A stretch of DNA of 64,000 nucleotides from Parvibaculaceae bacterium (GTDB taxonomy: Bacteria > Pseudomonadota > Alphaproteobacteria > Parvibaculales > Parvibaculaceae): assembly GCA_029209985.1 (NCBI GenBank), contig JARGNZ010000003.1, positions 32,289-96,288 on the forward strand, written 5' to 3'. The notes beneath the pieces are model-generated. The model did no database searches. It saw nothing but the letters and a program-made list of their open reading frames with translations, and was not told where the DNA came from. Made by a program: the position numbers and the translations under genes. This document shows, piece after piece, positions 1-64,000 of the stretch (within the stretch, counting starts at the first letter, position 1; each line of letters starts with the position of its first letter).

Positions 1-73
1 AAAAGATTCGCAATGAGCGATCAGAATGACGCACGCCTGCCTCGCCGCCTACACCCTCCATCGATGATGGCTC
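1..73. other. left edge, no assigned gene
   Basis: One plus-strand frame is open from the first base to a TAA at 109-111, inside the hairpin assigned to hslU. It could be the C-terminal end of a gene cut by the window edge, but about 36 codons without a recognisable motif are not enough to call one. Nothing else is seen here. Confidence 0.2.
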
Positions 74-119
74 GAATAAAATCGGGGGCTGCTAGATGGT
101 ATGCCATCTAACAGCCCCC
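74..119 (-). terminator. terminator of hslVU
   Basis: Arms GGGGGCTG-C-TAGATGG (84-99) and CCATCTA-A-CAGCCCCC (104-119) form a stem of 15 pairs with one mismatch and a 4-nt loop. Read on the minus strand the hairpin is followed by GATTTTATT, a short U tract. It lies 64 bp past the hslU stop, as expected of a factor-independent terminator. Confidence 0.8.
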
Positions 120-182
120 TGTGCCTTCATTTAAGGTTCGCTAAAAGAGAAGTCAAAAAGAGTCTAGGATTCACAAATAGAC

Positions 183-1490
183 TTATAAGATGAATTTGCT
201 CAGATCTGTATTGGCTGCAAGCGCCTCAATATGATCATCCACATAAGCCCGATCAACTGTAATGGTCTCGCCGCCCTTGTCGGTAGCTGAGTAACTAATT
301 TCATCTAAAACCCGTTCCATAATGGTATGAAGACGGCGCGCACCAATGTTTTCAATGGTGGAGTTCAACTCGGCAGCATAATCAGCTAAAGCATCAATCC
401 CGTCGTCTGAAAACTCCAAAGTTACATTTTCTGTAGCTAATAATGCCTTATATTGCCTAATCAAACTCGCTTCCGGTTCGGTTAGAATACGACGGAAGTC
501 ATCCCGTGTAAGCGCTTTCAATTCCACCCGAATTGGCAGGCGTCCTTGTAGCTCCGGCAGCAAATCAGAGGGCTTGGCAATATGAAAGGCACCGGACGCG
601 ATGAAGAGAATGTGGTCGGTTTTGATCGGCCCATGTTTGGTAGAAACAACGGTCCCCTCGATCAGAGGCAGCAAGTCTCGCTGCACGCCTTCTCGGCTGA
701 CATCGCCTCCTTGGCGTTCAGCGCGGGCACAAATTTTGTCCAGCTCATCCAAAAAGACGATACCGCTATTCTCTGTAAGCGAAATTGCATCCCGAACAAT
801 TTTCTCTTGATCGAAAAGCTTTTCCACTTCTTCGGCCAACAGCAAGTCATGACTATCTTTTACCTTGAGCTTACGCGCTTTGGTCCGCCCCCCCATGGCC
901 TTGCCGAGCATCTCGTTCATGTCCATCATGCCGATCTGTGCGCCGGGCATGCCGGGGATCTCAAAGGAGGGCATCCCGCCAGCTGAATCTGCGACTTGAA
1001 GCTCAATCTCTTTTTCGTCCATCTCGCCGGAACGTAACTTTGTGCGGAAACTGTCACGGGTGGACGCGCTGGCGTTTTGCCCTACTAAGGCATCCAGAAC
1101 ACGTTCTTCAGCGGCAACATGGGCTTTGGCTTCTACTTCGGCCCGCCCTTTTTCTTTCACAATGCCAATGGCCGTTTCGACCAGATCACGCACAATTTGG
1201 TCAACGTCACGGCCTACATAACCCACTTCCGTGAATTTTGTTGCTTCGATCTTAATGAAAGGAGCTTGGGCGAGTTTGGCCAACCGTCGCGAAATTTCCG
1301 TCTTCCCGACACCTGTGGGGCCGATCATCAGAATGTTTTTTGGAAGCACTTCCTCGCGTAAGTCGCTCTCCAATTGCTGACGCCGCCACCGATTACGAAG
1401 GGCAATAGCCACAGCCCGCTTGGCATCACTTTGGCCCACAATAAAGCGATCCAACTCAGAAACAATCTCACGAGGGGTAAATGAAGACAT
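183..1490 (-). CDS. hslU: ATP-dependent protease ATPase subunit HslU (ClpY)
   Basis: HslU is the AAA+ unfoldase that feeds substrates to the HslV peptidase in the cytoplasmic HslVU protease. The 435-residue product has the family N-terminus ([15 protein letters not shown]), Walker A GPTGVGKT at 57-64, Walker B ([10 protein letters not shown]), a [13 protein letters not shown] sensor-2 segment and the C-terminal tail LSKFIL that docks into HslV. An ATG nine codons upstream is also open; I chose the internal ATG because its protein matches the family start and a GAGAGATGAAAG purine stretch precedes it. hslV lies 73 bp upstream in the same direction, so the pair is one operon closed by the hairpin at 74-119. 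Confidence 0.97.
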
Positions 1491-1563
1491 AGAACTTTCA
1501 TCTCTCAAAATTGGCAAAAACCAAAAACCAAAAACTAAAACGTAAAACCGAAAAGCATATCGC

Positions 1564-2142
1564 TTAAAGCGCGGAATCGAGCACTTCGACGGTCAAATTA
1601 TTGTTGGTATAAACACAAATATCGCTCGCGATCCCAAGGGACTTGCGGCAAATTTCTTCTGCTCCTAAGTCCATATCAACCAGCGCCCGCGCGGCCGATA
1701 GCGCATAATTGCCACCTGACCCAATGCCAATGACGCCGCCTTCAGGCTCCAATACATCGCCGTTGCCGGTGAGAACGAGCGACGCATGTGCATCGGCCAC
1801 AATCATCATGGCCTCCAATTTGCGCAAATACCTGTCCGTGCGCCAATCTTTAGCCAGCTCAACACAGGCACGAGTCAATTGCCCGGGATATTGTTCTAGC
1901 TTGCCCTCAAGGCGCTCAAACAAAGTCATGGCATCTGCTGTTGCGCCCGCAAACCCACCAATAACTTTGCCATCACTGCCAAGCAGTCGTACTTTCCGGG
2001 CGTTCCCTTTAATCACCGTATCGCCAAGGCTGACTTGCCCATCTCCGGCGACAACGACTTTGCCGCCTTTGCGAACTGTCAGAATGGTCGTGCCGTGCCA
2101 GCTTGGTGGGGAAGAGGGTGTATGACTCATAGGGGCGCTCAT
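1564..2142 (-). CDS. hslV: ATP-dependent protease peptidase subunit HslV (ClpQ)
   Basis: HslV is the N-terminal-threonine peptidase of HslVU, related to proteasome beta subunits. The sequence [20 protein letters not shown] places the catalytic Thr after a Gly. With the ATG chosen here there are 17 residues before TTIL that must be removed, a propeptide seen in alphaproteobacterial HslV but absent from the E. coli form (Met-Thr-Thr). The body contains the [11 protein letters not shown] and [14 protein letters not shown] motifs of the family. An ATG four codons downstream (2130) is equally possible; neither has a strong Shine-Dalgarno. It is the promoter-proximal gene of the hslVU pair. Confidence 0.95.
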
Positions 2143-2685
2143 TGAATAGTGGTGAATGGAACAAGATCTTAAATGTGTTCCCTTGATGTGGCGGCTTTTC
2201 CCTCTCAGGTCAAGATCAGCCCCAAAATGGTCACGATTGAAGAAACATAACCAACACCTCTCCTCCGGCCCCCTCCTCCCATCAACCAAAGGAGAGCCGG
2301 TATAAACCGCCCCCGAAATGATCGATATGAGCAACTTCTTCTAACCCAATGAGTCCATAGAGAATATGCAGGTTCACACCAGATTCGCTCAAGGTTAAGA
2401 TCAAGGGGTTAGGCCCTTTTCTGGAGTCTTTGAATGAACAAAGCCATTGCCAGTCGGCGCGCATGGAAAGCATTAGCGCAATGTTAAAGCCGCGCCTCCT
2501 AAAATAGCCGAGAGATGCTGGCGTGTTTGGCCGCTTCCCAGAGCTTCAAAACGCACAAGGTGCTTGCCTTTGACCTCTATTGGGATATTTTGCCCAAATG
2601 ACCAATGCGCCTATTTTGATCTGGAACGGCGTAGCCTTTTCCAATGTCATCTCGTTAAAAGGTGCCCGACATAAAGGACAATCAA
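2143..2685. other. 543-bp divergent intergenic region hslV/hisB
   Basis: No frame here has a recognisable protein, and no tRNA or strong hairpin is seen. It must hold the divergent promoters of hslVU and the his operon. Three GANTC sites lie close together at 2351, 2382 and 2424. It is among the longest non-coding gaps of the window. Confidence 0.6.
2186..2214 (-). promoter_or_regulatory. possible hslV promoter (sigma32-like, weak)
   Basis: Read on the minus strand, CTTGAC (2209-2214) and CCACAT (2186-2191) are separated by 17 bp, about 45 bp before the hslV start. The -35 half fits RpoH promoters, which begin with CTTG. The -10 half is a poor match to the CyTATnTnnG form seen at dnaK. Low-confidence call. 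Confidence 0.3.
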
Positions 2686-3300
2686 ATGCTCGCAGAAACA
2701 AGTCAGGGCCGTGTGGCCACTGTTGAGCGGCAAACCAAGGAAACATCGGTCTTTGTCTCCCTCGATCTCGATGGGACGGGCGAATATGATGTAGACACGG
2801 GGATCGGCTTTTTCGATCACATGCTTGAGCAGCTCTCGCGTCACTCTTTGATTGACCTAAAAGTACGCACTGAAGGCGATCTGCACATCGACTTTCACCA
2901 CACCACTGAAGACACCGGCATTATGGTGGGTGAAGCAGTGCGCAAAGCTCTGGGCGATTTCAAAGGCATTCGCCGTTATGCGAGCGCCCTTATTCCAATG
3001 GATGAAACATTAAGCCGCGTGGCCATTGACGTGTCAGGCCGCCCGTATCTGATTTGGAAAGTAAACTTCAGCCGCGATAAATTGGGCGACATGGATACAG
3101 AGCTTTTCAAAGAGTTCTTCCAAGCATTTGCGCAAGCGGCAGGTGTGACATTGCACGTCGAAAATATTTACGGTGAAAACAATCACCACATTGTGGAGAG
3201 TTGCTTTAAGGCATTGGCGCGTGCATTGCGTGATGCCATTGAGCAGGACCCCCGGACAATGGACCGCGTGCCATCAACAAAAGGCGTGATCGGCACATAG
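2686..3300 (+). CDS. hisB: imidazoleglycerol-phosphate dehydratase HisB
   Basis: HisB catalyses the sixth step of histidine synthesis, dehydrating imidazole glycerol phosphate to imidazole acetol phosphate in the cytoplasm. The 204-residue protein is the monofunctional form, with no N-terminal phosphatase domain. It shows the Mn-binding motifs [23 protein letters not shown] and [16 protein letters not shown]. The ATG at 2686 has AAAGGA seven bases upstream and was preferred to the GTG at 2662, which lacks a site. It opens the run hisB-DUF2628-hisH-hisA-hisF. Confidence 0.97.
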
Positions 3301-3360
3301 TCTATGGGCATCCGGGTGTGAGCCAGACAGGTTCAGCTCCAAAAGGCGAGGCAAAGATCC

Positions 3361-3903
3361 ATGAACAGTTACACAGTCCACATCAACCCCTCTGCCGCAA
3401 CCGAAGAGCGGCAGGTGGTTTTTGCAAAAGACGGCTTTGCGTGGCTTGCCCTTTTGGCACCCGTTTTGTGGATGCTGTTTCATCGCATGTGGAAGGTTTT
3501 AACCGCTTACGTGGTTCTGTTGGTTTTGCTCAGCCTTGGCTTGGGATTTTTGGCGTTCAGTCAAACCGAAGTGGCGATCGTGGTGAACGGGTTTAATATT
3601 CTTGTGGCCATGCACGCCGGTGACTTACGCGCGTGGGAGCTCAACAATTCTGGGTATGAAACCAAAGCAGTTATTGCGGCAACGAATGAAGAAGAAGCCG
3701 AAATTCGCTTTTTTGCTGGATGGCAAGGTGGTCTGCCGATCCCCCCTCAGCCAACCCCTGCTTTCAGCTTTATTCAAAAAGGCCCCGTTTGGCCGCCTGC
3801 TGCTAAATCCGTGAGTGCCGATCAAGGTCCTACGACGCCTGCGTCATCGCATCCCACCCGGGAGGGAGATGTTTTGGGTGTATTTCCTGACCCAAGCCGT
3901 TAA
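3361..3903 (+). CDS. DUF2628 family membrane protein
   Basis: This 180-residue protein belongs to the DUF2628 family by its N-terminal pattern. Residues about 25-40 and 45-75 form hydrophobic segments (WLALLAPVLWMLFHRMW, then VVLLVLLSLGLGFLAF), followed by the typical HAGDLRAWELNNSGY segment. The C-terminal 60 residues are polar and proline-rich. It lies 60 bp after hisB and 105 bp before hisH. Its biochemical role is unknown; its location in his operons of alphaproteobacteria is recurrent, so a link to histidine metabolism or simply operon hitch-hiking are both possible. Confidence 0.8.
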   Translation: MNSYTVHINPSAATEERQVVFAKDGFAWLALLAPVLWMLFHRMWKVLTAYVVLLVLLSLGLGFLAFSQTEVAIVVNGFNILVAMHAGDLRAWELNNSGYETKAVIAATNEEEAEIRFFAGWQGGLPIPPQPTPAFSFIQKGPVWPPAAKSVSADQGPTTPASSHPTREGDVLGVFPDPSR

Positions 3904-4008
3904 AACGCACTTCTAAAGGGGAGCGAGCAGGCTCTCTTTACTTCCAGCTCACAGTCTGTTTCGACATCATGTGAACATAGACCTACCGACACGCCAGAAA
4001 GCGGACGA

Positions 4009-4656
4009 ATGAAATTAGCCATCATCGATTACGGTTCGGGAAATTTACGCTCCGCCCAAAAAGCGTTTGAGCGTGCAGCCTATGAAGCTGGCTTGGCGGC
4101 CACAATTGAGCTCACCGATAAGCCAGAGATCGTCGCAGAAGCAGACCGTGTTGTCTTGCCGGGCGTGGGCGCATTTAGTGATTGTATGCGTGGTTTGACC
4201 GAGTTACCGGGCATGATCGAGGCCCTCAACGATGTTGTGCATAAAAAGGGACAGCCTTTCTTAGGTATTTGCGTTGGCATGCAGTTGATGGCAACCCGGG
4301 GACTAGAGCATGGCACGCAGCAAGGTTTAAATTGGATTGAGGGAGACGTGGTGGCGATTGAGCCGTCCGACCCGGCCCTAAAAGTCCCCCATATGGGGTG
4401 GAACGAATTGGTCTTCGATGGGGGCGGCACGGTCCACCCGTTGCTGCGCAACCTTGGGGCTGATCACGCTTATTTTGTGCACTCTTATCACTTTGTGCCA
4501 ACCAACCCAGATGATGTGATTGCACATGTTGATTATGGCCAGCAACTCACAGCGGCGGTGGCCCGTGACAATATGCTGGGTACACAATTTCACCCCGAAA
4601 AAAGCCAGACCCTCGGTCTTGCCTTGATTGCTAACTTTTTGAAATGGATGCCTTGA
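4009..4656 (+). CDS. hisH: imidazole glycerol phosphate synthase, glutaminase subunit HisH
   Basis: HisH hydrolyses glutamine and passes ammonia to HisF, which closes the imidazole ring and releases AICAR. The 215-residue class I amidotransferase begins [19 protein letters not shown], has the nucleophile cysteine in [10 protein letters not shown] and the His-Glu pair in QFHPEKSQ. Its stop codon overlaps the hisA start by one base (TGATG), so the two are probably translationally coupled. Confidence 0.97.
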
Positions 4657-5393
4657 TGATCCTCTTCCCCGCGATTGATTTGAAAGACGGCCAATGTGTG
4701 CGCCTCAAGCTTGGGGATATGGACCAGGCGACTGTTTTTAATGACAGTCCGGGCAACCAAGCGCGAGACTTCCAAGACCAAGGGTTTGAGTGGTTGCACG
4801 TGGTGGACTTGGACGGTGCCTTTGCAGGTGAAAGCCGCAACGGTGAAGCGGTAGACGCCATCTTGGCCAGCACCACAAACCCCGTCCAATTAGGCGGCGG
4901 TATCCGCACTCTAGAACAAATTGAAGCGTGGTTGGCCAAAGGCATCAGCCGGGTCATCTTAGGCACGGTTGCGGTGCGCGACCCCGACCTTGTGCGAGAA
5001 GCGTGTAAAAAATTTCCCGGCAAAATTGCTGTTGGCATTGACGCTAAGGGCGGCAAGGTTGCGGTGGAAGGCTGGGCGGAGACCTCTGAGCTCACTGCTG
5101 TAGATTTAGCCCGCCAATTTGAAGACGCTGGTGTTTCAGCAATCATTTATACAGACATTGACCGTGACGGTGTGTTGATGGGTCTCAATATTCCCTCCAC
5201 ATTGGAGTTGGGTCGGGCAGTCTCCATCCCCGTGATTGCGTCCGGCGGCTTGGCAGATATTGACGACATTAAGCGGATGCTTGAACCAGATTGCGTCATC
5301 CTTGAGGGGGCAATTTCTGGCCGCGCACTTTATGACGGGCGCATCGACCCAAGTGCTGCGCTTAAATTGATCCAGGAGGCGCGCAATGCTTAA
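4656..5393 (+). CDS. hisA: phosphoribosylformimino-AICAR phosphate isomerase HisA
   Basis: HisA converts ProFAR to PRFAR by an Amadori rearrangement in a TIM barrel. The 245-residue protein starts [17 protein letters not shown], with the catalytic aspartate in FPAIDLKDG and the second acidic residue in IYTDIDRDG; the phosphate-binding loops QLGGGIRT and VIASGGLAD are present. The ATG that overlaps the hisH stop was chosen over one four codons upstream because it gives the family N-terminus. Its end overlaps hisF by 8 bp. Confidence 0.97.
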
Positions 5394-6144
5394 GTCTCGC
5401 TTGATCCCCTGTCTGGACGTGAAAGATGGCCGCGTTGTGAAGGGCGTGAATTTTGAGGGCTTGCGCGATGCAGGTGACCCGGTGGCTTGTGCAAAAGCAT
5501 ATGATCTCGCAGGAGCTGATGAATTATGCTTCTTAGATATTACCGCCAGTCACGAAGAGCGGGCCATCATTTTTGATGTGGTGCGCGAAACAGCAGAGCA
5601 TTGTTTTATGCCTCTCACCGTCGGCGGCGGCGTGCGCACCATCGAAGACGTGCGCAAACTTTTGCTGGCCGGGGCCGATAAGGTTTCCATCAATACAACC
5701 GCAGTTAAAAATCCTGACTTTGTGCGCGAAGCGTCCGAGAAGTTTGGCAGCCAATGCATCGTGGTTGCGATCGATGCCAAGACGGTCAGTCCCGGTAAAT
5801 GGGAAATCTTCACCCACGGCGGACGTGAGCCAACAGGCATTGATGCGGTGGAGTTTGCTCAAAAAGTTGTTGCTTTAGGGGCCGGCGAAATATTGCTTAC
5901 ATCAATGGACCGGGACGGCACCCGCGCTGGCTTTAATTTGCCGCTAACCCGTGCGGTATCGGATGCTGTAACTGTGCCGGTGATTGCGTCAGGCGGGGTC
6001 GGTGAATTGGATCACCTTGTGGCCGGTGTGACCGAGGGTCATGCGAGTGCTGTTTTGGCCGCCTCAATTTTTCACTTTGGCGAACATACGATTGCACAAG
6101 CAAAACAGCATATGATTGACGCAGGCATTCCTATGCGTCTTTAG
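5386..6144 (+). CDS. hisF: imidazole glycerol phosphate synthase, cyclase subunit HisF
   Basis: HisF is the cyclase partner of HisH and makes imidazole glycerol phosphate plus AICAR. The 252-residue TIM barrel begins [20 protein letters not shown] with the catalytic aspartate at 11, and has the second catalytic aspartate in VVAIDAKT and the phosphate loops [11 protein letters not shown] and VIASGGVGE. The start overlaps hisA by 8 bp. After hisF the his operon is interrupted by two non-histidine genes before hisE. Confidence 0.97.
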
Positions 6145-6166
6145 GCGCTCAGTGACAGGAGTTTAT

Positions 6167-7786
6167 ATGACGGGGGAAACCACACCAACAGGTCCTCAAG
6201 AAATCGAACTCAAACTAGAACTCACCGCTCAAGCTCTCAAAGAGTTTCGCGCCAGCGCCCCCTTTGAACGTATGGGCTTAGACTGTGCGCCCAAACACAA
6301 ATTACACGCCACCTATTTTGATACCTCTGAGCGTCATCTCAAAGCTCACAACATTGTTTTACGGGTTCGTGATGATGGGCAAGGTCGCCTCATTCAAACA
6401 TTAAAAGCGAGCGGTACACCCGGCGACATTGCATCTGTACGTGAAGAACACGAAACCATTCTGTCTCCCCAAGCCCCCCTCCCCACCCTTGAGGTCTTAC
6501 CAAAGCAATGGCACGATTTGATCAAAAGGCTCATAGGTCCTTCCCCCCTAAAACCTCTTTTTGAAACACATGTCACCCGTCAAATAGCCCTCCAAACAAC
6601 TCCCGGCGGTGACGTAATAGAGGTGGCGTTGGATCAGGGCTGGGTGGTCGCAGGGACGGCTAAACATCAAATTCGCGAAATAGAATTTGAGTTGATATCT
6701 GGCACACCTGCAGCCCTTTATGAGTTAGCGCTTGAGCTTGTGCACATAGTGCCTGTGCGTATTGGCATGGTCTCCAAATCCCAACGGGGATATGCCCTCC
6801 CGACCCCGCATTTGCATACAGCCCAAAAAGCCCCCCGCGTTGCACTCTCCCCGTGTCTCAGCGTGGAAGAGGCATTGGCTGATATTATTCGCCAAAGCTT
6901 GCGCCAGATTATGGCCAACGAACCAGCCGTGGTTGAGACCCGCCAGCCCGATGGCATACATCAAATGCGTGTTGCACTGCGTCGATTGCGGGCCAGCCTA
7001 CAAGGTTTTGGAAATTGGGTGGGGGACCCCGCACTCTTAGCCTTTTCCGTGGAAGCAAAAGCCTTGGCAGAAAGCTTGGGAGGCACGCGCGATATGGATG
7101 TTTTTGAAAGAGACATCATGGGGCCGGTCATAAAAGAATTCCCAGACCATACGGGCATGGGAAAAATTTTTCTCAAGAGCAAAAGAAAACGGGCCGAGGT
7201 TTGGAAGCACTGCTTAGCCACCGTCACCTCAAATGACTTTGCCAGCTTTCTGCTACGGTTAACTTTGTATGTAGAGAAAAAAGCATGGGCCACAAATGCA
7301 AGCACCCCAAGTCGTCTCTCCCAACTGGTGACAAAAGCGGCAAGAAGCATTTTGAAACGGCGGCGGGCTAAACTTCAAACGCTGGCACAGAATTTAGAAA
7401 CCCTCTCTCTTGAAGAGCGTCACGACATGCGCAAGCACGTCAAAAAATTGCGCTACATGAGTGTTTTTTTCTCGGCGGCCTTTTTTGTGGACGGCGTAAC
7501 ATCAGAAAAAGAAAGTCAGCAAAAATATCTCAAACACTTAGCCAAGCTTCAAAACCGTTTTGGGGCGCTCAACGATGTCGCGATGGCGCAGGATGTGCTG
7601 CAACAGTTTGCGATGACGATTGGGCGAAAGTCGAGCGACCTGTCTGAGGCCTACGGTCTTGTACTGGGCTGGCACATGCGCCGGGCACATGTGGAATGGG
7701 CACGTATGCCCAAGCTCTGGAATGATTTTCAGGAGCTGCCGAATTTTTGGGAAGTGCCTACTCCATCAAAAAAGCAAAATTCGTGA
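6167..7786 (+). CDS. CYTH and CHAD domain protein (triphosphate-binding)
   Basis: This 539-residue protein has an N-terminal CYTH domain (about 11-212) with the signature EIELK at 12-16 and alternating basic and acidic strands of a triphosphate tunnel. A C-terminal CHAD domain (about 235-525) is rich in conserved His, Arg and Lys, for example HQMRVALRRLRA and RKHVKKLRYMS. CYTH enzymes hydrolyse tripolyphosphate or related triphosphates; CHAD domains bind polyphosphate. A role in inorganic polyphosphate metabolism is inferred. The ATG at 6167 was chosen for its CAGGAG site. It starts 22 bp after hisF, so it is probably co-transcribed with the his genes. Confidence 0.88.
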   Translation: MTGETTPTGPQEIELKLELTAQALKEFRASAPFERMGLDCAPKHKLHATYFDTSERHLKAHNIVLRVRDDGQGRLIQTLKASGTPGDIASVREEHETILSPQAPLPTLEVLPKQWHDLIKRLIGPSPLKPLFETHVTRQIALQTTPGGDVIEVALDQGWVVAGTAKHQIREIEFELISGTPAALYELALELVHIVPVRIGMVSKSQRGYALPTPHLHTAQKAPRVALSPCLSVEEALADIIRQSLRQIMANEPAVVETRQPDGIHQMRVALRRLRASLQGFGNWVGDPALLAFSVEAKALAESLGGTRDMDVFERDIMGPVIKEFPDHTGMGKIFLKSKRKRAEVWKHCLATVTSNDFASFLLRLTLYVEKKAWATNASTPSRLSQLVTKAARSILKRRRAKLQTLAQNLETLSLEERHDMRKHVKKLRYMSVFFSAAFFVDGVTSEKESQQKYLKHLAKLQNRFGALNDVAMAQDVLQQFAMTIGRKSSDLSEAYGLVLGWHMRRAHVEWARMPKLWNDFQELPNFWEVPTPSKKQNS

Positions 7787-7822
7787 ACTAGAAAGACTCT
7801 GCTTAAAATTCGAATTTGTTTG

Positions 7823-7899
7823 TAAGGAGGAATCGAAGGTTCCACCGATAAGATGGCAACATCCCTCGGGGCTGGGTGTCCCCCTTATCGGAGCTAAAG
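7823..7899 (+). promoter_or_regulatory. structured leader before the pentapeptide gene
   Basis: A consensus-like TAAGGAGG (7823-7830) is followed, 22 bases on, by an ATG (7853) opening a 14-codon frame that ends at TAA 7895-7897, two bases before the next start. CCGATAAG (7845-7852) and CTTATCGG (7884-7891) form an 8-bp stem, extended inside by ACATCCC with GGGTGT. The right arm contains part of the GGAG used by the pentapeptide gene. This may be a translational switch or a coupling leader peptide; it is an inference from sequence only. Confidence 0.4.
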
Positions 7900-8946
7900 A
7901 TGTTGCACGGAGCTAGGAAAAAAGACGGCATAATTGAAGCCGGTTTTTTGCCCCCCAAGATTGAGCAAAGCGAGCTTAACAAATTATATCGCCATCATAT
8001 GCACTACCTGAAAGGGATCCGTGGGGGGCAGCGGGCTGTCTTACGATATGTGGATATGAGCGGGCTTAATTTCTCCAAAATGAATTTTACCGATGCGGAC
8101 CTAACCGGCTGCAACTTCTCCAATTGTGATTTGTCCAATAGTTGTTTTGTACGCGCCAACCTCTTTGGTGGAAACTTTAATGGGTCCCTCTTGGACGGGG
8201 CTAATTTTGAGCGGGCAGATTTGCGCGGTGGTCAATTTGAAGGTGTCAGCCTGAACAAAACCAATTTATTGGAGGCTGATTTACGTAAAGGCCAGTTGAT
8301 TGACCAAAACGGACGCCCCACATCCAGTGGCGCATGTAATTTTCGCAATGCAAGCCTCACACAAACCGGCATGAAGGGCTGCAAAATGTCTGGCGCTGTC
8401 TTTGAAGGCGCAAACCTAAGTGAGGTTGAGTTGACCGGGGCAGATATGCGCGGCACTAACTTTAAGGGTGCACGGTTAAAGGGGGTGGAATTATCGTCTG
8501 CCAATTTAACCGATGCCCAGCTGGGTCACGCTGCGTTGGACGCGCAATCGAAAACAAGTGCCAACATGATGATGGCACAAAACCTCCGCCCTGGCCCCCG
8601 AGCAGAAAAATTATCAATGCTGTTAGATAACCACGAAGAGTGGGTGACCAGCGGTGGCGTATCGGGTGCACGTATGGAGCTTCCCAATATGGACCTTTCG
8701 GGTTTTGACTTCTCGGCTCGAATTTTGGCCGCGACCAATTTCAGCGGTTCAAATCTCTGTGACAGTGATTTCAGTTGCGCCATTTTGTCTGCAGCAGACC
8801 TACGGGACGTTGTCTTGATTGATGCTAAAATGATCGGTGCAGACTTGCGCGGGGCCGATTTAAGAGGGGCCGACCTCACCGATACAATGTTAGATGATGC
8901 CCGCATGGGGGTGATGCCGGGCGTGAACAAACAGACCCAGAAATAG
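7900..8946 (+). CDS. pentapeptide repeat protein
   Basis: The 348-residue protein is built largely of A(D/N)LxX repeats, which fold as a right-handed quadrilateral beta helix. The first repeat block covers about 50-215 (for example GANFERADLRGGQFEG and GADMRGTNFKGARLKG). A break of about 50 residues separates it from a second block at about 265-340 (RGADLRGADLRGADL). The N-terminal 45 residues look helical and contain YRHHMHYLKG. There is no signal peptide. I chose the ATG at 7900 (GGAG six bases before) over the GTG at 7876, which lies inside the leader stem. Some such proteins protect DNA gyrase, but most have no known role and nothing here decides it. Confidence 0.85.
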   Translation: MLHGARKKDGIIEAGFLPPKIEQSELNKLYRHHMHYLKGIRGGQRAVLRYVDMSGLNFSKMNFTDADLTGCNFSNCDLSNSCFVRANLFGGNFNGSLLDGANFERADLRGGQFEGVSLNKTNLLEADLRKGQLIDQNGRPTSSGACNFRNASLTQTGMKGCKMSGAVFEGANLSEVELTGADMRGTNFKGARLKGVELSSANLTDAQLGHAALDAQSKTSANMMMAQNLRPGPRAEKLSMLLDNHEEWVTSGGVSGARMELPNMDLSGFDFSARILAATNFSGSNLCDSDFSCAILSAADLRDVVLIDAKMIGADLRGADLRGADLTDTMLDDARMGVMPGVNKQTQK

Positions 8947-9133
8947 GTTATTTTCCTAGATTGGTTGAAGACCTAGTCATGCCGCCTTAAATCTGATACG
9001 AAAACGCGCCCTTTGAGAAAATGAGGCGGGAAAGTAGCATTTGGATATATGCCAAGGGCTATGCCCCTCATCAGCCAAATGGGCGTATCCGGCGCAAAGT
9101 TCGATTTTGCCGGAGATTTAAGGGGAAAGCGGC

Positions 9134-9466
9134 ATGAAAGCCACTGCCAACCAGCTCGACGATCTGTTCGATGTGATTAAGTCACGCAAAGGACAAGACC
9201 CGTCCAGTTCCTATACTGCCCGTCTGATGGCCAAGGGCACGCAAAAATGTGCTCAAAAGCTTGGTGAAGAGGCAGTTGAGCTGGTGATAGCGGCCACTGC
9301 CAATAATCGCACGGAATTAGTCACGGAATCAGCCGACCTTTTGTACCATTGGTTGGTTCTGCTGGCAGAGCGCGGTATTGCCCCTGAAGATGTATATGCC
9401 GAATTGGCCAGACGCGAAGGTGTGTCGGGGCTTGATGAAAAAGCCGCACGGCCAAAAGATGCATAA
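9134..9466 (+). CDS. hisE: phosphoribosyl-ATP pyrophosphatase HisE
   Basis: HisE hydrolyses phosphoribosyl-ATP to phosphoribosyl-AMP, the second step of histidine synthesis. The 110-residue protein is the stand-alone form, not fused to HisI. It has the all-alpha MazG-like fold signature [17 protein letters not shown] and the metal-binding [22 protein letters not shown] purine stretch precedes the start. The gap of 187 bp from the pentapeptide gene contains an imperfect hairpin around 9089-9113 (CCGGC with GCCGG). coaA follows after 17 bp. Confidence 0.95.
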
Positions 9467-9483
9467 GTTTAGGGAAAACTGAG

Positions 9484-10443
9484 ATGCCTTATTATAAGGA
9501 TGACCACCAGTCACCCTACAGCCATTTCACAGCGAGTGAATGGGGTAAATTGCGGGCCGATACCCCGTTGACTTTATCCGAGGGTGAGCTGACCGAGCTA
9601 CGGGGGTGGGGAGAGAGTATTTCCCTGCCAGAAGTAGAACAGATTTATCTTCCGCTTTCCCGCTTACTCAACCTCTATGTGGGGGCAACCCAAGAGCTTT
9701 ATCAGGCGACCAACAAGTTTCTGGGCGCCGGCCACGCAAAAGTGCCCTACATTATCGGCATTGCAGGGTCTGTGGCGGTGGGCAAAAGTACGACAGCGCG
9801 TATTTTGCGTGAATTGCTCAAACGCTGGCCCAATCATCCAAAAGTTGACCTGATCACCACCGATGGCTTTCTTATGCCTAACGCAAAGTTGGAAGCCCGT
9901 GGTTTGATGCAGCGTAAAGGCTTTCCAGAGAGCTTTGATATCAAGCGTTTGGTGCAGGTTCTTTCAGACATTAAAGCCGGGTGCCCTAAGGTCGCCGCCC
10001 CTGTCTATTCTCACTTTCACTACGACATCATGCCCGATGAAGCCGTCATCGTTGAACAGCCCGATGTATTGATTGTGGAAGGTTTGAACGTCTTGCAAAG
10101 CCCAACCCTTGAGGCTTTAGCAGAAGGCGCACCGCAGCCCTTCGTTTCTGATTTCTTTGATTTCTCCGTCTTCATTGATGCCAGTGAAGAGACAATTAAA
10201 GACTGGTACGTCGATCGCTTTTTAGGATTGCGTAAAACATCCTTCCAAAACCCTGACGCTTATTTTCATCGGTATGCGGGCTTGAGCGATGCAGAAGCAA
10301 GGGAAGTAGCGGAAGGCATTTGGGAGTCTATCAACTTAAAGAACCTGCAAGAAAACATCGCCCCCACCCGCCAGCGTGCGGATTTGGTTCTGCGTAAAGG
10401 CAAAGACCACGACATCTCAGATGTGTTTTTGCGTAAACTTTAA
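9484..10443 (+). CDS. coaA: type I pantothenate kinase CoaA
   Basis: CoaA phosphorylates pantothenate, the first and usually rate-limiting step of coenzyme A synthesis. The 319-residue protein has the P-loop [12 protein letters not shown] near residue 94 and family segments [39 protein letters not shown] and [10 protein letters not shown]. Adjacent hisE and coaA are a common alphaproteobacterial arrangement. A shared terminator follows 28 bp after the stop. Confidence 0.97.
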
Positions 10444-10471
10444 GGACGTTTTAGCCTGCAACGGCAAACAA

Positions 10472-10502
10472 AAGGGCCGCCCTCAAATGAGGTGCGGCCC
10501 TT
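10472..10502. terminator. bidirectional terminator coaA / sugar kinase
   Basis: AAGGGCCGC-CCTCA and TGAGG-T-GCGGCCCTT form a 14-pair stem with one bulged T and a two-base apex (effectively a larger loop). CTGTATTT follows on the plus strand and TTGTTT on the minus strand. It lies between two convergent genes and probably serves both. Confidence 0.8.
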
Positions 10503-10528
10503 CTGTATTTATGAGTAAGCCGGTCGCT

Positions 10529-11524
10529 TTAGAGCAAGCCCTGTGCGCTGGCCAGTTCTTTCAAAGAGACAAGCGGACGCGGGCCATAGTGGCTAATCGC
10601 TTCCGCTGCAGCCAAAGACCCCAATTGACCACATTCAGCAGGACTGCGCTCTGTCACGATACCAAACAGAACGCCAGCGGCATAAAGGTCGCCCGCTCCC
10701 GTGGTGTCCACCACCTTGTCAACGGCGGCCGCATCGATGACATGAATTTGGCCATCCGCTGCAATCACTGAACCAGCCTCGCTGCGTGTCAGCGCAACAA
10801 AGGCACATTCTTCTTTGACCGCCTGCAAAGCATCATCAAAGACATCGGTTTCATAGAGGGAAAGGATTTCAGCTTCATTGGCAAAAAGAATATCGACTTC
10901 TTCTTTTACCAACTTGCGGAAATCCGCGCGGTGGCGATCCACACAAAATCCATCAGAAAGTGTCAGCGCCACTTTGCGCCCAGCCGCATGGGCAATGCCC
11001 GCCGCTTTGTAATAGGCTTCTTTGGCGGCAGGACTGTCAAACAGATAGCCTTCAAGATAGGTGATTTTGGCATCGCTCACGCAAGCCTCATCAATTTGCT
11101 CTGTGCCAAAGCTTGCGCTGGCGCCCAAAAACGTATTCATGGAGCGCTGTGCATCAGGTGTCACCATGATCAAGCACCGCGCGGTGGGCGCGCCTGTGTC
11201 TTTCAAGGATGTTGGGAAGGTCACACCAAGGGCTTTAATGTCGTGAGCAAAAACAGTGCCTAATTGATCATTCTTGACTTGCCCCAGATACGCACATGCA
11301 CCGCCCAGCGAGGCAATGCCCGCGATCGTATTGGCCCCTGAGCCACCAGAAACCTCAATGGCCTGCCCCATTTTGCCGTACAGCACTTCAGCCCGGTCAG
11401 CATCAACCAATTGCATGCTGCCCTTTTCGATGCCGTTTTCGGTCAAAAAGGCGTCATCAGCATCAGCAATCACATCCACAATGGCATTACCAATGCCGGT
11501 CACGTCAAATCGGATATCGCTCAT
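10529..11524 (-). CDS. PfkB-family kinase, probably adenosine kinase
   Basis: This 331-residue ribokinase-fold kinase begins with FDVTGIGNAIVDVIADADD, has the GG switch region VSGGSGANTIAGIASLGG and the catalytic signature VDTTGAGDLYAAGVLFG near the C-terminus. Close alphaproteobacterial relatives are annotated adenosine kinase, which would make AMP from adenosine for purine salvage. The exact substrate cannot be proved from sequence; ribokinase or inosine-guanosine kinase activity remains possible. Monocistronic. Confidence 0.85.
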   Translation of the reverse strand: MSDIRFDVTGIGNAIVDVIADADDAFLTENGIEKGSMQLVDADRAEVLYGKMGQAIEVSGGSGANTIAGIASLGGACAYLGQVKNDQLGTVFAHDIKALGVTFPTSLKDTGAPTARCLIMVTPDAQRSMNTFLGASASFGTEQIDEACVSDAKITYLEGYLFDSPAAKEAYYKAAGIAHAAGRKVALTLSDGFCVDRHRADFRKLVKEEVDILFANEAEILSLYETDVFDDALQAVKEECAFVALTRSEAGSVIAADGQIHVIDAAAVDKVVDTTGAGDLYAAGVLFGIVTERSPAECGQLGSLAAAEAISHYGPRPLVSLKELASAQGLL

Positions 11525-11681
11525 AATCAGTATATCTCACATGCTAAAAAGACGGTGCGGAAGGCCCGCCACAAATTGGCCAAAGAAGCCATAGAAATTT
11601 GAAGCACTATAAAGGTCTGCGTGCCTTGGAGAAAGGTCACGTCTGAGATAAAGTCTCAAAAACAGTTACGGGGGGCATTTA

Positions 11682-12347
11682 GTGTTTAGTTTAGCCTATA
11701 AGGCATTCGCGGAGACTTTCTCTCCGCCCTTTCGCAAAGTGCTTTGGCGCTCATTGGGCATGACCCTCGTCTTGATGACCATTCTGGGCGCGGGAGGCTA
11801 TTACGGCATCCAAGAAATTCCGCACCTGTCTTACGAGTGGGCAAATGGTCTGATCGAGATTGTCGCGGCAGCCTTTTTGGTCATCGCCCTCTTTTTTCTT
11901 GCCATTCCAGTCACCACTCTGTTTGCCGGTCTGTATCTGGAAGAAGTGGCAGCGGTGGTAGAAGAGATCGATTACCCTCAAGATGCAGCGGGCACCGACC
12001 AGCCCTTTTTCCCATCTCTTTGGGTGGCCATTAAATTTACAACTTTGCTGATTGGCCTCAACATTCTGATTTTGCCGTTGATCTTTGTGCCGCCGCTTTA
12101 TCCAATCGTGGCATGGGGCCTCAACGCCTACTTGTTAAGCCGAGAATATTTTGAACTTGTGGCCCTGCGTCATATGAGTGAAAAAGAAGCGGCTGCATTG
12201 CGCCAGTCTCGGGGGATAAGAATTTGGGCATCGGGTCTGATTGTGGCTGGCTTTGCGGCCATTCCAATTCTAAACCTATTCACGCCCCTGTTCGGCACGG
12301 CCTATATGGTCCACATCTTTAAGAAAGTCTCGGCACCACATGGTTGA
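11682..12347 (+). CDS. EI24 (CysZ-like) domain membrane protein
   Basis: The 221-residue protein has four long hydrophobic regions (about 24-42, 60-90, 120-155 and 186-210) and the overall pattern of the EI24/CysZ family, including PLYPIVAWGLNAYLLSREYF before the last segment. CysZ imports sulfate in E. coli, but no cys genes lie nearby and most alphaproteobacterial members are uncharacterised. The start is a GTG preceded by GGGGG; a later Met inside the first membrane segment is less likely. It overlaps the next gene by 8 bp. Confidence 0.8.
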   Translation: MFSLAYKAFAETFSPPFRKVLWRSLGMTLVLMTILGAGGYYGIQEIPHLSYEWANGLIEIVAAAFLVIALFFLAIPVTTLFAGLYLEEVAAVVEEIDYPQDAAGTDQPFFPSLWVAIKFTTLLIGLNILILPLIFVPPLYPIVAWGLNAYLLSREYFELVALRHMSEKEAAALRQSRGIRIWASGLIVAGFAAIPILNLFTPLFGTAYMVHIFKKVSAPHG

Positions 12348-12768
12348 TTTCCTCAAAGCAAAACGAACCCTTCTTGCCGGATTGATGGTGCCCTTCATGC
12401 TGGCCGCTTGTGCAGCACCTCAAGCAACAATTTCTGCCAAACCAGATCCGAGCAAACCTGCTGTTTCTGCTGCCCCCAGCATTGCCGTGATGCGCTTACC
12501 CTCACCGCCAAGTGCGTCTTCGTTGATCAATGTATCGCCAGATGGCCTGACCAATAAATTGGGTGCCCCGCAGTTTAAGCGGACAGAGCCAAGCGCTGAA
12601 ATTTGGCGCTATGGAGCTGATGGATGTTTGCTGCTTGTCTTTTTGTATGAAGATCAAACCGGATTGCGCAGCACACATCTTGATGCCCGCAAAACCACTG
12701 GTGGCCCAACAGATATCAATGCGTGTCTAGCATCGGTCTCAAATGCCTATCATTCAAACCGTGGCTAA
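12340..12768 (+). CDS. small lipoprotein of unknown function
   Basis: The 142-residue product has a signal peptide ending in a lipobox (MLAAC, Cys at about 24), then a proline- and alanine-rich linker and a compact domain of about 75 residues (GLTNKLGAPQFKRTEPSAEIWRYG and following). The domain resembles small outer-membrane lipoproteins with an SmpA/BamE-like appearance, but I cannot assign a family firmly. It overlaps the EI24 gene by 8 bp, suggesting coupled expression and perhaps a common envelope function. Confidence 0.75.
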   Translation: MVDFLKAKRTLLAGLMVPFMLAACAAPQATISAKPDPSKPAVSAAPSIAVMRLPSPPSASSLINVSPDGLTNKLGAPQFKRTEPSAEIWRYGADGCLLLVFLYEDQTGLRSTHLDARKTTGGPTDINACLASVSNAYHSNRG

Positions 12769-12770
12769 GA

Positions 12771-13409
12771 TTAGCTGGCTGGCGTTTTGTCCTTAAATCG
12801 GCACAGGTCACTCAACGCGCAACGATAGCACTCAGGTTTGCGGGCTTTACAAACATAGCGTCCATGCAAAATCAGCCAATGGTGCGCGTTCAGCATATAG
12901 TGTTCGGGAATAACTTTGACGAGCTTCTTTTCGACCTCCAGCACATTCTTGCCCGGTGCAAGCCCTGTGCGATTGCCCAGCCGAAAAATATGCGTATCGA
13001 CGGCCATGGTGAGGTGACCAAAGGCTGTATTGAGCACCACATTCGCGGTCTTGCGCCCCACCCCCGGCAAAGCTTCCAGCGCTTCTCGATTGTCGGGCAC
13101 TTCGCCATTATATTTTTTAAGCAACTGATAAGACAAGGCGACGACGTTCTTAGCCTTGTTGCGATAAAGCCCGATGGTCTTAATCATATCGCGCACTTTG
13201 TCTTCCCCCAGCTCCACCATATCAGAGGGGTGCTGCACAATCTTAAAGAGGGCTTCTGTGGCTTTGTTTACACCCACGTCAGTGGCTTGGGCGGACAGCG
13301 TGACTGCGACCAATAAAGTATAGGGGTTGGAGTAATTGAGCTCAGTTTTTGGCTCAGGCATCGCCTCTTCAAGACGGCGAAAAAATTCTTCAATGTCGGT
13401 CTTTTTCAT
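12771..13409 (-). CDS. nth: endonuclease III (DNA glycosylase/AP lyase) Nth
   Basis: Nth removes oxidised pyrimidines and nicks the abasic site in base excision repair. The 212-residue protein has the helix-hairpin-helix LPGVGRKTANVV with catalytic Lys120, Asp138 in MAVDTHIFRLGNR, and the four-cysteine 4Fe-4S loop CKARKPECYRCALSDLC (C-x6-C-x2-C-x5-C) at the C-terminus. Lys and Asp fall at the same numbers as in the E. coli enzyme. It converges on the lipoprotein gene with only two bases between them. Confidence 0.97.
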   Translation of the reverse strand: MKKTDIEEFFRRLEEAMPEPKTELNYSNPYTLLVAVTLSAQATDVGVNKATEALFKIVQHPSDMVELGEDKVRDMIKTIGLYRNKAKNVVALSYQLLKKYNGEVPDNREALEALPGVGRKTANVVLNTAFGHLTMAVDTHIFRLGNRTGLAPGKNVLEVEKKLVKVIPEHYMLNAHHWLILHGRYVCKARKPECYRCALSDLCRFKDKTPAS

Positions 13410-13469
13410 GGGCCTAGCCTACAAAACCAAAGCCCATCTGTTAAGGCCCAGAAATATAGGAACGTATAG

Positions 13470-13498
13470 AAAAGCAGGCACAGCCAAACTGTGCCTGC
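13470..13498 (-). terminator. terminator of gpmA
   Basis: GCAGGCACAG (13474-13483) and CTGTGCCTGC (13489-13498) form a perfect 10-bp stem with loop CCAAA. On the minus strand it is followed by UUUU (13473-13470). It lies 37 bp past the gpmA stop. Confidence 0.85.
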
Positions 13499-13534
13499 CT
13501 AAAATGTTGAAGTCCTCTCGCAGCGTCTTAAAGC

Positions 13535-14167
13535 TTAGTGTGCTTCACGCTCGATAAGCATTTTTTTCGATAAGATTTTACCCTCATCATCCAGCTCGTA
13601 AGCGATCGGGGCACCGGTTGCAATGCTCAAGGCAAGCACTTCTTCGCGTGAAAGGCCTTCAAGCTGCATGACCAATGCCCGCAAAGAATTACCATGTGCG
13701 GCAATCAAAATACGCTCACCGCCCAACAGGCGTGGCAAAATTTCTTTGTCGAAATAAGGCAAAACCCGTTCAGCCGTATCTTTTAAGCTTTCGCCACCAG
13801 GAGGCGGAGTGTCGTAAGATCGGCGCCAAATATGCACTTGCTCTTCGCCCCATTTTTCCCGCGCATCATCCTTATTCAAACCAGCAAGGTCGCCGTAATC
13901 GCGTTCGTTCAACGCTTGGTTGCGCACGATCGGGAGGTCGGTTTGGCCCAATTCTTTCAAAATCAAATCATTGGTGTTTTGCGCCCGTTTAAGCTCAGAC
14001 GTGTAAGCCACATCAAACTCATAGCCGCCCTCTTTCAGGGCTTGGCCAGATTCAATGCCTTCCGCAACACCTTGCTCGGTCAGGTCAGGGTCGCGCCACC
14101 CAGTAAAGAGGTTCTTCTTATTCCACTCGCTTTGTCCGTGACGGACAAGCACCAAAAGATGTGCCAT
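13535..14167 (-). CDS. gpmA: 2,3-bisphosphoglycerate-dependent phosphoglycerate mutase GpmA
   Basis: GpmA interconverts 3- and 2-phosphoglycerate in glycolysis and gluconeogenesis through a phosphohistidine. The 210-residue protein starts [16 protein letters not shown] with the catalytic His10, and has the second active-site region [21 protein letters not shown] and the C-terminal [16 protein letters not shown] with the second histidine. It is slightly shorter than the E. coli enzyme (250), as is normal in alphaproteobacteria. It follows dapB at 47 bp on the minus strand. Confidence 0.96.
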
Positions 14168-14214
14168 TACATATTCCTTGAGTTACTGAGAAAGTAATTT
14201 ATCCAGCCTACAGA

Positions 14215-15033
14215 TTAAATATCTGAGAGCCCCAAAACGTCTGCCATTCCAAATAAGCCCGGCCCTTTGCCTTTACCCCAAAGAGCTGCCTTCACAGCAC
14301 CGCGTGCAAAGATCGCCCTATCTTCCGCGATATGGGACAAGACCAAGCGCTCAGAGTCAGCGGCAAAAATCGCGGAGTGTTCCCCAACAACTGATCCCCC
14401 TCGCAGAGAAGCAAAACCAATGTCGCCGCTTTTGCGCGCTCCCGTAATACCATCCCGCCCGCGCGCGGCAACCGTATTGAGATCAACCCCGCGACCGTCG
14501 GCTGCTGCTTCACCTAGCAAGAGTGCGGTGCCTGAGGGGGCATCCACCTTATGCCGGTGGTGCATTTCCAAAATTTCAATGTCCCACTCTATATCCAGCG
14601 TAGCAGCAACCTTTTTCACCAATGCGCCCAGAAGGTTCACCCCAAGGCTCATATTGCCTTCCTGAATAATGGTCGCATGTTGGCAAGCGGCTTTAATTTG
14701 GGCTTGGTTTTCTGCATCAATGCCGGTTGTGCCGATCACATGGACGATGCGGGCTTGTGCCGCAAATCCCGCAAATTTGGCTGTTGCATCAGGTACAGAA
14801 AAATCAATAACTGCGTCTGCCTGCGCAAAAAGTTCCAAAGGGTCGGTGGTAATGCACACACCGCTTGGGTCTGAATAACCGGCAAGCAAAGCTGTGTCTT
14901 GCCCCACAAAGGCAGACCCTTCAGGTTCCAAGCCGCCCGAGACGGTGCAGCCTGCGGTTTCAGTTACTTGACGGACCAAAGTTCGGCCCATTCGGCCTGC
15001 AGCGCCGGTAATGACAATTTTGAGGTCGCTCAT
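14215..15033 (-). CDS. dapB: 4-hydroxy-tetrahydrodipicolinate reductase DapB
   Basis: DapB performs the NAD(P)H-dependent reduction that commits aspartate semialdehyde carbon to diaminopimelate and lysine. The 272-residue protein has the dinucleotide-binding [14 protein letters not shown] at the N-terminus, the GTTGID segment, and the substrate-binding motif [19 protein letters not shown] with the catalytic His and Lys. The upstream porin is separated from it by a terminator, so dapB likely has its own promoter at about 15034-15125. Confidence 0.97.
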
Positions 15034-15126
15034 CGCATATATCCGTCTCTAAAGGGTGTTCTGGGGGTATATCAGGCCTGAGCTCATTCGTAAATAAAGG
15101 GAGGCTGGGCGCAAGGGTTTCCCAAC

Positions 15127-15158
15127 AAAAACCGCCCGGCAGAAGATCCACCGGACGG
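15127..15158 (-). terminator. terminator of the porin gene
   Basis: CCG-C-CCGG (15132-15138) and CCGG-A-CGG (15151-15158) pair with one mismatch around a loop of about 12 bases. On the minus strand UUUUUG follows. Another short complementary pair (TCAGAC with GTCTGA, about 15165-15187) lies between it and the porin stop. Confidence 0.65.
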
Positions 15159-15210
15159 TCAAGTCAGACTGACTGCGAGGTCGTCTGAAATTTCTTACAA
15201 TCCAAAGATC

Positions 15211-16506
15211 TTAGAAATCGATTTGCAGGCGTGTACCGAAGGCAGTGCCATCAGCATCTGTTGTTGATGTGCCATCGTTGTATTCAACGTCAGCCAAAAC
15301 AACGTTCGCCATCAAACGAACAGCTGGGTTGAAGTAGTAGTTTACGCCGAAGGTCCAAGCGGTCATGTCCGCACCGTCGTTACCGAAATAATCATCGGAA
15401 ACATCAGCAAATTCATAACGTGCTGCCAATTCAACAGCGCCTTTGCTTTTCACGCGCTTGAATGAACCCTTGCTGTAAGGACGGCTTTCGCCGGTTACAA
15501 AGTAAGAGGCCAAAACATAACCAGCTGAGTAATCAACATCATCGATCCCAGACTCGCCTTCCCAGTTGAATACGCTGTATTCAGCTTGGGCGGAGAAAGG
15601 ACCCCAAACGAAACCAATTTCTGGAGTGACGCTGGTGAAGCCTTCAAAATCGTCCGCATCCAATGTGACGTCGATTAGGCTGCCGGCATTGTGCAACGCT
15701 GCCCATTTGACTTCAATGTCATTGTCTTGTGTGTGACGTGCAGACCCGCCAACGCCAAGGTGCAATACTTTACCTTTTTCGTTGATTGGAGCCCAATAGG
15801 CGCGACCGGTGAAGCCTTCAGTGGATTGTGAACCACCGCCGTTACCTTCTACAAGGTCGTCAGCAGAGAAGTAACCAAGAGCAACGCCGAAGCTGTTTTT
15901 CTTGTCATCGTACTTGCCTTGCAGGCCGATGTTGCGTGATGGCAACATGCCAGACATCGCTGTACGTTCCATGAACGTGATATATTTAGAAGACGTCAGC
16001 TCTTCAAGGCCTTGTGGCGCTTTGAAGTGACCAGCTTTCAATTCAACACCTTTGATGCCTGTATAAGCAATGTAGATGTCTTTGAAGTCTGTTGACCCAG
16101 CAGAGTCGCCATCAAAGTCGAGTTGGACTTTATATTTCCAATCGCCAGCGATTTTACCAGACACAAACATACGAACGCGGCGGAATTCCAAACCGTGCTG
16201 CATGTCGAGGTCTTCGTCACCAGCAGAAGCGTCGATCATGATACGACCACCGAAGCGGATGGAATATTTGCCATCAGCAGAAGTGATTTGCAGCTTTTTG
16301 CCGCTGAATTTTGGTAGATCAGCAAGACCGGCAGTCGCTGTTTCCAGCTCATCCATTTTCTGATCACGCATTTGCATTTGAGCTTTAAGCTCACGCAATT
16401 CGTTTTCCAGTGCGTCAACGCGAGAGTTGACATCATAACCAGCGAATGCGCTCGTTGTGGAGATGGCAGCTAGTGCTACGCCCCCGAGCAGTGCTTTTTT
16501 GAACAT
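15211..16506 (-). CDS. OprP/OprO-type outer membrane porin
   Basis: The 431-residue protein belongs to the phosphate-selective porin O/P family. It has a signal peptide (MFKKALLGGVALAAISTTSAFA), a predicted coiled coil at about 27-60 (VDALENELRELKAQMQM and following) that would form a periplasmic trimeric stalk, and then beta-barrel strands beginning with YSIRFGGRIMID and ending QIDF with the C-terminal Phe needed for barrel assembly. The ATG at 16506 with AGGAG nine bases before it was chosen over a longer frame. Substrate is unproven: no phosphate-uptake genes are adjacent. Confidence 0.88.
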   Translation of the reverse strand: MFKKALLGGVALAAISTTSAFAGYDVNSRVDALENELRELKAQMQMRDQKMDELETATAGLADLPKFSGKKLQITSADGKYSIRFGGRIMIDASAGDEDLDMQHGLEFRRVRMFVSGKIAGDWKYKVQLDFDGDSAGSTDFKDIYIAYTGIKGVELKAGHFKAPQGLEELTSSKYITFMERTAMSGMLPSRNIGLQGKYDDKKNSFGVALGYFSADDLVEGNGGGSQSTEGFTGRAYWAPINEKGKVLHLGVGGSARHTQDNDIEVKWAALHNAGSLIDVTLDADDFEGFTSVTPEIGFVWGPFSAQAEYSVFNWEGESGIDDVDYSAGYVLASYFVTGESRPYSKGSFKRVKSKGAVELAARYEFADVSDDYFGNDGADMTAWTFGVNYYFNPAVRLMANVVLADVEYNDGTSTTDADGTAFGTRLQIDF

Positions 16507-16652
16507 TGAGAATTCTCCTAGTAACGCGAAATAATAACCCCGATGGATTCCCGTTGACCCAGTTGCGTCTAGGCTGCCGGTGGGTGAAGCATTAGGCAGG
16601 AGGTGTGACGTTCCCGTAAAAACTATGTAACAAACAAATGACGGTGCGCAGG

Positions 16653-16670
16653 TGTTGCGCAGTCGCAACA
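16653..16670. promoter_or_regulatory. inverted repeat upstream of porin, possible operator
   Basis: TGTTGCG-CAGT-CGCAACA is a perfect 7-bp inverted repeat with a 4-bp centre, about 150 bp upstream of the porin start. It is not followed by a U tract in the direction of dnaJ. It could bind a regulator or be a leader hairpin. Confidence 0.35.
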
Positions 16671-16796
16671 TTAAAAAACGGCCAAACTCCTATAAATTTA
16701 GGGGAGCACACAAAAATAGGTGCTGAAATGACTCGGTTCTAAGAGAGGCAGGGGCAGATATTGGGAATATATAAAACAGCCTACTAAATAGGCGCA

Positions 16797-16834
16797 TAAA
16801 AAAGCCCCCGATCCAAAAGACCGAGGGCTTTTTG
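16797..16834 (-). terminator. terminator of dnaKJ
   Basis: AAAAAGCCC (16799-16807) pairs with GGGCTTTTT (16825-16833), continued inside by CG/CG and TC/GA pairs around a CAAAA loop. On the minus strand the stem ends in UUUUUU. It lies 24 bp past the dnaJ stop and its A-rich base would also work on the plus strand. Confidence 0.85.
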
Positions 16835-16857
16835 TTTCAGTGGGGTTTTAAGAGGCC

Positions 16858-18000
16858 TTAGAGGCCACCCAAAAAGTCTTTGACCCGCGAGAAAAACCCA
16901 GAGCTTTCTGGATTGTTCTTTTCTGAAGAGGCGTCTTCAAATTCGCGCAGCAATTCTTTTTGTTTCTTCGTCAATTTAACCGGTGTCTCTACAGAAATTT
17001 GGATGTAGAGGTCGCCAAATTGACGGGCATGTAGAATAGGCATGCCTTTGTCGCCTAGCCGGAATTGACGCCCAGACTGGCTACCTTCAGGAACTTTTAC
17101 TTTGACCCGTGTGCCCGCAAGGGTGGGAACTTCAATCGATCCACCCAAGGCAGCGGTCGTCAATGAAATCGGCACCCGACAAAAGAGGTCGGCGCCATCA
17201 CGTTGAAACAGCTCATGGGTATCAATGGTCAAGAAGATATAGAGGTCGCCGTTAGGCCCCCCATGCATGCCTGCTTCGCCTTCACCAGCCAATCGAATAC
17301 GTGTGCCGTCTTCGACGCCCGCAGGAATGTTGACGGACAAGGTGCGTTCTTTTTGCACCCGCCCTGCCCCGTGGCACTCTTGGCAAGGGTCAGAGATAAC
17401 CTGTCCCCGTCCGTGGCAGGTTGGGCATGTGCGTTCTACAGTGAAGAAGCCCTGAGCCGCCCGTACTTTCCCATGTCCATGGCAAGTGCCGCAGGTGGTC
17501 GGAGAAGAACCAGGCTTAGCACCTGATCCTGAGCAGGCGTCACAAGACACATAACTTGGAACGCGAATTTGTGCTTTCTTACCTTCAAAGGCATCTTCAA
17601 GGCTGATGTCCATGTTGTATCGAAGGTCGGCGCCGCGGGCACGTCCTCCGCCACCACCGCCACGCTGGCCACGGCGGCCCCCCATGAACTCACCAAAGAT
17701 GTCATCAAAAATGTCGCCCATGCCGCCACCGAAGTCGCCAGCACCCCGGCCACCCGGCCCGTGAGGTCCGCCATTTTCAAAAGCTTGATGGCCATATTGG
17801 TCATAAGCCGCACGCGTTTGCTCGTCTTTGAGACAATCATACGCTTCATTTAATTCTTTGAATTTGCGCTCGGCTTCATCATCCCCGGGGTTTCGGTCGG
17901 GGTGATATTTCATAGCGAGCTTCCGATAAGCTTTTTTCAGCTCATCAGGTGTGGCGCTGCGATCAGCACCAAGCACATCATAGAAATCGGGTTTGGACAT
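16858..18000 (-). CDS. dnaJ: molecular chaperone DnaJ
   Basis: DnaJ (Hsp40) delivers unfolded clients to DnaK and stimulates its ATPase. The 380-residue type I protein has a J domain with the HPD motif ([10 protein letters not shown]), a Gly/Phe-rich linker, and four zinc-binding repeats ([32 protein letters not shown]), then the client-binding C-terminal barrels. It follows dnaK by 125 bp in the same direction, with a hairpin in the gap that may lower its expression relative to dnaK. Confidence 0.98.
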
Positions 18001-18057
18001 TTACTAGATCCTTCATGTCGGCGAGCTGCCATGAAGAGAGGGCCGCTTGGGAAAGGT

Positions 18058-18081
18058 GCGGGAGGGCATAAACCCTCCCGC
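18058..18081 (-). other. intercistronic hairpin dnaK-dnaJ
   Basis: GCGGGAGGG (18058-18066) and CCCTCCCGC (18073-18081) form a perfect 9-bp G+C-rich stem with loop CATAAA, 45 bp after the dnaK stop. No U tract follows on the minus strand. It could be a partial terminator, an RNA processing site or a 3' stabiliser that sets the dnaK:dnaJ ratio. Confidence 0.6.
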
Positions 18082-18125
18082 TAACACTTCACCAACCAAC
18101 GCTTTCTAACAGCGCCGGGCCCGGT

Positions 18126-20054
18126 TTAAGACGTGCTGTCTTTTTTATCTTCGTCGTCAACTTCTTCGAAGTCGGCGTCGACGATATCTTCTGCTGCATC
18201 ACCGGTGTCGCGTGCTGCGTCTTCTGCAGCATCTTCACCTTCTTGGCCTTCACCCGCTTTATAAAGGGCTTCACCAAGTTTCATGGATGCTTCAGTCAAG
18301 GCTTGGATTTTAGCGGTGATCTCATCGCTATCGTCACCTTCAAGAGCAGCCTTCAAGTCGTCAACAGCAGCTTGTACCGGGGCTTTCACCTCGTCATCTA
18401 CTTTGTCGTCAACTTCCTCGAGCGTTTTTTCAGAAGAGTGAACCATAGCTTCACCCTGATTGCGGGCTTCCACTTGTTCACGACGCTTTTTGTCGTCATC
18501 CGCATGGGCTTCAGCGTCCTGTACCATCTGGTCGATGTCATCATCGGACAGACCGCCGGAAGCTTGAATTTGGATGGACTGCTCTTTGTTGGTTGCTTTG
18601 TCTTTAGCAGACACAGACACGATGCCGTTGGCATCAATATCAAAAGCCACTTCAATTTGCGGCACACCGCGTGGCGCCCCTGGGATACCAACAAGGTCGA
18701 ATTGACCCAATGCTTTGTTGTCGGCAGCCATTTCGCGCTCACCCTGGAAGACACGGATGGTCACAGCAGACTGATTATCTTCAGCTGTTGAGAAAACCTG
18801 TGATTTCTTCGTTGGGATTGTGGTGTTGCGATCGATCAAGCGTGTGAAGACACCGCCCAATGTTTCAATGCCCAAAGAAAGCGGCGTGACGTCGAGTAGA
18901 AGAACGTCTTTCACGTCGCCCTGTAGAACACCCGCTTGAATGGCAGCACCCATGGCCACCACTTCATCAGGGTTCACACCTTGGTGAGGCTCTTTGCCAA
19001 AGAAGTTTTTCACAGCTTCTTGTACTTTAGGCATCCGCGTCATACCACCGACCAACACAACTTCGTCGATGTCAGAGGCGTTCAAGCCCGCATCCGCAAG
19101 CGCTTTTTTGCAAGGCTCGATGGTGCGCTTGATGAGGTCTTCAACAACAGCTTCCAATTTTGCCCGCGTCAATTTCATGGTCAAGTGTTTAGGACCAGAA
19201 GAGTCAGCGGTGATGAAAGGCAGGTTGACTTCTGTTTGTGAAGAAGAAGAAAGCTCAATCTTTGCTTTCTCAGCAGCTTCTTTCAAACGCTGAAGAGCCA
19301 ACTTGTCTTTTTTCAGATCAATGCCGTTTTCTTTTTGGAATTCTTCGGCAAGATATTCGATGACCCGCATGTCGAAGTCTTCACCACCAAGGAATGTATC
19401 CCCGTTGGTAGATTTTACTTCAAACACGCCGTCGCCGATTTCCAAGATGGACACATCAAATGTACCGCCACCAAGGTCATAAACCGCAATGGTTTGGCCG
19501 TCGTTTTTGTCCAAGCCGTAAGCAAGGGCGGCAGCTGTTGGTTCGTTAATGATCCGCAAAACTTCAAGACCGGCAATCTTGCCTGCATCTTTTGTTGCTT
19601 GGCGCTGGCTATCATTAAAGTAAGCCGGAACAGTAATCACCGCTTGTGTCACTGTTTCACCAAGGAAGGTTTCCGCTGTCTCTTTCATTTTTTGCAAAAT
19701 GAAAGCGGAGACTTCTTGTGGAGAATATTTTTCGCCGCGCGCTTCAACCCAGGCATCACCATTGTCAGCTTTGACGATGTTGTAAGGCACCATCTTGGCG
19801 TCTTTTTTGGTGGTTGGGTCGTTGAAAGCACGACCGATGAGGCGCTTGATCGCGAAGAGTGTTGCTTGTGGGTTTGTTACAGCCTGCCGTTTTGCAGACT
19901 GACCAACGAGCTTTTCACCATCTTCGGTAAAGGCCACAATAGAGGGGGTGGTGCGAACGCCTTCTGCGTTCTCTACAACTTTAGGCTGGGAGCCTTCCAT
20001 GACCGAGACACACGAATTTGTCGTGCCTAGGTCAATACCGATGACTTTACCCAT
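18126..20054 (-). CDS. dnaK: molecular chaperone DnaK (Hsp70)
   Basis: DnaK is the cytoplasmic Hsp70, cycling with DnaJ and GrpE. The 642-residue protein has the ATPase signatures [34 protein letters not shown] and [14 protein letters not shown], the conserved linker region [19 protein letters not shown], a substrate domain and an acidic C-terminal tail ([12 protein letters not shown]). The start ATG is followed directly by the family N-terminus [10 protein letters not shown] near-ideal RpoH promoter lies 155-186 bp upstream; no CIRCE element is visible. Confidence 0.99.
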
Positions 20055-20386
20055 AATAAACTTTCCTTTTCAATTGCGGCAGGCCGATCGGGCCACAATG
20101 GCACCCAATCATCTGGGCCTTTTAGGCGAAACTGGTCGCCCATCCAACCCAAAATACGACCCCCAAAGGGATAAACGTTGTTTAAGGAACGGTATAAACC
20201 GATTACCACACATATAAGAGCGGTACGCGTCCCTCACAAGTGCGTCAAAACCGTATTTTGATGTCTTTTTAGGCCATTTAGGGATGAACTTGGATCAAAT
20301 CAGCGTATTTTGCCAATTGATCGGTTGCTCATTCTTCTAGGGCGGATAGATAATCTACAGATGGCAAAAGCACAAGAGGGCTTTGG
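20055..20386. other. 332-bp divergent region dnaK/alkB
   Basis: It contains the RpoH-type dnaK promoter (20209-20240), a 5' leader of about 150 bases for dnaK, and upstream of it the start region of alkB. No additional gene or tRNA was recognised, and no TTAGCACTC...GAGTGCTAA repeat is present. Confidence 0.6.
20209..20240 (-). promoter_or_regulatory. RpoH (sigma32) promoter of dnaK
   Basis: On the minus strand CTTG (20237-20240) and CTTATATGTG (20209-20218) are separated by 18 bp. This fits the alphaproteobacterial RpoH pattern CTTG-N17/18-CyTATnTnnG at every specified base. It points toward dnaK, which begins about 155 bp downstream. Confidence 0.75.
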
Positions 20387-21070
20387 ATGTCCAGCACATT
20401 GAAGACGGCGGCCCCCACGCCCATATCGCGCCCCCCAGCAAGGCCGCAACCCTTTCCCGGATTGCCGGAAGGTGTTTTGCTTTGGCAGGAATATTTAAGT
20501 CGCGCCGAGCAAGAGGCGATGGTTGAGGACGTACGCGCCGCCATCACCCAAGCCCCGCTCTTTCGGGGCACCATGCCTAAAACAGGCAAACCGCTTGGGC
20601 TTCAAATGAGCAATTTGGGGGATCTCGGTTGGTTTGCAGACCGGTCCGGCTATCGGTATGTGCCCACACATCCCAAAACAGGGGCACCGTGGCCAGCCAT
20701 TCTTCCCAGTTTGATGGCCTTGTGGCAAACCTTAGGAGACTATCCAGCACCCCCAGAAGCCTGTTTGGTCAATTATTACGGACCCGAAAATAAGCTTTCA
20801 TTACATCAAGATATGGACGAGCTAGATGTGCATGCCCCCATTTTGTCGGTCTCATTGGGGGATCAAGCGCTTTACCGCTTGGGTGGCTTGGCCCGTAAAG
20901 ACAAAACCCAGTCTTTCCGCCTTAATTCAGGAGATGTGCTGGTCCTCACGGGTCCAGCGCGTATGCGTTTTCATGGGGTGGACCGCATCTATCCGGGCAC
21001 ATCCACTCTGCTCAAACAGCCCGGTCGGATTAATCTGACCTTGAGGCGCGTGAACCTGCCCCCAGATTAG
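20387..21070 (+). CDS. alkB: alpha-ketoglutarate-dependent DNA dealkylase AlkB
   Basis: AlkB removes methyl groups from 1-methyladenine and 3-methylcytosine by Fe(II)/2-oxoglutarate-dependent oxidation. The 227-residue protein has the iron ligands in LHQDMDE (about His140 and Asp142) and RFHGVDR (about His195), and the 2-oxoglutarate-binding RINLTLRR near the end; NYYGPENKLSLHQD is the family core. It is divergent from dnaK, and its stop overlaps the stop of the convergent TetR gene by 4 bp. No ada gene is adjacent, so induction by alkylation is not evident. Confidence 0.93.
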   Translation: MSSTLKTAAPTPISRPPARPQPFPGLPEGVLLWQEYLSRAEQEAMVEDVRAAITQAPLFRGTMPKTGKPLGLQMSNLGDLGWFADRSGYRYVPTHPKTGAPWPAILPSLMALWQTLGDYPAPPEACLVNYYGPENKLSLHQDMDELDVHAPILSVSLGDQALYRLGGLARKDKTQSFRLNSGDVLVLTGPARMRFHGVDRIYPGTSTLLKQPGRINLTLRRVNLPPD

Positions 21071-21759
21071 AGCCCTTTTTTGAACAGCTTGCGGCCCGGT
21101 TTGGTGGCAATGCCGAGGACAATATAGTGGATAAGCTCATCCAAGCGTTCTGGCCGCCCTGCGCCTGCACCATTGCGCCAGCTCAGACGCACAGCCCCGT
21201 GCAAGGTGGCAAAAGGACCTTGCAGCAATAGGTCATCAGGCAGCGGCCGGAAAATTTCTTCACTCATGCCTTGCTGTAATATTTTGATAAATTGATCGCG
21301 AATGGCGTGTTCAATGCCGCCCCATTCCGCCCGTGTCACAATAGAGAGGCGATTACGAAAAGCTTCGCGACCGCAAAACTGCGCCAGATTACGTTGTGCC
21401 ATGTCTAAATCGGTTTGCGCCCAATAGTGCACGATGAAGGCTTTGAGCTGGCTAAGAGCAGGCAGCGTGTCGTCAATTTCTGATAAATGCGCGAGCAAGT
21501 CTTGGTCTAACCGAATAGCAAGGCGCGCATAAATTTCGTCTTTGCTCACAAAGTGTTTGTAAACAGTCCCTTTGCCGATTTCAGCTTTCGCTGCGATTTT
21601 GTCAATGGTGACGTGTTCCCAATCATCTCCATCAAACAGCGACAGGGCTGCCTGTAGGATTTCATTTTCGCGGCGTGCAAATTCACGCAATCGACGATCG
21701 GCAACGCTCATGGGCTTTGTCTCCGCACTGTCTGTCGTTTCGACTGTGGTTGGCTCCAT
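21067..21759 (-). CDS. TetR/AcrR family transcriptional regulator
   Basis: This 230-residue regulator has an N-terminal TetR DNA-binding domain at about 25-75 (ILQAALSLFDGDDWEHVTIDKIAAKAEIGKGTVYKHF split over helix-turn-helix) and a helical ligand domain. The ATG at 21759 is preceded by GAGGACGAG and was preferred to a frame 32 codons longer. No divergently transcribed transporter or enzyme gene is next to it, so the target and ligand are unknown. Confidence 0.9.
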   Translation of the reverse strand: MEPTTVETTDSAETKPMSVADRRLREFARRENEILQAALSLFDGDDWEHVTIDKIAAKAEIGKGTVYKHFVSKDEIYARLAIRLDQDLLAHLSEIDDTLPALSQLKAFIVHYWAQTDLDMAQRNLAQFCGREAFRNRLSIVTRAEWGGIEHAIRDQFIKILQQGMSEEIFRPLPDDLLLQGPFATLHGAVRLSWRNGAGAGRPERLDELIHYIVLGIATKPGRKLFKKGL

Positions 21760-21938
21760 CTCGTCCTCGCTCGTAAAATCAATGCGCAATTGAACTCTAA
21801 GGACGTTCAGCGACCTAAAGGTCTCCAGCCATCCATAGCGAGGGGAGAAAAGCAAACCTATGCGTCAACCATGTGACATATGGCCCACAGTCTCAAGTCG
21901 ACTGTGAGTAATATTGTTCTGAAACGGAGGCAGCGCAC

Positions 21939-21974
21939 AAAAAACCCCGCCTGCCAGAAGGCAATGCGGGGTTT
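21939..21974 (-). terminator. terminator of hrcA-grpE
   Basis: AAACCCCGC (21942-21950) pairs with GCGGGGTTT (21966-21974), with GCC/GGC continuing inside, and on the minus strand it is followed by UUUUGUG. It lies 21 bp past the grpE stop. Confidence 0.85.
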
Positions 21975-21994
21975 GAAAGAAGCACTGGCGCGAT

Positions 21995-22642
21995 TTAGGC
22001 CGTTTTATCAACCTGTGCACCCGGTGGTGTATCACCTGCTGGCGGTGTGGATTGCGGCTCGCTTTTTGCAATGCCAACTTTGGCCGCCCGGAGCAAACGC
22101 TCACCAATCATATAACCAGTTTCAACGATTTGAATGATCGCGCCCCCCGGTTGGCCGGTGCCGGGTACTTCAAACATTGCTTCATGCTGATTGGCGTCAA
22201 ACTTGGTGCCAATTTCTGGATGAATAGGCACGATCCCGTGCCGCTCGAATGCAGAAATCAATGACTTTTCGGTCATTTCAACGCCTTCGAGCACGGCTTT
22301 AACCACATCATTGGCGGAAGCTTTTTCTTCTTCGGGCATGGAATCTAAAGCGCGGCGCAAATTGTCAGAAACGCCTAGCATGTCGCGGGCAAATTTGGTC
22401 ACACCGTATTTAGTGGCGTCCACTTTTTCGCGCTCGGAGCGGCGACGAAGGTTTTCCATCTCTGCAATGGTGCGCAGCAATTTGTCTTTCAGGTCAGCAG
22501 CTTCTGCCGCTAAAGCTTCTAGCGGGTCGATCTCAAGCTCTTCAAACGCTTCTACATTATCGCCATCTTCCAAAGGAGTTTGGTCTTCGTTAAAAGCTTC
22601 CGTTTCAGGAGTTTCATTTTCTGGCTTTTCGGTCTCGCTCAT
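21995..22642 (-). CDS. grpE: nucleotide exchange factor GrpE
   Basis: GrpE releases ADP from DnaK and acts as a thermosensor. The 215-residue protein has an acidic N-terminal tail, a long helix at about 45-95 (EALAAEAADLKDKLLRT, AEMENLRRRSEREK) and the C-terminal beta domain with the family motif GVEMTEKSLISAFERHGI and VPGTGQPGGAIIQIVETGY. I chose the ATG at 22642; a GTG three codons earlier is also possible. It follows hrcA by 143 bp in the same direction, forming the hrcA-grpE unit, separate from dnaKJ. Confidence 0.97.
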   Translation of the reverse strand: MSETEKPENETPETEAFNEDQTPLEDGDNVEAFEELEIDPLEALAAEAADLKDKLLRTIAEMENLRRRSEREKVDATKYGVTKFARDMLGVSDNLRRALDSMPEEEKASANDVVKAVLEGVEMTEKSLISAFERHGIVPIHPEIGTKFDANQHEAMFEVPGTGQPGGAIIQIVETGYMIGERLLRAAKVGIAKSEPQSTPPAGDTPPGAQVDKTA

Positions 22643-22671
22643 GCTCGGCACTCTATTGTTAGGGGAAGGCG

Positions 22672-22692
22672 GCCAGTTTCATGCAAACTGGC
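22672..22692 (-). promoter_or_regulatory. inverted repeat in the grpE leader
   Basis: GCCAGTTT-CATGC-AAACTGGC is a perfect 8-bp inverted repeat, 30 bp upstream of the grpE start. No U tract follows on the minus strand, so it is not a plain terminator. It may be an operator or a leader hairpin that tunes grpE translation. Confidence 0.4.
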
Positions 22693-22785
22693 AAGCTGCG
22701 GGCAAGATGTGCGACGAGATGGCTATAATGTCAACCGTCCAGAGGTCTAAAGACGCTCCACGAGGCAACTTGCCACTCTGAAAGT

Positions 22786-23898
22786 TTAGGTTTCGCGCCC
22801 AATCATTCGGCTAATCACGGTTGCGGTATAGTCAACCATCGGAATGATCTTGGCGTAGTTCAGCCGTGTTGGCCCAATTACGCCTAAAACCCCCACAATT
22901 TGGCGCTTTTCGTCTCTAAATGGGCTGACGACGACGGATGAGCCGGACAGACCAAAGTGTTTGCTTTCGGAGCCAATAAAGATGCGCACCCCTTCCGCCT
23001 GCTCTGCGCGACCGAGCAATTGTACAAGGTCCGCCTTGTTTTCCAGCTCTTCAAAAAGGTGCCGCACCTGCTCCAAATCAGCCATGGCGGTGACATTATC
23101 AAGTAGCCGGGATTGCCCCGTCACAATGAGAGAGCGCGTATCGCCGCTCATTCCGGACCCGGAACTAGATAGGTTTGGGGTAAATTGAGTAGGTCCGCCT
23201 TCGCTTCCAGCCCACGCGGCAAGCCCCGCATCGATCAGGCGGCGAGTGATTTCCTGTAGTTCTTGGCGTTGGGAGCGAATTTCAATGTCCAGTTGGCTGG
23301 CCAACTCACTTACCGTGCGCCCCCGAAAGCGGGCATTGAGATAATTGGTGGCCTCGGTCAAGGCAGAGGGCGTAATCCCCGGCGGCACCTCAATAACGCG
23401 GTTTTCCACCGTGCCATCTTCTGTCACCATCACCACCAAGGCGCGGGTGCCATCGACCGGCACAAATTCGATATGTTTTAGTACAGCATCATTTTTGGGG
23501 GCCAGCACAAGCCCGGCACATTGGCTCAAACCCGACAAGAGGTGCGAGGCATCCCGCAAAATATCATCCAACCCTTGAGAGGAGTTGGCCCCGCGCATCT
23601 GTACTTCAATTTGATGGCGTTCAGGCTCAGACAGATGCCCAAGCTCCAGCAATCCATCGACAAACATCCGTAAGCCCGCATCTGTGGGCAGGCGGCCCGC
23701 GCTTGTGTGAGGGGCAAAGAGCAGGCCCAAGCCTTCAAGGTCAGACATCACATTGCGCACGGTGGCGGCTGAAACTGGGTTGGAAAGGTTCTGGGAAAGC
23801 GTACGCGAGCCAACAGGCTCCCCTGTTTCAAGGTAGGTCTCTACAATTTGGCGCAAAATATCTTGCGATCTACGATTGAGATCCTTCAACCCGCTCAT
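22786..23898 (-). CDS. hrcA: heat-inducible transcription repressor HrcA
   Basis: HrcA represses groESL or dnaK operons by binding CIRCE (TTAGCACTC-N9-GAGTGCTAA). The 370-residue protein has the N-terminal winged helix (LNRRSQDILRQIVETYLETGEPVGS, helix SAATVRNVMSDLEGLGLL) and the C-terminal domain ending VVDYTATVISRMI-like. The ATG at 23898 was chosen because it gives the family N-terminus and follows GGATGAG; an ATG pair five codons upstream is embedded in a 13-bp tandem repeat. No CIRCE is present in this window, so its target is likely elsewhere, probably groESL. Confidence 0.96.
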   Translation of the reverse strand: MSGLKDLNRRSQDILRQIVETYLETGEPVGSRTLSQNLSNPVSAATVRNVMSDLEGLGLLFAPHTSAGRLPTDAGLRMFVDGLLELGHLSEPERHQIEVQMRGANSSQGLDDILRDASHLLSGLSQCAGLVLAPKNDAVLKHIEFVPVDGTRALVVMVTEDGTVENRVIEVPPGITPSALTEATNYLNARFRGRTVSELASQLDIEIRSQRQELQEITRRLIDAGLAAWAGSEGGPTQFTPNLSSSGSGMSGDTRSLIVTGQSRLLDNVTAMADLEQVRHLFEELENKADLVQLLGRAEQAEGVRIFIGSESKHFGLSGSSVVVSPFRDEKRQIVGVLGVIGPTRLNYAKIIPMVDYTATVISRMIGRET

Positions 23899-23907
23899 GT
23901 ACTCATC

Positions 23908-23946
23908 CATCATTACCGGCCATCATTACCGGCCATCACTACCAGT
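23908..23946. repeat. 13-bp tandem repeat at the hrcA start
   Basis: CATCATTACCGGC occurs twice in tandem (23908-23920 and 23921-23933), followed by a degenerate third copy. On the minus strand it covers alternative start codons and the leader of hrcA. Because 13 is not a multiple of three, gain or loss of a copy would change upstream reading frames but not the start at 23898. Confidence 0.75.
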
Positions 23947-24248
23947 AACCTGCCCTAGGTGGTCCTACCCATTCGCTTGAGAAGGCGCGAACAGTTTCAG
24001 TCAGCCTAGAGTTTAGGCGCTCGGAAATCTTATCCTACTATATTGCGGCCTAACAGTTTGAAATATGTAGGTATTTAACGGTCCACGTCAATCAGCAGGC
24101 CGCTACAATAAATATCAATTCAACACGAGACGATGACGTTCCATGGTTGACAATCAGCCGTTTGCGGGCTTTTGTGCGCCCTTGACCCCCCTTCCCGCAG
24201 GCATCCAATTTGGGATGCCGCGCCGGACGTCTAAGGAACGGAAAAACT
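23914..24248. other. 335-bp divergent region hrcA/rph
   Basis: Besides the tandem repeat it holds a perfect -35-like TTGACA at 24147-24152 toward rph, without a good -10, and on the minus strand TTGACG-N16-TACATA toward hrcA. A 7-bp hairpin, GGCATCC/GGATGCC, lies at 24200-24219 in the rph leader. No small gene was recognised. Confidence 0.45.
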
Positions 24249-24962
24249 ATGCGCCCTTCAGGCCGTACGCCCACCCAAATGCGTGAAATCTCATTGGAAA
24301 CTGGTTATGCCAAAAAAGCAGAAGGCTCATGCCTTGTGAAATTTGGCGACACGCACGTGTTGTGCACCGCAAGCCTCGAAGAACGTGTGCCGCCCTTCCT
24401 AAAAGGGAAAGGCCAAGGTTGGGTCACCGCAGAATATGGCATGTTGCCGCGTTCAACCGATAGCCGGATGCGCCGTGAAGCATCATCAGGCAAGCAATCA
24501 GGCCGCACCCAAGAAATTCAACGTTTGATCGGTCGCTCCTTGCGGGCCGTTGTGGACATGAAAGCTTTGGGCGAACGTCAAATCACTGTTGATTGTGATG
24601 TCATTCAAGCCGATGGCGGGACACGTACCGCTGCCATCACAGGTGGATGGGTTGCTTTGCACGAATGCATCGAATGGATGCGGGGCCGCAACATGTTGGT
24701 GAAGTCACCATTGAAAGATCATGTCGCAGCGATCTCATGCGGAATTTATAACGGCACGCCGGTGACGGATTTGGATTATCCTGAAGACAGCAACGCCGAC
24801 ACAGACGCAAACTTTGTCATGACAGGCATGGGCGGCATTGTGGAAATTCAAGCCACCGCTGAAGGTGAACCGTTCACCCGTGCGCAATACGACAATATTT
24901 TTGATCTGGCCAAAACCTCTATCCGCGAATTGGTAGAGCTTCAGAAAAAAGCGATTTCATAA
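24249..24962 (+). CDS. rph: ribonuclease PH
   Basis: RNase PH is a phosphorolytic 3'-5' exoribonuclease that trims tRNA precursors. The 237-residue protein matches the E. coli length and shows [20 protein letters not shown], the [14 protein letters not shown] segment, and the phosphate-binding [16 protein letters not shown] and [18 protein letters not shown]. The ATG at 24249, after AAGGAACGG, was chosen over one 13 codons upstream. rdgB follows after 5 bp. Confidence 0.97.
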
Positions 24963-24967
24963 CCATC

Positions 24968-25597
24968 ATGACTGACGCACAAAACAAGCAAAGCCATAGA
25001 CAGCTCGAAAAAGGCAAGCTCGTTGTCGCCAGTCACAATGCGGGCAAGGTGCGCGAAATTCGCGACCTTCTCGCCCCCTTTGGCATTGAACCAATTTCGG
25101 CTGGGGACCTGGGTCTGCCAGAACCCGAAGAAACCGGCACAACATTTCAAGCCAATGCAGAACTCAAGGCGTTGGCGGCAGCAACTGCCGCCAACTTGCC
25201 AGCCCTTGCAGACGATTCAGGTCTTGCCGTTAAAATTCTCGAGGGGGCACCCGGCATCTATTCAGCTCGCTGGGCCGGCCCGGAAAAAGATTTTTCCATG
25301 GCAATGGAAGAAGTTGAAAAAGCCATTCACGAAGCCGGTGCACATGATCGCTCCGCTCACTTTGTTTGTGGCTTGGCGCTGGCGTGGCCAGATGGGCACA
25401 TAGAATATTTTGAAGGCACAGTAGACGGCACCATTGTTTGGCCGCCACGTGGCGAGCGCGGGTTTGGGTATGATCCCATCTTCCAGCCCTTGCGACGCGC
25501 AGAAACATTTGCGGAAATTGAACCAAATGAAAAACATGCCATGTCGCACCGGGCCCATGCTTTTCGCCAACTAACGAGTGCGTGCTTTGGCCGTTAA
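24968..25597 (+). CDS. rdgB: XTP/dITP pyrophosphatase RdgB
   Basis: RdgB hydrolyses deaminated purine nucleotides (XTP, dITP) and so keeps them out of DNA. The 209-residue Ham1-family protein has the nucleotide-binding [10 protein letters not shown], the metal-binding [22 protein letters not shown] region and the [13 protein letters not shown] and MSHRAHAF motifs. rph-rdgB-hemW is a recurrent gene order in alphaproteobacteria. Confidence 0.96.
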
Positions 25598-25610
25598 GTC
25601 CCCCTCCCAC

Positions 25611-26780
25611 ATGCAGGAGGCAAACGCGCCCTTGGATGATGGCACCCCCGGTTTTGGCATTTATATTCATTGGCCGTTCTGCCTATCAAAATGCCCCTAT
25701 TGCGATTTCAATTCCCATGTGGATCGCAAAGTAGATGAAGCCCGTTTTGTCGATGCGATTATTACGGAGTTACGCCACAACCGGGAATTAACCGGCCCGC
25801 GTCCCGTGACCAGCATCTTTTTTGGCGGGGGCACGCCCTCCTTGCTGACGCCGCAATCGGTAGAACGTCTTCTGATAGCAACCCATAATCTATGGCCGAT
25901 GACAAATCATGTTGAAATCAGCATGGAAGCCAATCCCACCAGTGTTGAAACCGCCTACCTGCAAGGATACAGGGCAGCGGGGGTGACACGCCTTTCATTA
26001 GGCGTGCAGGCATTGCGTGATGAGGACTTGCGGTTTTTAGGTCGCTTGCACACCGTGGGTGAGGCCCTACAGGCCGTTAAATTAGCGCGTGAAACATTCC
26101 CGCGCATTTCATTTGATTTGATCTATGCGCGTCCCGCTCAAACAGCCCAAGATTGGAAGCAGGAGCTGGAAGAAGCCATCAGCTATGCAGCAGACCATCT
26201 ATCGCTTTATCAGTTGACGATTGAGCCCGGCACGCCCTTTGAAAAATTGCACCATGCCGGGGCGCTCATTCCCCCTGACCCCGAAGCGGCAGCCACCCTG
26301 TATGATGTGACCCAAGATGTGTGCGGCAATGCAGGCTTGGATGCGTATGAAGTATCTAACCACGCACGCACCACAGATGCCTGCCGTCACAATCTCACGT
26401 ATTGGCGATATGGCGATTATGTCGGCGTTGGCCCCGGTGCCCACGGTCGCATCACCCTCAACGGGCAAAAGCGGGCAACCGAAACGCTGCTCATGCCCAC
26501 CGAGTGGCTCACTCAAGTTGAAAAGCTTGGTCATGGCCGCACACGGTTTGACCCTGTGGCGGGGGAGGTGCAAGCCGATGAAATGATGATGATGGGATTG
26601 CGGTTAAGCGAAGGCGTTTCTCTTTCGCGTTTCCAAACCCTCCGTGGACAGAGCATATCCAGTGATAAGCTTACTCATCTCCAGCAAGATGGGTTCTTGA
26701 CGCGAAAAGAAGACCGCCTCATCGCCACACCCAAAGGCCGCATGGTTTTGAACGGCGTTCTAAAAGAGCTGCTCTCTTAA
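25611..26780 (+). CDS. hemW: radical SAM heme chaperone HemW
   Basis: HemW resembles coproporphyrinogen dehydrogenase HemN but acts as a heme-binding chaperone for respiratory proteins. The 389-residue protein has the 4Fe-4S motif CLSKCPYCDF about 24 residues from the start and FFGGGTPSLL and SMEANPT segments. Start choice is uncertain: the ATG at 25611 lacks a Shine-Dalgarno, a GTG at 25578 would overlap rdgB by 20 bp, and a TTG at 25632 is preceded by AGGAGG at 25615-25620 with 11-base spacing. Its stop overlaps the convergent lpoA-like gene. Confidence 0.9.
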   Translation: MQEANAPLDDGTPGFGIYIHWPFCLSKCPYCDFNSHVDRKVDEARFVDAIITELRHNRELTGPRPVTSIFFGGGTPSLLTPQSVERLLIATHNLWPMTNHVEISMEANPTSVETAYLQGYRAAGVTRLSLGVQALRDEDLRFLGRLHTVGEALQAVKLARETFPRISFDLIYARPAQTAQDWKQELEEAISYAADHLSLYQLTIEPGTPFEKLHHAGALIPPDPEAAATLYDVTQDVCGNAGLDAYEVSNHARTTDACRHNLTYWRYGDYVGVGPGAHGRITLNGQKRATETLLMPTEWLTQVEKLGHGRTRFDPVAGEVQADEMMMMGLRLSEGVSLSRFQTLRGQSISSDKLTHLQQDGFLTRKEDRLIATPKGRMVLNGVLKELLS

Positions 26781-28126
26781 AACGCTTGAGGCTGGAAACT
26801 CTGAGGCGCCGGGCTGATGACTTCAGCACCATTTGGCCGCACTTCCATCACCGCGAGACCGCGTTCATTGGTGCCATCCGCTAAGAAGCGGAAAATGCCG
26901 TCTGTTCCGGCAAACCCTTCAGGGTCGGTCAACACTGTCGCAGCATAAGGGCTATCGATCACGCCGTCTGCCAACGCCGCCGCCAAACTGGTGGCGTCAT
27001 AAGCAAGACTTGCAATGCGCGGTGGGCGCGCGCCAAAGGTTTTGCGATAGCGGCTCACAAAGGCTTTTTGTTCACTGCGCGGCGGCGCTGCATACCACCC
27101 CCCAACAAGGGCGGGCTCGCGGCCAAGCGCGGCATCATCCCACAAGCCTGTACCAAGAAATTGTACCTTGCGCGGGTCAATATCAAAATAAGGCAAGAGC
27201 GGTGCGGCAGAACGCAATTCGTCGCCCCCTGCTGGAATAAGAACCGCGTCAAAGTTCACATCACCGATGGTGTCAAAATTCTCCAACCGTCTAAGTTGAG
27301 ATTTCGCTTCCGGCGTGTCGAGGCTGGTCAGGCGGGCACGCTCGGCTTTCAGAGCGGCTTTGCGTTGATTGTAGCCTGCAAGTCGGCGGGCCGGATCAAA
27401 CATTGCCTGTGGGTCCGCAGGGTAGGTTTCCATCCCGGCAATCACGCCCCCGCGCGCTTCTACTGCTTGGCGATAAGCCGCACTCACGCGGGTGCCATAT
27501 TCTTTTTGAGGGATCATGCCTGCAAATCGCGTAAGCCCGGTTTGGGTCGCGTAATCAACCACTCGCGTGACATCTTGCTCCGGCAAGAAGGAAAGCAAAT
27601 AAACGCCCTCCCCCGCAACCGTTGCATCTGTAGAAAAGGCAATGACGGGAACATCCCGTTCGCGTGCAACCGGGGCAACCGCAGAAACCGACTGTGCAAA
27701 AAGAGGCCCTAAAATAATATCAGCCCCTTCGTGAATAGCTTCATCCGCCGCAGAACGCGCGGTATCCGCCCGGCCTTTGGTGTCCTTTGTAATCAACAAT
27801 ACATTTGCATTGCCATACTCGAACAGAGCCAGTTGGGCAGCATTTTGCAGGGATTGAGCAACAGTGCGCACACCGCGACTTTCAGCGCCAAGAGGAAGCA
27901 AGAGGGCCACCCGAACAGGTTCTTGTAAGCCCATGTGGCTCATTCGAATAAAGGCGGTGGGGTCAAGGGCTGGCGGTCCAGCAGGTGGCAACTGCACAAC
28001 AGGCGGCTGATAGGCAGGCTGCGATGGCATGGTTGCCGTCTCATTGGCACAGGCTGATAGGAAAAGTGCTCCAAGGGCAAGCGCCCCCAATGCCGTTTTG
28101 TTGACGAATGATGTCGTTTTACCCAC
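26777..28126 (-). CDS. LppC/LpoA family lipoprotein (penicillin-binding protein activator)
   Basis: The 449-residue protein has a lipobox (LFLSAC, Cys about 26), a Pro-rich linker, then a periplasmic binding protein fold of the branched-chain amino acid receptor type (VRVALLLPLGAESRGVRTVAQSLQNAA; ADIILGPLFAQSV; VPVIAFSTD). This is the C-terminal half of E. coli LpoA, the outer-membrane activator of PBP1A; the N-terminal TPR half is absent. I chose a GTG start at 28126 because AAGGGGA lies six bases before it. The neighbouring divergent genes rsmI, yraN and a BON lipoprotein also neighbour lpoA in E. coli. Confidence 0.88.
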   Translation of the reverse strand: MGKTTSFVNKTALGALALGALFLSACANETATMPSQPAYQPPVVQLPPAGPPALDPTAFIRMSHMGLQEPVRVALLLPLGAESRGVRTVAQSLQNAAQLALFEYGNANVLLITKDTKGRADTARSAADEAIHEGADIILGPLFAQSVSAVAPVARERDVPVIAFSTDATVAGEGVYLLSFLPEQDVTRVVDYATQTGLTRFAGMIPQKEYGTRVSAAYRQAVEARGGVIAGMETYPADPQAMFDPARRLAGYNQRKAALKAERARLTSLDTPEAKSQLRRLENFDTIGDVNFDAVLIPAGGDELRSAAPLLPYFDIDPRKVQFLGTGLWDDAALGREPALVGGWYAAPPRSEQKAFVSRYRKTFGARPPRIASLAYDATSLAAALADGVIDSPYAATVLTDPEGFAGTDGIFRFLADGTNERGLAVMEVRPNGAEVISPAPQSFQPQAF

Positions 28127-28340
28127 GGAAGATCCCCTTAATGCACGCAATTCAATCTGATCAGCTTGACGCAGTTACTTTAAGCTGCGTGGCCTACCCT
28201 AAGGCAATAACCCAACTTGTACGAGCGTGCGAGAGATTTGCAGGCTCACAGGGCGAAATTATGTCCAAGCGTTGCGCCTTTGCACGGAAACCGTCATGGT
28301 GGCCCAAATCGCACCCAATTTGAAACAGAAGATACGCCCC

Positions 28341-29243
28341 ATGTCCGATGACATCTCATTAGAACCCCATGACGACGAACCCGCAGCCCCAGAAACTTTC
28401 CATTTGGGGGCTTTGGCACCGGGGCTTTACATCACCGCGACCCCCATCGGGAACGCAAAGGACATTTCATTGCGCGCACTTCACGCCATAGAAAACGCGG
28501 ATGTTGTGCTGTGCGAAGATACCCGCGTTACCTCAAAATTGCTGTCGATCTACAACCTAAAAGCAAAGCTGCGCCCTTACCACGACCACAATGCGGAGGA
28601 AATGCGCCCGCGTATTTTAGCCGGCATTGAGTCAGGTCAGGCTATTGTACTGGTGTCGGATGCAGGCACACCGCTCATTTCTGATCCCGGGTATAAGTTG
28701 GTGCGTGATATTCGCGCGGCGAATTTAATGGTGACAGCGTTGCCCGGAGCCTCTTCGGTGTTGGCGGCTTTATGTATTGCAGGCCTGCCCACAGATCGCT
28801 TTTTCTTTCAGGGGTTTTTACCTGCCAAATCAGCCGCCCGGTGCCGGGTGCTGGAGGAGCTAAAACCGGTTCCGGCCACGCTGGTCATTCTCGAAAGTGC
28901 CAAACGCCTGGCGCGGGCGCTCAAAGATATGGAGAGCGTTTTGGGCTTGCGAGAAGGGGCCGTAACCCGAGAGCTGACAAAACGGTTTGAAGAGGTGCGC
29001 ACCGGCACATTGGCAGAATTAGCCGCTCATTATGAGGCTGTTGGGTCTCCCAAGGGCGAAGTTGTGCTGATTATTGGTCCACCCAACAAAGCCGCTGAAG
29101 CCGCAGCTTACGATATTGATGCCGCCTTACAGGCCAGCTTAGAAACCATGACCCTAAAAGATGCGGTCAAACACGTTGCCACCGAAAGTGGCCGCCCCCG
29201 CAAAGAAGTTTACACCCGTGCATTGGAATTGAGCCAAGGCTGA
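28341..29243 (+). CDS. rsmI: 16S rRNA (cytidine(1402)-2'-O)-methyltransferase RsmI
   Basis: RsmI 2'-O-methylates C1402 in the decoding centre of 16S rRNA using SAM. The 300-residue protein has the tetrapyrrole-methylase fold with GLYITATPIGNAKDISLRAL, CEDTRVTSKLL, VLVSDAGTPLISDPGYKLV and ALPGASSVLAAL. The ATG at 28341 was chosen; longer frames upstream reach into the divergent lpoA promoter region. Its stop overlaps the start of yraN by one base. Confidence 0.95.
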   Translation: MSDDISLEPHDDEPAAPETFHLGALAPGLYITATPIGNAKDISLRALHAIENADVVLCEDTRVTSKLLSIYNLKAKLRPYHDHNAEEMRPRILAGIESGQAIVLVSDAGTPLISDPGYKLVRDIRAANLMVTALPGASSVLAALCIAGLPTDRFFFQGFLPAKSAARCRVLEELKPVPATLVILESAKRLARALKDMESVLGLREGAVTRELTKRFEEVRTGTLAELAAHYEAVGSPKGEVVLIIGPPNKAAEAAAYDIDAALQASLETMTLKDAVKHVATESGRPRKEVYTRALELSQG

Positions 29244-29629
29244 TGGCAAGTAAAACGCCCGATCCCCAGCGCCGTGCGCGCTATCAAAAAGGCATACGGG
29301 CTGAACGCTGGGCACAAGCAAAGTTGCGCTTGAACGCTTTTTCAATCCTGACGCAGAGATATAAAACCCCAAGGGGGGAAGTCGACATCATTGCCCGTCG
29401 TGGCAAAATGCTGGTCTTTACAGAAGTCAAAGCCCGCCTCACCGCGCAAGCCGGTATTGAAGCGGTTTCAGCCCACCAACAAACCCGCATTGTTCAAGCC
29501 GCGCACGCATTCATCGCCCACTATCCAGAATACGCGCATCATACCATGCGCTTTGATGTGATTTGCGTCGTCCCACGCCCCCATTGGATCCCCAAGATTA
29601 TTCATTTGAAAGATGCATGGCGTCCCTAA
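29243..29629 (+). CDS. YraN family protein (UPF0102), nuclease-like
   Basis: This 128-residue protein belongs to UPF0102, an endonuclease-like fold related to Holliday-junction resolvases. It shows GIRAERWAQAKLRL, the catalytic-looking GEVDIIARRGKMLVFTEVKAR (Asp, Glu and Lys of a PD-(D/E)xK site) and a C-terminal FDVICV segment. No activity is firmly established for the family. It is coupled to rsmI by the overlap ATGA-type junction (TGATG). Confidence 0.9.
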   Translation: MASKTPDPQRRARYQKGIRAERWAQAKLRLNAFSILTQRYKTPRGEVDIIARRGKMLVFTEVKARLTAQAGIEAVSAHQQTRIVQAAHAFIAHYPEYAHHTMRFDVICVVPRPHWIPKIIHLKDAWRP

Positions 29630-29709
29630 GTCCCGTTGTTTCGGGTGTCATGTTTTGGCCAAAACTATGGTAAACAATCTCTATTAGGCACGAAACGGGG
29701 AACAGGCAT

Positions 29710-30330
29710 ATGCAGGCCAAACGCAGGGCAAGTCGATATTCAAAGCTTTTCCCCATGCTTTTTGGGTGGTGCGCCGTGCTCGCCCTCCCCGCCTGCACGC
29801 TGCAAGGCACGTTGATTGGCGCGGGTGCCACGGCGGGCATTGCCGTTGTGCAAGAGCGTGGCACGGATGATGCTTTAGACGACTTGAGCACAAAGTTGCG
29901 CCTCAACGCCAAATTATTGGAAGAAGACGAAGCGCTCTTCGCTGATATTTCAACGCATGTGGTGGAAGGTCGCGTCCTATTGTTGGGGGTTGTGTCACAT
30001 CCCGAAGACCGGTTAACCGCTGCCCGATTGGCATGGCAAACTGAGGGGGTTGTGGAGGTCATCAATGAAATACATGTGGAGAGCGAAACCAGCTTCTCTC
30101 AGGCATCTAAGGATTTGTATATTACCACAAGCCTGCGCACCCGTTTAATGGGCGATCAAGAGGTGGCGGCGGTCAATTACAGTTTGGAAACGGTCAGGGG
30201 AACGATTTATCTGCTGGGGATTGCCCAAAACAAAGACGAGCTTGTGCGGGTCATCAGTCATGCCCGTGATATTTCGGGGGTGCGCAATATTGTGACGCAC
30301 GTCAAAGATAAAAATGACCAAACCCGATAA
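29710..30330 (+). CDS. BON-domain lipoprotein (DolP/YraP-like)
   Basis: The 206-residue protein has a signal peptide with a lipobox (LALPAC, Cys about 29) and a glycine-rich stretch (LIGAGATAGIAVVQERG), followed by two BON domains at about 55-125 and 130-200. E. coli DolP has the same layout and supports outer-membrane integrity at the division site. The position after rsmI-yraN supports orthology with dolP, although diaA, present in the E. coli cluster, is missing here. Confidence 0.88.
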   Translation: MQAKRRASRYSKLFPMLFGWCAVLALPACTLQGTLIGAGATAGIAVVQERGTDDALDDLSTKLRLNAKLLEEDEALFADISTHVVEGRVLLLGVVSHPEDRLTAARLAWQTEGVVEVINEIHVESETSFSQASKDLYITTSLRTRLMGDQEVAAVNYSLETVRGTIYLLGIAQNKDELVRVISHARDISGVRNIVTHVKDKNDQTR

Positions 30331-30372
30331 TCATATGTGTTCCCAATCCATGGAACCCGCTAAGATGGCGCC

Positions 30373-31212
30373 ATGGATAGTAAGGCGCTAGAAGAAAAAT
30401 TGCAGGCTGCGGGAAAATGCGCAGATGAAGATGTAAGCCCGGCCGAAGTTGCACTTTGGCTCGCTGCATTAGATAGGCCCGATCAGGACATCATGCCCTA
30501 TCAAGCACATTTGGATGAAATGGCCCGCCGGGCCACTGGCTTGTCTGAGCAAGTAGACACCGCGCAAGAGTTAGCAGAATTTTTGACCACACTGATGAGT
30601 GATGGCTATCAATACTCAGGCGACCGCGAGACCTATGACGATTTCACCAACGCAAATCTGATGGATGTGATCGATCGTCGTTTGGGCCTCCCGGTAACAC
30701 TGGGTATTCTCTATTTACATGCAGCCCATGCGGCGGGGGCGCAGGCTGACGGCTTGTCTTTTCCCGGCCATTTTATCCTGCGCATAGAATTGCAGGGCAA
30801 AACAGCCGTCATCATTGATCCCTTCAACGGCGGGCAAGTGCTTAACGCGGCTGATCTGCGTAAAATTCTACAAGAAGTGGATGGCCCCAGCGCCCGCCTC
30901 ACCCCAGAAGTGTACGAGCCGGTGTCCGGGCGTGATGTTATTTTGCGGCTCTTAAATAATATGCTGAGCCGTTCTTTAGCCAAAGGCGACACGGCACATG
31001 CCTTAGTCGTGCTCACCCGCATGACATGGATCGCCCCCGAGCGTGCTGAGCTTTGGTACGAAATGGCGCGCTTGCACATCCATCAGAGCAGTTTACACGA
31101 AGCCGCTGGGGCCTTTAAAACCTGTTTGCAATTAGCACGGGCACAAAAAAACTGGCAACTTGCAACCTTGGCCGCTCAATCCCTTGAGCAAATACGTCGC
31201 CGTCTCAATTAG
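30373..31212 (+). CDS. SirB1/UPF0162 family protein (transglutaminase-like plus TPR)
   Basis: The 279-residue protein has an N-terminal helical part, a transglutaminase-like core at about 75-165 (NANLMDVIDRRLGLPVTLGILYLHAAHAAG, GLSFPGHFILRI, IIDPFNGGQVL, split here) and C-terminal tetratricopeptide-like helices (about 190-275). The family includes SirB1 proteins of unknown biochemical function. The canonical catalytic Cys of transglutaminases is not obvious, so it may be non-enzymatic. It lies 42 bp after the BON lipoprotein. Confidence 0.85.
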   Translation: MDSKALEEKLQAAGKCADEDVSPAEVALWLAALDRPDQDIMPYQAHLDEMARRATGLSEQVDTAQELAEFLTTLMSDGYQYSGDRETYDDFTNANLMDVIDRRLGLPVTLGILYLHAAHAAGAQADGLSFPGHFILRIELQGKTAVIIDPFNGGQVLNAADLRKILQEVDGPSARLTPEVYEPVSGRDVILRLLNNMLSRSLAKGDTAHALVVLTRMTWIAPERAELWYEMARLHIHQSSLHEAAGAFKTCLQLARAQKNWQLATLAAQSLEQIRRRLN

Positions 31213-31320
31213 CATCCGCCCATCGGTGCGCCCCTTGCGGTGGACGCCCCTTGTGTTTGGGACACACGCACCCCATCTTGAGCCACAAGACACAATACGA
31301 AATTAGAACGGACGAAGCTT

Positions 31321-32262
31321 ATGTCTCTAAAAGTTGCCCTACAAATGGACCCGGTTGATCGCATCGACATCAACGGAGATTCGACCTTTGCTCTTGGGCT
31401 AGAGGCGCAAGCACGCGGCCATAAATTAAGTTATTACCAAGTGGGTGATTTGTCCCTCCGTGATGGGAAAGTAACCGCCACCGGTCATGACCTAGAATTG
31501 CGCCGCGAAGCAGGCAATCATTTTACATTGGGCGAACAGCAGATCTACGACCTCGCCAATGACACCGATGTGATTTTAATGCGGCAAGACCCACCGTTCG
31601 ATATGAGCTATATCACAGCGACCCATGTGCTCGAACACATCCACCCCAAAACGCTGGTGGTGAACAACCCAGCAGAAGTGCGTAACGCCCCGGAAAAGAT
31701 TTTTGTCACACGTTTTGAGGGCGTTTTGCCTCCAACCTTGATCACCTCGAATGAAGATGACATCCGCGCCTTCCGCGATGAGTTCGACGACATCATTCTC
31801 AAGCCGCTGTATGGCAATGGTGGTGCGGGCGTATTCCGGCTCAAAAAGGGCGACGAGAACCTTGCGTCACTACTTGAGATGTTCGCGCAGATGTACCGAG
31901 AGCCGATTATCGCTCAACAATATTTGTCTGACGTGCGTGCAGGCGATAAACGCATCATCTTGGTAGATGGTAAACCTGTCGGCGCGCTTAATCGCGTGCC
32001 TGCCGCAGGGGAGAGCCGCTCCAACATGCATGTGGGCGGTCGGCCAGAGAAATCTCAGCTGACCAAACGCGAAGAAGAAATTTGCGAGATCATTGGTCCA
32101 GAGTTGAAAAAGCGCGGCCTCATCTTTGTGGGCATTGATGTCATCGGCGATTATCTAACAGAAATCAACGTAACCAGCCCAACAGGCTTGCAGGAAATTG
32201 AGCGCTTTGATGGCACCAATATTTCTGCACTCATTTGGGACGCGATTGAAGATAAATTTTAA
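31321..32262 (+). CDS. gshB: glutathione synthase GshB
   Basis: GshB joins gamma-glutamylcysteine and glycine using ATP. The 313-residue ATP-grasp enzyme has [23 protein letters not shown] at the start, [19 protein letters not shown], the ATP-binding [18 protein letters not shown], and [18 protein letters not shown] and the metal-binding [18 protein letters not shown] near the end. The gene stands alone; gshA is not in the window. Confidence 0.97.
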
Positions 32263-32308
32263 TCTGTATAATGATGATATTGAATTGCAAGAATAGGTAT
32301 CCAGTCAC

Positions 32309-32770
32309 ATGACCACTCTTTTCATTGATGCAGATGCCTGTCCTGTGAAAGACGAAGCGATCAAAGTAGCCGACCGCCACAAGTTGAAAATCTACATTGT
32401 GTCCAATGGGGGGCTGCGGCCTAACCCGCATCCCTTGGTTGAAACAATTGTCGTGCCCGACGGCCCCGACATTGCGGATCAGTGGATTGCCGACCGGGCA
32501 AAAAAGGGCGACGTTGTTGTGACTGGCGACATTCCCTTAGCCTCCCGCTGCATCGAAAATGGCGCACGTGTGGTGCGCCACAACGGCGAAGTTTTTACGC
32601 CCGATAATATTGGCAATCAATTAGCAACGCGAGATCTGATGACAGACTTGCGGGCAGCCGACCCCTTCCGCCAAGGAGGCGGGCGACCGTTTTCAAAAGC
32701 GGACCGTTCTGCGTTTCTCAATTCCATGGAAACAGAAGTACGCCGCGCGCTTCAAGACGCAACGGGGTAA
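32309..32770 (+). CDS. YaiI/YqxD family protein (UPF0178, DUF188)
   Basis: The 153-residue protein begins [20 protein letters not shown] and has [17 protein letters not shown] and the glycine-rich end [18 protein letters not shown], all hallmarks of UPF0178. The fold is PIN-like with clustered aspartates ([18 protein letters not shown]), which suggests a metal-dependent nuclease, but no function is established. It starts 46 bp after gshB and may share its transcript. Confidence 0.93.
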
Positions 32771-32782
32771 CCGCTCCCCGCT

Positions 32783-33175
32783 TTAAGAGGGCGTGCGTTC
32801 TTGTAGGGCGGTGATTGTGACCGCCAGTCCCAACAAGATGAGTCCAATAGCATCAACCCACATGACTTTACGAAGAGCCTCGTTGAAAGAGCTCAAAGGC
32901 ATCTCCAAGGCACCCAGCACAATAAATGAGAGCATCGAAATCAGGGCAGCCCCCATGGCAAGCGGCTGCAGGCTCGGCTGGAAAAGACTATAAAAAACAA
33001 AACCGCCAATCAATCCAAACAAAACAGCTCGGTGACGCATCAGAAGCACCAAGTTCGGGTCCTCAAAGGGGTACCCATACATGGTGGTCAATCGCTCCGC
33101 GCCCAGAATACCCATGAGGGGCATAAAATTAATCACCCCTACAAGTGCCAGCAAAAGACCAATAACAATAGACAT
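32783..33175 (-). CDS. small four-helix membrane protein of unknown function
   Basis: The 130-residue protein has four predicted membrane helices (about 2-24, 48-66, 70-92 and 104-122) and short polar loops, including GAERLTTMYGYPFEDPNLVLLMRHRAVLFG between the first two. I do not recognise a characterised family. The motif LMRHRA with a preceding YG loop is reminiscent of small membrane proteins that databases sometimes misname phosphopantetheine adenylyltransferase. It converges on the YaiI gene with 12 bp between them and is divergent from comM. Confidence 0.7.
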   Translation of the reverse strand: MSIVIGLLLALVGVINFMPLMGILGAERLTTMYGYPFEDPNLVLLMRHRAVLFGLIGGFVFYSLFQPSLQPLAMGAALISMLSFIVLGALEMPLSSFNEALRKVMWVDAIGLILLGLAVTITALQERTPS

Positions 33176-33405
33176 GACTGCCCTCCGACAGATTAGATAG
33201 GGTGGCCCTTATACCAACCCCATCGAGTGGCAATGGGTCCAAAGCGCAGTTTCATGAGGGCCTAAACTGCCGTGTGACTGAGGGTCGAAAAATATTGGTT
33301 TAGTTTAAAGACTTCCACCACCGTAGGTTGTTCAGCGTTTGTTCTTGACTTGCGACCCCAGTTCCCTAGCGTGATAAAACAAAGATATCATCATAGGGTG
33401 GATTT

Positions 33406-35001
33406 ATGGTCGCGCACGTAGAAACGGTGGCATTTCAGGGTATGGAAGCGCGGGCCGTTGATGTGCAGGTGCAAATGACCAGCGGTCTGCCTGCGTTCAC
33501 AATCGTTGGCCTGCCCGACAAGGCCGTGGCTGAAAGTCGCGAGCGTGTCCGCGCGGCCCTTTCTGCCATTGGTTTGGGACTGCCCCCAAAGCGCATTACC
33601 GTAAATCTTGCGCCCGCTGACTTGCCCAAGGAGGGCAGTCATTTTGACCTGCCTATTGCCATCGGTCTGCTGCAGGTGATGGGCGTGATAGAGGGGCAAG
33701 ACGTGGACCGCTATGTGGCCTTGGGCGAATTGTCTTTGGACGGCACCATCAGTCAGATTGCCGGAGTGTTGCCCGCAGCGGTGGCCGCCAATGGGCGCGG
33801 CAAAGGGCTGATTTGTCCAAAAGCATGTGGGCCAGAAGCCGCATGGGCCGGGTTTTCAGCACAGACGGCAGGCGTGTTGGCCCCTGAAAACCTCATTCAA
33901 CTGGTCAACCATTTGAAAGGCACGCAATTACAATCTGAGCCAAAACCAGTGGTCAGAGAAACAAGCCCCGCCTCCCTGTCGGACCTTAAAGACATCAAAG
34001 GACAAGAAAGTGCCAAACGGGCCTTAGAGATAGCGGCAACCGGCGGTCACAACATGCTCATGGTGGGGCCGCCCGGCGCGGGCAAGTCTATGTTGGCGTC
34101 CCGCCTCCCCGGTATTTTACCGCCTTTGTCCTCTCTCGAAATGCTCGAAGTCTCCATGGTGGCATCAATGGCTGGCACCCTTTCTGGCGGAGAACTGACC
34201 CTCGCCAGACCCTTTCGTGCCCCCCATCATTCTGCGTCGATGGCCGCGCTGATTGGCGGTGGCCTGCGTGTCCGTCCCGGCGAAGTTTCCCTCGCGCATC
34301 ATGGGGTGTTATTTTTGGATGAGCTGCCTGAGTTTCCCAGGCCCGTCATTGATAGTCTACGCCAACCCATTGAAACAGGAGAGGCCGTGATCGCCCGCGC
34401 CAATGCGCATGTGTCCTACCCTGCGCGTTTTCAGCTCATCGCGGCCATGAACCCGTGCCGCTGCGGCTACGCAGGGGATGCAAGTAAAGCATGCGCCCGT
34501 GTGCCCAAATGCGTAGGCGACTATCAATCAAAATTATCAGGTCCCCTGCTTGACCGGTTCGATGTGCGTATTGACGTGCCCGCCGTTTCTGTGGCCGACC
34601 TAGCGGGGGCGCGGCCACAGGAAGGTTCCACAGAAGTGGCGGCCCGGGTAATGCAAGCCCGTACCTTCCAACTGGCCAGAAACCGCGCCGTATTGGGGGG
34701 CACTCAGACGGGCAAAACAAATGCTGCAGGATCGACAATCGATACGGACACCGCTTGTCTAAATGCGCGGTTGGAAGGGGAAGCGTTGGAGGAGGTCGCC
34801 TCACTTGATGCGGCGGGGAGCACCCTCATGCTTCAAGCCGCCGACAAGATGGGATTAACAGCCCGAGGCTATCACCGGGTGCTTAAAGTGGCGCGCACCT
34901 TGGCAGACCTGGAACAATCAGAAAAAGTGCATAAATCTCACTTGGCCGAAGCCCTCTCCTATCGTGGCCTCACTCCGGGCGCATTGGGTAAGGTTGCTTA
35001 A
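33406..35001 (+). CDS. comM: ComM/YifB family Mg-chelatase-like AAA+ helicase
   Basis: ComM is a hexameric helicase that promotes branch migration during integration of transformed DNA. The 531-residue protein has an N-terminal Lon-like S5-fold domain (about 1-165, including SGLPAFTIVGLPDKAVAESRERV in part), the AAA+ core with Walker A GPPGAGKSMLASRLPG near 225, Walker B VLFLDELPEF, and a C-terminal Mg-chelatase domain with MNPCRCGY and RGYHRVLKVARTLADL. Whether natural transformation occurs here is unknown; ComM is widespread in species not known to be competent. Confidence 0.95.
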   Translation: MVAHVETVAFQGMEARAVDVQVQMTSGLPAFTIVGLPDKAVAESRERVRAALSAIGLGLPPKRITVNLAPADLPKEGSHFDLPIAIGLLQVMGVIEGQDVDRYVALGELSLDGTISQIAGVLPAAVAANGRGKGLICPKACGPEAAWAGFSAQTAGVLAPENLIQLVNHLKGTQLQSEPKPVVRETSPASLSDLKDIKGQESAKRALEIAATGGHNMLMVGPPGAGKSMLASRLPGILPPLSSLEMLEVSMVASMAGTLSGGELTLARPFRAPHHSASMAALIGGGLRVRPGEVSLAHHGVLFLDELPEFPRPVIDSLRQPIETGEAVIARANAHVSYPARFQLIAAMNPCRCGYAGDASKACARVPKCVGDYQSKLSGPLLDRFDVRIDVPAVSVADLAGARPQEGSTEVAARVMQARTFQLARNRAVLGGTQTGKTNAAGSTIDTDTACLNARLEGEALEEVASLDAAGSTLMLQAADKMGLTARGYHRVLKVARTLADLEQSEKVHKSHLAEALSYRGLTPGALGKVA

Positions 35002-35025
35002 CCGCAATAATAAACCAGCAATTTG

Positions 35026-35042
35026 GCCTTAAAGGTTAAGGC
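35026..35042 (+). other. inverted repeat after comM
   Basis: GCCTTAA-AGG-TTAAGGC is a perfect 7-bp inverted repeat with a 3-base centre, 24 bp past the comM stop. There is no U tract, so it is at best a weak terminator; it could instead be an operator upstream of the kinase gene. Confidence 0.35.
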
Positions 35043-35144
35043 ATATTAAGCAGGCTTTAAGATGCTGCTGCGATGGTGATCGAAAGACTTTGGTTAGGCG
35101 CGCGAGTCGCCCTGATCGCCAAATAGAGATCAGCAGGTTTGAGC

Positions 35145-37241
35145 ATGGTAAACAGTTTACAGGAATTATGGAACATGAGCGCCCCTGGCCTGATGGCAAT
35201 GTTGGCAGGCTCATTGGCATTTTTTTTGTGGCGCTATTTGTTGCTCACCGCACGCCTGAATGCACACGCCCAAAAACTTGAAACCGCAATGGAAGCCTTA
35301 GCAGACCAAAACTGGGAACTGCGCGAGAGCGAAGAACGCTACCATGACCTTATTCGCACGCAAGGCGATGTCATCATCCGCAAAGATCTCGCCGGGCGTT
35401 TGACATATGTGAATGAAGTTTTCTGCAACACATTTGGGGTTGAACGTGCCGACATTATTGGCCAGCCCTTTTTGCCTGAAATTCCCGAAGGGGAAGCCCC
35501 TCGCTTACTGGGAGATTTTGCAGGCTTGGCCTTGCCCCCCTACCGCGTGCGCTATGACCAAAAGATTGTCACCCAACAAGGCCCGCTTTGGTTTTCATGG
35601 GAAGAGTTTGCCATCCGGGAGGATCAAGGCCGCCTGAAAGAAATTCAAGTTGTGGGGCGTGATATAACGGACCGCAAAGAAACCGAGACCCGTCTTTCTG
35701 AGGCCCTTGAACAAGCAAAGGCCGCCAGCGGTGCGAAGAGTCTTTTTCTTGCTACCATGAGCCATGAAATCCGCACCCCTATGAACGGTGTGATCGGCAT
35801 GAACGACCTTCTTCTGGGCACGAAACTCACGCCCGCCCAGCGCGATTATGCCGAGGCCGTCAAACAATCAGGGCAATCGCTTCTAACCATCATCAATGAC
35901 ATTTTGGATTATTCCAAAATTGAAGCGGGTAAAATCACCTTAGATGAAGAGCTGCTCGACATTCGCGATACGGTTGAGAGCGTGTGCGAATTATTATTCT
36001 CACGGGCGCGAGAAAACAAAATCGACATCGCGGCCACCATTGACGCTGACGTGCCAAAATTATTGGTGGGCGATGAAAACCGTCTGCGCCAAGTGCTGCT
36101 CAATTTGATGGGCAATGCCGTTAAGTTCACGACTCAAGGGGGCGTCTTAGCGCATGTTGCGCTCGACAATCAGCCCCCGTCTAATCCTGACAATGTGCGG
36201 ATACGTGTCAGCATCGAAGATACCGGCATCGGTATGAGCCCGCATCAAGTAGATCACATTTTTGATGAGTTTAGCCAAGCCGATTCCAGTCTCACGCGCC
36301 GCTATGAAGGCACCGGCTTAGGGCTTGCCATTACCAAGCGACTGGTCAAAGTCATGGGCGGCACCATCCGTGTGACAAGTCAACAAGGGCTTGGGTCAGT
36401 CTTCAGTTTTACAATTGAACTCATTCGCGATCCGCAAGAAGAAGCGTTAGACCTTCCCGTCTTGCGCAACCTGCGTGTGTTGACCGCGACCGATCATATG
36501 ATGACCAGCCGCGCGCTCCAGCACACATTGGATATAACCCAAGCGCAAGTTGACTTCGTGTCCCCCAGTGAGCTAACCCCTCACATGTTGCACGCAGGTG
36601 CATTTGATGTGGTGATCGTGGAAGATATCAGTAAACGGATCGAATTGGTGCGAACCTTAGAAGAAATGCGGGCCAAAAACACACGGGTGCTCACGCTTGT
36701 GGCAGCGGGTCAAAAACCAGCTCAAAAGTTTGATGGCTACCTTATTCGGCCCCTGCGCCGTGGGTCATTGTACCAACGCTTGCTCGGTGAAAAGGAGGAT
36801 GAACTTGTGCCAGAACAGACAGTCAGCGTCATCACCAGTGCGCCCCTCACTATTTTGGTGGCCGAAGATAATGAACTCAATGCCGTGCTGACCCGCACCC
36901 TGCTGGAACGTAACGGCCATGATGTCACCATTGTAGGCACCGGCTTAGGGGTCATCAATGCCCTAGAAACCCATGACCCGCATCATTACGATATGGTGTT
37001 AATGGATTTGCACATGCCAGAGATGGACGGGTTTGCCGCGACAAAAGTTGCGCGAGGCTTGGAAGAAGGCAAAGGAGATTTGCCCATCATTGCATTAACA
37101 GCCAATGCAATGGTTGAAGACCGAGAGGCTTGTCTCCAAGCGGGCATGGATGATTATTTGTCCAAGCCAGTCAGCCCGGTTGATTTTGACCGCATGTTAG
37201 AAACATGGCGGGGGCGCCACTCATCTGTCTCGGCCGCGTAA
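35145..37241 (+). CDS. membrane hybrid histidine kinase (PAS-HisKA-HATPase-REC)
   Basis: The 698-residue protein has one N-terminal membrane helix (about 15-36), a coiled segment, a PAS domain (about 63-178, ending VVGRDITDRKE), a HisKA dimerisation domain with the phosphoacceptor His207 in ATMSHEIRTPMNG, an HATPase with NAVKFT, DTGIGM and GTGLGLAIT, and a C-terminal receiver with acceptor Asp621 in LMDLHMPEMDG and LSKPVSP. A receiver-like segment between kinase and receiver (about 435-550) lacks the acidic pocket and looks inactive. No cognate regulator is adjacent; it probably feeds a phosphorelay through a separate Hpt protein. Confidence 0.92.
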   Translation: MVNSLQELWNMSAPGLMAMLAGSLAFFLWRYLLLTARLNAHAQKLETAMEALADQNWELRESEERYHDLIRTQGDVIIRKDLAGRLTYVNEVFCNTFGVERADIIGQPFLPEIPEGEAPRLLGDFAGLALPPYRVRYDQKIVTQQGPLWFSWEEFAIREDQGRLKEIQVVGRDITDRKETETRLSEALEQAKAASGAKSLFLATMSHEIRTPMNGVIGMNDLLLGTKLTPAQRDYAEAVKQSGQSLLTIINDILDYSKIEAGKITLDEELLDIRDTVESVCELLFSRARENKIDIAATIDADVPKLLVGDENRLRQVLLNLMGNAVKFTTQGGVLAHVALDNQPPSNPDNVRIRVSIEDTGIGMSPHQVDHIFDEFSQADSSLTRRYEGTGLGLAITKRLVKVMGGTIRVTSQQGLGSVFSFTIELIRDPQEEALDLPVLRNLRVLTATDHMMTSRALQHTLDITQAQVDFVSPSELTPHMLHAGAFDVVIVEDISKRIELVRTLEEMRAKNTRVLTLVAAGQKPAQKFDGYLIRPLRRGSLYQRLLGEKEDELVPEQTVSVITSAPLTILVAEDNELNAVLTRTLLERNGHDVTIVGTGLGVINALETHDPHHYDMVLMDLHMPEMDGFAATKVARGLEEGKGDLPIIALTANAMVEDREACLQAGMDDYLSKPVSPVDFDRMLETWRGRHSSVSAA

Positions 37242-37321
37242 AGCGCGGCCCCCGCTTCGAATGCCATTGCCTCCTCTGAAGAACTCAGGCTAAATGCTGC
37301 CACCAAGATCAGAAGGCATCT

Positions 37322-38731
37322 ATGGCACGTCGTTTACAAAAAAATTCCCGTTCACTCGACCGCGAAGCAACGCTCCATCCGCCGTGGCAAGCATTTTTGC
37401 AGCCAAAGGCGTTGGTGGTGTTGTTGCTGGGGTTTTCGTCTGGCTTGCCCTTGGCCTTGACCGGGTCCACGCTTTCTTTGTGGATGGCGGATCGCGGTGT
37501 TGACCTTGGCACCATTGGCCTCTTTTCATTGGTGGGCCTGCCCTATGTTTTAAAGTTCGCGTGGGCGCCGTTGGTGGATGCGATCCGCATTCCCGGTCTG
37601 ACAAATTGGCTAGGTCGGCGTCGCGCGTGGCTTTTGGCAACGCAGCTTGCTTTAATCCTAGCCATTCTAGCGCTGGGCAGTATTGACCCCACAAAGGCCC
37701 CCTACTTGCTCGCATTAGTCGCGCTGTGTGTTGCTATTTTTTCAGCGACACAGGACATCGCCATTGATGCGTTCCGTGTGGAAAGTTTGGGCCAAAGTGA
37801 TGCGGCAGCCGCCATGTCAAATTATGTCGCGGCGTACCGGATCGCGATGTTAAGTGCGGGGGCAGGCACGGTCTTTGTTGTCGAGAAATTTGAACAAACC
37901 GGCGAAGCAAGCGGATGGTTTTGGGGGTATGCGGCCATGGCTCTCTTGATGGGTTTGGGGGTTGCCGCAACCTTTTGGGCCCGTGAACCCGCAGCAGAGC
38001 CAGACGCAAACCCAGACCCAGACACAAGCCCAGACCCAGACATGGGGGAAAACTCCCCCACCCCCTCTGCCTGTCAAACCAGCCATCTCGTCCACCCGTC
38101 GCATCAGATATACCGCGCCCTTGTCATGCCGTTTAAGGAGTTTGCCAGTAAACCGAATTGGGTAGCTATTCTTCTGTTTGTCGTTCTGTTCAAATTTGGC
38201 GATGCCTTTGCCGGGGCCATGCTGTCGGCCTTTGCCTTAGACATCGGGTTTACAAAGGGCGACTACGCTTATGTTGCAAACGGGGTAGGCTTTCCAGCGG
38301 CGCTTTTAGGAGGCGTATTGGGCGGCGTTGTCGCAAAATATTGCAGCGTCCCCGTAAGCCTTTGGGTCGCAGGAATATTGCAGATGGTTTCTAACGTGGT
38401 GTTTGTTGCGCTGGCCTATACTGGCCCTGAGGTGGCGTATTTGATGGGTGCCATGGGGGTGGAAAATCTGACCGGGGGGCTTGGAACTGTCGTGTTTGTT
38501 GCCTATCTCTCTAGCTTGTGCCAAGCGCGTGAGTTCACGGCCACTCAATATGCATTGCTCTCTGCCCTGTCTGCATCAGGGCGCACCTTTCTTGCAGCGG
38601 CCTCTGGCTATCTTGCAGCAGCAATTGGTTGGGGAGCGTTTTTCACAGCCACTATATTTGCCGCGCTCCCTGGGTTATTTATGTTATGGTGGCTAACGCG
38701 ATATGCGCATAAACGAGCTGAGCGGGACTAA
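37322..38731 (+). CDS. AmpG-like major facilitator permease
   Basis: The 469-residue protein has about 12 membrane helices with the AmpG-type N-terminal pattern (LLGFSSGLPLALTGSTLSLW, GLFSLVGLPYVLKFAWAPLVD, SATQDIAIDAFRVE). AmpG imports anhydro-muropeptides for peptidoglycan recycling, often with beta-lactamase control, so this is the likely role. The central cytoplasmic loop carries an unusual Pro/Asp repeat (about 220-245). No ampR, ampD or lipoprotein partner is adjacent, and transport of other solutes cannot be excluded. Confidence 0.85.
   Translation: MARRLQKNSRSLDREATLHPPWQAFLQPKALVVLLLGFSSGLPLALTGSTLSLWMADRGVDLGTIGLFSLVGLPYVLKFAWAPLVDAIRIPGLTNWLGRRRAWLLATQLALILAILALGSIDPTKAPYLLALVALCVAIFSATQDIAIDAFRVESLGQSDAAAAMSNYVAAYRIAMLSAGAGTVFVVEKFEQTGEASGWFWGYAAMALLMGLGVAATFWAREPAAEPDANPDPDTSPDPDMGENSPTPSACQTSHLVHPSHQIYRALVMPFKEFASKPNWVAILLFVVLFKFGDAFAGAMLSAFALDIGFTKGDYAYVANGVGFPAALLGGVLGGVVAKYCSVPVSLWVAGILQMVSNVVFVALAYTGPEVAYLMGAMGVENLTGGLGTVVFVAYLSSLCQAREFTATQYALLSALSASGRTFLAAASGYLAAAIGWGAFFTATIFAALPGLFMLWWLTRYAHKRAERD
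38001..38041 (+). repeat. 18-bp coding tandem repeat in the AmpG-like gene
   Basis: CAGACGCAAACCCAGACC (38001-38018) and CAGACACAAGCCCAGACC (38019-38036), followed by CAGAC, encode alternating Asp-Pro residues (DANPDPDTSPDPD). Two bases differ between copies. The in-frame repeat lies in the loop between helices 6 and 7, where length variation should be tolerated. Confidence 0.8.
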
Positions 38732-38848
38732 GGGTCGACCGGTTTTCTATGTAATATCAATAGGTTATCGGTGACATATCACGGTCACATTTCCTCCGCA
38801 TGAAGGGACAAGAGTTGGTAGCAACTCAGGGTTTAGTCGGAGGACGAT

Positions 38849-39766
38849 ATGACAGATGGGCTGGGCATTTTGCAGGTCGATGATACGGCTCTGGGAGTAA
38901 GTATGGGTTCTGAAATTTCATCCTCAACTGAGGACGATCAAGTACACAGCCTAGACGGCACCGCTCCGGCAAGTTTTGGTCGTCGGGGCAATATGGAAGT
39001 GCGCCTCGCAAAAAATGCTTCTGAGATCGATGCGGCTCAAGCCTTGCGTTATACGGTTTTCTACGAAGAAATGTCGGCCAAGCCAGACGCGACCATGCGG
39101 TCGAAAAAACGAGATTTTGATCGTTTTGATGAGTTCTGCGATCACCTGTTGGTCATCGACCATGATCTTGTAGACGCTGCAGAAGACGGCCCCTTGCCGA
39201 TCAATGCCGTGGTGGGATGTTACCGCTTGTTGCGCCAAGATGTGGCTGAGCAGCATGGGGGCTTTTATACCCAGTCGGAATTTAATATTGAACCACTTCT
39301 GGAGCGTGCGGGTAAGAACGTGCGCTTTATGGAGTTGGGTCGCTCGTGCGTATTGCCCAAGTATCGCGATAAAAAGACAGTCGAGTTGTTGTGGAAAGGG
39401 ATTACGCAATATCTCGTGCATTACAATTTGGACGTGATGTTTGGCTGTGCGTCGTTTGAAAATACAAACCCCGAAGAATTAGCGTTGCCGCTTTCTTATC
39501 TCTACCAAAACCACCTAACACCCGACGCGTGGCACGTAACAGCCCGCGACGAATTGTTTGTGGAAATGAACCGTATTGCGAAAGAGGACATTAACAACCG
39601 CCAAGCCTTACGCGAATTGCCGCCTATGATCAGAGGCTATGTACGGGCAGGTTGCTTTATTGGGGATGGGGCGGTGGTTGATGAACAGTTCGGCACAACC
39701 GATGTGCTCATTCTCTTCCCCATCGCAGAAATGAACGATCGCTATCGCTCAAAATTCGTCGCCTAA
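38849..39766 (+). CDS. OlsB-like GNAT N-acyltransferase (ornithine lipid synthesis, probable)
   Basis: This 305-residue protein has a disordered N-terminus of about 48 residues and then an acyltransferase domain of the OlsB/autoinducer-synthase-like GNAT type: AAQALRYTVFYEEM, FDEFCDHLLVID, VGCYRLLR, FMELGRSCVLPKYRDKKTVELLWKGI and GCASFENTNPE. OlsB attaches a 3-hydroxyacyl chain from ACP to ornithine, the first step of ornithine lipid synthesis. GGAGGA precedes the ATG. The second enzyme, an OlsA-type acyltransferase, could be the gene at 57941, but that is equally readable as PlsC. Confidence 0.78.
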   Translation: MTDGLGILQVDDTALGVSMGSEISSSTEDDQVHSLDGTAPASFGRRGNMEVRLAKNASEIDAAQALRYTVFYEEMSAKPDATMRSKKRDFDRFDEFCDHLLVIDHDLVDAAEDGPLPINAVVGCYRLLRQDVAEQHGGFYTQSEFNIEPLLERAGKNVRFMELGRSCVLPKYRDKKTVELLWKGITQYLVHYNLDVMFGCASFENTNPEELALPLSYLYQNHLTPDAWHVTARDELFVEMNRIAKEDINNRQALRELPPMIRGYVRAGCFIGDGAVVDEQFGTTDVLILFPIAEMNDRYRSKFVA

Positions 39767-39790
39767 CTCTTCTCGGTTGCGATCCAAACA

Positions 39791-39822
39791 AAAGCCCTCT
39801 CTTTTTGCAAAGAGAGGGCTTT
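39791..39822. terminator. bidirectional terminator OlsB-like / DUF4399
   Basis: AAAGCCCTCTCTTT and AAAGAGAGGGCTTT form a perfect 14-bp stem with loop TTGC between two convergent genes. The A-rich and T-rich ends give a U tract in both directions. Confidence 0.9.
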
Positions 39823-39846
39823 GTCATGTCAGGCAGAAGGGCCTGC

Positions 39847-40320
39847 CTATTCCACCGTAATGGTAATTTTGTCTGAAAACACAGGCGGGTTGTGAGGAAT
39901 GTGGTTTTGATCGGCCAGCAGCAATTGCAGCGTATGCGTACCCGGCGCAAGCTCTAGCACCATCTCGGTTTGTCCGCCGCCAAAGTGGCGATGGTTTTCA
40001 TCAGACGGCACCGAATAATCGAGATCTTCACCGGTGGGCAGATCAGTATCAATCAGCAAATGGTGGTGGCCGGTGCCGGCTTTTTCTGTGCCTGCTGGGG
40101 CAACGCCCATGCCTTTAAGGCCAAAGACAACGGTGACCGGGCCAGAAATGGTGGCGCCATCCTCAATGCCAATGAAATACACCTGTGCGTCGGGAGCAGA
40201 AAGGGTTTCGCCCGCCTGTGCATTTGTCGCCCCAACTATGCCGCCAAAGAGGCTGCCGAGTGCCACGGTGGCCATCATCACACTGCCAGAAAGTACACTC
40301 GTTAAAAAAGACCGACGCAT
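39847..40320 (-). CDS. DUF4399 periplasmic protein
   Basis: The 157-residue protein has a signal peptide (about 1-37, ending VGATNAQA) and a DUF4399 domain with VYFIGIEDGATISGPVTVVFGLKGMGV, GTGHHHLLIDTD and LELAPGTHTLQLLLADQNH. The His-rich HHHLL and HRHFGGG could bind metal, but no function is established. Two adjacent ATGs follow GGAG; I took the second (40320) for the better spacing. It is monocistronic between two terminators. Confidence 0.82.
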   Translation of the reverse strand: MRRSFLTSVLSGSVMMATVALGSLFGGIVGATNAQAGETLSAPDAQVYFIGIEDGATISGPVTVVFGLKGMGVAPAGTEKAGTGHHHLLIDTDLPTGEDLDYSVPSDENHRHFGGGQTEMVLELAPGTHTLQLLLADQNHIPHNPPVFSDKITITVE

Positions 40321-40389
40321 CATAATCTCCAAATCAAATGGGCCTCACGACGAGGCCGCTCCGGACCCGCATGGGTCCCTTCCATCTAT

Positions 40390-40426
40390 AAAACACTGAA
40401 GCCGACTTGTTTGGCAAGTCGGCTTC
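40390..40426 (-). terminator. terminator of maeB
   Basis: GAAGCCGACTTG (40398-40409) and CAAGTCGGCTTC (40415-40426) form a perfect 12-bp stem with loop TTTGG. On the minus strand AGTG then UUUU follows. It is 30 bp past the maeB stop. Confidence 0.8.
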
Positions 40427-40456
40427 CGCAGTTCAAATTAATTTGATCCCTCGGAA

Positions 40457-42739
40457 TTACCGAACAATCGAGGTGGTCTGATCAAGGTCATAGGCAGCCA
40501 TCGCAGCCCCCGTGACCAAGTCAGAAACCGTGGCTCCCATATTCACAATATGCACAGGTCGCGACAGACCAGTGAGCAACGGACCAACAACGGTCGCCCC
40601 GCCAAGCTCTTGCAGCATTTTTGTAGAAATGGAGGCAGAGTGGATCGCAGGCATAATCAACACATTGGCTGTGTCGGTGAGCCGGCAGAATGGATAATGC
40701 GCCATCTGTTGTTTGTTCAAAGCAACATCAGCCGCCATTTCGCCGTCATACTCAAAGTCGACGCCGCGTGAGTCCAAAATCTCCACTGCAGCGCGACACT
40801 GTGAAGAGCGTTCCCCAACAGGATGTCCGAATGTGGAATAAGCCAAGAGGGCAACCCGTGGCTCATAGCCCAAGCGGCGGGCAATACCGGCAGACTGTTC
40901 AGCAATATCGGCAAGCTCTTCGGAGTTTGGCATATCATGCACATTGGTATCAGCCACGAGCACGGTACGGCCTTTAGAGATGATCATCGACATGCCCATA
41001 ACCCGACGGTTTGGAAGCGGGTCAATCACCCGGCGCACTTCTGAAAGCACAACTGAATAGTTACGGGTTGCCCCAGAAACCATCGCATCCGCGTCGCCAA
41101 ATTCAACCATGCACGCCCCAAAGACGTTTCGATCATTATTGACCATGCGCACGCAGTCGCGGATCAAATACCCACGGCGTTGCAATTTCTCAAACAAGAA
41201 GTCCGCGTATTCAGCGCCCTTATCAGACAACCGTGAATTGACGATCTCAAGCTCTGTATGGGAATCCAGTCCGATATCATCCAATGTCTTGCGGATAATT
41301 TCTTCACGGCCAATCAAAATAGGTGTGCCAAGGCCCATGTCGCGGAAAGATAACGCGGCCCGAATGACGCGCTCGTCTTCACCTTCCGCAAAGACAACCC
41401 GTTTGGGGTCACGCTTCACATGTTCCGTGATGACCTGCAAGGTTGAGGCTGCCGGGTCGAGACGTGCATAGAGTTGGTTTTTGTAGGCATCCATATCCAC
41501 GATCGGCATACGTGCCACACCGCTGTCCATCGCGGCTTTGGCCACGGCGGCTGGAATTTCTTGGATCAGGCGCGGGTCAAAGGGCACAGGGATAATGTAC
41601 TGAGGCCCAAAGCGAGGCCGCTCGCCCTGATACGCTGCCGCCACTTCATCAGGTACATCTGCACGTGCCAGCTCAGCCAAAGCATTGGCCGCTGCAATCT
41701 TCATCTCTTCGTTGATGGTTGTGGCCCGCACATCGAGCGCACCCCGGAAGATGTAAGGAAAGCCGAGCACGTTGTTGACTTGGTTTGGATAGTCAGAACG
41801 CCCGGTGGCCATGATGGCGTCATCACGCACAGCCGCCACTTCTTCGGGCGAAATTTCTGGATCAGGATTAGCCATCGCAAAAATGATCGGCTTGTCCGCC
41901 ATTGATTTGACCATGTCCGGCGTCAGCGCGCCTTTCACTGACAGACCAAGGAAGACGTCACTGTCTGCAACCGCTTCCACCAAGGTGCGGGCTTTGGTTT
42001 TCACCGCGTGCGCAGATTTCCATTGGTTCATACCTTCCGGGCGACCTTCGTAGATCACGCCCTTGGTATCGCAGAGCAACGCATTCTCGTGCGGCAAGCC
42101 CATGGCTTTAATAAGTTCAAGGCAGGCAATGCCCGCAGAGCCTGCGCCATTGACGACAACTTTGGTATCTTTGATGTCGCGCCCGGTAAGGTGCAGTGCA
42201 TTCAAAAGTCCCGCCGCCGTAATAATGGCCGTCCCGTGTTGATCGTCATGAAAGACCGGAATGTCCATCAATTCGCGCAGCTGTTCTTCAATGATGAAGC
42301 AATCTGGCGCTTTAATATCTTCTAGGTTGATGCCCCCAAAAGAAGGCCCGAGATAGCGCACGCAGTTGACGACCTCATCAACCTCTTCTGTGTCAACTTC
42401 AAGGTCAATCGCGTCCACATCAGCAAAGCGCTTAAAGAGAACCGCTTTACCCTCCATAACCGGTTTAGAGGCGAGCGGCCCCAAATTCCCAAGTCCCAGA
42501 ATGGCGGTCCCGTTTGAAATCACCGCAACCATATTACCGCGTGAGGTGTAGTCGAAGGCGCAATCGGGATTTTCTGCGATTGCGCGCACCGGAGCAGCCA
42601 CGCCGGGGCTATAAGCGAGTGACAAATCACGTTGGGTCGCCATCGGCTTCGTCGCCTCAATAGCGATTTTACCGGGCTTGCCCTCGGAGTGAAAGCGGAG
42701 GGCTTCCTTATCTGTTAGTTCGTCTTTATTTCTTGTCAT
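40457..42739 (-). CDS. maeB: NADP-dependent malic enzyme with C-terminal phosphotransacetylase domain (MaeB)
   Basis: MaeB decarboxylates malate to pyruvate with NADP. The 760-residue protein is the fused form: an N-terminal malic enzyme (about 1-430; AYSPGVAAPVRAIAENP, FNG-type GTAILGLGNLGPLASKPVMEGKAV in part, VVNGAGSAGIACLEL for NADP) and a C-terminal phosphotransacetylase-like domain (about 435-760; RVVFAEGEDERVIRAA). In other MaeB proteins that domain is regulatory and binds acetyl-CoA rather than acting as an enzyme. The length equals the E. coli protein. I chose the ATG at 42739 over a TTG five codons upstream. Confidence 0.96.
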   Translation of the reverse strand: MTRNKDELTDKEALRFHSEGKPGKIAIEATKPMATQRDLSLAYSPGVAAPVRAIAENPDCAFDYTSRGNMVAVISNGTAILGLGNLGPLASKPVMEGKAVLFKRFADVDAIDLEVDTEEVDEVVNCVRYLGPSFGGINLEDIKAPDCFIIEEQLRELMDIPVFHDDQHGTAIITAAGLLNALHLTGRDIKDTKVVVNGAGSAGIACLELIKAMGLPHENALLCDTKGVIYEGRPEGMNQWKSAHAVKTKARTLVEAVADSDVFLGLSVKGALTPDMVKSMADKPIIFAMANPDPEISPEEVAAVRDDAIMATGRSDYPNQVNNVLGFPYIFRGALDVRATTINEEMKIAAANALAELARADVPDEVAAAYQGERPRFGPQYIIPVPFDPRLIQEIPAAVAKAAMDSGVARMPIVDMDAYKNQLYARLDPAASTLQVITEHVKRDPKRVVFAEGEDERVIRAALSFRDMGLGTPILIGREEIIRKTLDDIGLDSHTELEIVNSRLSDKGAEYADFLFEKLQRRGYLIRDCVRMVNNDRNVFGACMVEFGDADAMVSGATRNYSVVLSEVRRVIDPLPNRRVMGMSMIISKGRTVLVADTNVHDMPNSEELADIAEQSAGIARRLGYEPRVALLAYSTFGHPVGERSSQCRAAVEILDSRGVDFEYDGEMAADVALNKQQMAHYPFCRLTDTANVLIMPAIHSASISTKMLQELGGATVVGPLLTGLSRPVHIVNMGATVSDLVTGAAMAAYDLDQTTSIVR

Positions 42740-42898
42740 GGCTATATCACGCAATAAATGAATACATTTGAGCGGTTGTCTTACGGCATATTGCGCGAGC
42801 TGACCACCCCTGAAAGTCAGAAATCGGTATATTTGCGCCGTTTTTCACGACAAATTGCGCCTTTGAGCCTCAAAATACGCATTTATCCAAGACCATGC

Positions 42899-43516
42899 TC
42901 AAAATTTGAGCGAGAGACCGCCTTGTACGCGCTCTTCCCGGTCGGTATTCAGGGTGGAGCCGGCACCGCCGGTGCTGCCGAGTGTTTCTTGCACTTCGTA
43001 GCCTAAGTTCATCTCCAGCGACTCTGTGATTTCCACTTTAGAACCGGCTTCTGCTTTTCCTTTGAGGTCAGCCGCAAGGCCGTTGTTTTCTAAAAAGCTG
43101 CCGTCTTCTCCGGCACCCTCCACATCAACGCCGACGCCCACATATGGCTTGATGACAACTTCATCATCGGAAAATTGTTGGGGGCTTAGGTCCATCCGTA
43201 CCGAAGAGCCCGGCAAGTCGAGATCCCGTGAGACACCGGAGCGCGGTTCTGCAACCCCACTTGCAGACAAGGCGCCAGCACCCGAAACCGGCGCGGGGGT
43301 CAAAGAGAGGTCAATTTCTGGATGTGCGGGTGCGCTTAAAAAACTCTCTGGCAATGCAGTCGTCCCCTGCCCGTCTGTATTGTCCGACAGGTTGGAACCC
43401 GGAACCTGTGACCGGTCAGAAGACGGTCCGCTGTTGAAGACGACATAAAGGGCACCCAGCACAATAAGAGCGGCGCCCCCCAGAAGAGCAATCATGGGAT
43501 TGGAAAGACGAGACAT
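42899..43516 (-). CDS. unrecognised TM-anchored protein with barrel-like C-terminus
   Basis: The 205-residue product has a short N-terminus (MSRLSNP), one membrane helix at about 8-29 (MIALLGGAALIVLGALYVVF), a Ser/Pro/Ala-rich linker of about 80 residues, and a C-terminal region of about 90 residues with alternating beta-strand pattern (VVIKPYVGVGVDVEG; SLEMNLGYEVQETLG) ending in LSLKF, as outer-membrane barrel proteins do. No family was recognised. AAGG lies before the ATG. It sits between maeB (same strand, 159 bp downstream) and the divergent mutS. The mixture of inner anchor and barrel-like end is odd. Confidence 0.65.
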   Translation of the reverse strand: MSRLSNPMIALLGGAALIVLGALYVVFNSGPSSDRSQVPGSNLSDNTDGQGTTALPESFLSAPAHPEIDLSLTPAPVSGAGALSASGVAEPRSGVSRDLDLPGSSVRMDLSPQQFSDDEVVIKPYVGVGVDVEGAGEDGSFLENNGLAADLKGKAEAGSKVEITESLEMNLGYEVQETLGSTGGAGSTLNTDREERVQGGLSLKF

Positions 43517-43696
43517 GAAAAACCTTGTGATACGCGTAAACCCAAGCCTGAGGAGAAAGTGAAGGCCAATTACTAGGAACCTAACGTGTAAATACGGTGA
43601 AAAGAAGGAGTGTATGCTGCGCCATCGTTCAGCTTTCTGTGGGCAACCTGTTTTGGGGCGTGGCCTCAAACCCCTTGCATCTGTTAGCTTAGCGCC

Positions 43697-46468
43697 ATGT
43701 CAAATGTCGCTTCACATCGCCCGGCCTCCGGGCCTGCAAAATCCGCTTCCGATAAAGCTGCGGCCGTCACCCCAATGATGGCGCAATTTATGGAGATCAA
43801 ACAAGCAAACCAAGGGTCCCTGCTGTTTTATCGCATGGGGGATTTCTATGAAATGTTCTTTGATGATGCGGTGATTGCTGCCAGTGCGCTTGATATTACG
43901 CTCACGAAACGAGGCAAGCATTTAGGGGAAGATATCCCAATGTGTGGGGTGCCCGTGCATTCCGCCGATGCCTATTTGGAGCGGCTCATTCGTCAAGGAC
44001 ACCGGGTTGCCGTGTGCGAGCAAACCGAAAGCCCGGCCGAAGCTAAAAAGCGCGGGGCCAAGTCAGTTGTGCGGCGTGAAGTCGTGCGGCTTGTTACCCC
44101 CGGCACTTTAACGGAAGATACATTGCTGGATGCGCGCCAGCACAATTATTTGGCCTCTTTGGCGCGCATTGGGGCTAGCTCAAAGCTCGGTCTGTCATGG
44201 GCTGACGTTTCCACTGGCGATTTTTACGTGTGTGAAGTGGAAGTCTCAGCACTTGGGGCCGAGCTTGCCCGCCTTCGCCCCGGTGAATTGCTGGTCGCAG
44301 AAAACCTGGCTCACGAAGAGGCTGTGCAACATGCGTTGGGCGGGCGTGAGGGTGTGTTGACACCGCTACAAGCCTCTCAATTTGACAGCGCCCGCGCCGA
44401 GCGCCGTCTCAAAGATATGTTTAAGGTCGCAGCCCTTGATGCGTACGGCACATTTGCGCGCGCCGAACTGGCAGCCGCTGGCGCGTTGGTCGACTATTTA
44501 GAGCTAACCCAAGTTGGCCGCATGCCGGTGATGAAGGCCCCAAAACAAATCCGCACCGGCACAGCCATGGCGATGGATGCGGCAACCCGTGCCAACCTAG
44601 AGCTGACCCGTACCATGTCAGGGGACACCAAAGGCGCCCTGCTCGCCACATTGGACCGCACGGTCACAGGACCCGGTGCGCGGGTGTTGGCCGAACGCCT
44701 CAATGCGCCGCTCACGCAAGTCAGCCAAATCAATCGTCGCCAAGAGGCGCTCGCGTTCTTATTAGACGATGTCCCTTTGCGTGCAGACCTACGCGCCGCC
44801 CTGAAAGCTGTACCTGATATGGCCCGCGCCCTGTCGCGCCTTTCATTGGGTCGCGGGGGGCCGCGAGATTTGGCAGCAATGAAAGAGGGCCTCTATGCGG
44901 CCCATCAAATGGCCTCCCGCCTTGGCCAAGTCTCGCGCGGATCGCCGGGCACACCGCCCAATATGTTGGAGCTGCCCGAAGAACTGCAGCTCATTCATGA
45001 GGCTATCAACAATACAGCCGCGCCCTTGGTTGACCTGTTGCTCACCGCTCTAAGTTCTGACCTGCCCTTATTGGCACGCGATGGCGGGTTCATCGCAAAG
45101 GGGTATAATCCCCCGCTTGATGAGTGCCGGGCCTTGCGAGATCAAAGCCGTCAAATAGTTGCGGGGCTTCAACTTAAATACGCCGAAGAAACAGGCATCA
45201 CGGCCCTTAAAGTGAAGCATAACAATGTGCTGGGCTATCATATCGATGTGCCAGAGCGCCATGCGGCAAAGCTATTGGCAGAGCCTTATTCTGAGACCTA
45301 TATCCACCGCCAAAGCTTGGCCAGCGCGGTACGCTTCACCACTGTTGAACTCTCAGAACTGGCGACCCGCATTGCGGAGGCAGGCGGGCGCGCGCTTGCC
45401 CTTGAACAGGACCTCTTCGATCAGCTCGTAAGCGAAACGATGCAGCAAGCCCCTGTTATTGCAGAGGCGGCCGATGCCTTGGCGCAGCTAGATGTGACCG
45501 CCGCCTTAGCTGAATTGGCCCAAGAAAAACGCTACAGCCGCCCCAAAGTAGATGGCACCCTTGCCTTTGAAATTGAAGCCGGGCGCCACCCCGTTGTCGA
45601 AGCTGCGCTAGAGGCTGCAGGCCAAGGCCCCTTTGTGGCAAATGGATGTGACCTCTCAGCAGATAAGGGGGCGGCACACCGTCTTTGGTTGCTAACCGGT
45701 CCCAATATGGCGGGTAAATCAACCTTTCTGCGTCAGAATGCGCTGATCGCCATCATGGCGCAAATGGGGTCTTATGTGCCTGCCGGTCACGCGCATATTG
45801 GGGTGGTCGATCAGCTCTTTTCACGGGTTGGCGCGGCCGATGATCTGGCACGCGGCCGGTCCACCTTCATGGTCGAAATGGTCGAAACCGCTGCCATTCT
45901 CAATCAAGCAAGCCCGCATTCTTTAGTGATCCTCGATGAAATTGGGCGCGGCACCGCCACCTTTGATGGCTTGTCCATTGCGTGGGCCGCTGTCGAGCAT
46001 CTCCATGAGGTCAACGCGTGCCGATCCTTGTTCGCCACTCACTATCATGAGCTAACAAGCCTGACCGAAAAACTGCCCCATTTGGCTAATGCTACCATGA
46101 AGGTCAAAGAGTGGGAGGGCAATGTCATCTTTCTCCATGAAGTGGCCCCCGGCGCGGCAGACCGTTCTTACGGTATCCAAGTGGCCAAATTGGCGGGTCT
46201 GCCTGAGGCTGTCATCGTGCGGGCCCATGAGGTGTTGAGCGCATTGGAGGCGGGCAATGAAGGCGGGCGCACCACAGCCATTGTCGACGATCTGCCGCTT
46301 TTTTCTCTGAGCCAGGCCCAAGCCGACCCAAAGGATTCGCCCGCAGCAAAGTCAGCCGCACTGCAAGATGCTCTGCGCGAGGCGATGGATGACATTGACC
46401 CAGACAGCCTGACGCCACGCGAAGCGTTGGATGTGCTCTATGCGCTAAAGCAAAAGGCGCTCGATTAA
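43697..46468 (+). CDS. mutS: DNA mismatch repair protein MutS
   Basis: MutS recognises base mismatches and starts mismatch repair. The 923-residue protein has the mismatch-binding Phe-x-Glu in [14 protein letters not shown] at about 50-60, a connector and clamp region, and the ATPase with Walker [15 protein letters not shown] near residue 668 and signature [21 protein letters not shown] and ATHYHEL. The C-terminus includes the dimerisation segment [20 protein letters not shown]. mutS next to glnD is a conserved order in many alphaproteobacteria; mutL is not here. Confidence 0.98.
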
Positions 46469-46871
46469 GGGCAAGCCCTTCCCCAAGGCCTCACGCGGAG
46501 GCCGTCACGTCGACTCGCTGACATCAAACCCAAAGCGCCAAGTGATTCGCTCTTAGCAAAGAGTCGCCTATTCCAAAATTACGAAGAGTCCATTGGTCGC
46601 AAAGGTGAGTCTAATGGTCATAAAGAGTCTATCGAGACAAATTTCAAAGCTGCTCAATAAATGGAAATCTATTTAGTCAGGATGATTATTCTTTAAGCAT
46701 CCAAAAGCCCAAGCGAAGCATCGAGCCAGATTGGATTCACTTTTGGCAAATAAAATGCCAGAGAACCACAAAAAACCTTTGTTTTAAGGCATTTTCCCTC
46801 TCTATTAAGGCTGTTAAAGCAAAGCCATGATAAGCTGCGCTACATGTCTATCCTGATATAGAGAGAATTTC
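46469..46871. other. 403-bp mutS-glnD intergenic region
   Basis: No gene is recognised. AAGGGC-AA-GCCCTT (46467-46480) and GGCCTC-ACGCG-GAGGCC (46487-46503) are short hairpins after mutS without a U tract. A GANTC-rich repeat fills 46512-46738. A weak promoter-like pair, TTGTTT (46779) and TATTAA (46803) with 18-bp spacing, precedes glnD. The stretch is A+T-richer than its neighbours. Confidence 0.6.
46512..46738. repeat. cluster of seven GANTC sites with degenerate direct repeats
   Basis: GANTC occurs at 46512, 46544, 46561, 46586, 46607, 46625 and 46734. Four consecutive sites are GAGTC in the same orientation, 25, 21 and 18 bp apart. Two form part of a longer degenerate repeat, GAGTC-yAwTGGTCryAAA (46586-46606 and 46607-46624). 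GANTC is the target of the alphaproteobacterial cell-cycle methylase CcrM. The sites are seen; the functional role is inference. Confidence 0.7.
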
Positions 46872-49688
46872 ATGGCCCTGCGACCCGCTACCTTGAAAGA
46901 GATCATTGACGTTGAGGCGTTAGCCAAAGCCCTAGATCAGTGTGCCCAGACCCATGCCGGCAACGAGATCGAACGCCGCATGGAATTACTAGAAATTTTG
47001 AAGGGTTATCAAACCAGAGGTCGGGATCTGGCGCGGGTGCGATTGGAAGAGGGGCGGTTCAAAGGGACAGATTGTGCCGCCGCCATTTGCTACTTACAGG
47101 ATAAAATCATCTGCGCGCTTTATAACTTCGTGATCGCGCATGTCCACACCGCAGACAATCCAACCGAGGCCGAGCATTTGGCTTTGGTCGCCACGGGTGG
47201 CTATGGGCGCGGGTTGTTGGCACCAGGTTCAGACATCGACCTCCTGTTTTTGTTGCCATACAAGCAAACCCCATGGGGCGAAAACGTCGTAGAATACTGC
47301 TTGTATTTGTTGTGGGATTTGGGCCTCAAGGTCGGCCATGCAACCCGGACCGAAGACGAATGCGTCCGCCTTGCCAAAGAAGACATGACAATCCGCACCG
47401 CTTTGTTGGAAGCACGTTTTCTGCACGGGGACAAAAAACTATTCGAAAACTTTGAAGAACGATTTGCAAAAGACGTGATCAGTGGCACGGGCGCGGAGTT
47501 CGTCGAGGCCAAATTGGCAGAGCGTGACGAACGTCATGAGCGCACGGGCCGGTCCCGTTATTTGGTTGAACCCAATGTAAAAGACGGGAAGGGCGGCTTG
47601 CGTGATTTGCATACGCTCTATTGGATCGGCAAATATGTGTACGAAGCCAAAAGCGCAAAAGAGCTCGTCAAAGCCGGTCTCTTCAGCAAAGACGAGTTGA
47701 AACAATTCAACAAAGCAGAAAATTTCCTGTGGGCCATTCGCTGCGAACTGCACTTCATCACCGGGCGCGCAGAAGAGCGCATCACCTTTGATGTGCAAAC
47801 CGAAATGGCCAATCAATTAGGCTATCAATCCCACCACGGGATGAAGGGTGTTGAACGCTTCATGAAGCATTATTTCCTCATCGCCAAAGATGTGGGGGAT
47901 TTGACACGGATATTCTGCAATACCCTTGAAATGCAGGAGCAGAAGAAAAAGCCCGGCATTGGCCGCATCATGCAAGCCTTCTCGCGTAAGAAAAAAGAGA
48001 TTGAGGGCTTTGCCGTTGAGGGGGGCCGCCTAACGGTTGTGAGCAATGACACATTTGAAAAAGACCCGGTCAACATTATGCGGTTGTTTCATGTCGCCGA
48101 CCGTCACGACATTCTGATCCATCCAGATGCTTTCAAACTTTTGACCCGCTCCCTCAAGCTGGTGGCACGCCTGCGTAAGGATAAAGAAGCCAATCGGATT
48201 TTCCTTGAAATCTTATGTTCAAAACAAGATCCAGAGCGCATTTTGCGCCGCATGAATGAAACCGGTGTGTTGGGGCGTTTCATTCCAGACTTTGGCCGTA
48301 TCGTCGCGTTGATGCAGTTCAATATGTATCACCACTATACCGCCGATGAACATCTCATCCGCGCCATTGGTATCATGTCGGAAATTGATACGGGCAAAAC
48401 GGTCGACGAGCATCCTCTTGCCGTTGAGTTGATGAGTAACATTTCAAGCCGTGCGGTTGTCTTCATGTCTGTGCTGCTGCACGATATTGCAAAGGGGCGC
48501 CCAGAAGATCATTCCGAAGCCGGTGCCAAGATTGCAAGCCGCTTGTGCCCACGGTTGGGCATGTCAAAATCGGAAACTGAATCCGTTGCTTGGCTGGTAA
48601 AAAATCACTTGGTTATGTCAGACGTGGCCCAGCGGCGCGACCTTTCAGATCCTAAAACAATTCAGGACTTTGTCAGAGTGGTGCAAAGTCGGGAGCGTTT
48701 GAAATACCTTTACCTCCTTACTGTCGTCGACATTAAGGCGGTGGGTCCCGGTGTCTTCAATGGTTGGAAAGACCAGCTGTTGCGTCAGCTTTATTTTGAA
48801 GCCAATACGTTATTGCAAGGCGGCAATACGACGATCAACCGCACCCAGCGCGCCAATCATGCCAAGGCTGAATTTATTGATCGCATTCAAGATTGGGATC
48901 CAAAAGAACGCGAAGACTATCTAGCGCGCCACATGAATGCCTATTGGTTAGGGTATGACCAAGATTCATTTGTGCGCCATGCCGAACTCATCCGAAATTG
49001 CGACGAAAGCGAAGAGGGGCTTGTGGTTTCTGCGGTTGTCAATGAAGCCCGCGAGGCCACCGAGATCACACTCTTCACACAAGATCACCCCGGCCTCTTT
49101 TCTCGTTTTGCCGGGGCCTGTGCGGCAGCGGGTGTGGAAATTTTGGAAGCAAAAATTTTCACCACGCGGGACGGCATGGCACTTGATACATTGTGGGTCC
49201 ATGATCCCGATGTCGGGGCGATTGAAGAAGGGCGGCGCACCGATCGTTTAGAAGATATGATCCGCAAAGTGTTGGCCGGGGAGGTACTCCCACCTGATTT
49301 GATCGAAAGTCGCACGCGCCGCAAACCGTTGCTGGAAGCCTTCAATTTCGAGCCGCACGTATATATTGATAATGCGGCATCGGATAAATACTCGGTCATT
49401 GAAGTCAACGGTTTGGATCGGCCCGGATTGCTCCATGCGCTAACCCGTACCTTGTTCCATCTGGGTCTCACAATTTCCTCCTCTCTCGTCACAACATATG
49501 GTGAGCGGGCGGTGGATGTGTTCTATGTGGCAGACTTGATGGGGGCCAAAATCACCAATGCTGCCAAACGCCGTTCCATTGAAAGACAGCTTTTGGAAGC
49601 ATTGGCGGACCCGATGAAAAAGTCGCGGCCCAAAAAAGCTTCCACGGCCAAAACGCCCAAAACGACAAAAAAGAGATTCAGCGCATAG
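46872..49688 (+). CDS. glnD: [protein-PII] uridylyltransferase GlnD
   Basis: GlnD senses glutamine and uridylylates or de-uridylylates PII proteins to control nitrogen assimilation. The 938-residue protein has a nucleotidyltransferase domain with GGYGRGLLAPGSDIDLLFLLP at about 113-133 (split here), a PII-uridylyltransferase helical region, an HD hydrolase domain with LLHDIAKGRPEDHS near 535, and two C-terminal ACT domains (about 725-800 and 835-905). The tail is Lys-rich and low-complexity. murJ starts 35 bp downstream, suggesting co-transcription. Confidence 0.97.
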   Translation: MALRPATLKEIIDVEALAKALDQCAQTHAGNEIERRMELLEILKGYQTRGRDLARVRLEEGRFKGTDCAAAICYLQDKIICALYNFVIAHVHTADNPTEAEHLALVATGGYGRGLLAPGSDIDLLFLLPYKQTPWGENVVEYCLYLLWDLGLKVGHATRTEDECVRLAKEDMTIRTALLEARFLHGDKKLFENFEERFAKDVISGTGAEFVEAKLAERDERHERTGRSRYLVEPNVKDGKGGLRDLHTLYWIGKYVYEAKSAKELVKAGLFSKDELKQFNKAENFLWAIRCELHFITGRAEERITFDVQTEMANQLGYQSHHGMKGVERFMKHYFLIAKDVGDLTRIFCNTLEMQEQKKKPGIGRIMQAFSRKKKEIEGFAVEGGRLTVVSNDTFEKDPVNIMRLFHVADRHDILIHPDAFKLLTRSLKLVARLRKDKEANRIFLEILCSKQDPERILRRMNETGVLGRFIPDFGRIVALMQFNMYHHYTADEHLIRAIGIMSEIDTGKTVDEHPLAVELMSNISSRAVVFMSVLLHDIAKGRPEDHSEAGAKIASRLCPRLGMSKSETESVAWLVKNHLVMSDVAQRRDLSDPKTIQDFVRVVQSRERLKYLYLLTVVDIKAVGPGVFNGWKDQLLRQLYFEANTLLQGGNTTINRTQRANHAKAEFIDRIQDWDPKEREDYLARHMNAYWLGYDQDSFVRHAELIRNCDESEEGLVVSAVVNEAREATEITLFTQDHPGLFSRFAGACAAAGVEILEAKIFTTRDGMALDTLWVHDPDVGAIEEGRRTDRLEDMIRKVLAGEVLPPDLIESRTRRKPLLEAFNFEPHVYIDNAASDKYSVIEVNGLDRPGLLHALTRTLFHLGLTISSSLVTTYGERAVDVFYVADLMGAKITNAAKRRSIERQLLEALADPMKKSRPKKASTAKTPKTTKKRFSA

Positions 49689-49723
49689 GCCCTGCCGTAC
49701 GCAACGAAGTTTAAGAGAGCTGT

Positions 49724-51328
49724 ATGAACCTTGTCCGTTCCGCCACCACCGTGGGTGGCATGACCATGATTTCCCGTGTGATGGGCTTTCTGCGTGACAT
49801 CCTCATTGCAGGCGTGTTAGGCGCAGGCCCGATTGCGGACGCGTTTTTTGTCGCTTTTCGGTTTCCCAACCTCTTTCGTCGATTGTTTGCCGAAGGCGCT
49901 TTTAATGCGGCCTTTGTTCCACTGTTTGCACGGGAACTCGAAGCAGGCGGGGAGGCGGCTGCGCGTAATTTTGCGCAGGAAGCATTGTCCGTGCTTCTGA
50001 CAACATTGCTTTTATTTACACTGCTAGCGGAAATATCGATGCCGTGGTTGATGTTCGCCATCGCACCGGGTTTTGCAGAGCTGCCCCAAAGTTTTGATGC
50101 CGGGTATATCACCTATGTGTTGACCCTCAATGGTGGCGACATGCCTGCCAAATATGATCTAGCGGTCTTCTTCACACGCATCGCGTTTCCCTATCTTCTG
50201 TTCATGTCGCTCACCGCTCTCTTGTCTGGGGTGCTCAATTCACTAGGTCGGTTTTTGGCGGCTGCCGCTGCCCCCATTTTGCTGAATATCATTTTGGTCA
50301 GCGCAATGTTGGTCGCCGTGCCCTTTTTTGATAATCCCGGATTTGTTTTGGCATGGGGTGTGGCCGTGGCGGGGGCGGCACAGTTTTTTATGCTGCTCAT
50401 GGCCACCCGCCGCGCAGGCTTTCATCTGCATTTAAGTCGCCCTCGGCTCACTCCCAAGGTGCGTCGTCTTATTCGTTTGGGCATTCCCGGTGTCATTTCT
50501 GGCGGTGTCACACAGCTCAACATTTTGGTGGGCACCATCATTGCGTCTTTACAAGCAGGGGCGGTGTCTTGGCTTTATTATGCGGACCGTATTTACCAGT
50601 TGCCTTTGGGTGTGGTGGGCATTGCGATCGGCATTGTTCTATTGCCCGACTTATCGCGTCGGTTGCGCTCCGGTGATCAGGGCGGCGCGTTAAGTGTGCA
50701 AAACCGTTCCTTTGAATTTGCCATGTTGTTGACATTGCCCGCCGCAGTTGCGCTCGCCATCATTCCAACCCCCATTATTTCGGTCTTGTTTGAACGCGGC
50801 GCCTTTTCTGCAGCGGACACACACGCCACCGCACTTGCCCTATCGGCCTATGCTTTTGGTTTGCCGGCCTTTGTGCTCAGTAAGGTTTTCTCTCCCGGCT
50901 TTTTTGCCCGCGAAGACACGGCAACGCCCATGCGCTATGCGCTGATTTCCATCGGCGTCAATATCTTGCTTTCTATTGTGCTGTTTCAATGGCTCGGCTT
51001 TTTCGGCATTGCCCTCGCCACCACATTGGCCGCTTGGCTAAACACCGGGTTGCTCGGCGCTCGCCTCATGGCACTTGATCACTTCAAAGCAGACGCCCGC
51101 CTGCGTAAACGTGTGCCCCTCATATTGTTGGCAGCCTTGTTAATGGGGGCAAGCCTATGGGGGACCGCTTGGCTTCTGGAGCCATGGTTGCAAAGCAGCT
51201 TTGGCTTACAAGTGACGGCGCTCACCATATTAGTAACAGGCGGCATGGTCGTCTTTGCCGCTTTCTGTTTGCTCACAGGTGCCATAAGCCTGTCAGAATT
51301 CAAAGGCGGCTTCCGGCGTAAGGCCTAG
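49724..51328 (+). CDS. murJ: lipid II flippase MurJ (MviN)
   Basis: MurJ moves lipid II across the inner membrane for peptidoglycan assembly. The 534-residue protein has about 14 membrane helices and begins with the family segment TVGGMTMISRVMGFLRDILIAGVLGAG, followed by FRFPNLFRRLFAEGAFNAAFVP and, further on, LPLGVVGIAIGIVLLPDLSR. glnD-murJ-trpS is a conserved alphaproteobacterial order. Confidence 0.97.
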   Translation: MNLVRSATTVGGMTMISRVMGFLRDILIAGVLGAGPIADAFFVAFRFPNLFRRLFAEGAFNAAFVPLFARELEAGGEAAARNFAQEALSVLLTTLLLFTLLAEISMPWLMFAIAPGFAELPQSFDAGYITYVLTLNGGDMPAKYDLAVFFTRIAFPYLLFMSLTALLSGVLNSLGRFLAAAAAPILLNIILVSAMLVAVPFFDNPGFVLAWGVAVAGAAQFFMLLMATRRAGFHLHLSRPRLTPKVRRLIRLGIPGVISGGVTQLNILVGTIIASLQAGAVSWLYYADRIYQLPLGVVGIAIGIVLLPDLSRRLRSGDQGGALSVQNRSFEFAMLLTLPAAVALAIIPTPIISVLFERGAFSAADTHATALALSAYAFGLPAFVLSKVFSPGFFAREDTATPMRYALISIGVNILLSIVLFQWLGFFGIALATTLAAWLNTGLLGARLMALDHFKADARLRKRVPLILLAALLMGASLWGTAWLLEPWLQSSFGLQVTALTILVTGGMVVFAAFCLLTGAISLSEFKGGFRRKA

Positions 51329-51374
51329 AGGTCCGGCGAAAGAGCCTGACTGTTCCCAAGCTACCTTGCAAAAA

Positions 51375-51420
51375 CCCCACAAAAGCGCGATAACGCGAGA
51401 GCTTTAGCGCTTCAATGGGG
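51375..51420 (+). other. long imperfect hairpin upstream of trpS
   Basis: CCCCA (51375-51379) pairs with TGGGG (51416-51420) and AAGCGC (51383-51388) with GCGCTT (51407-51412), with a symmetric three-base internal loop (CAA and CAA) and an 18-base top. No U tract follows. It lies between murJ and trpS and could be a leader structure of trpS. Confidence 0.4.
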
Positions 51421-51453
51421 CGGAGCTTTAGGTGAGTGGATAGGATTAAAGAT

Positions 51454-52470
51454 ATGACGATGCCAACCAATCGAGTTTTCTCTGGTGTTCAGCCGACCGG
51501 TAATCTCCATTTGGGGAATTATCTGGGCGCGATCCGTCACTTTGTGGGCTTGCAAAAAACCCATCAATGTCTTTATTGCGTGGTGGATATGCACGCCATC
51601 ACCGTATGGCAAGATCCAAAGGAATTGGCGCACAACACCCGCGAAGTTGCAGCCGCTTACATTGCGGCGGGCATCAATCCCAAAGAGCACATTATCTTTA
51701 ATCAATCCAAAGTCTCTGCGCATGCAGAACTGGCGTGGGTGCTCAATTGCGTTGGGCGCATGGGGTGGTTAAGCCGCATGACCCAGTTCAAAGAAAAAGC
51801 AGGCAAGCATAAAGAGAACGCCTCTGTTGGTTTGTTCACCTACCCGGTGTTGATGGCCGCTGACATTTTGATCTACCGCGCCACGCATGTGCCGGTGGGC
51901 GATGATCAAAAACAGCACTTGGAGCTTGCGCGCGACATCGCTCAAAAGTTCAATAACGACTTTTCAGGGAACGGGTCTGAGGGTTTTTTCCCAGCACCAG
52001 AACCTCTGATCATGGGAGCTGCCACCCGCGTGATGTCTTTGCGGGACGGGAGCAAAAAAATGTCCAAGTCCGATCCCTCAGCCATGTCACGGATCACTTT
52101 GACCGATACAGTTGATGACATTGCCAAAAAGATCAAAAAGGCAAAAACGGATATGGAGCCGATTCCAGAAACCGCAGAAGGCCTCAAAGAGCGTCCAGAA
52201 GCAGACAATCTGGTAGGCATTTTTGCCGCCCTGTCCGGCCAAACCAAAGACGACGTTTTGGCGGATTTTGCGGGCCAAGGGTTTGGTGCCTTTAAGCCAA
52301 AGTTGGCGGAACTGGCGATCGAAAAGCTTTCCCCCATCACGGGAGAAATGGCGCGGCTGATGGATGATCCTGCAGAAATCGATCGCATTTTGGCGGATGG
52401 CGCAGAGCGGGCAAGTGCCCTTGCCCAGCCTGTGTTGGCGGAAGTTAAAAAGATTGTTGGCTTCGTTTAA
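51454..52470 (+). CDS. trpS: tryptophan--tRNA ligase TrpS
   Basis: TrpS charges tRNA-Trp. The 338-residue class I synthetase has [18 protein letters not shown] (HxGN form of the HIGH motif), [24 protein letters not shown] and the KMSKS loop [18 protein letters not shown] lies eight bases before the ATG at 51454; a GTG six codons upstream and an ATG two codons downstream are also open. Confidence 0.97.
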
Positions 52471-52692
52471 GGCAAATTTGACAGGAGCTTTAGGGATTCC
52501 GTCAATCAGCTATGAAGAAAGCCCGGATACAAGCGACCTTGAACATACCACCGCCGCAAACCATGTTTATGAGAACCAACGGACTTAAAAGACCCACGTG
52601 AGCGTTAAGCAGCGGTCATGGGGTTCGGTCCATGTCAAATCAGTCACCGGGTGCACCTTTCGGGATGCACCTTTAAGGAGCGTAGAGCGCAA

Positions 52693-53802
52693 ATGTCCAT
52701 CAGCGAACGGTTTGGTCGGCTAAAAGATAATCTGCGTCACCGTTGGATGTATCGCTCCGATGGGCGCACCGCGCAACAGCAATCTAAAGCATCCGGGGCA
52801 GGGGCTGCGTCCTCCAAGCCAGCCTCTCCTCAATCATCTGGGGGCAAATTTGCGTGGCTGAAAATACCTAAATTCAGTTGGGCCGGACTGCGTAGCAGTG
52901 CCCGCCGTGTGGGTCTTGGGACCGTTATTTTCCTCCTCGCATATTACCTTATTGGCGGCTGGTGGATTAATACGATTGACGATGATGCCGACTTTCGTCC
53001 CGTCGCAACGGACCAGATAACCGGTGGCTCGACAGCGGTATCGATGATGGCGGCATTGATCGACCGGGAAGTGAATCAAAATAGCTGGACGGCCAACGAT
53101 CCCTTTTTTGTGCCCAGTGTGTGGCTCGATAATATGCCGAATTTTCAGCAAGGGGTGATGTCGGCGCTCGCTCGCTTTGGCTTTGAACTGCAAGACCAGT
53201 TGGGGCGCACCCGTGGCTCCTCGCAGGTTGATCCAGACCTGCAAATTGTGTCTGGCCTGTTACAATACCCCGGCGACACGTGGTATATGGATTTGTCATC
53301 GTCTCTCCTGCCGGTTGCGTCTGCAGAAAGCCAATACCGGAAGGCCCGCCGGTCACTGCTCAATTACAATGAGCGCCTCGCCAAAGGCGATGCAACGTTT
53401 GAGCGACGCGGTGATAATTTGATGGCCACATTGGACAGAATAGCATTGGACCTTGGGTCTTCGTCCGCAGTGCTGGCCGATCAGATCGAAGATGGCAGCT
53501 ATTTGATCGATATGGAGGCCGATGATACCTTCTATAATGTGAAGGGCCAAGTGTATGCCTATTACCTATTGCTGACGGCCTTGGGCAAAGACTTTGAAAA
53601 GCTCATCGCAGAGCGTGAACTCAATACCGCCTGGCTACAGATGCTTGATTCCATGCGCACAGCCGCCTTATTGCAGCCTATGATTATTGTGAACAGCGCG
53701 CCTGATAGTCAGCTCTTACCGTCGCACCTCTCTGCACAGGGGTTTTATTTGTTACGGGCCCGAACCCAGTTGCGTGAAATAACAAATATCTTGCTGAAGT
53801 AG
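52693..53802 (+). CDS. DUF2333 family protein, single-pass membrane
   Basis: The 369-residue protein belongs to DUF2333. It has a basic N-terminal region of about 60 residues (RFGRLKDNLRHRWMYRSD), one membrane helix at about 68-90 (GLGTVIFLLAYYLIGGWWI), and a large periplasmic domain with NSWTANDPFFVPSVWLDNMPNFQQG and GDTWYMDLSSSLLPVASAE. The ATG at 52693 follows AAGGAGCG. Function unknown. Location after trpS, before a universal stress protein, is typical of the family in alphaproteobacteria. Confidence 0.85.
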   Translation: MSISERFGRLKDNLRHRWMYRSDGRTAQQQSKASGAGAASSKPASPQSSGGKFAWLKIPKFSWAGLRSSARRVGLGTVIFLLAYYLIGGWWINTIDDDADFRPVATDQITGGSTAVSMMAALIDREVNQNSWTANDPFFVPSVWLDNMPNFQQGVMSALARFGFELQDQLGRTRGSSQVDPDLQIVSGLLQYPGDTWYMDLSSSLLPVASAESQYRKARRSLLNYNERLAKGDATFERRGDNLMATLDRIALDLGSSSAVLADQIEDGSYLIDMEADDTFYNVKGQVYAYYLLLTALGKDFEKLIAERELNTAWLQMLDSMRTAALLQPMIIVNSAPDSQLLPSHLSAQGFYLLRARTQLREITNILLK

Positions 53803-53959
53803 CTTTCAGGTTGCCACTGCCCTTGCGCCCCTAAGTGCGGCACCAAGTGTAGTGGCACCGCCCAAATGCGCTGCAAACAGGTCAGCCTGTATGAAAAGCG
53901 TGGCGCCACCCAACGGAGATGGCTAGCATAGGCCATCCGAAACAACTCAAGTTGCCCTC

Positions 53960-54484
53960 ATGAGCGATCAATCTTCTGTCACGCCTGAAACAAAGCCCTC
54001 AAACGCGTCTTCCCTTGAAGGAAGAAAGCGTAAGTTTCTGGTCATTTTAGACGGAACCCCTGAGTCTGAAGTCGCGTTGCATTTTGCCAGTCGCCGCGCA
54101 AAGCACACCAAGGGCGGGGTCACCCTGCTTGCCATATTAGAAAAGAGCACTTTTCAGCATTGGCTGGGTGTCGATGCGCTGATGAAAGAAGAGGCGCGCC
54201 AAGAAGCCGAAGCCTTTTTGCACAAACAAGCCGCACGGGTGAATGAGATTGCCGGTGTTGTGCCGGAGTTGATTATTCGCGAAGGCAAGAAAATTGAGCA
54301 AATCCAAATGCTTCTCGCCGAGGATGCAGCCCTGTCGATTATGATTTTAGGGGCGGGAACAGGTAGAGATGGTCCCGGACCATTGGTCGCCATGATTGCC
54401 GGGGGCGCTGATGGTGGTTTTGCCATTCCTGTGACCATTGTGCCAGGCTCGCTGACAGAAGAAGAAATACACGATTTAGCGTAA
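53960..54484 (+). CDS. universal stress protein (UspA family)
   Basis: The 174-residue protein has a 25-residue polar N-terminus, then a Usp domain: KFLVILDGTPESEVALHFASRRA at the first strand, an internal helix, and the C-terminal GAGTGRDGPGPLVAMIAGG resembling the G-x2-G-x9-G nucleotide-binding loop. ATP binding is therefore plausible. It stands before the nfu gene, a neighbourhood common in alphaproteobacteria, but no shared mechanism is known. Confidence 0.88.
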   Translation: MSDQSSVTPETKPSNASSLEGRKRKFLVILDGTPESEVALHFASRRAKHTKGGVTLLAILEKSTFQHWLGVDALMKEEARQEAEAFLHKQAARVNEIAGVVPELIIREGKKIEQIQMLLAEDAALSIMILGAGTGRDGPGPLVAMIAGGADGGFAIPVTIVPGSLTEEEIHDLA

Positions 54485-54536
54485 CGCCCACATCATGCAG
54501 TAGGTCAGCGATGGGTGCGTGACAGGTAAGCCATGA

Positions 54537-54568
54537 GCTCCCTAATGGGCTCCCTAATGCGCTCCCTT
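54537..54568 (+). repeat. 12-bp tandem repeat upstream of nfu
   Basis: GCTCCCTAATGG (54537-54548) and GCTCCCTAATGC (54549-54560) are followed by a partial third copy, GCTCCCTT. The repeat lies between the Usp and Nfu genes; the copy number is likely to vary between strains. Confidence 0.7.
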
Positions 54569-54650
54569 GAATTATGCGCCCAACTGGTCCATCTATGGGG
54601 TCAGAGACAGCGACACGTCGCTAAGTCCATAATTTATTTAGGGTTTTGCC

Positions 54651-55214
54651 ATGTTTATTCAAACTGAATCCACGCCTAATCCAGCAACATTGAAGTTTCT
54701 GCCGGGCCAAGATGTGTTGGGTGCAGGTCACACCGCAGACTTTCCAACGCGCGAAGCTGCCGAGCGTTCCCCACTGGCCAAAGCCTTGTTTGGCGTTGAC
54801 GGTGTGACGGCTGTTTTCTTTGGTGCAGACTTTGTGACCATCACAAAAGATGGCCCAGAATGGCAACATATCAAACCAAGCCTGCTGGGCGCGATCATGG
54901 AGCATTATACCTCCGGCGCTCCTTTGATGTTAGACGAAGTGGCCCCGGCTCCCACCGAAATGAGCTTTGCAGACGATGATGCAGAAGTTGTCGAACAAAT
55001 TGTGGAGCTGTTGGAAACACGGGTACGCCCCTTTGTGGCACAAGATGGCGGGGATATTACATTCCAGTCCTATGAGGCCGGCATTGTGTTTTTGAACCTA
55101 AAAGGGGCTTGTGCAGGCTGCCCTGCTTCCACCATGACGCTGAAAAACGGTGTGGAAAATATGCTCAAGCACTATGTGCCGGAAGTTGAAGAAGTGCGGG
55201 CTGTTCCTCAATAA
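54651..55214 (+). CDS. NifU/Nfu-type iron-sulfur cluster scaffold
   Basis: The 187-residue protein has an N-terminal Nfu_N domain (about 1-90, beginning FIQTESTPNPATLKFLPGQ) and a C-terminal NifU domain with the CAGCPAST motif (Cys about 153 and 156) that holds a 4Fe-4S cluster between two subunits. It delivers clusters to apoproteins such as MiaB or aconitase; miaB lies further downstream in the same direction. No suf or isc genes are near. Confidence 0.93.
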   Translation: MFIQTESTPNPATLKFLPGQDVLGAGHTADFPTREAAERSPLAKALFGVDGVTAVFFGADFVTITKDGPEWQHIKPSLLGAIMEHYTSGAPLMLDEVAPAPTEMSFADDDAEVVEQIVELLETRVRPFVAQDGGDITFQSYEAGIVFLNLKGACAGCPASTMTLKNGVENMLKHYVPEVEEVRAVPQ

Positions 55215-55278
55215 CAGTCGTCATTTGGTAAGTTCAATTTGGCGTGGTAAGGGATCTCCTAATTGGAAAATCCTTGAT

Positions 55279-55310
55279 GTCGGCAGGCGCATGTATGGCC
55301 TGTCGCCGAC
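55279..55310 (+). other. stem-loop in the nitroreductase leader
   Basis: GTCGGC-AGGC (55279-55288) pairs with GCCT-GTC-GCCGAC (55298-55310), with GTC bulged and a 9-base loop. It lies 24 bp before the start. A second weak pair (AAGGGAT with ATCCTT) precedes it. No match to the FMN riboswitch core is seen. Confidence 0.4.
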
Positions 55311-55333
55311 ACGGGATATTTAGGAGAGAGACC

Positions 55334-55918
55334 ATGCTAGACGACAAAGCCCTTGATACGATTTTCCGTACCGCACGCACACATAATGCGTGGCAAGATC
55401 GTCCAGTAAGTGATGCACAACTAGAGCAGATATATGAGGTGATGAAATGGGGCTCAACCAGCGCCAATTGTTCACCAGCCCGCATTGTATTTGTGAAGTC
55501 CGCGCAAGCCAAAGAAAAGCTCAAGCCCTTATTGATGGAAGGCAACCAAGCCAAAACCATGTCCGCCCCCGTTTGTGCCATCATTGGCTATGACGTGGAG
55601 TTCTACGAAAAACTCCCGGAGCTTTTCCCCCACGATCTAACAGCAAAAACGTGGTTCAATGGCTCCGCTGAATTTGCCGAACAAACCGCTTTCCGCAATG
55701 GGTCGCTGCAAGGGGCTTACTTGATGATTGCCGCGCGGGCGTTAGGGTTGGATTGCGGCCCCATGTCTGGTTTTGATGTGGACGGTGTGACCGATGCCTT
55801 TTTTGCAGGCACAACATACAAAGCAAACTTTCTGTGCAATATCGGCTACGGTGATGCCAGCGCCTTGTTTGACCGTTCTCCCCGTCTTGCCTTTGACGAT
55901 GCCTGCAAAGTACTCTGA
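55334..55918 (+). CDS. malonic semialdehyde reductase-like nitroreductase (RutE family)
   Basis: This 194-residue FMN-dependent oxidoreductase of the nitroreductase fold has [40 protein letters not shown] and the C-terminal [12 protein letters not shown] motif, a pattern seen in RutE/HadB-type reductases of malonic semialdehyde. No rut operon is adjacent, so the physiological substrate is open. AGGAGAG precedes the ATG; a frame 30 codons longer is also open but reads through the leader hairpin. Confidence 0.88.
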
Positions 55919-55923
55919 GCTTC

Positions 55924-56673
55924 ATGAACCTATTAGCCGTTGATACAGCACAGCCAGCCTGTTCTGCTGCCTTGCATATGGAAACGCCAGAAGGCGTCAA
56001 AACCTTCTGTCGTTTTGAACCCATGACCCGGGGCCAAGCAGAAGCTTTACCGATGATGGTGCAAGAGGTTTTGGACCGCGCTGGTATCAAACCAAATGAA
56101 CTTGATGCCTTAGCCTGCACGGTTGGACCGGGCACATTCACCGGCGTGCGCGTGGGCATTGCGCTGGCACGCGGCATGGCCGTGGTGCTTAATAAACCTG
56201 TGTTGGGCGTCACGTCGTTAGAAGCATTGGCCCATCCTATTAAGCCGCCCCACAACGAATTGATTGCTGCAAGTTTTGATGCCCGTCGTGAAGAAATTTA
56301 TTTCCAACTTTTTGACCATCATCAGACGCCCCAAACAGATCCAATGATCGTGCGCCATGAAGAAGCCGCCGCTCTCATTCCGGCGCAGCCCGTCATATTG
56401 GTGGGTACTGGAAGCGCACTTCTCGCCCCTCATTTGGGCACGGGGTCGCAACAAGTCCAACAGCTTGCGCAAAGCCATATAGCCCAAGGACATGCTGCAG
56501 AGTTAGACCTCGCTGCATTTGCCTATCCTCAAGCCGATCAGGTTGCCGCCATTGCCCGTGCCCGGTTTGCTAAAATGACGGTGGCGGACCGCGCAAACCT
56601 AATCGCTCCCAGCCCACTCTACATACGTGCGCCAGATGCCAAATTGCCTAAGAATGGCGGTCAGTTGAGTTAG
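55924..56673 (+). CDS. tsaB: tRNA threonylcarbamoyladenosine biosynthesis protein TsaB
   Basis: TsaB is the partner of TsaD in making t6A at position 37 of ANN-decoding tRNAs. The 249-residue protein starts MNLLAVDTAQPACSAALHM, with the ASKHA-fold signature CTVGPGTFTGVRVGIALARGMA and the region LGVTSLEALAHP. tsaB followed by rimI, 5 bp after the nitroreductase, is a conserved pair in many bacteria. Confidence 0.95.
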   Translation: MNLLAVDTAQPACSAALHMETPEGVKTFCRFEPMTRGQAEALPMMVQEVLDRAGIKPNELDALACTVGPGTFTGVRVGIALARGMAVVLNKPVLGVTSLEALAHPIKPPHNELIAASFDARREEIYFQLFDHHQTPQTDPMIVRHEEAAALIPAQPVILVGTGSALLAPHLGTGSQQVQQLAQSHIAQGHAAELDLAAFAYPQADQVAAIARARFAKMTVADRANLIAPSPLYIRAPDAKLPKNGGQLS

Positions 56674-56690
56674 GGGAGGTGCCCTGTCGG

Positions 56691-57203
56691 GTGAAAATTG
56701 AGATGACCCATGATGTGACCAACAAGGCCCCCCATGAGCGGACAATCCGCCCTGCGGGAGAGACGGAAAGCCCTTTGCTGGCCCGCCTCCATAAAGAGTG
56801 TTTTGCAAAAGCATGGAGCCAAAAGCAAATCATGCCCATGCTGGCCATGCCCGGTGCCTTTGTACTTGTGGCAGAACGTGCGGGCATGGCTGAGGGGTTC
56901 ATCATGGTGAGGTCTGGGGGCGGTGAAGCAGAAATCCTCACCATTTGCGTTGTGCCGTCCGCCCGTGGACACCGCTTAGGCCAACACCTTATCACAGCCT
57001 CTTTGGCGCACCTTTTAGCCTGCGCAGAGGGTGAGGATGCAAAGGCTTTGCCCCCCCTTTTTCTGGAAGTCGCTGAAAGCAATCAAGCGGCCCGCGCTCT
57101 TTATGTGCGCATGGGCTTTGAAGTTGTGGGCAAACGCCCCAATTATTATCGCCACGACGACGGCAGCCAAGAGACGGCTTTAATGATGAAATTACAGCCT
57201 TGA
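56691..57203 (+). CDS. rimI: ribosomal protein alanine N-acetyltransferase RimI
   Basis: RimI acetylates the N-terminus of ribosomal protein S18 and can act on others. The 170-residue GNAT protein has the acetyl-CoA loop LTICVVPSARGHRLGQHLI and the C-terminal LEVAESNQAARALYVRMGFEVVGKRPNYY. Start codons are ambiguous: a GTG at 56679 abuts GGGGAG too closely, the GTG at 56691 has GGGGAGG at good distance, and the ATG at 56703 lacks one. I chose 56691. Confidence 0.92.
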   Translation: MKIEMTHDVTNKAPHERTIRPAGETESPLLARLHKECFAKAWSQKQIMPMLAMPGAFVLVAERAGMAEGFIMVRSGGGEAEILTICVVPSARGHRLGQHLITASLAHLLACAEGEDAKALPPLFLEVAESNQAARALYVRMGFEVVGKRPNYYRHDDGSQETALMMKLQP

Positions 57204-57365
57204 GGGAGGGGGATTTACTTTAGTCCTAAAGATTGGCTATGAAGTGCGTGTAAACCTGTCGTCAGGTCAGGGCATATTCCTGTAACCATTCGTTTTATAG
57301 GGACTAATGCCTTGATTCCTTGCCAAAAAACAGTTTTGACTGTCAGGTGACATCGTCTCGTTTTA

Positions 57366-57386
57366 GGCATATTATGCCAGCATAAT
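57366..57386. promoter_or_regulatory. overlapping palindromes upstream of fur, likely operator
   Basis: GGCATA-T-TATGCC (57366-57378) and ATTATGC-CA-GCATAAT (57371-57386) are both perfect inverted repeats and overlap by eight bases, about 50 bp before the Fur/Mur start. Such nested palindromes are typical of Fur-family operators, so autoregulation is likely. The metal cannot be inferred from the sequence. Confidence 0.6.
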
Positions 57387-57433
57387 TGTCCATACTTTAT
57401 CCAATGATACAATCAGATCGGTCGGTCGCCATC

Positions 57434-57895
57434 ATGCCTACAACAGAACGCGTTGACGCAGAACATAACAACCCCAATCGCATTGAAGAACTCTGTGTGA
57501 AAAAGGGAATGCGGATGACAGAGCAACGGCGCGTCATTGCGCGAGTGTTGTCTGAAGCAGCAGACCACCCTGATGTTGAGGAAGTGTATCGCCGGGCATC
57601 CGCCGTTGATGACCGTATTTCTATTGCCACCGTCTACCGGACTGTGCGCCTGTTTGAAGAGGGCGGCATCCTAGAGCGTCACGATTTCCGTGACGGGCGG
57701 TCGCGCTATGAGCAAGTGACCGAAGAGCATCATGATCATTTAATCAACTTGCAAACCGGCGAAGTCATCGAATTTCACAATGATGACATAGAACGTCTGC
57801 AAGAGGTGATTGCACGGGAGTTGGGCTTCAAATTGGTCGATCACCGTTTGGAACTTTACGGCGTACCATTGGACAAAACAGAGTCCGGCAGCTAA
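57434..57895 (+). CDS. fur: Fur family regulator (Fur/Mur type)
   Basis: The 153-residue protein is a Fur-family metalloregulator. The N-terminal winged helix covers about 15-85 (RIEELCVKKGMRMTEQRRVI, helix RISIATVYRTVRLFEEGGILERHDF split here), and the C-terminal dimerisation domain has the metal-ligand run EEHHDHLINLQTGEVIEF and DHRLELYGVPL. The sequence is of the alphaproteobacterial Fur/Mur type, which usually responds to manganese, not of the heme-sensing Irr type. The start is uncertain: Met at 57404 and 57434 both lack a clear site. The downstream acyltransferase begins 45 bp later. Confidence 0.9.
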   Translation: MPTTERVDAEHNNPNRIEELCVKKGMRMTEQRRVIARVLSEAADHPDVEEVYRRASAVDDRISIATVYRTVRLFEEGGILERHDFRDGRSRYEQVTEEHHDHLINLQTGEVIEFHNDDIERLQEVIARELGFKLVDHRLELYGVPLDKTESGS

Positions 57896-57940
57896 TTCGA
57901 GTTGCATACAACTGCCAATAATGAGGGCAGGAGGAAACAC

Positions 57941-58810
57941 ATGGGTACCTTTCGATCGAGCGTCTTATTGGCCGGCTTCATTCTGGCTGCTCTCCTCATG
58001 TCGCCTGTCCAGTGGCTTTTGTTGAAGATGGGCTCGCCCTTAGCCAAGAAGCTGCCCAACTTTTATCACCGCTATTTGTGCTGGTTGATCGGCATCCGCG
58101 TGCATGTTGTGGGCGAACGCTACAAAGACGGTGCGTGTTTGCTGGCCTCCAATCACACCTCGTGGATTGATATTCCAATTTTGGGGTCGATCACCCCTCT
58201 CTCATTTGTGGCAAAAAGCGAAGTGGGCGCGTGGCCCTTTTTTGGCATGCTCGCCCGGTTGCAAGAAACTGTCTTTGTGGAGCGTGACCGACGCACCAAA
58301 GCGGTGGAGCAACGCAACGAGATGCATGCCCGCATTGCCAAAGGCGATACGCTTCTGCTTTTTCCAGAAGGCACATCCAGCGATGGCAACCGCACCTTAC
58401 CGTTCAAAAGCGCGTTGATGAGTGTGGCTCAATTAGCTGTGGGCCACGGGGATGATGCCCATGCGCTGGTCGTGCAACCTGTATCCATCGCCTATACCAA
58501 ACTCTGTGGCCTGCCGATGGGGCGTCAATATCGTCCTTTCTTTGCATGGTACGGCGATATGGATTTGTTCCCCCACCTTTGGGAGGCTTTTTCCCTCGGG
58601 CCGATTGATGTGGTGGTTGCTTTCCATGAACCGGTGACTTTGGAAGAGCATGGCAATCGCAAGCAACTGGCTAAATATTGCGGCGACGCCTCTGCCATGG
58701 GTGTGGCCCGTGCGGTGCTGGGGCGTGATGAGATCGTGACCCCGAAGAAACCAGCGGCAGCAAATGATGCGGCCGGGTCTCCCGATGAAAAAATTATTGC
58801 CGCTCAATAA
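57941..58810 (+). CDS. 1-acylglycerol-3-phosphate acyltransferase-type protein (PlsC/OlsA)
   Basis: The 289-residue membrane protein has an N-terminal hydrophobic segment (about 8-28) and the PlsC acyltransferase signature: block I NHTSWIDIP, FVERDRRTKA, and FPEGTSSDGNRT. It transfers an acyl group from ACP or CoA to a lysolipid, giving phosphatidic acid (PlsC) or, if paired with the OlsB-like enzyme at 38849, ornithine lipid (OlsA). Sequence alone does not decide. AGGAGG precedes the ATG. The C-terminus has an Ala/Pro-rich extension of about 25 residues. Confidence 0.87.
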   Translation: MGTFRSSVLLAGFILAALLMSPVQWLLLKMGSPLAKKLPNFYHRYLCWLIGIRVHVVGERYKDGACLLASNHTSWIDIPILGSITPLSFVAKSEVGAWPFFGMLARLQETVFVERDRRTKAVEQRNEMHARIAKGDTLLLFPEGTSSDGNRTLPFKSALMSVAQLAVGHGDDAHALVVQPVSIAYTKLCGLPMGRQYRPFFAWYGDMDLFPHLWEAFSLGPIDVVVAFHEPVTLEEHGNRKQLAKYCGDASAMGVARAVLGRDEIVTPKKPAAANDAAGSPDEKIIAAQ

Positions 58811-59061
58811 GGCTGTGTTCAATACATCAACCGACTTGGGTGAAATATCATCGAGAAGGTTGCTGATTTGCGGCCCATTTGCCTCAAAATGGGGCCAAAA
58901 GCCCAAAAAACACCGGGAAAAGCTTCCGCCCATGGTAATTTTCCGTTGAACTCTCTATATCTCCAGTAAATGTGCGCAGTTTGTGAAATATCTGTGCCGC
59001 AAATTCAGCTTGAGGGTCTCGCACGCTGCGAGAACTCTGCAAAGCCTCACTCGAGAAGCAC

Positions 59062-60471
59062 GTGTCAAAACAACCAGAACCATTAGAAAAGCTCGCAGAA
59101 ACAGCATCAATCAAAGCGGACAAAAAGGTTTTCATCAAAACCTATGGCTGCCAGATGAATGTGTATGACAGCACACGCATGTCTGACGTGCTCACCCCAA
59201 TGGGATACGGTGAAACCAGTGCGCCCGATGATGCGGATTTGATCATTCTCAACACGTGCCACATTCGTGAAAAGGCTGCGGAAAAAGTCTATTCCGATCT
59301 GGGGCGGTTGCGCATTCTCAAATCCAAACGTGCGGCCAAAGGCGAGAACATGGTGATCGGTGTTGCTGGGTGTGTGGCACAAGCCGAAGGCGAAGAAATT
59401 TTGCGCCGCGCGCCCATCGTGGACATGGTTTTTGGTCCCGGTGCCTATCACAAATTGCCCGACCTGATTAAGCGCTCGCACAATGGCGGGCGCGGTGTGG
59501 TCGACACAGATTTTCCGATCGAAGACAAATTTGAAAGCCTGCCCGTTCCCGAAAAGAAGAAGACGCTGGCCCGTGGGAAAACAGCCTTTCTGTCCGTTCA
59601 AGAAGGCTGCGATAAGTTTTGCACCTTCTGCGTTGTACCCTATACGCGCGGTGCGGAATACTCGCGCCCCTTCCGCCAAGTGTTGGACGAGGCGCACGCG
59701 CTGGTGGATGCCGGGGTCCAAGAAATCACGCTGCTGGGCCAGAACGTCAACGCCTATCACGGCGAGGATGGTGCAGGAAATGACGCGAGCCTTGCCCGCC
59801 TCATTCACACATTGGCCGATATAGACGGCCTCTCGCGCATTCGCTATGTGACCAGCCACCCCCGCGATATGACCGATGATCTCATCGATGCCCATAGCGA
59901 GGTTGATAAATTGATGCCCTATCTGCACCTCCCCGTGCAAGCAGGCTCAACCCGTATTTTGCAAGCGATGAACCGCCAACACACAGCAGAAAGCTATGTC
60001 CGGTTGGTGGAACGTATCCGCGCAGGCCGCCCAGATCTGGCCATGTCGTCTGATTTTATCGTGGGCTTTCCCGGTGAAACAGAAGCCGATTTCCAAGCCA
60101 CGCTGGACATCGTTAAAGAGATTAAATACGCGCAAGCCTATTCATTCAAATATTCCCCACGGTCGGGCACCCCAGCGGCCAGCCATGAGAACCCCGTGCC
60201 CGAAGAGGTGATGGTCGAGCGCTTAAAACGGCTGCAAACAGTGCTCAACGAGCAGCAAGTCGCCTTTAATAAATCGTGCATTGGTAAAACGCTGCCAGTG
60301 CTGCTGGACCGGCGCGGCAAACGTGAGGGCCAATTGGTCGGACGCAGTCCGTACCTGCAGTCTGTCTACATTCAGGCCCCGGACGAGGCTTTTGGTGAAA
60401 TGGTGAATGTCGAAATTGAAACCGGCATGGCCAACTCGCTCACCGGGCGGCGTGTGCTCGAAACTACATAA
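59062..60471 (+). CDS. miaB: tRNA-2-methylthio-N6-isopentenyladenosine synthase MiaB
   Basis: MiaB adds methylthio to i6A37 of tRNA using two 4Fe-4S clusters and SAM. The 469-residue protein has the N-terminal MTTase domain with [12 protein letters not shown] (first cluster Cys), [20 protein letters not shown], and the radical SAM motif [15 protein letters not shown] near 183-190, then a TRAM domain. The start is a GTG after GAGAAG. It begins the conserved unit miaB-phoH-ybeY-corC-lnt. Confidence 0.97.
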
Positions 60472-60609
60472 ATGGACCTATTGAACGCACTTGAGCGCCA
60501 CGAAACTGTAATTAGGGACAGGCACGATAGAGTGAATAGAGCTAGCTGCAGGCCCCCAGTTGGGATAAATTGAATACCTAAAGCCAATTTGAGGAAGGAT
60601 AGTCATTCA

Positions 60610-61722
60610 TTGACCGCACAGAGTGCTACACCACAGTCTAACTCTCCGGCAAACCAAGGCAAAGAGCCTGGCAAAAGAACCGGATCAGCTAAGCCGACAT
60701 CTTTGGTCATCAAATTTGAAGACAATACGCTTTTGACCGAACTTTTTGGAGAGCACGGGCGAAACCTTGCGCGGATTGAGCAAGGGTTGAATGTTGAAGC
60801 AGCATCGCGGGGCAACGAACTGACCCTAACGGGCAAAAAGCGCGCGCGGGCTCAGGCCGAAGTCGTGATACGCGGTCTCTATGAACGTCTCAAAAAGGGT
60901 CTCGAAATTACCGTCGGTGATGTGGACGCCGCCATTCGCATGTCGGATGCGCCCGATGCCTTACGCACAAAAAAACCCGGTGCCGATGGAGGCCTGCAAA
61001 TTGCCACGCGCAAACGTGTCATTGCCCCAAGGTCAGCCACCCAGGGTAATTATATTGATGCCTTGCAAAACAATGAGTTGGTGTTTGGTGTTGGCCCAGC
61101 GGGCACCGGTAAGACATATCTTGCGGTGGCAATGGCTGTATCCATGTTCCTGCAACGTCGGGTGGAACGCATCATCCTGTCGCGCCCCGCCGTGGAAGCT
61201 GGCGAGCATTTAGGGTTTCTTCCCGGTGACATGCGCGACAAAATCGATCCTTATTTGCGCCCGCTCTATGACGCCTTGCACGATACGTTACCGGGTGAAG
61301 AGGTTCAAAAATATCTGGAATCGGGCGAAATTGAAGTTGCCCCCTTGGCCTTCATGCGCGGACGGACACTGGCCAATTCCTATATCATTTTGGACGAGGC
61401 CCAAAACTGTACGCCGGTGCAAATGAAGATGTTTTTGACGCGCTTGGGTGAGAATGGCCGCATGGCCATTACAGGCGATCCAAGCCAAGTTGATTTGCCA
61501 ATGGGCGCAAAGTCCGGCCTACGCGACGCATTGGATGTGCTCAAAGGCGTGCCCGGTGTGGGAACGGTGAGTTTTTCAGAAGCAGATGTGGTGCGCCATC
61601 CTTTGGTCACTCAAATCGTGAAAGCTTACGGTGTGCGCGATCGCGATATGTTGGACCGAGCCGCAGAGCGTCGCAAAAAAGCAGAGAACGAAAAGAAAAT
61701 GCAGGATCAAAATGAACGCTGA
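60610..61722 (+). CDS. PhoH family ATPase (PhoH/YbeZ)
   Basis: The 370-residue protein has a disordered N-terminus, a KH-like domain (about 45-105), and a PhoH ATPase with Walker A GPAGTGKTYLAVAMAV near 162 and Walker B YIILDEAQNCTPVQMKMFLTRLG. YbeZ works with the endoribonuclease YbeY in rRNA maturation. The start appears to be a TTG at 60610, 11 bases after AGGAAGG; no ATG lies near. Its end overlaps ybeY by 11 bp. Confidence 0.94.
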   Translation: MTAQSATPQSNSPANQGKEPGKRTGSAKPTSLVIKFEDNTLLTELFGEHGRNLARIEQGLNVEAASRGNELTLTGKKRARAQAEVVIRGLYERLKKGLEITVGDVDAAIRMSDAPDALRTKKPGADGGLQIATRKRVIAPRSATQGNYIDALQNNELVFGVGPAGTGKTYLAVAMAVSMFLQRRVERIILSRPAVEAGEHLGFLPGDMRDKIDPYLRPLYDALHDTLPGEEVQKYLESGEIEVAPLAFMRGRTLANSYIILDEAQNCTPVQMKMFLTRLGENGRMAITGDPSQVDLPMGAKSGLRDALDVLKGVPGVGTVSFSEADVVRHPLVTQIVKAYGVRDRDMLDRAAERRKKAENEKKMQDQNER

Positions 61723-62254
61723 GACGATGGCCAGCAGTGCCGTTCCACCGTTAAACGTGGACATCACCCGTCAAAGCGAAGCTTGGGATTTGTCAGCCGA
61801 AGAAGGGGTGCTGCGCGCCGTGCAGACGGCATTTCTTGAAACCGGCAAAGGTCTTAAAGGAGCGCACGAACTCAGTGTTCTTTTGGCTGATAATGAATTC
61901 ATCCATACGTTGAACCGCAAATATCGCGGCAAAGACAAGCCGACCAATGTGTTGTCTTTTCCCCAAGCCGATTTGCTTGTCACCGATGAAGCCGGTTTGA
62001 TGGGTGAGGTGGCGCTGGGTGATATTGTGCTGGCCATTGAAACGGTGACAGAAGAGGCGGTTAATCAACAGAAGACTTTCGAGGACCATCTGACGCATTT
62101 AGTTGTTCATGGTGTCTTACATCTTTTGGGATATGATCATGAAGACGATGCGGACGCTGAGGAGATGGAAGCGTTAGAAGTTGAGATTTTGAAGGGTATG
62201 AAAATTACCAACCCCTATGCTACTGCCCAAAAGGAGACGAGCAGCGCCCGTTGA
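61712..62254 (+). CDS. ybeY: endoribonuclease YbeY
   Basis: YbeY is a zinc-dependent RNase needed for 16S rRNA 3'-end maturation and ribosome quality control. The 180-residue protein has NRKYRGKDKPTNVLSFPQ and the His-x3-His-x5-His motif HGVLHLLGYDHEDDADAEEM near 134 that binds zinc. I chose the ATG at 61712, preceded by AGGA, giving the overlap with phoH; a Met five codons later is also possible. Confidence 0.95.
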   Translation: MNAETMASSAVPPLNVDITRQSEAWDLSAEEGVLRAVQTAFLETGKGLKGAHELSVLLADNEFIHTLNRKYRGKDKPTNVLSFPQADLLVTDEAGLMGEVALGDIVLAIETVTEEAVNQQKTFEDHLTHLVVHGVLHLLGYDHEDDADAEEMEALEVEILKGMKITNPYATAQKETSSAR

Positions 62255-62280
62255 ATGCTGATGTGCCTGCCTGAAGAACG

Positions 62281-63291
62281 ATGGTTGATCTAACATCCCC
62301 CCCCTTAGACACATCCGAAGGTGATGAAACGCGTGCCATCGGTTTGCGCGCCCGCTTTAAGCGGTGGATGGGTATTAAGCCAGCGTTGACACTACATCAA
62401 AGAATTGCCGCACAATTGCGTATGCGAGGCGGCGCCAAAGGCGATATGAGCACCGAAGAACGGCACATGCTCATGAACGTGCTCAACTTTGGCGGATTGC
62501 GTGTGGATGATGTGATGGTCCCCCGCGCCGACATTGTTGCCATAGACGTTAAGGCCAGCCTCGAAGATATCCTTGAAGAGTGTCGCAAGTCTTCTCATTC
62601 TCGCATGCCCATTTTCCGAGATACGCTGGATGAGCCCATTGGCATGGTGCACATCAAAGACGTGTTGGATTGGATCGGTCAGGTGCCGCCCCAAGACACG
62701 TTTAGCCTCGAGAAAATTCGCCGGGATGTTTTGTTCGTGCCTCCTTCGATGCCCGCCTTAGACTTATTGTTGAAGATGCAATCAACCCGTCGCCACTTAG
62801 CGCTTGTGATCGATGAATATGGCGGCACGGATGGATTGGTCTCGATTGAAGACTTGATTGAACCCATCGTGGGCGAAATTGAAGATGAACATGACGCCAA
62901 AGAAGGCCCAGCCCTCAAGCGGCGCTCAGATGGCAATGTCAATGCAGATGCCCGCGCCCAAATTGAAGAACTTGAAGACCTGTTGGGAATGAAGCTACGT
63001 GATAACATCGAGGATGATGAGATCGAAACCTTAGGCGGTTTGGTCTTTTCCTTGGTTGGACGTGTGCCCCAGCGCGGCGAGTTGATCGCCCACCCGGTTG
63101 GGATTGAGTTTGAAGTGAAAGACGCAGACCCGCGTCGGATCAAACGGCTTATTGTGCACTTACCTTTGACGAAGGAGCTGGCCAAACCAAGCGAGCCTCT
63201 GCCAGCGATAAATGCAAAATCAACCCCGCCCAAGATTTCCCCGCCTGTTAAGGGTGATAAGGTCAAAGCCAATACCTCGGGGGACAGCTAG
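62281..63291 (+). CDS. corC: CBS-domain CorC/HlyC family protein
   Basis: The 336-residue protein has tandem CBS domains (about 75-205; VMVPRADIVAIDV, GMVHIKDVLDWIG) and the C-terminal transporter-associated domain (about 235-305; GGLVFSLVGRVPQRGELIAHP). Such proteins are annotated CorC (magnesium and cobalt efflux) or hemolysin TlyC. No membrane domain (DUF21) is present, so a direct transport role is unlikely. The Pro/Lys-rich tail is low-complexity. It follows ybeY by 26 bp and precedes lnt by 3 bp. Confidence 0.92.
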   Translation: MVDLTSPPLDTSEGDETRAIGLRARFKRWMGIKPALTLHQRIAAQLRMRGGAKGDMSTEERHMLMNVLNFGGLRVDDVMVPRADIVAIDVKASLEDILEECRKSSHSRMPIFRDTLDEPIGMVHIKDVLDWIGQVPPQDTFSLEKIRRDVLFVPPSMPALDLLLKMQSTRRHLALVIDEYGGTDGLVSIEDLIEPIVGEIEDEHDAKEGPALKRRSDGNVNADARAQIEELEDLLGMKLRDNIEDDEIETLGGLVFSLVGRVPQRGELIAHPVGIEFEVKDADPRRIKRLIVHLPLTKELAKPSEPLPAINAKSTPPKISPPVKGDKVKANTSGDS

Positions 63292-63294
63292 TTA

Positions 63295-64000
63295 ATGCCA
63301 CGGTACGTGTCGGGTAGTGCGGGCGCTCTAAAAGAACGTGCCGCACCTGCTATTGAAAAATTGGCGATCTGGATTGCGACGCGCACCTCGTGGCAAAGCG
63401 CATGTATCCTTGTGATCGCGGGCATTTTGGCAGGCTTCTCTTTACCTCCCTACGAACTTTTTCTCCTGCTCTTTCTGGCTTTTCCCGTTTTAATTTGGTC
63501 GCTAGATGGACTGGAGGACGCAAAAGCGTCGAGCCGTGGACTGCATTGGCAAGGGGCGTTGCAAGGCTGGTATTTTGGCTTTGGGTATTTTCTCTCAAGT
63601 CTCTATTGGATGGCCAATGCTTTCTACGTAGATGCTGAGGTGTTTGGGTGGGTGGCCCCATTTGCCATTCTTGGTTTATCAGCCTTTTTAGCTCTCTTCC
63701 CCGCGTTGTCCACCGGTCTTGCGCGGCGGTTTTGGTGTGGGGCCTACAGCCGCGTTGTGGTTCTGGCCATTTGTTTCACAGTTGTGGAATGGGTCCGTGG
63801 GCATATTCTCACAGGCTTCCCGTGGAACACCGTTGGACAAAGTGCTGTCTTTTCAGACGCCTTTATGCAATTGGCAGCATTGTTCGGCATGTATGGCATG
63901 AGCTTTTTTGTCATCCTTATGGCCAGCGTGCTTGCTGCGTTCGATCCGCGCGCCCAGCAGGAGCGCCCAGCAGGTGCCGCCGACACGTGGAAAGCCCCGC
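63295..64000 (+). CDS. lnt: apolipoprotein N-acyltransferase Lnt (partial)
   Basis: Lnt adds the third acyl chain to lipoproteins in the inner membrane. The first 235 residues are in the window and the rest lies beyond the right edge. They contain an N-terminal 40-residue arm, hydrophobic helices (ILVIAGILAGFSLPPYELFLLLF-like in segments), GALQGWYFGFGYFLSSLYWMANAF split, and EWVRGHILTGFPWN, all typical of Lnt. The catalytic Glu-Lys-Cys triad of the nitrilase domain is not yet reached. It follows corC by 3 bp. Confidence 0.95.
   Translation, partial: MPRYVSGSAGALKERAAPAIEKLAIWIATRTSWQSACILVIAGILAGFSLPPYELFLLLFLAFPVLIWSLDGLEDAKASSRGLHWQGALQGWYFGFGYFLSSLYWMANAFYVDAEVFGWVAPFAILGLSAFLALFPALSTGLARRFWCGAYSRVVVLAICFTVVEWVRGHILTGFPWNTVGQSAVFSDAFMQLAALFGMYGMSFFVILMASVLAAFDPRAQQERPAGAADTWKAP

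Follow-up and report, generated by a model that had tools for sequence, protein, structure and literature searches.

The window, by which we mean the whole stretch of 64,000 nucleotides that was analysed, carries mutS, glnD, murJ and trpS in succession on one strand (Table 1). The tryptophan (W) assignment of the last of these is that of the initial annotation, and it agrees with the gene order. Between the mutS stop codon at 46468 and the glnD ATG at 46872 lies a non-coding gap that contains seven copies of the methylation motif GANTC, and the 227 bp from 46512 to 46738 thus hold 7 of the 53 GANTC sites of the window. The initial annotation had reported these seven sites upstream of glnD, four of them in the form GAGTC (46561, 46586, 46607 and 46625) at spacings of 25, 21 and 18 bp, with part of the cluster inside a longer degenerate direct repeat. 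All seven sites, the common orientation of the four GAGTC and all three spacings proved to be correct, and Tandem Repeats Finder recovered the repeat as a 21-bp unit in 1.9 copies.

Table 1. Genes and sequence features at the mutS-glnD locus (positions in the window)
Feature	Position	Strand	Details
mutS	43697..46468	+	NF003810; upstream of glnD, same strand
mutS-glnD intergenic region	46469..46871		403 bp; 43% GC (window, 52.6%)
GANTC site 1	46512..46516		GACTC in CGACTCG; fits YGAKTCK on the - strand
GANTC site 2	46544..46548		GATTC in TGATTCGC; fits YGAKTCK
GANTC site 3	46561..46565		GAGTC in AGAGTCG; missing from G001
GANTC site 4	46586..46590		GAGTC; unit 1 of the 21-bp direct repeat; kept in G001
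Degenerate direct repeat	46586..46625	+	unit GAGTCYAWTGGTCRYAAA, period 21, 1.9 copies (Tandem Repeats Finder)
GANTC site 5	46607..46611		TGAGTCT, fits YGAKTCK; repeat unit 2; GAGAC in G001
GANTC site 6	46625..46629		GAGTC in AAAGAGTC; kept in G001
GANTC site 7	46734..46738		GATTC in GGATTCAC; 138 bp before glnD; kept in G001
Proposed proximal glnD promoter	46805..46840	+	TTAAGG-N17-TGATAA then GCTGCGC
glnD, [protein-PII] uridylyltransferase	46872..49688	+	NF003467, 1385 bits
murJ, lipid II flippase	49724..51328	+	PF03023
trpS, class I tRNA synthetase (W/Y family)	51436..52470	+	PF00579

Across the window as a whole GANTC is scarce, since the 53 sites observed compare with 211 in dinucleotide shuffles, a four-fold depletion that bears out the under-representation anticipated for a genome with CcrM. 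In CcrM bacteria the motif is under-represented overall and over-represented between genes (PMC3973325). The genome-wide view was obtained from a whole-genome triplet scan together with a 455-kb sample of the genome, composed of 175 kb of the window's contig and parts of three other contigs. In this sample, in which genes were called by crude choices among ORFs, GANTC occurs at 0.81/kb in coding and 2.51/kb in intergenic DNA, and the mutS-glnD gap ranks first of 209 intergenic regions. Shuffling of the intergenic region itself gave a mean of 1.9 sites, with a probability of 0.0016 for at least seven. At the intergenic rate of 2.5/kb the Poisson probability is 6e-5 for the 403-bp gap and 1.6e-6 for the 227-bp stretch, the former value rising to about 1e-2 once multiplied by the 209 gaps. 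The whole-genome scan for three GANTC with short gaps returned 23 triplets, four consecutive ones of which are the glnD cluster. This is the only place with four overlapping triplets (six sites in 118 bp), two at most being found elsewhere, and the scan revealed no denser chain. The density of the glnD cluster is beyond chance, and the seven sites are not ordinary at the genome-wide density that the initial annotation had proposed as the yardstick.

The relatives of its GlnD protein placed the genome (G000) in the Parvibaculaceae, and its genus, g1, contains one other genome (G001; 91% GlnD identity). Five of the GANTC sites are kept in G001, where site 1 (CGACTCGCT) recurs at a near-equal distance to glnD. 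In the alignment with G001 the fixed GANTC bases match at 23 of 28 positions, compared with 221 of 375 other positions (p=0.011), and a cruder test of whole sites gave 4/7 (p=0.03); both tests are slightly conservative since the aligner misplaces the shared CGACTCGCT site. Within genus g3, six of seven species have five or six sites and the seventh has three. The site 2 sequence GATTCGC is kept in this genus as well as in G001, and a GANTC at -138 to -141, comparable to site 7, is present in most g3 species. Fixed GANTC positions are invariant at 16 of 20 across the seven g3 species, as against 81 of 310 others (p=2e-6), a value that, like the other conservation p-values, is optimistic to the extent that the species are not independent. 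The central N is likewise conserved in g3. In both of two complete g3 genomes the glnD region is the top GANTC cluster of 400 kb, and it ranks first among the upstream regions of 66-70 ortholog pairs. Genus g4, of the same clade, retains two sites, with a sequence (GACTCGCT) that resembles site 1 (CGACTCGCT). The expectation that the sites would recur in close relatives was thus borne out (five in G001, three to six in g3 and two in g4). Parvibaculum (g5) and g2 have 0 to 2 sites upstream of glnD, and no enrichment at this position was found in Parvibaculum or other Alphaproteobacteria; a general alphaproteobacterial trait was rejected, as the mean number of GANTC in the 400 bp upstream of glnD at 71 other loci is 0.69, compared with 0.50 expected. 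The GlnD tree unites g1, g3 and g4, the genera with the cluster or a remnant of it (support 89/87), which is most simply read as a single origin or as a loss in the other clade. Judged by these comparisons of sequence, the glnD cluster is conserved and selected in one clade of the Parvibaculaceae. A separate feature was observed in g3 species, in which a 15-bp palindrome, CTTAAC-ATG-GTTAAG, lies directly past the cluster, about 248 bp before glnD (loci L087, L088, L097 and L085). It carries the CtrA-type half-site TTAACCAT on the - strand in four of five g3 species scanned, and it is absent from the window's genus.

The presence of ccrM, on which the initial annotation had made its proposal depend, was established, as the genome encodes one CcrM. 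The single PF01555 match is a CcrM-like methylase with a RAMA domain, which scores 635 bits against NF050803, under the 830-bit cut-off of a model whose cut-off was set on Caulobacter-type CcrM. GcrA is also encoded (PF07750, 178.5 bits). The Caulobacter GcrA motif YGAKTCK fits three of the seven window sites and one in G001; Brevundimonas GcrA shows no preference for YGAKTCK (PMC7987155). The clusters nearest in size to that of glnD lie upstream of ccrM and at ftsA-ftsZ. Upstream of ccrM there are five GANTC and a perfect CtrA motif, TTAA-N7-TTAA (L176:1380-1560; G000:C34 near 44496-44677), and in two g3 genomes this region is clustered too. Seven GANTC and a TTAACCAT site are spread over the ftsA 3' end and the gap between ftsA and ftsZ (L177:1330-1725; G000:C37 near 18063-18301). 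In Caulobacter, ftsZ and mipZ are activated by CcrM, and ftsZ is an established CcrM target (PMC3708114). The company of ccrM and ftsA-ftsZ supports a CcrM-linked regulatory role; no other indirect evidence argues as strongly that regions of dense GANTC in this genome are under CcrM control. Smaller clusters occur near a DivIC-family division gene, parB and hisB. Three GANTC (2351, 2382 and 2424) lie in the gap upstream of hisB (window 2335-2661), and the orthologous gaps of two g3 genomes have five each; three more mark the beginning of a DivIC-family division gene of 108 aa beside an eno-like gene (L170:1199-1544). Four precede a parB-family gene (L185:9580-9821; G000:C49), and both g3 genomes have four in the orthologous gap too.

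A scan of the mutS-glnD region for consensus sigma-70 promoters found none. The likeliest proximal glnD promoter is the candidate listed in Table 1, a GANTC-free block conserved with G001. Seen from this putative promoter, the cluster occupies the stretch 67-290 bp upstream, and all of its seven sites but one are at a distance of at least about 175 bp. The classical GcrA arrangement places a methylated site in the core promoter; the predicted promoter does not show it, and the cluster more likely serves a distal promoter or forms an upstream regulatory array. Two known systems offer comparisons. The gcrA promoter of Agrobacterium tumefaciens has six GANTC in 250 bp and is less active if methylated (PMC11514494); it resembles the present region in its dense GANTC upstream of one gene, in the presence of CcrM and in a similar order of density. 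However, gcrA encodes a cell-cycle regulator and its repression by methylation was measured, whereas here the gene is glnD and the regulation is predicted from sequence. The ftsZ and mipZ promoters of Caulobacter crescentus likewise have conserved GANTC, including CGACTC, in a CcrM bacterium, and site 1 here reads CGACTCG; in those promoters, however, a critical motif upstream of a mapped start activates, whereas here there are seven sites, mostly far upstream of the putative promoter. Since methylation lowers the activity of the Agrobacterium gcrA promoter and raises that of Caulobacter ftsZ, the sign of its effect at glnD could be either.

Origin-proximal GANTC sites are those hemimethylated longest in CcrM bacteria (PMC11514494). 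On the same contig, about 55 kb from the cluster and outside the window, the hemE-ppsR gap (L186:3207-3766; G000:C49:23207-23766) is the likely oriC: it spans 560 bp at 41% GC and contains two perfect and four near DnaA boxes and four GANTC, with a PF03618 kinase/pyrophosphorylase gene on the ppsR side. With oriC at that distance, the glnD cluster would be replicated early. In two complete relatives (G010 and G003) the GC-skew minimum lies about 65 kb upstream of glnD, and noise in the local skew of the window's contig prevents a minimum from being placed there.

The oriC of E. coli is marked by a cluster of GATC, methylation sites near the replication origin. The mutS-glnD region resembles it as a cluster of methylation sites near an origin, and being AT-rich as well it could be imagined to serve as an origin or an element that controls initiation. 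However, the methylase is a different one, no DnaA box within one mismatch occurs in the glnD region of the window's genus, the skew minimum of the two complete relatives falls elsewhere, and the boxes that are missing here are present in the hemE-ppsR gap; the glnD region was rejected as oriC, and a role of this kind is very improbable. Only slightly less remote is a neutral accumulation of sites in an AT-rich spacer that tolerates GANTC, inflated by short tandem duplication. Such a history would suit an intergenic GANTC rate three times that of coding DNA and the presence of three GAGTC sites in or beside the 21-bp repeat, but it is disfavoured by the first rank among the 209 gaps, by the ranking among ortholog pairs and by the over-conservation of the fixed bases, the sites being retained in two genera.

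The conserved element might instead serve as a set of sites that bind a different protein, such as a MucR-like or dedicated regulator, whose motif happens to include GANTC, so that methylation would be incidental or blocked. In g3 conservation extends to the flanks and to the central base (GATTCGC twice, AGAATCT and GAGTCAGGC), and conservation of the central N is what a sequence-specific protein could explain; the TTAACCAT half-site within the g3 palindrome and the repeated 18-21 bp unit that holds the sites in the window's genus point in the same direction. Moreover, MucR binds some unmethylated GANTC in Caulobacter (cited in PMC7987155). However, the flanks differ between g1 and g3 while the GANTC count stays high, which suggests selection on GANTC itself, and the remaining dense clusters fall at ccrM and ftsA-ftsZ. 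We consider this alternative unlikely, and yet the most serious of those weighed here. Somewhat less probable again is that the cluster controls a separate transcript, either a small RNA or a long alternative glnD leader, that starts in the intergenic region. The distance of 67-290 bp between the cluster and the likeliest glnD promoter would be in keeping with such a transcript, as would the g3 conserved block, which similarly lies at about -310 to -165. Against it, the region was found to contain no promoter-like match and no terminator downstream of the GANTC cluster. A known RNA family was rejected, as Rfam has none in the region, as were a hidden ORF, there being none over 37 aa, and a conserved RNA fold, for which the covariation term was unfavourable. 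DNA comparison found no plasmid relatives.

The interpretation that we favour, with somewhat better than even confidence, is that the mutS-glnD region works as a cis-regulatory element dense in CcrM sites, selected in one Parvibaculaceae clade, that would modulate glnD-murJ-trpS through methylation; the region upstream of glnD is probably a methylation-sensitive control region. As proposed, the sites would be methylated by CcrM late in the cell cycle, and the replication fork would pass the locus shortly after initiation, leaving it hemimethylated through most of S phase. Its state of methylation may in turn affect how GcrA, RNA polymerase or another regulator binds, and thereby modulate transcription toward glnD-murJ-trpS. 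The best working model would be the Agrobacterium gcrA promoter, where full methylation lowers activity and fork passage relieves it; the direction of the effect at glnD is a guess. It counts against CcrM control that 67 bp separate the cluster from the putative proximal promoter downstream and that YGAKTCK fits only three of the seven sites and none in any g3 species scanned. In addition, most Brevundimonas orthologs of Caulobacter CcrM targets that have a promoter GANTC do not respond to the loss of CcrM (PMC7987155). It counts in favour that promoters in which GANTC is conserved are misregulated more often when CcrM is missing (PMC3973325). A literature search found no CcrM or GcrA control of glnD and no joint mention of GcrA, GANTC and glnD, while CcrM and glnD occur together, in the literature searched, only in a sulfate-reducer methylome and an annotation resource.

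The timing of glnD-murJ-trpS by hemimethylation of the cluster, as put forward in the initial annotation, is plausible. A more specific proposal, which we regard as tentative and rather doubtful, is that the seven GANTC, arrayed near the origin, serve as a hemimethylation timer that would couple PII uridylylation (nitrogen sensing) and lipid II flipping to replication in one Parvibaculaceae clade, the CcrM/GcrA circuit having been rewired to a nitrogen regulator. GcrA/CcrM targets have been rewired between relatives (PMC7987155). Dense GANTC clusters have already been described at cell-cycle genes, and here the densest one found sits before a nitrogen-sensing gene. Since the cluster is retained by selection in one clade and absent from Parvibaculum, it offers a natural comparison for the rewiring of a CcrM circuit to new genes, and it may connect nitrogen status with replication in a way that can be tested.
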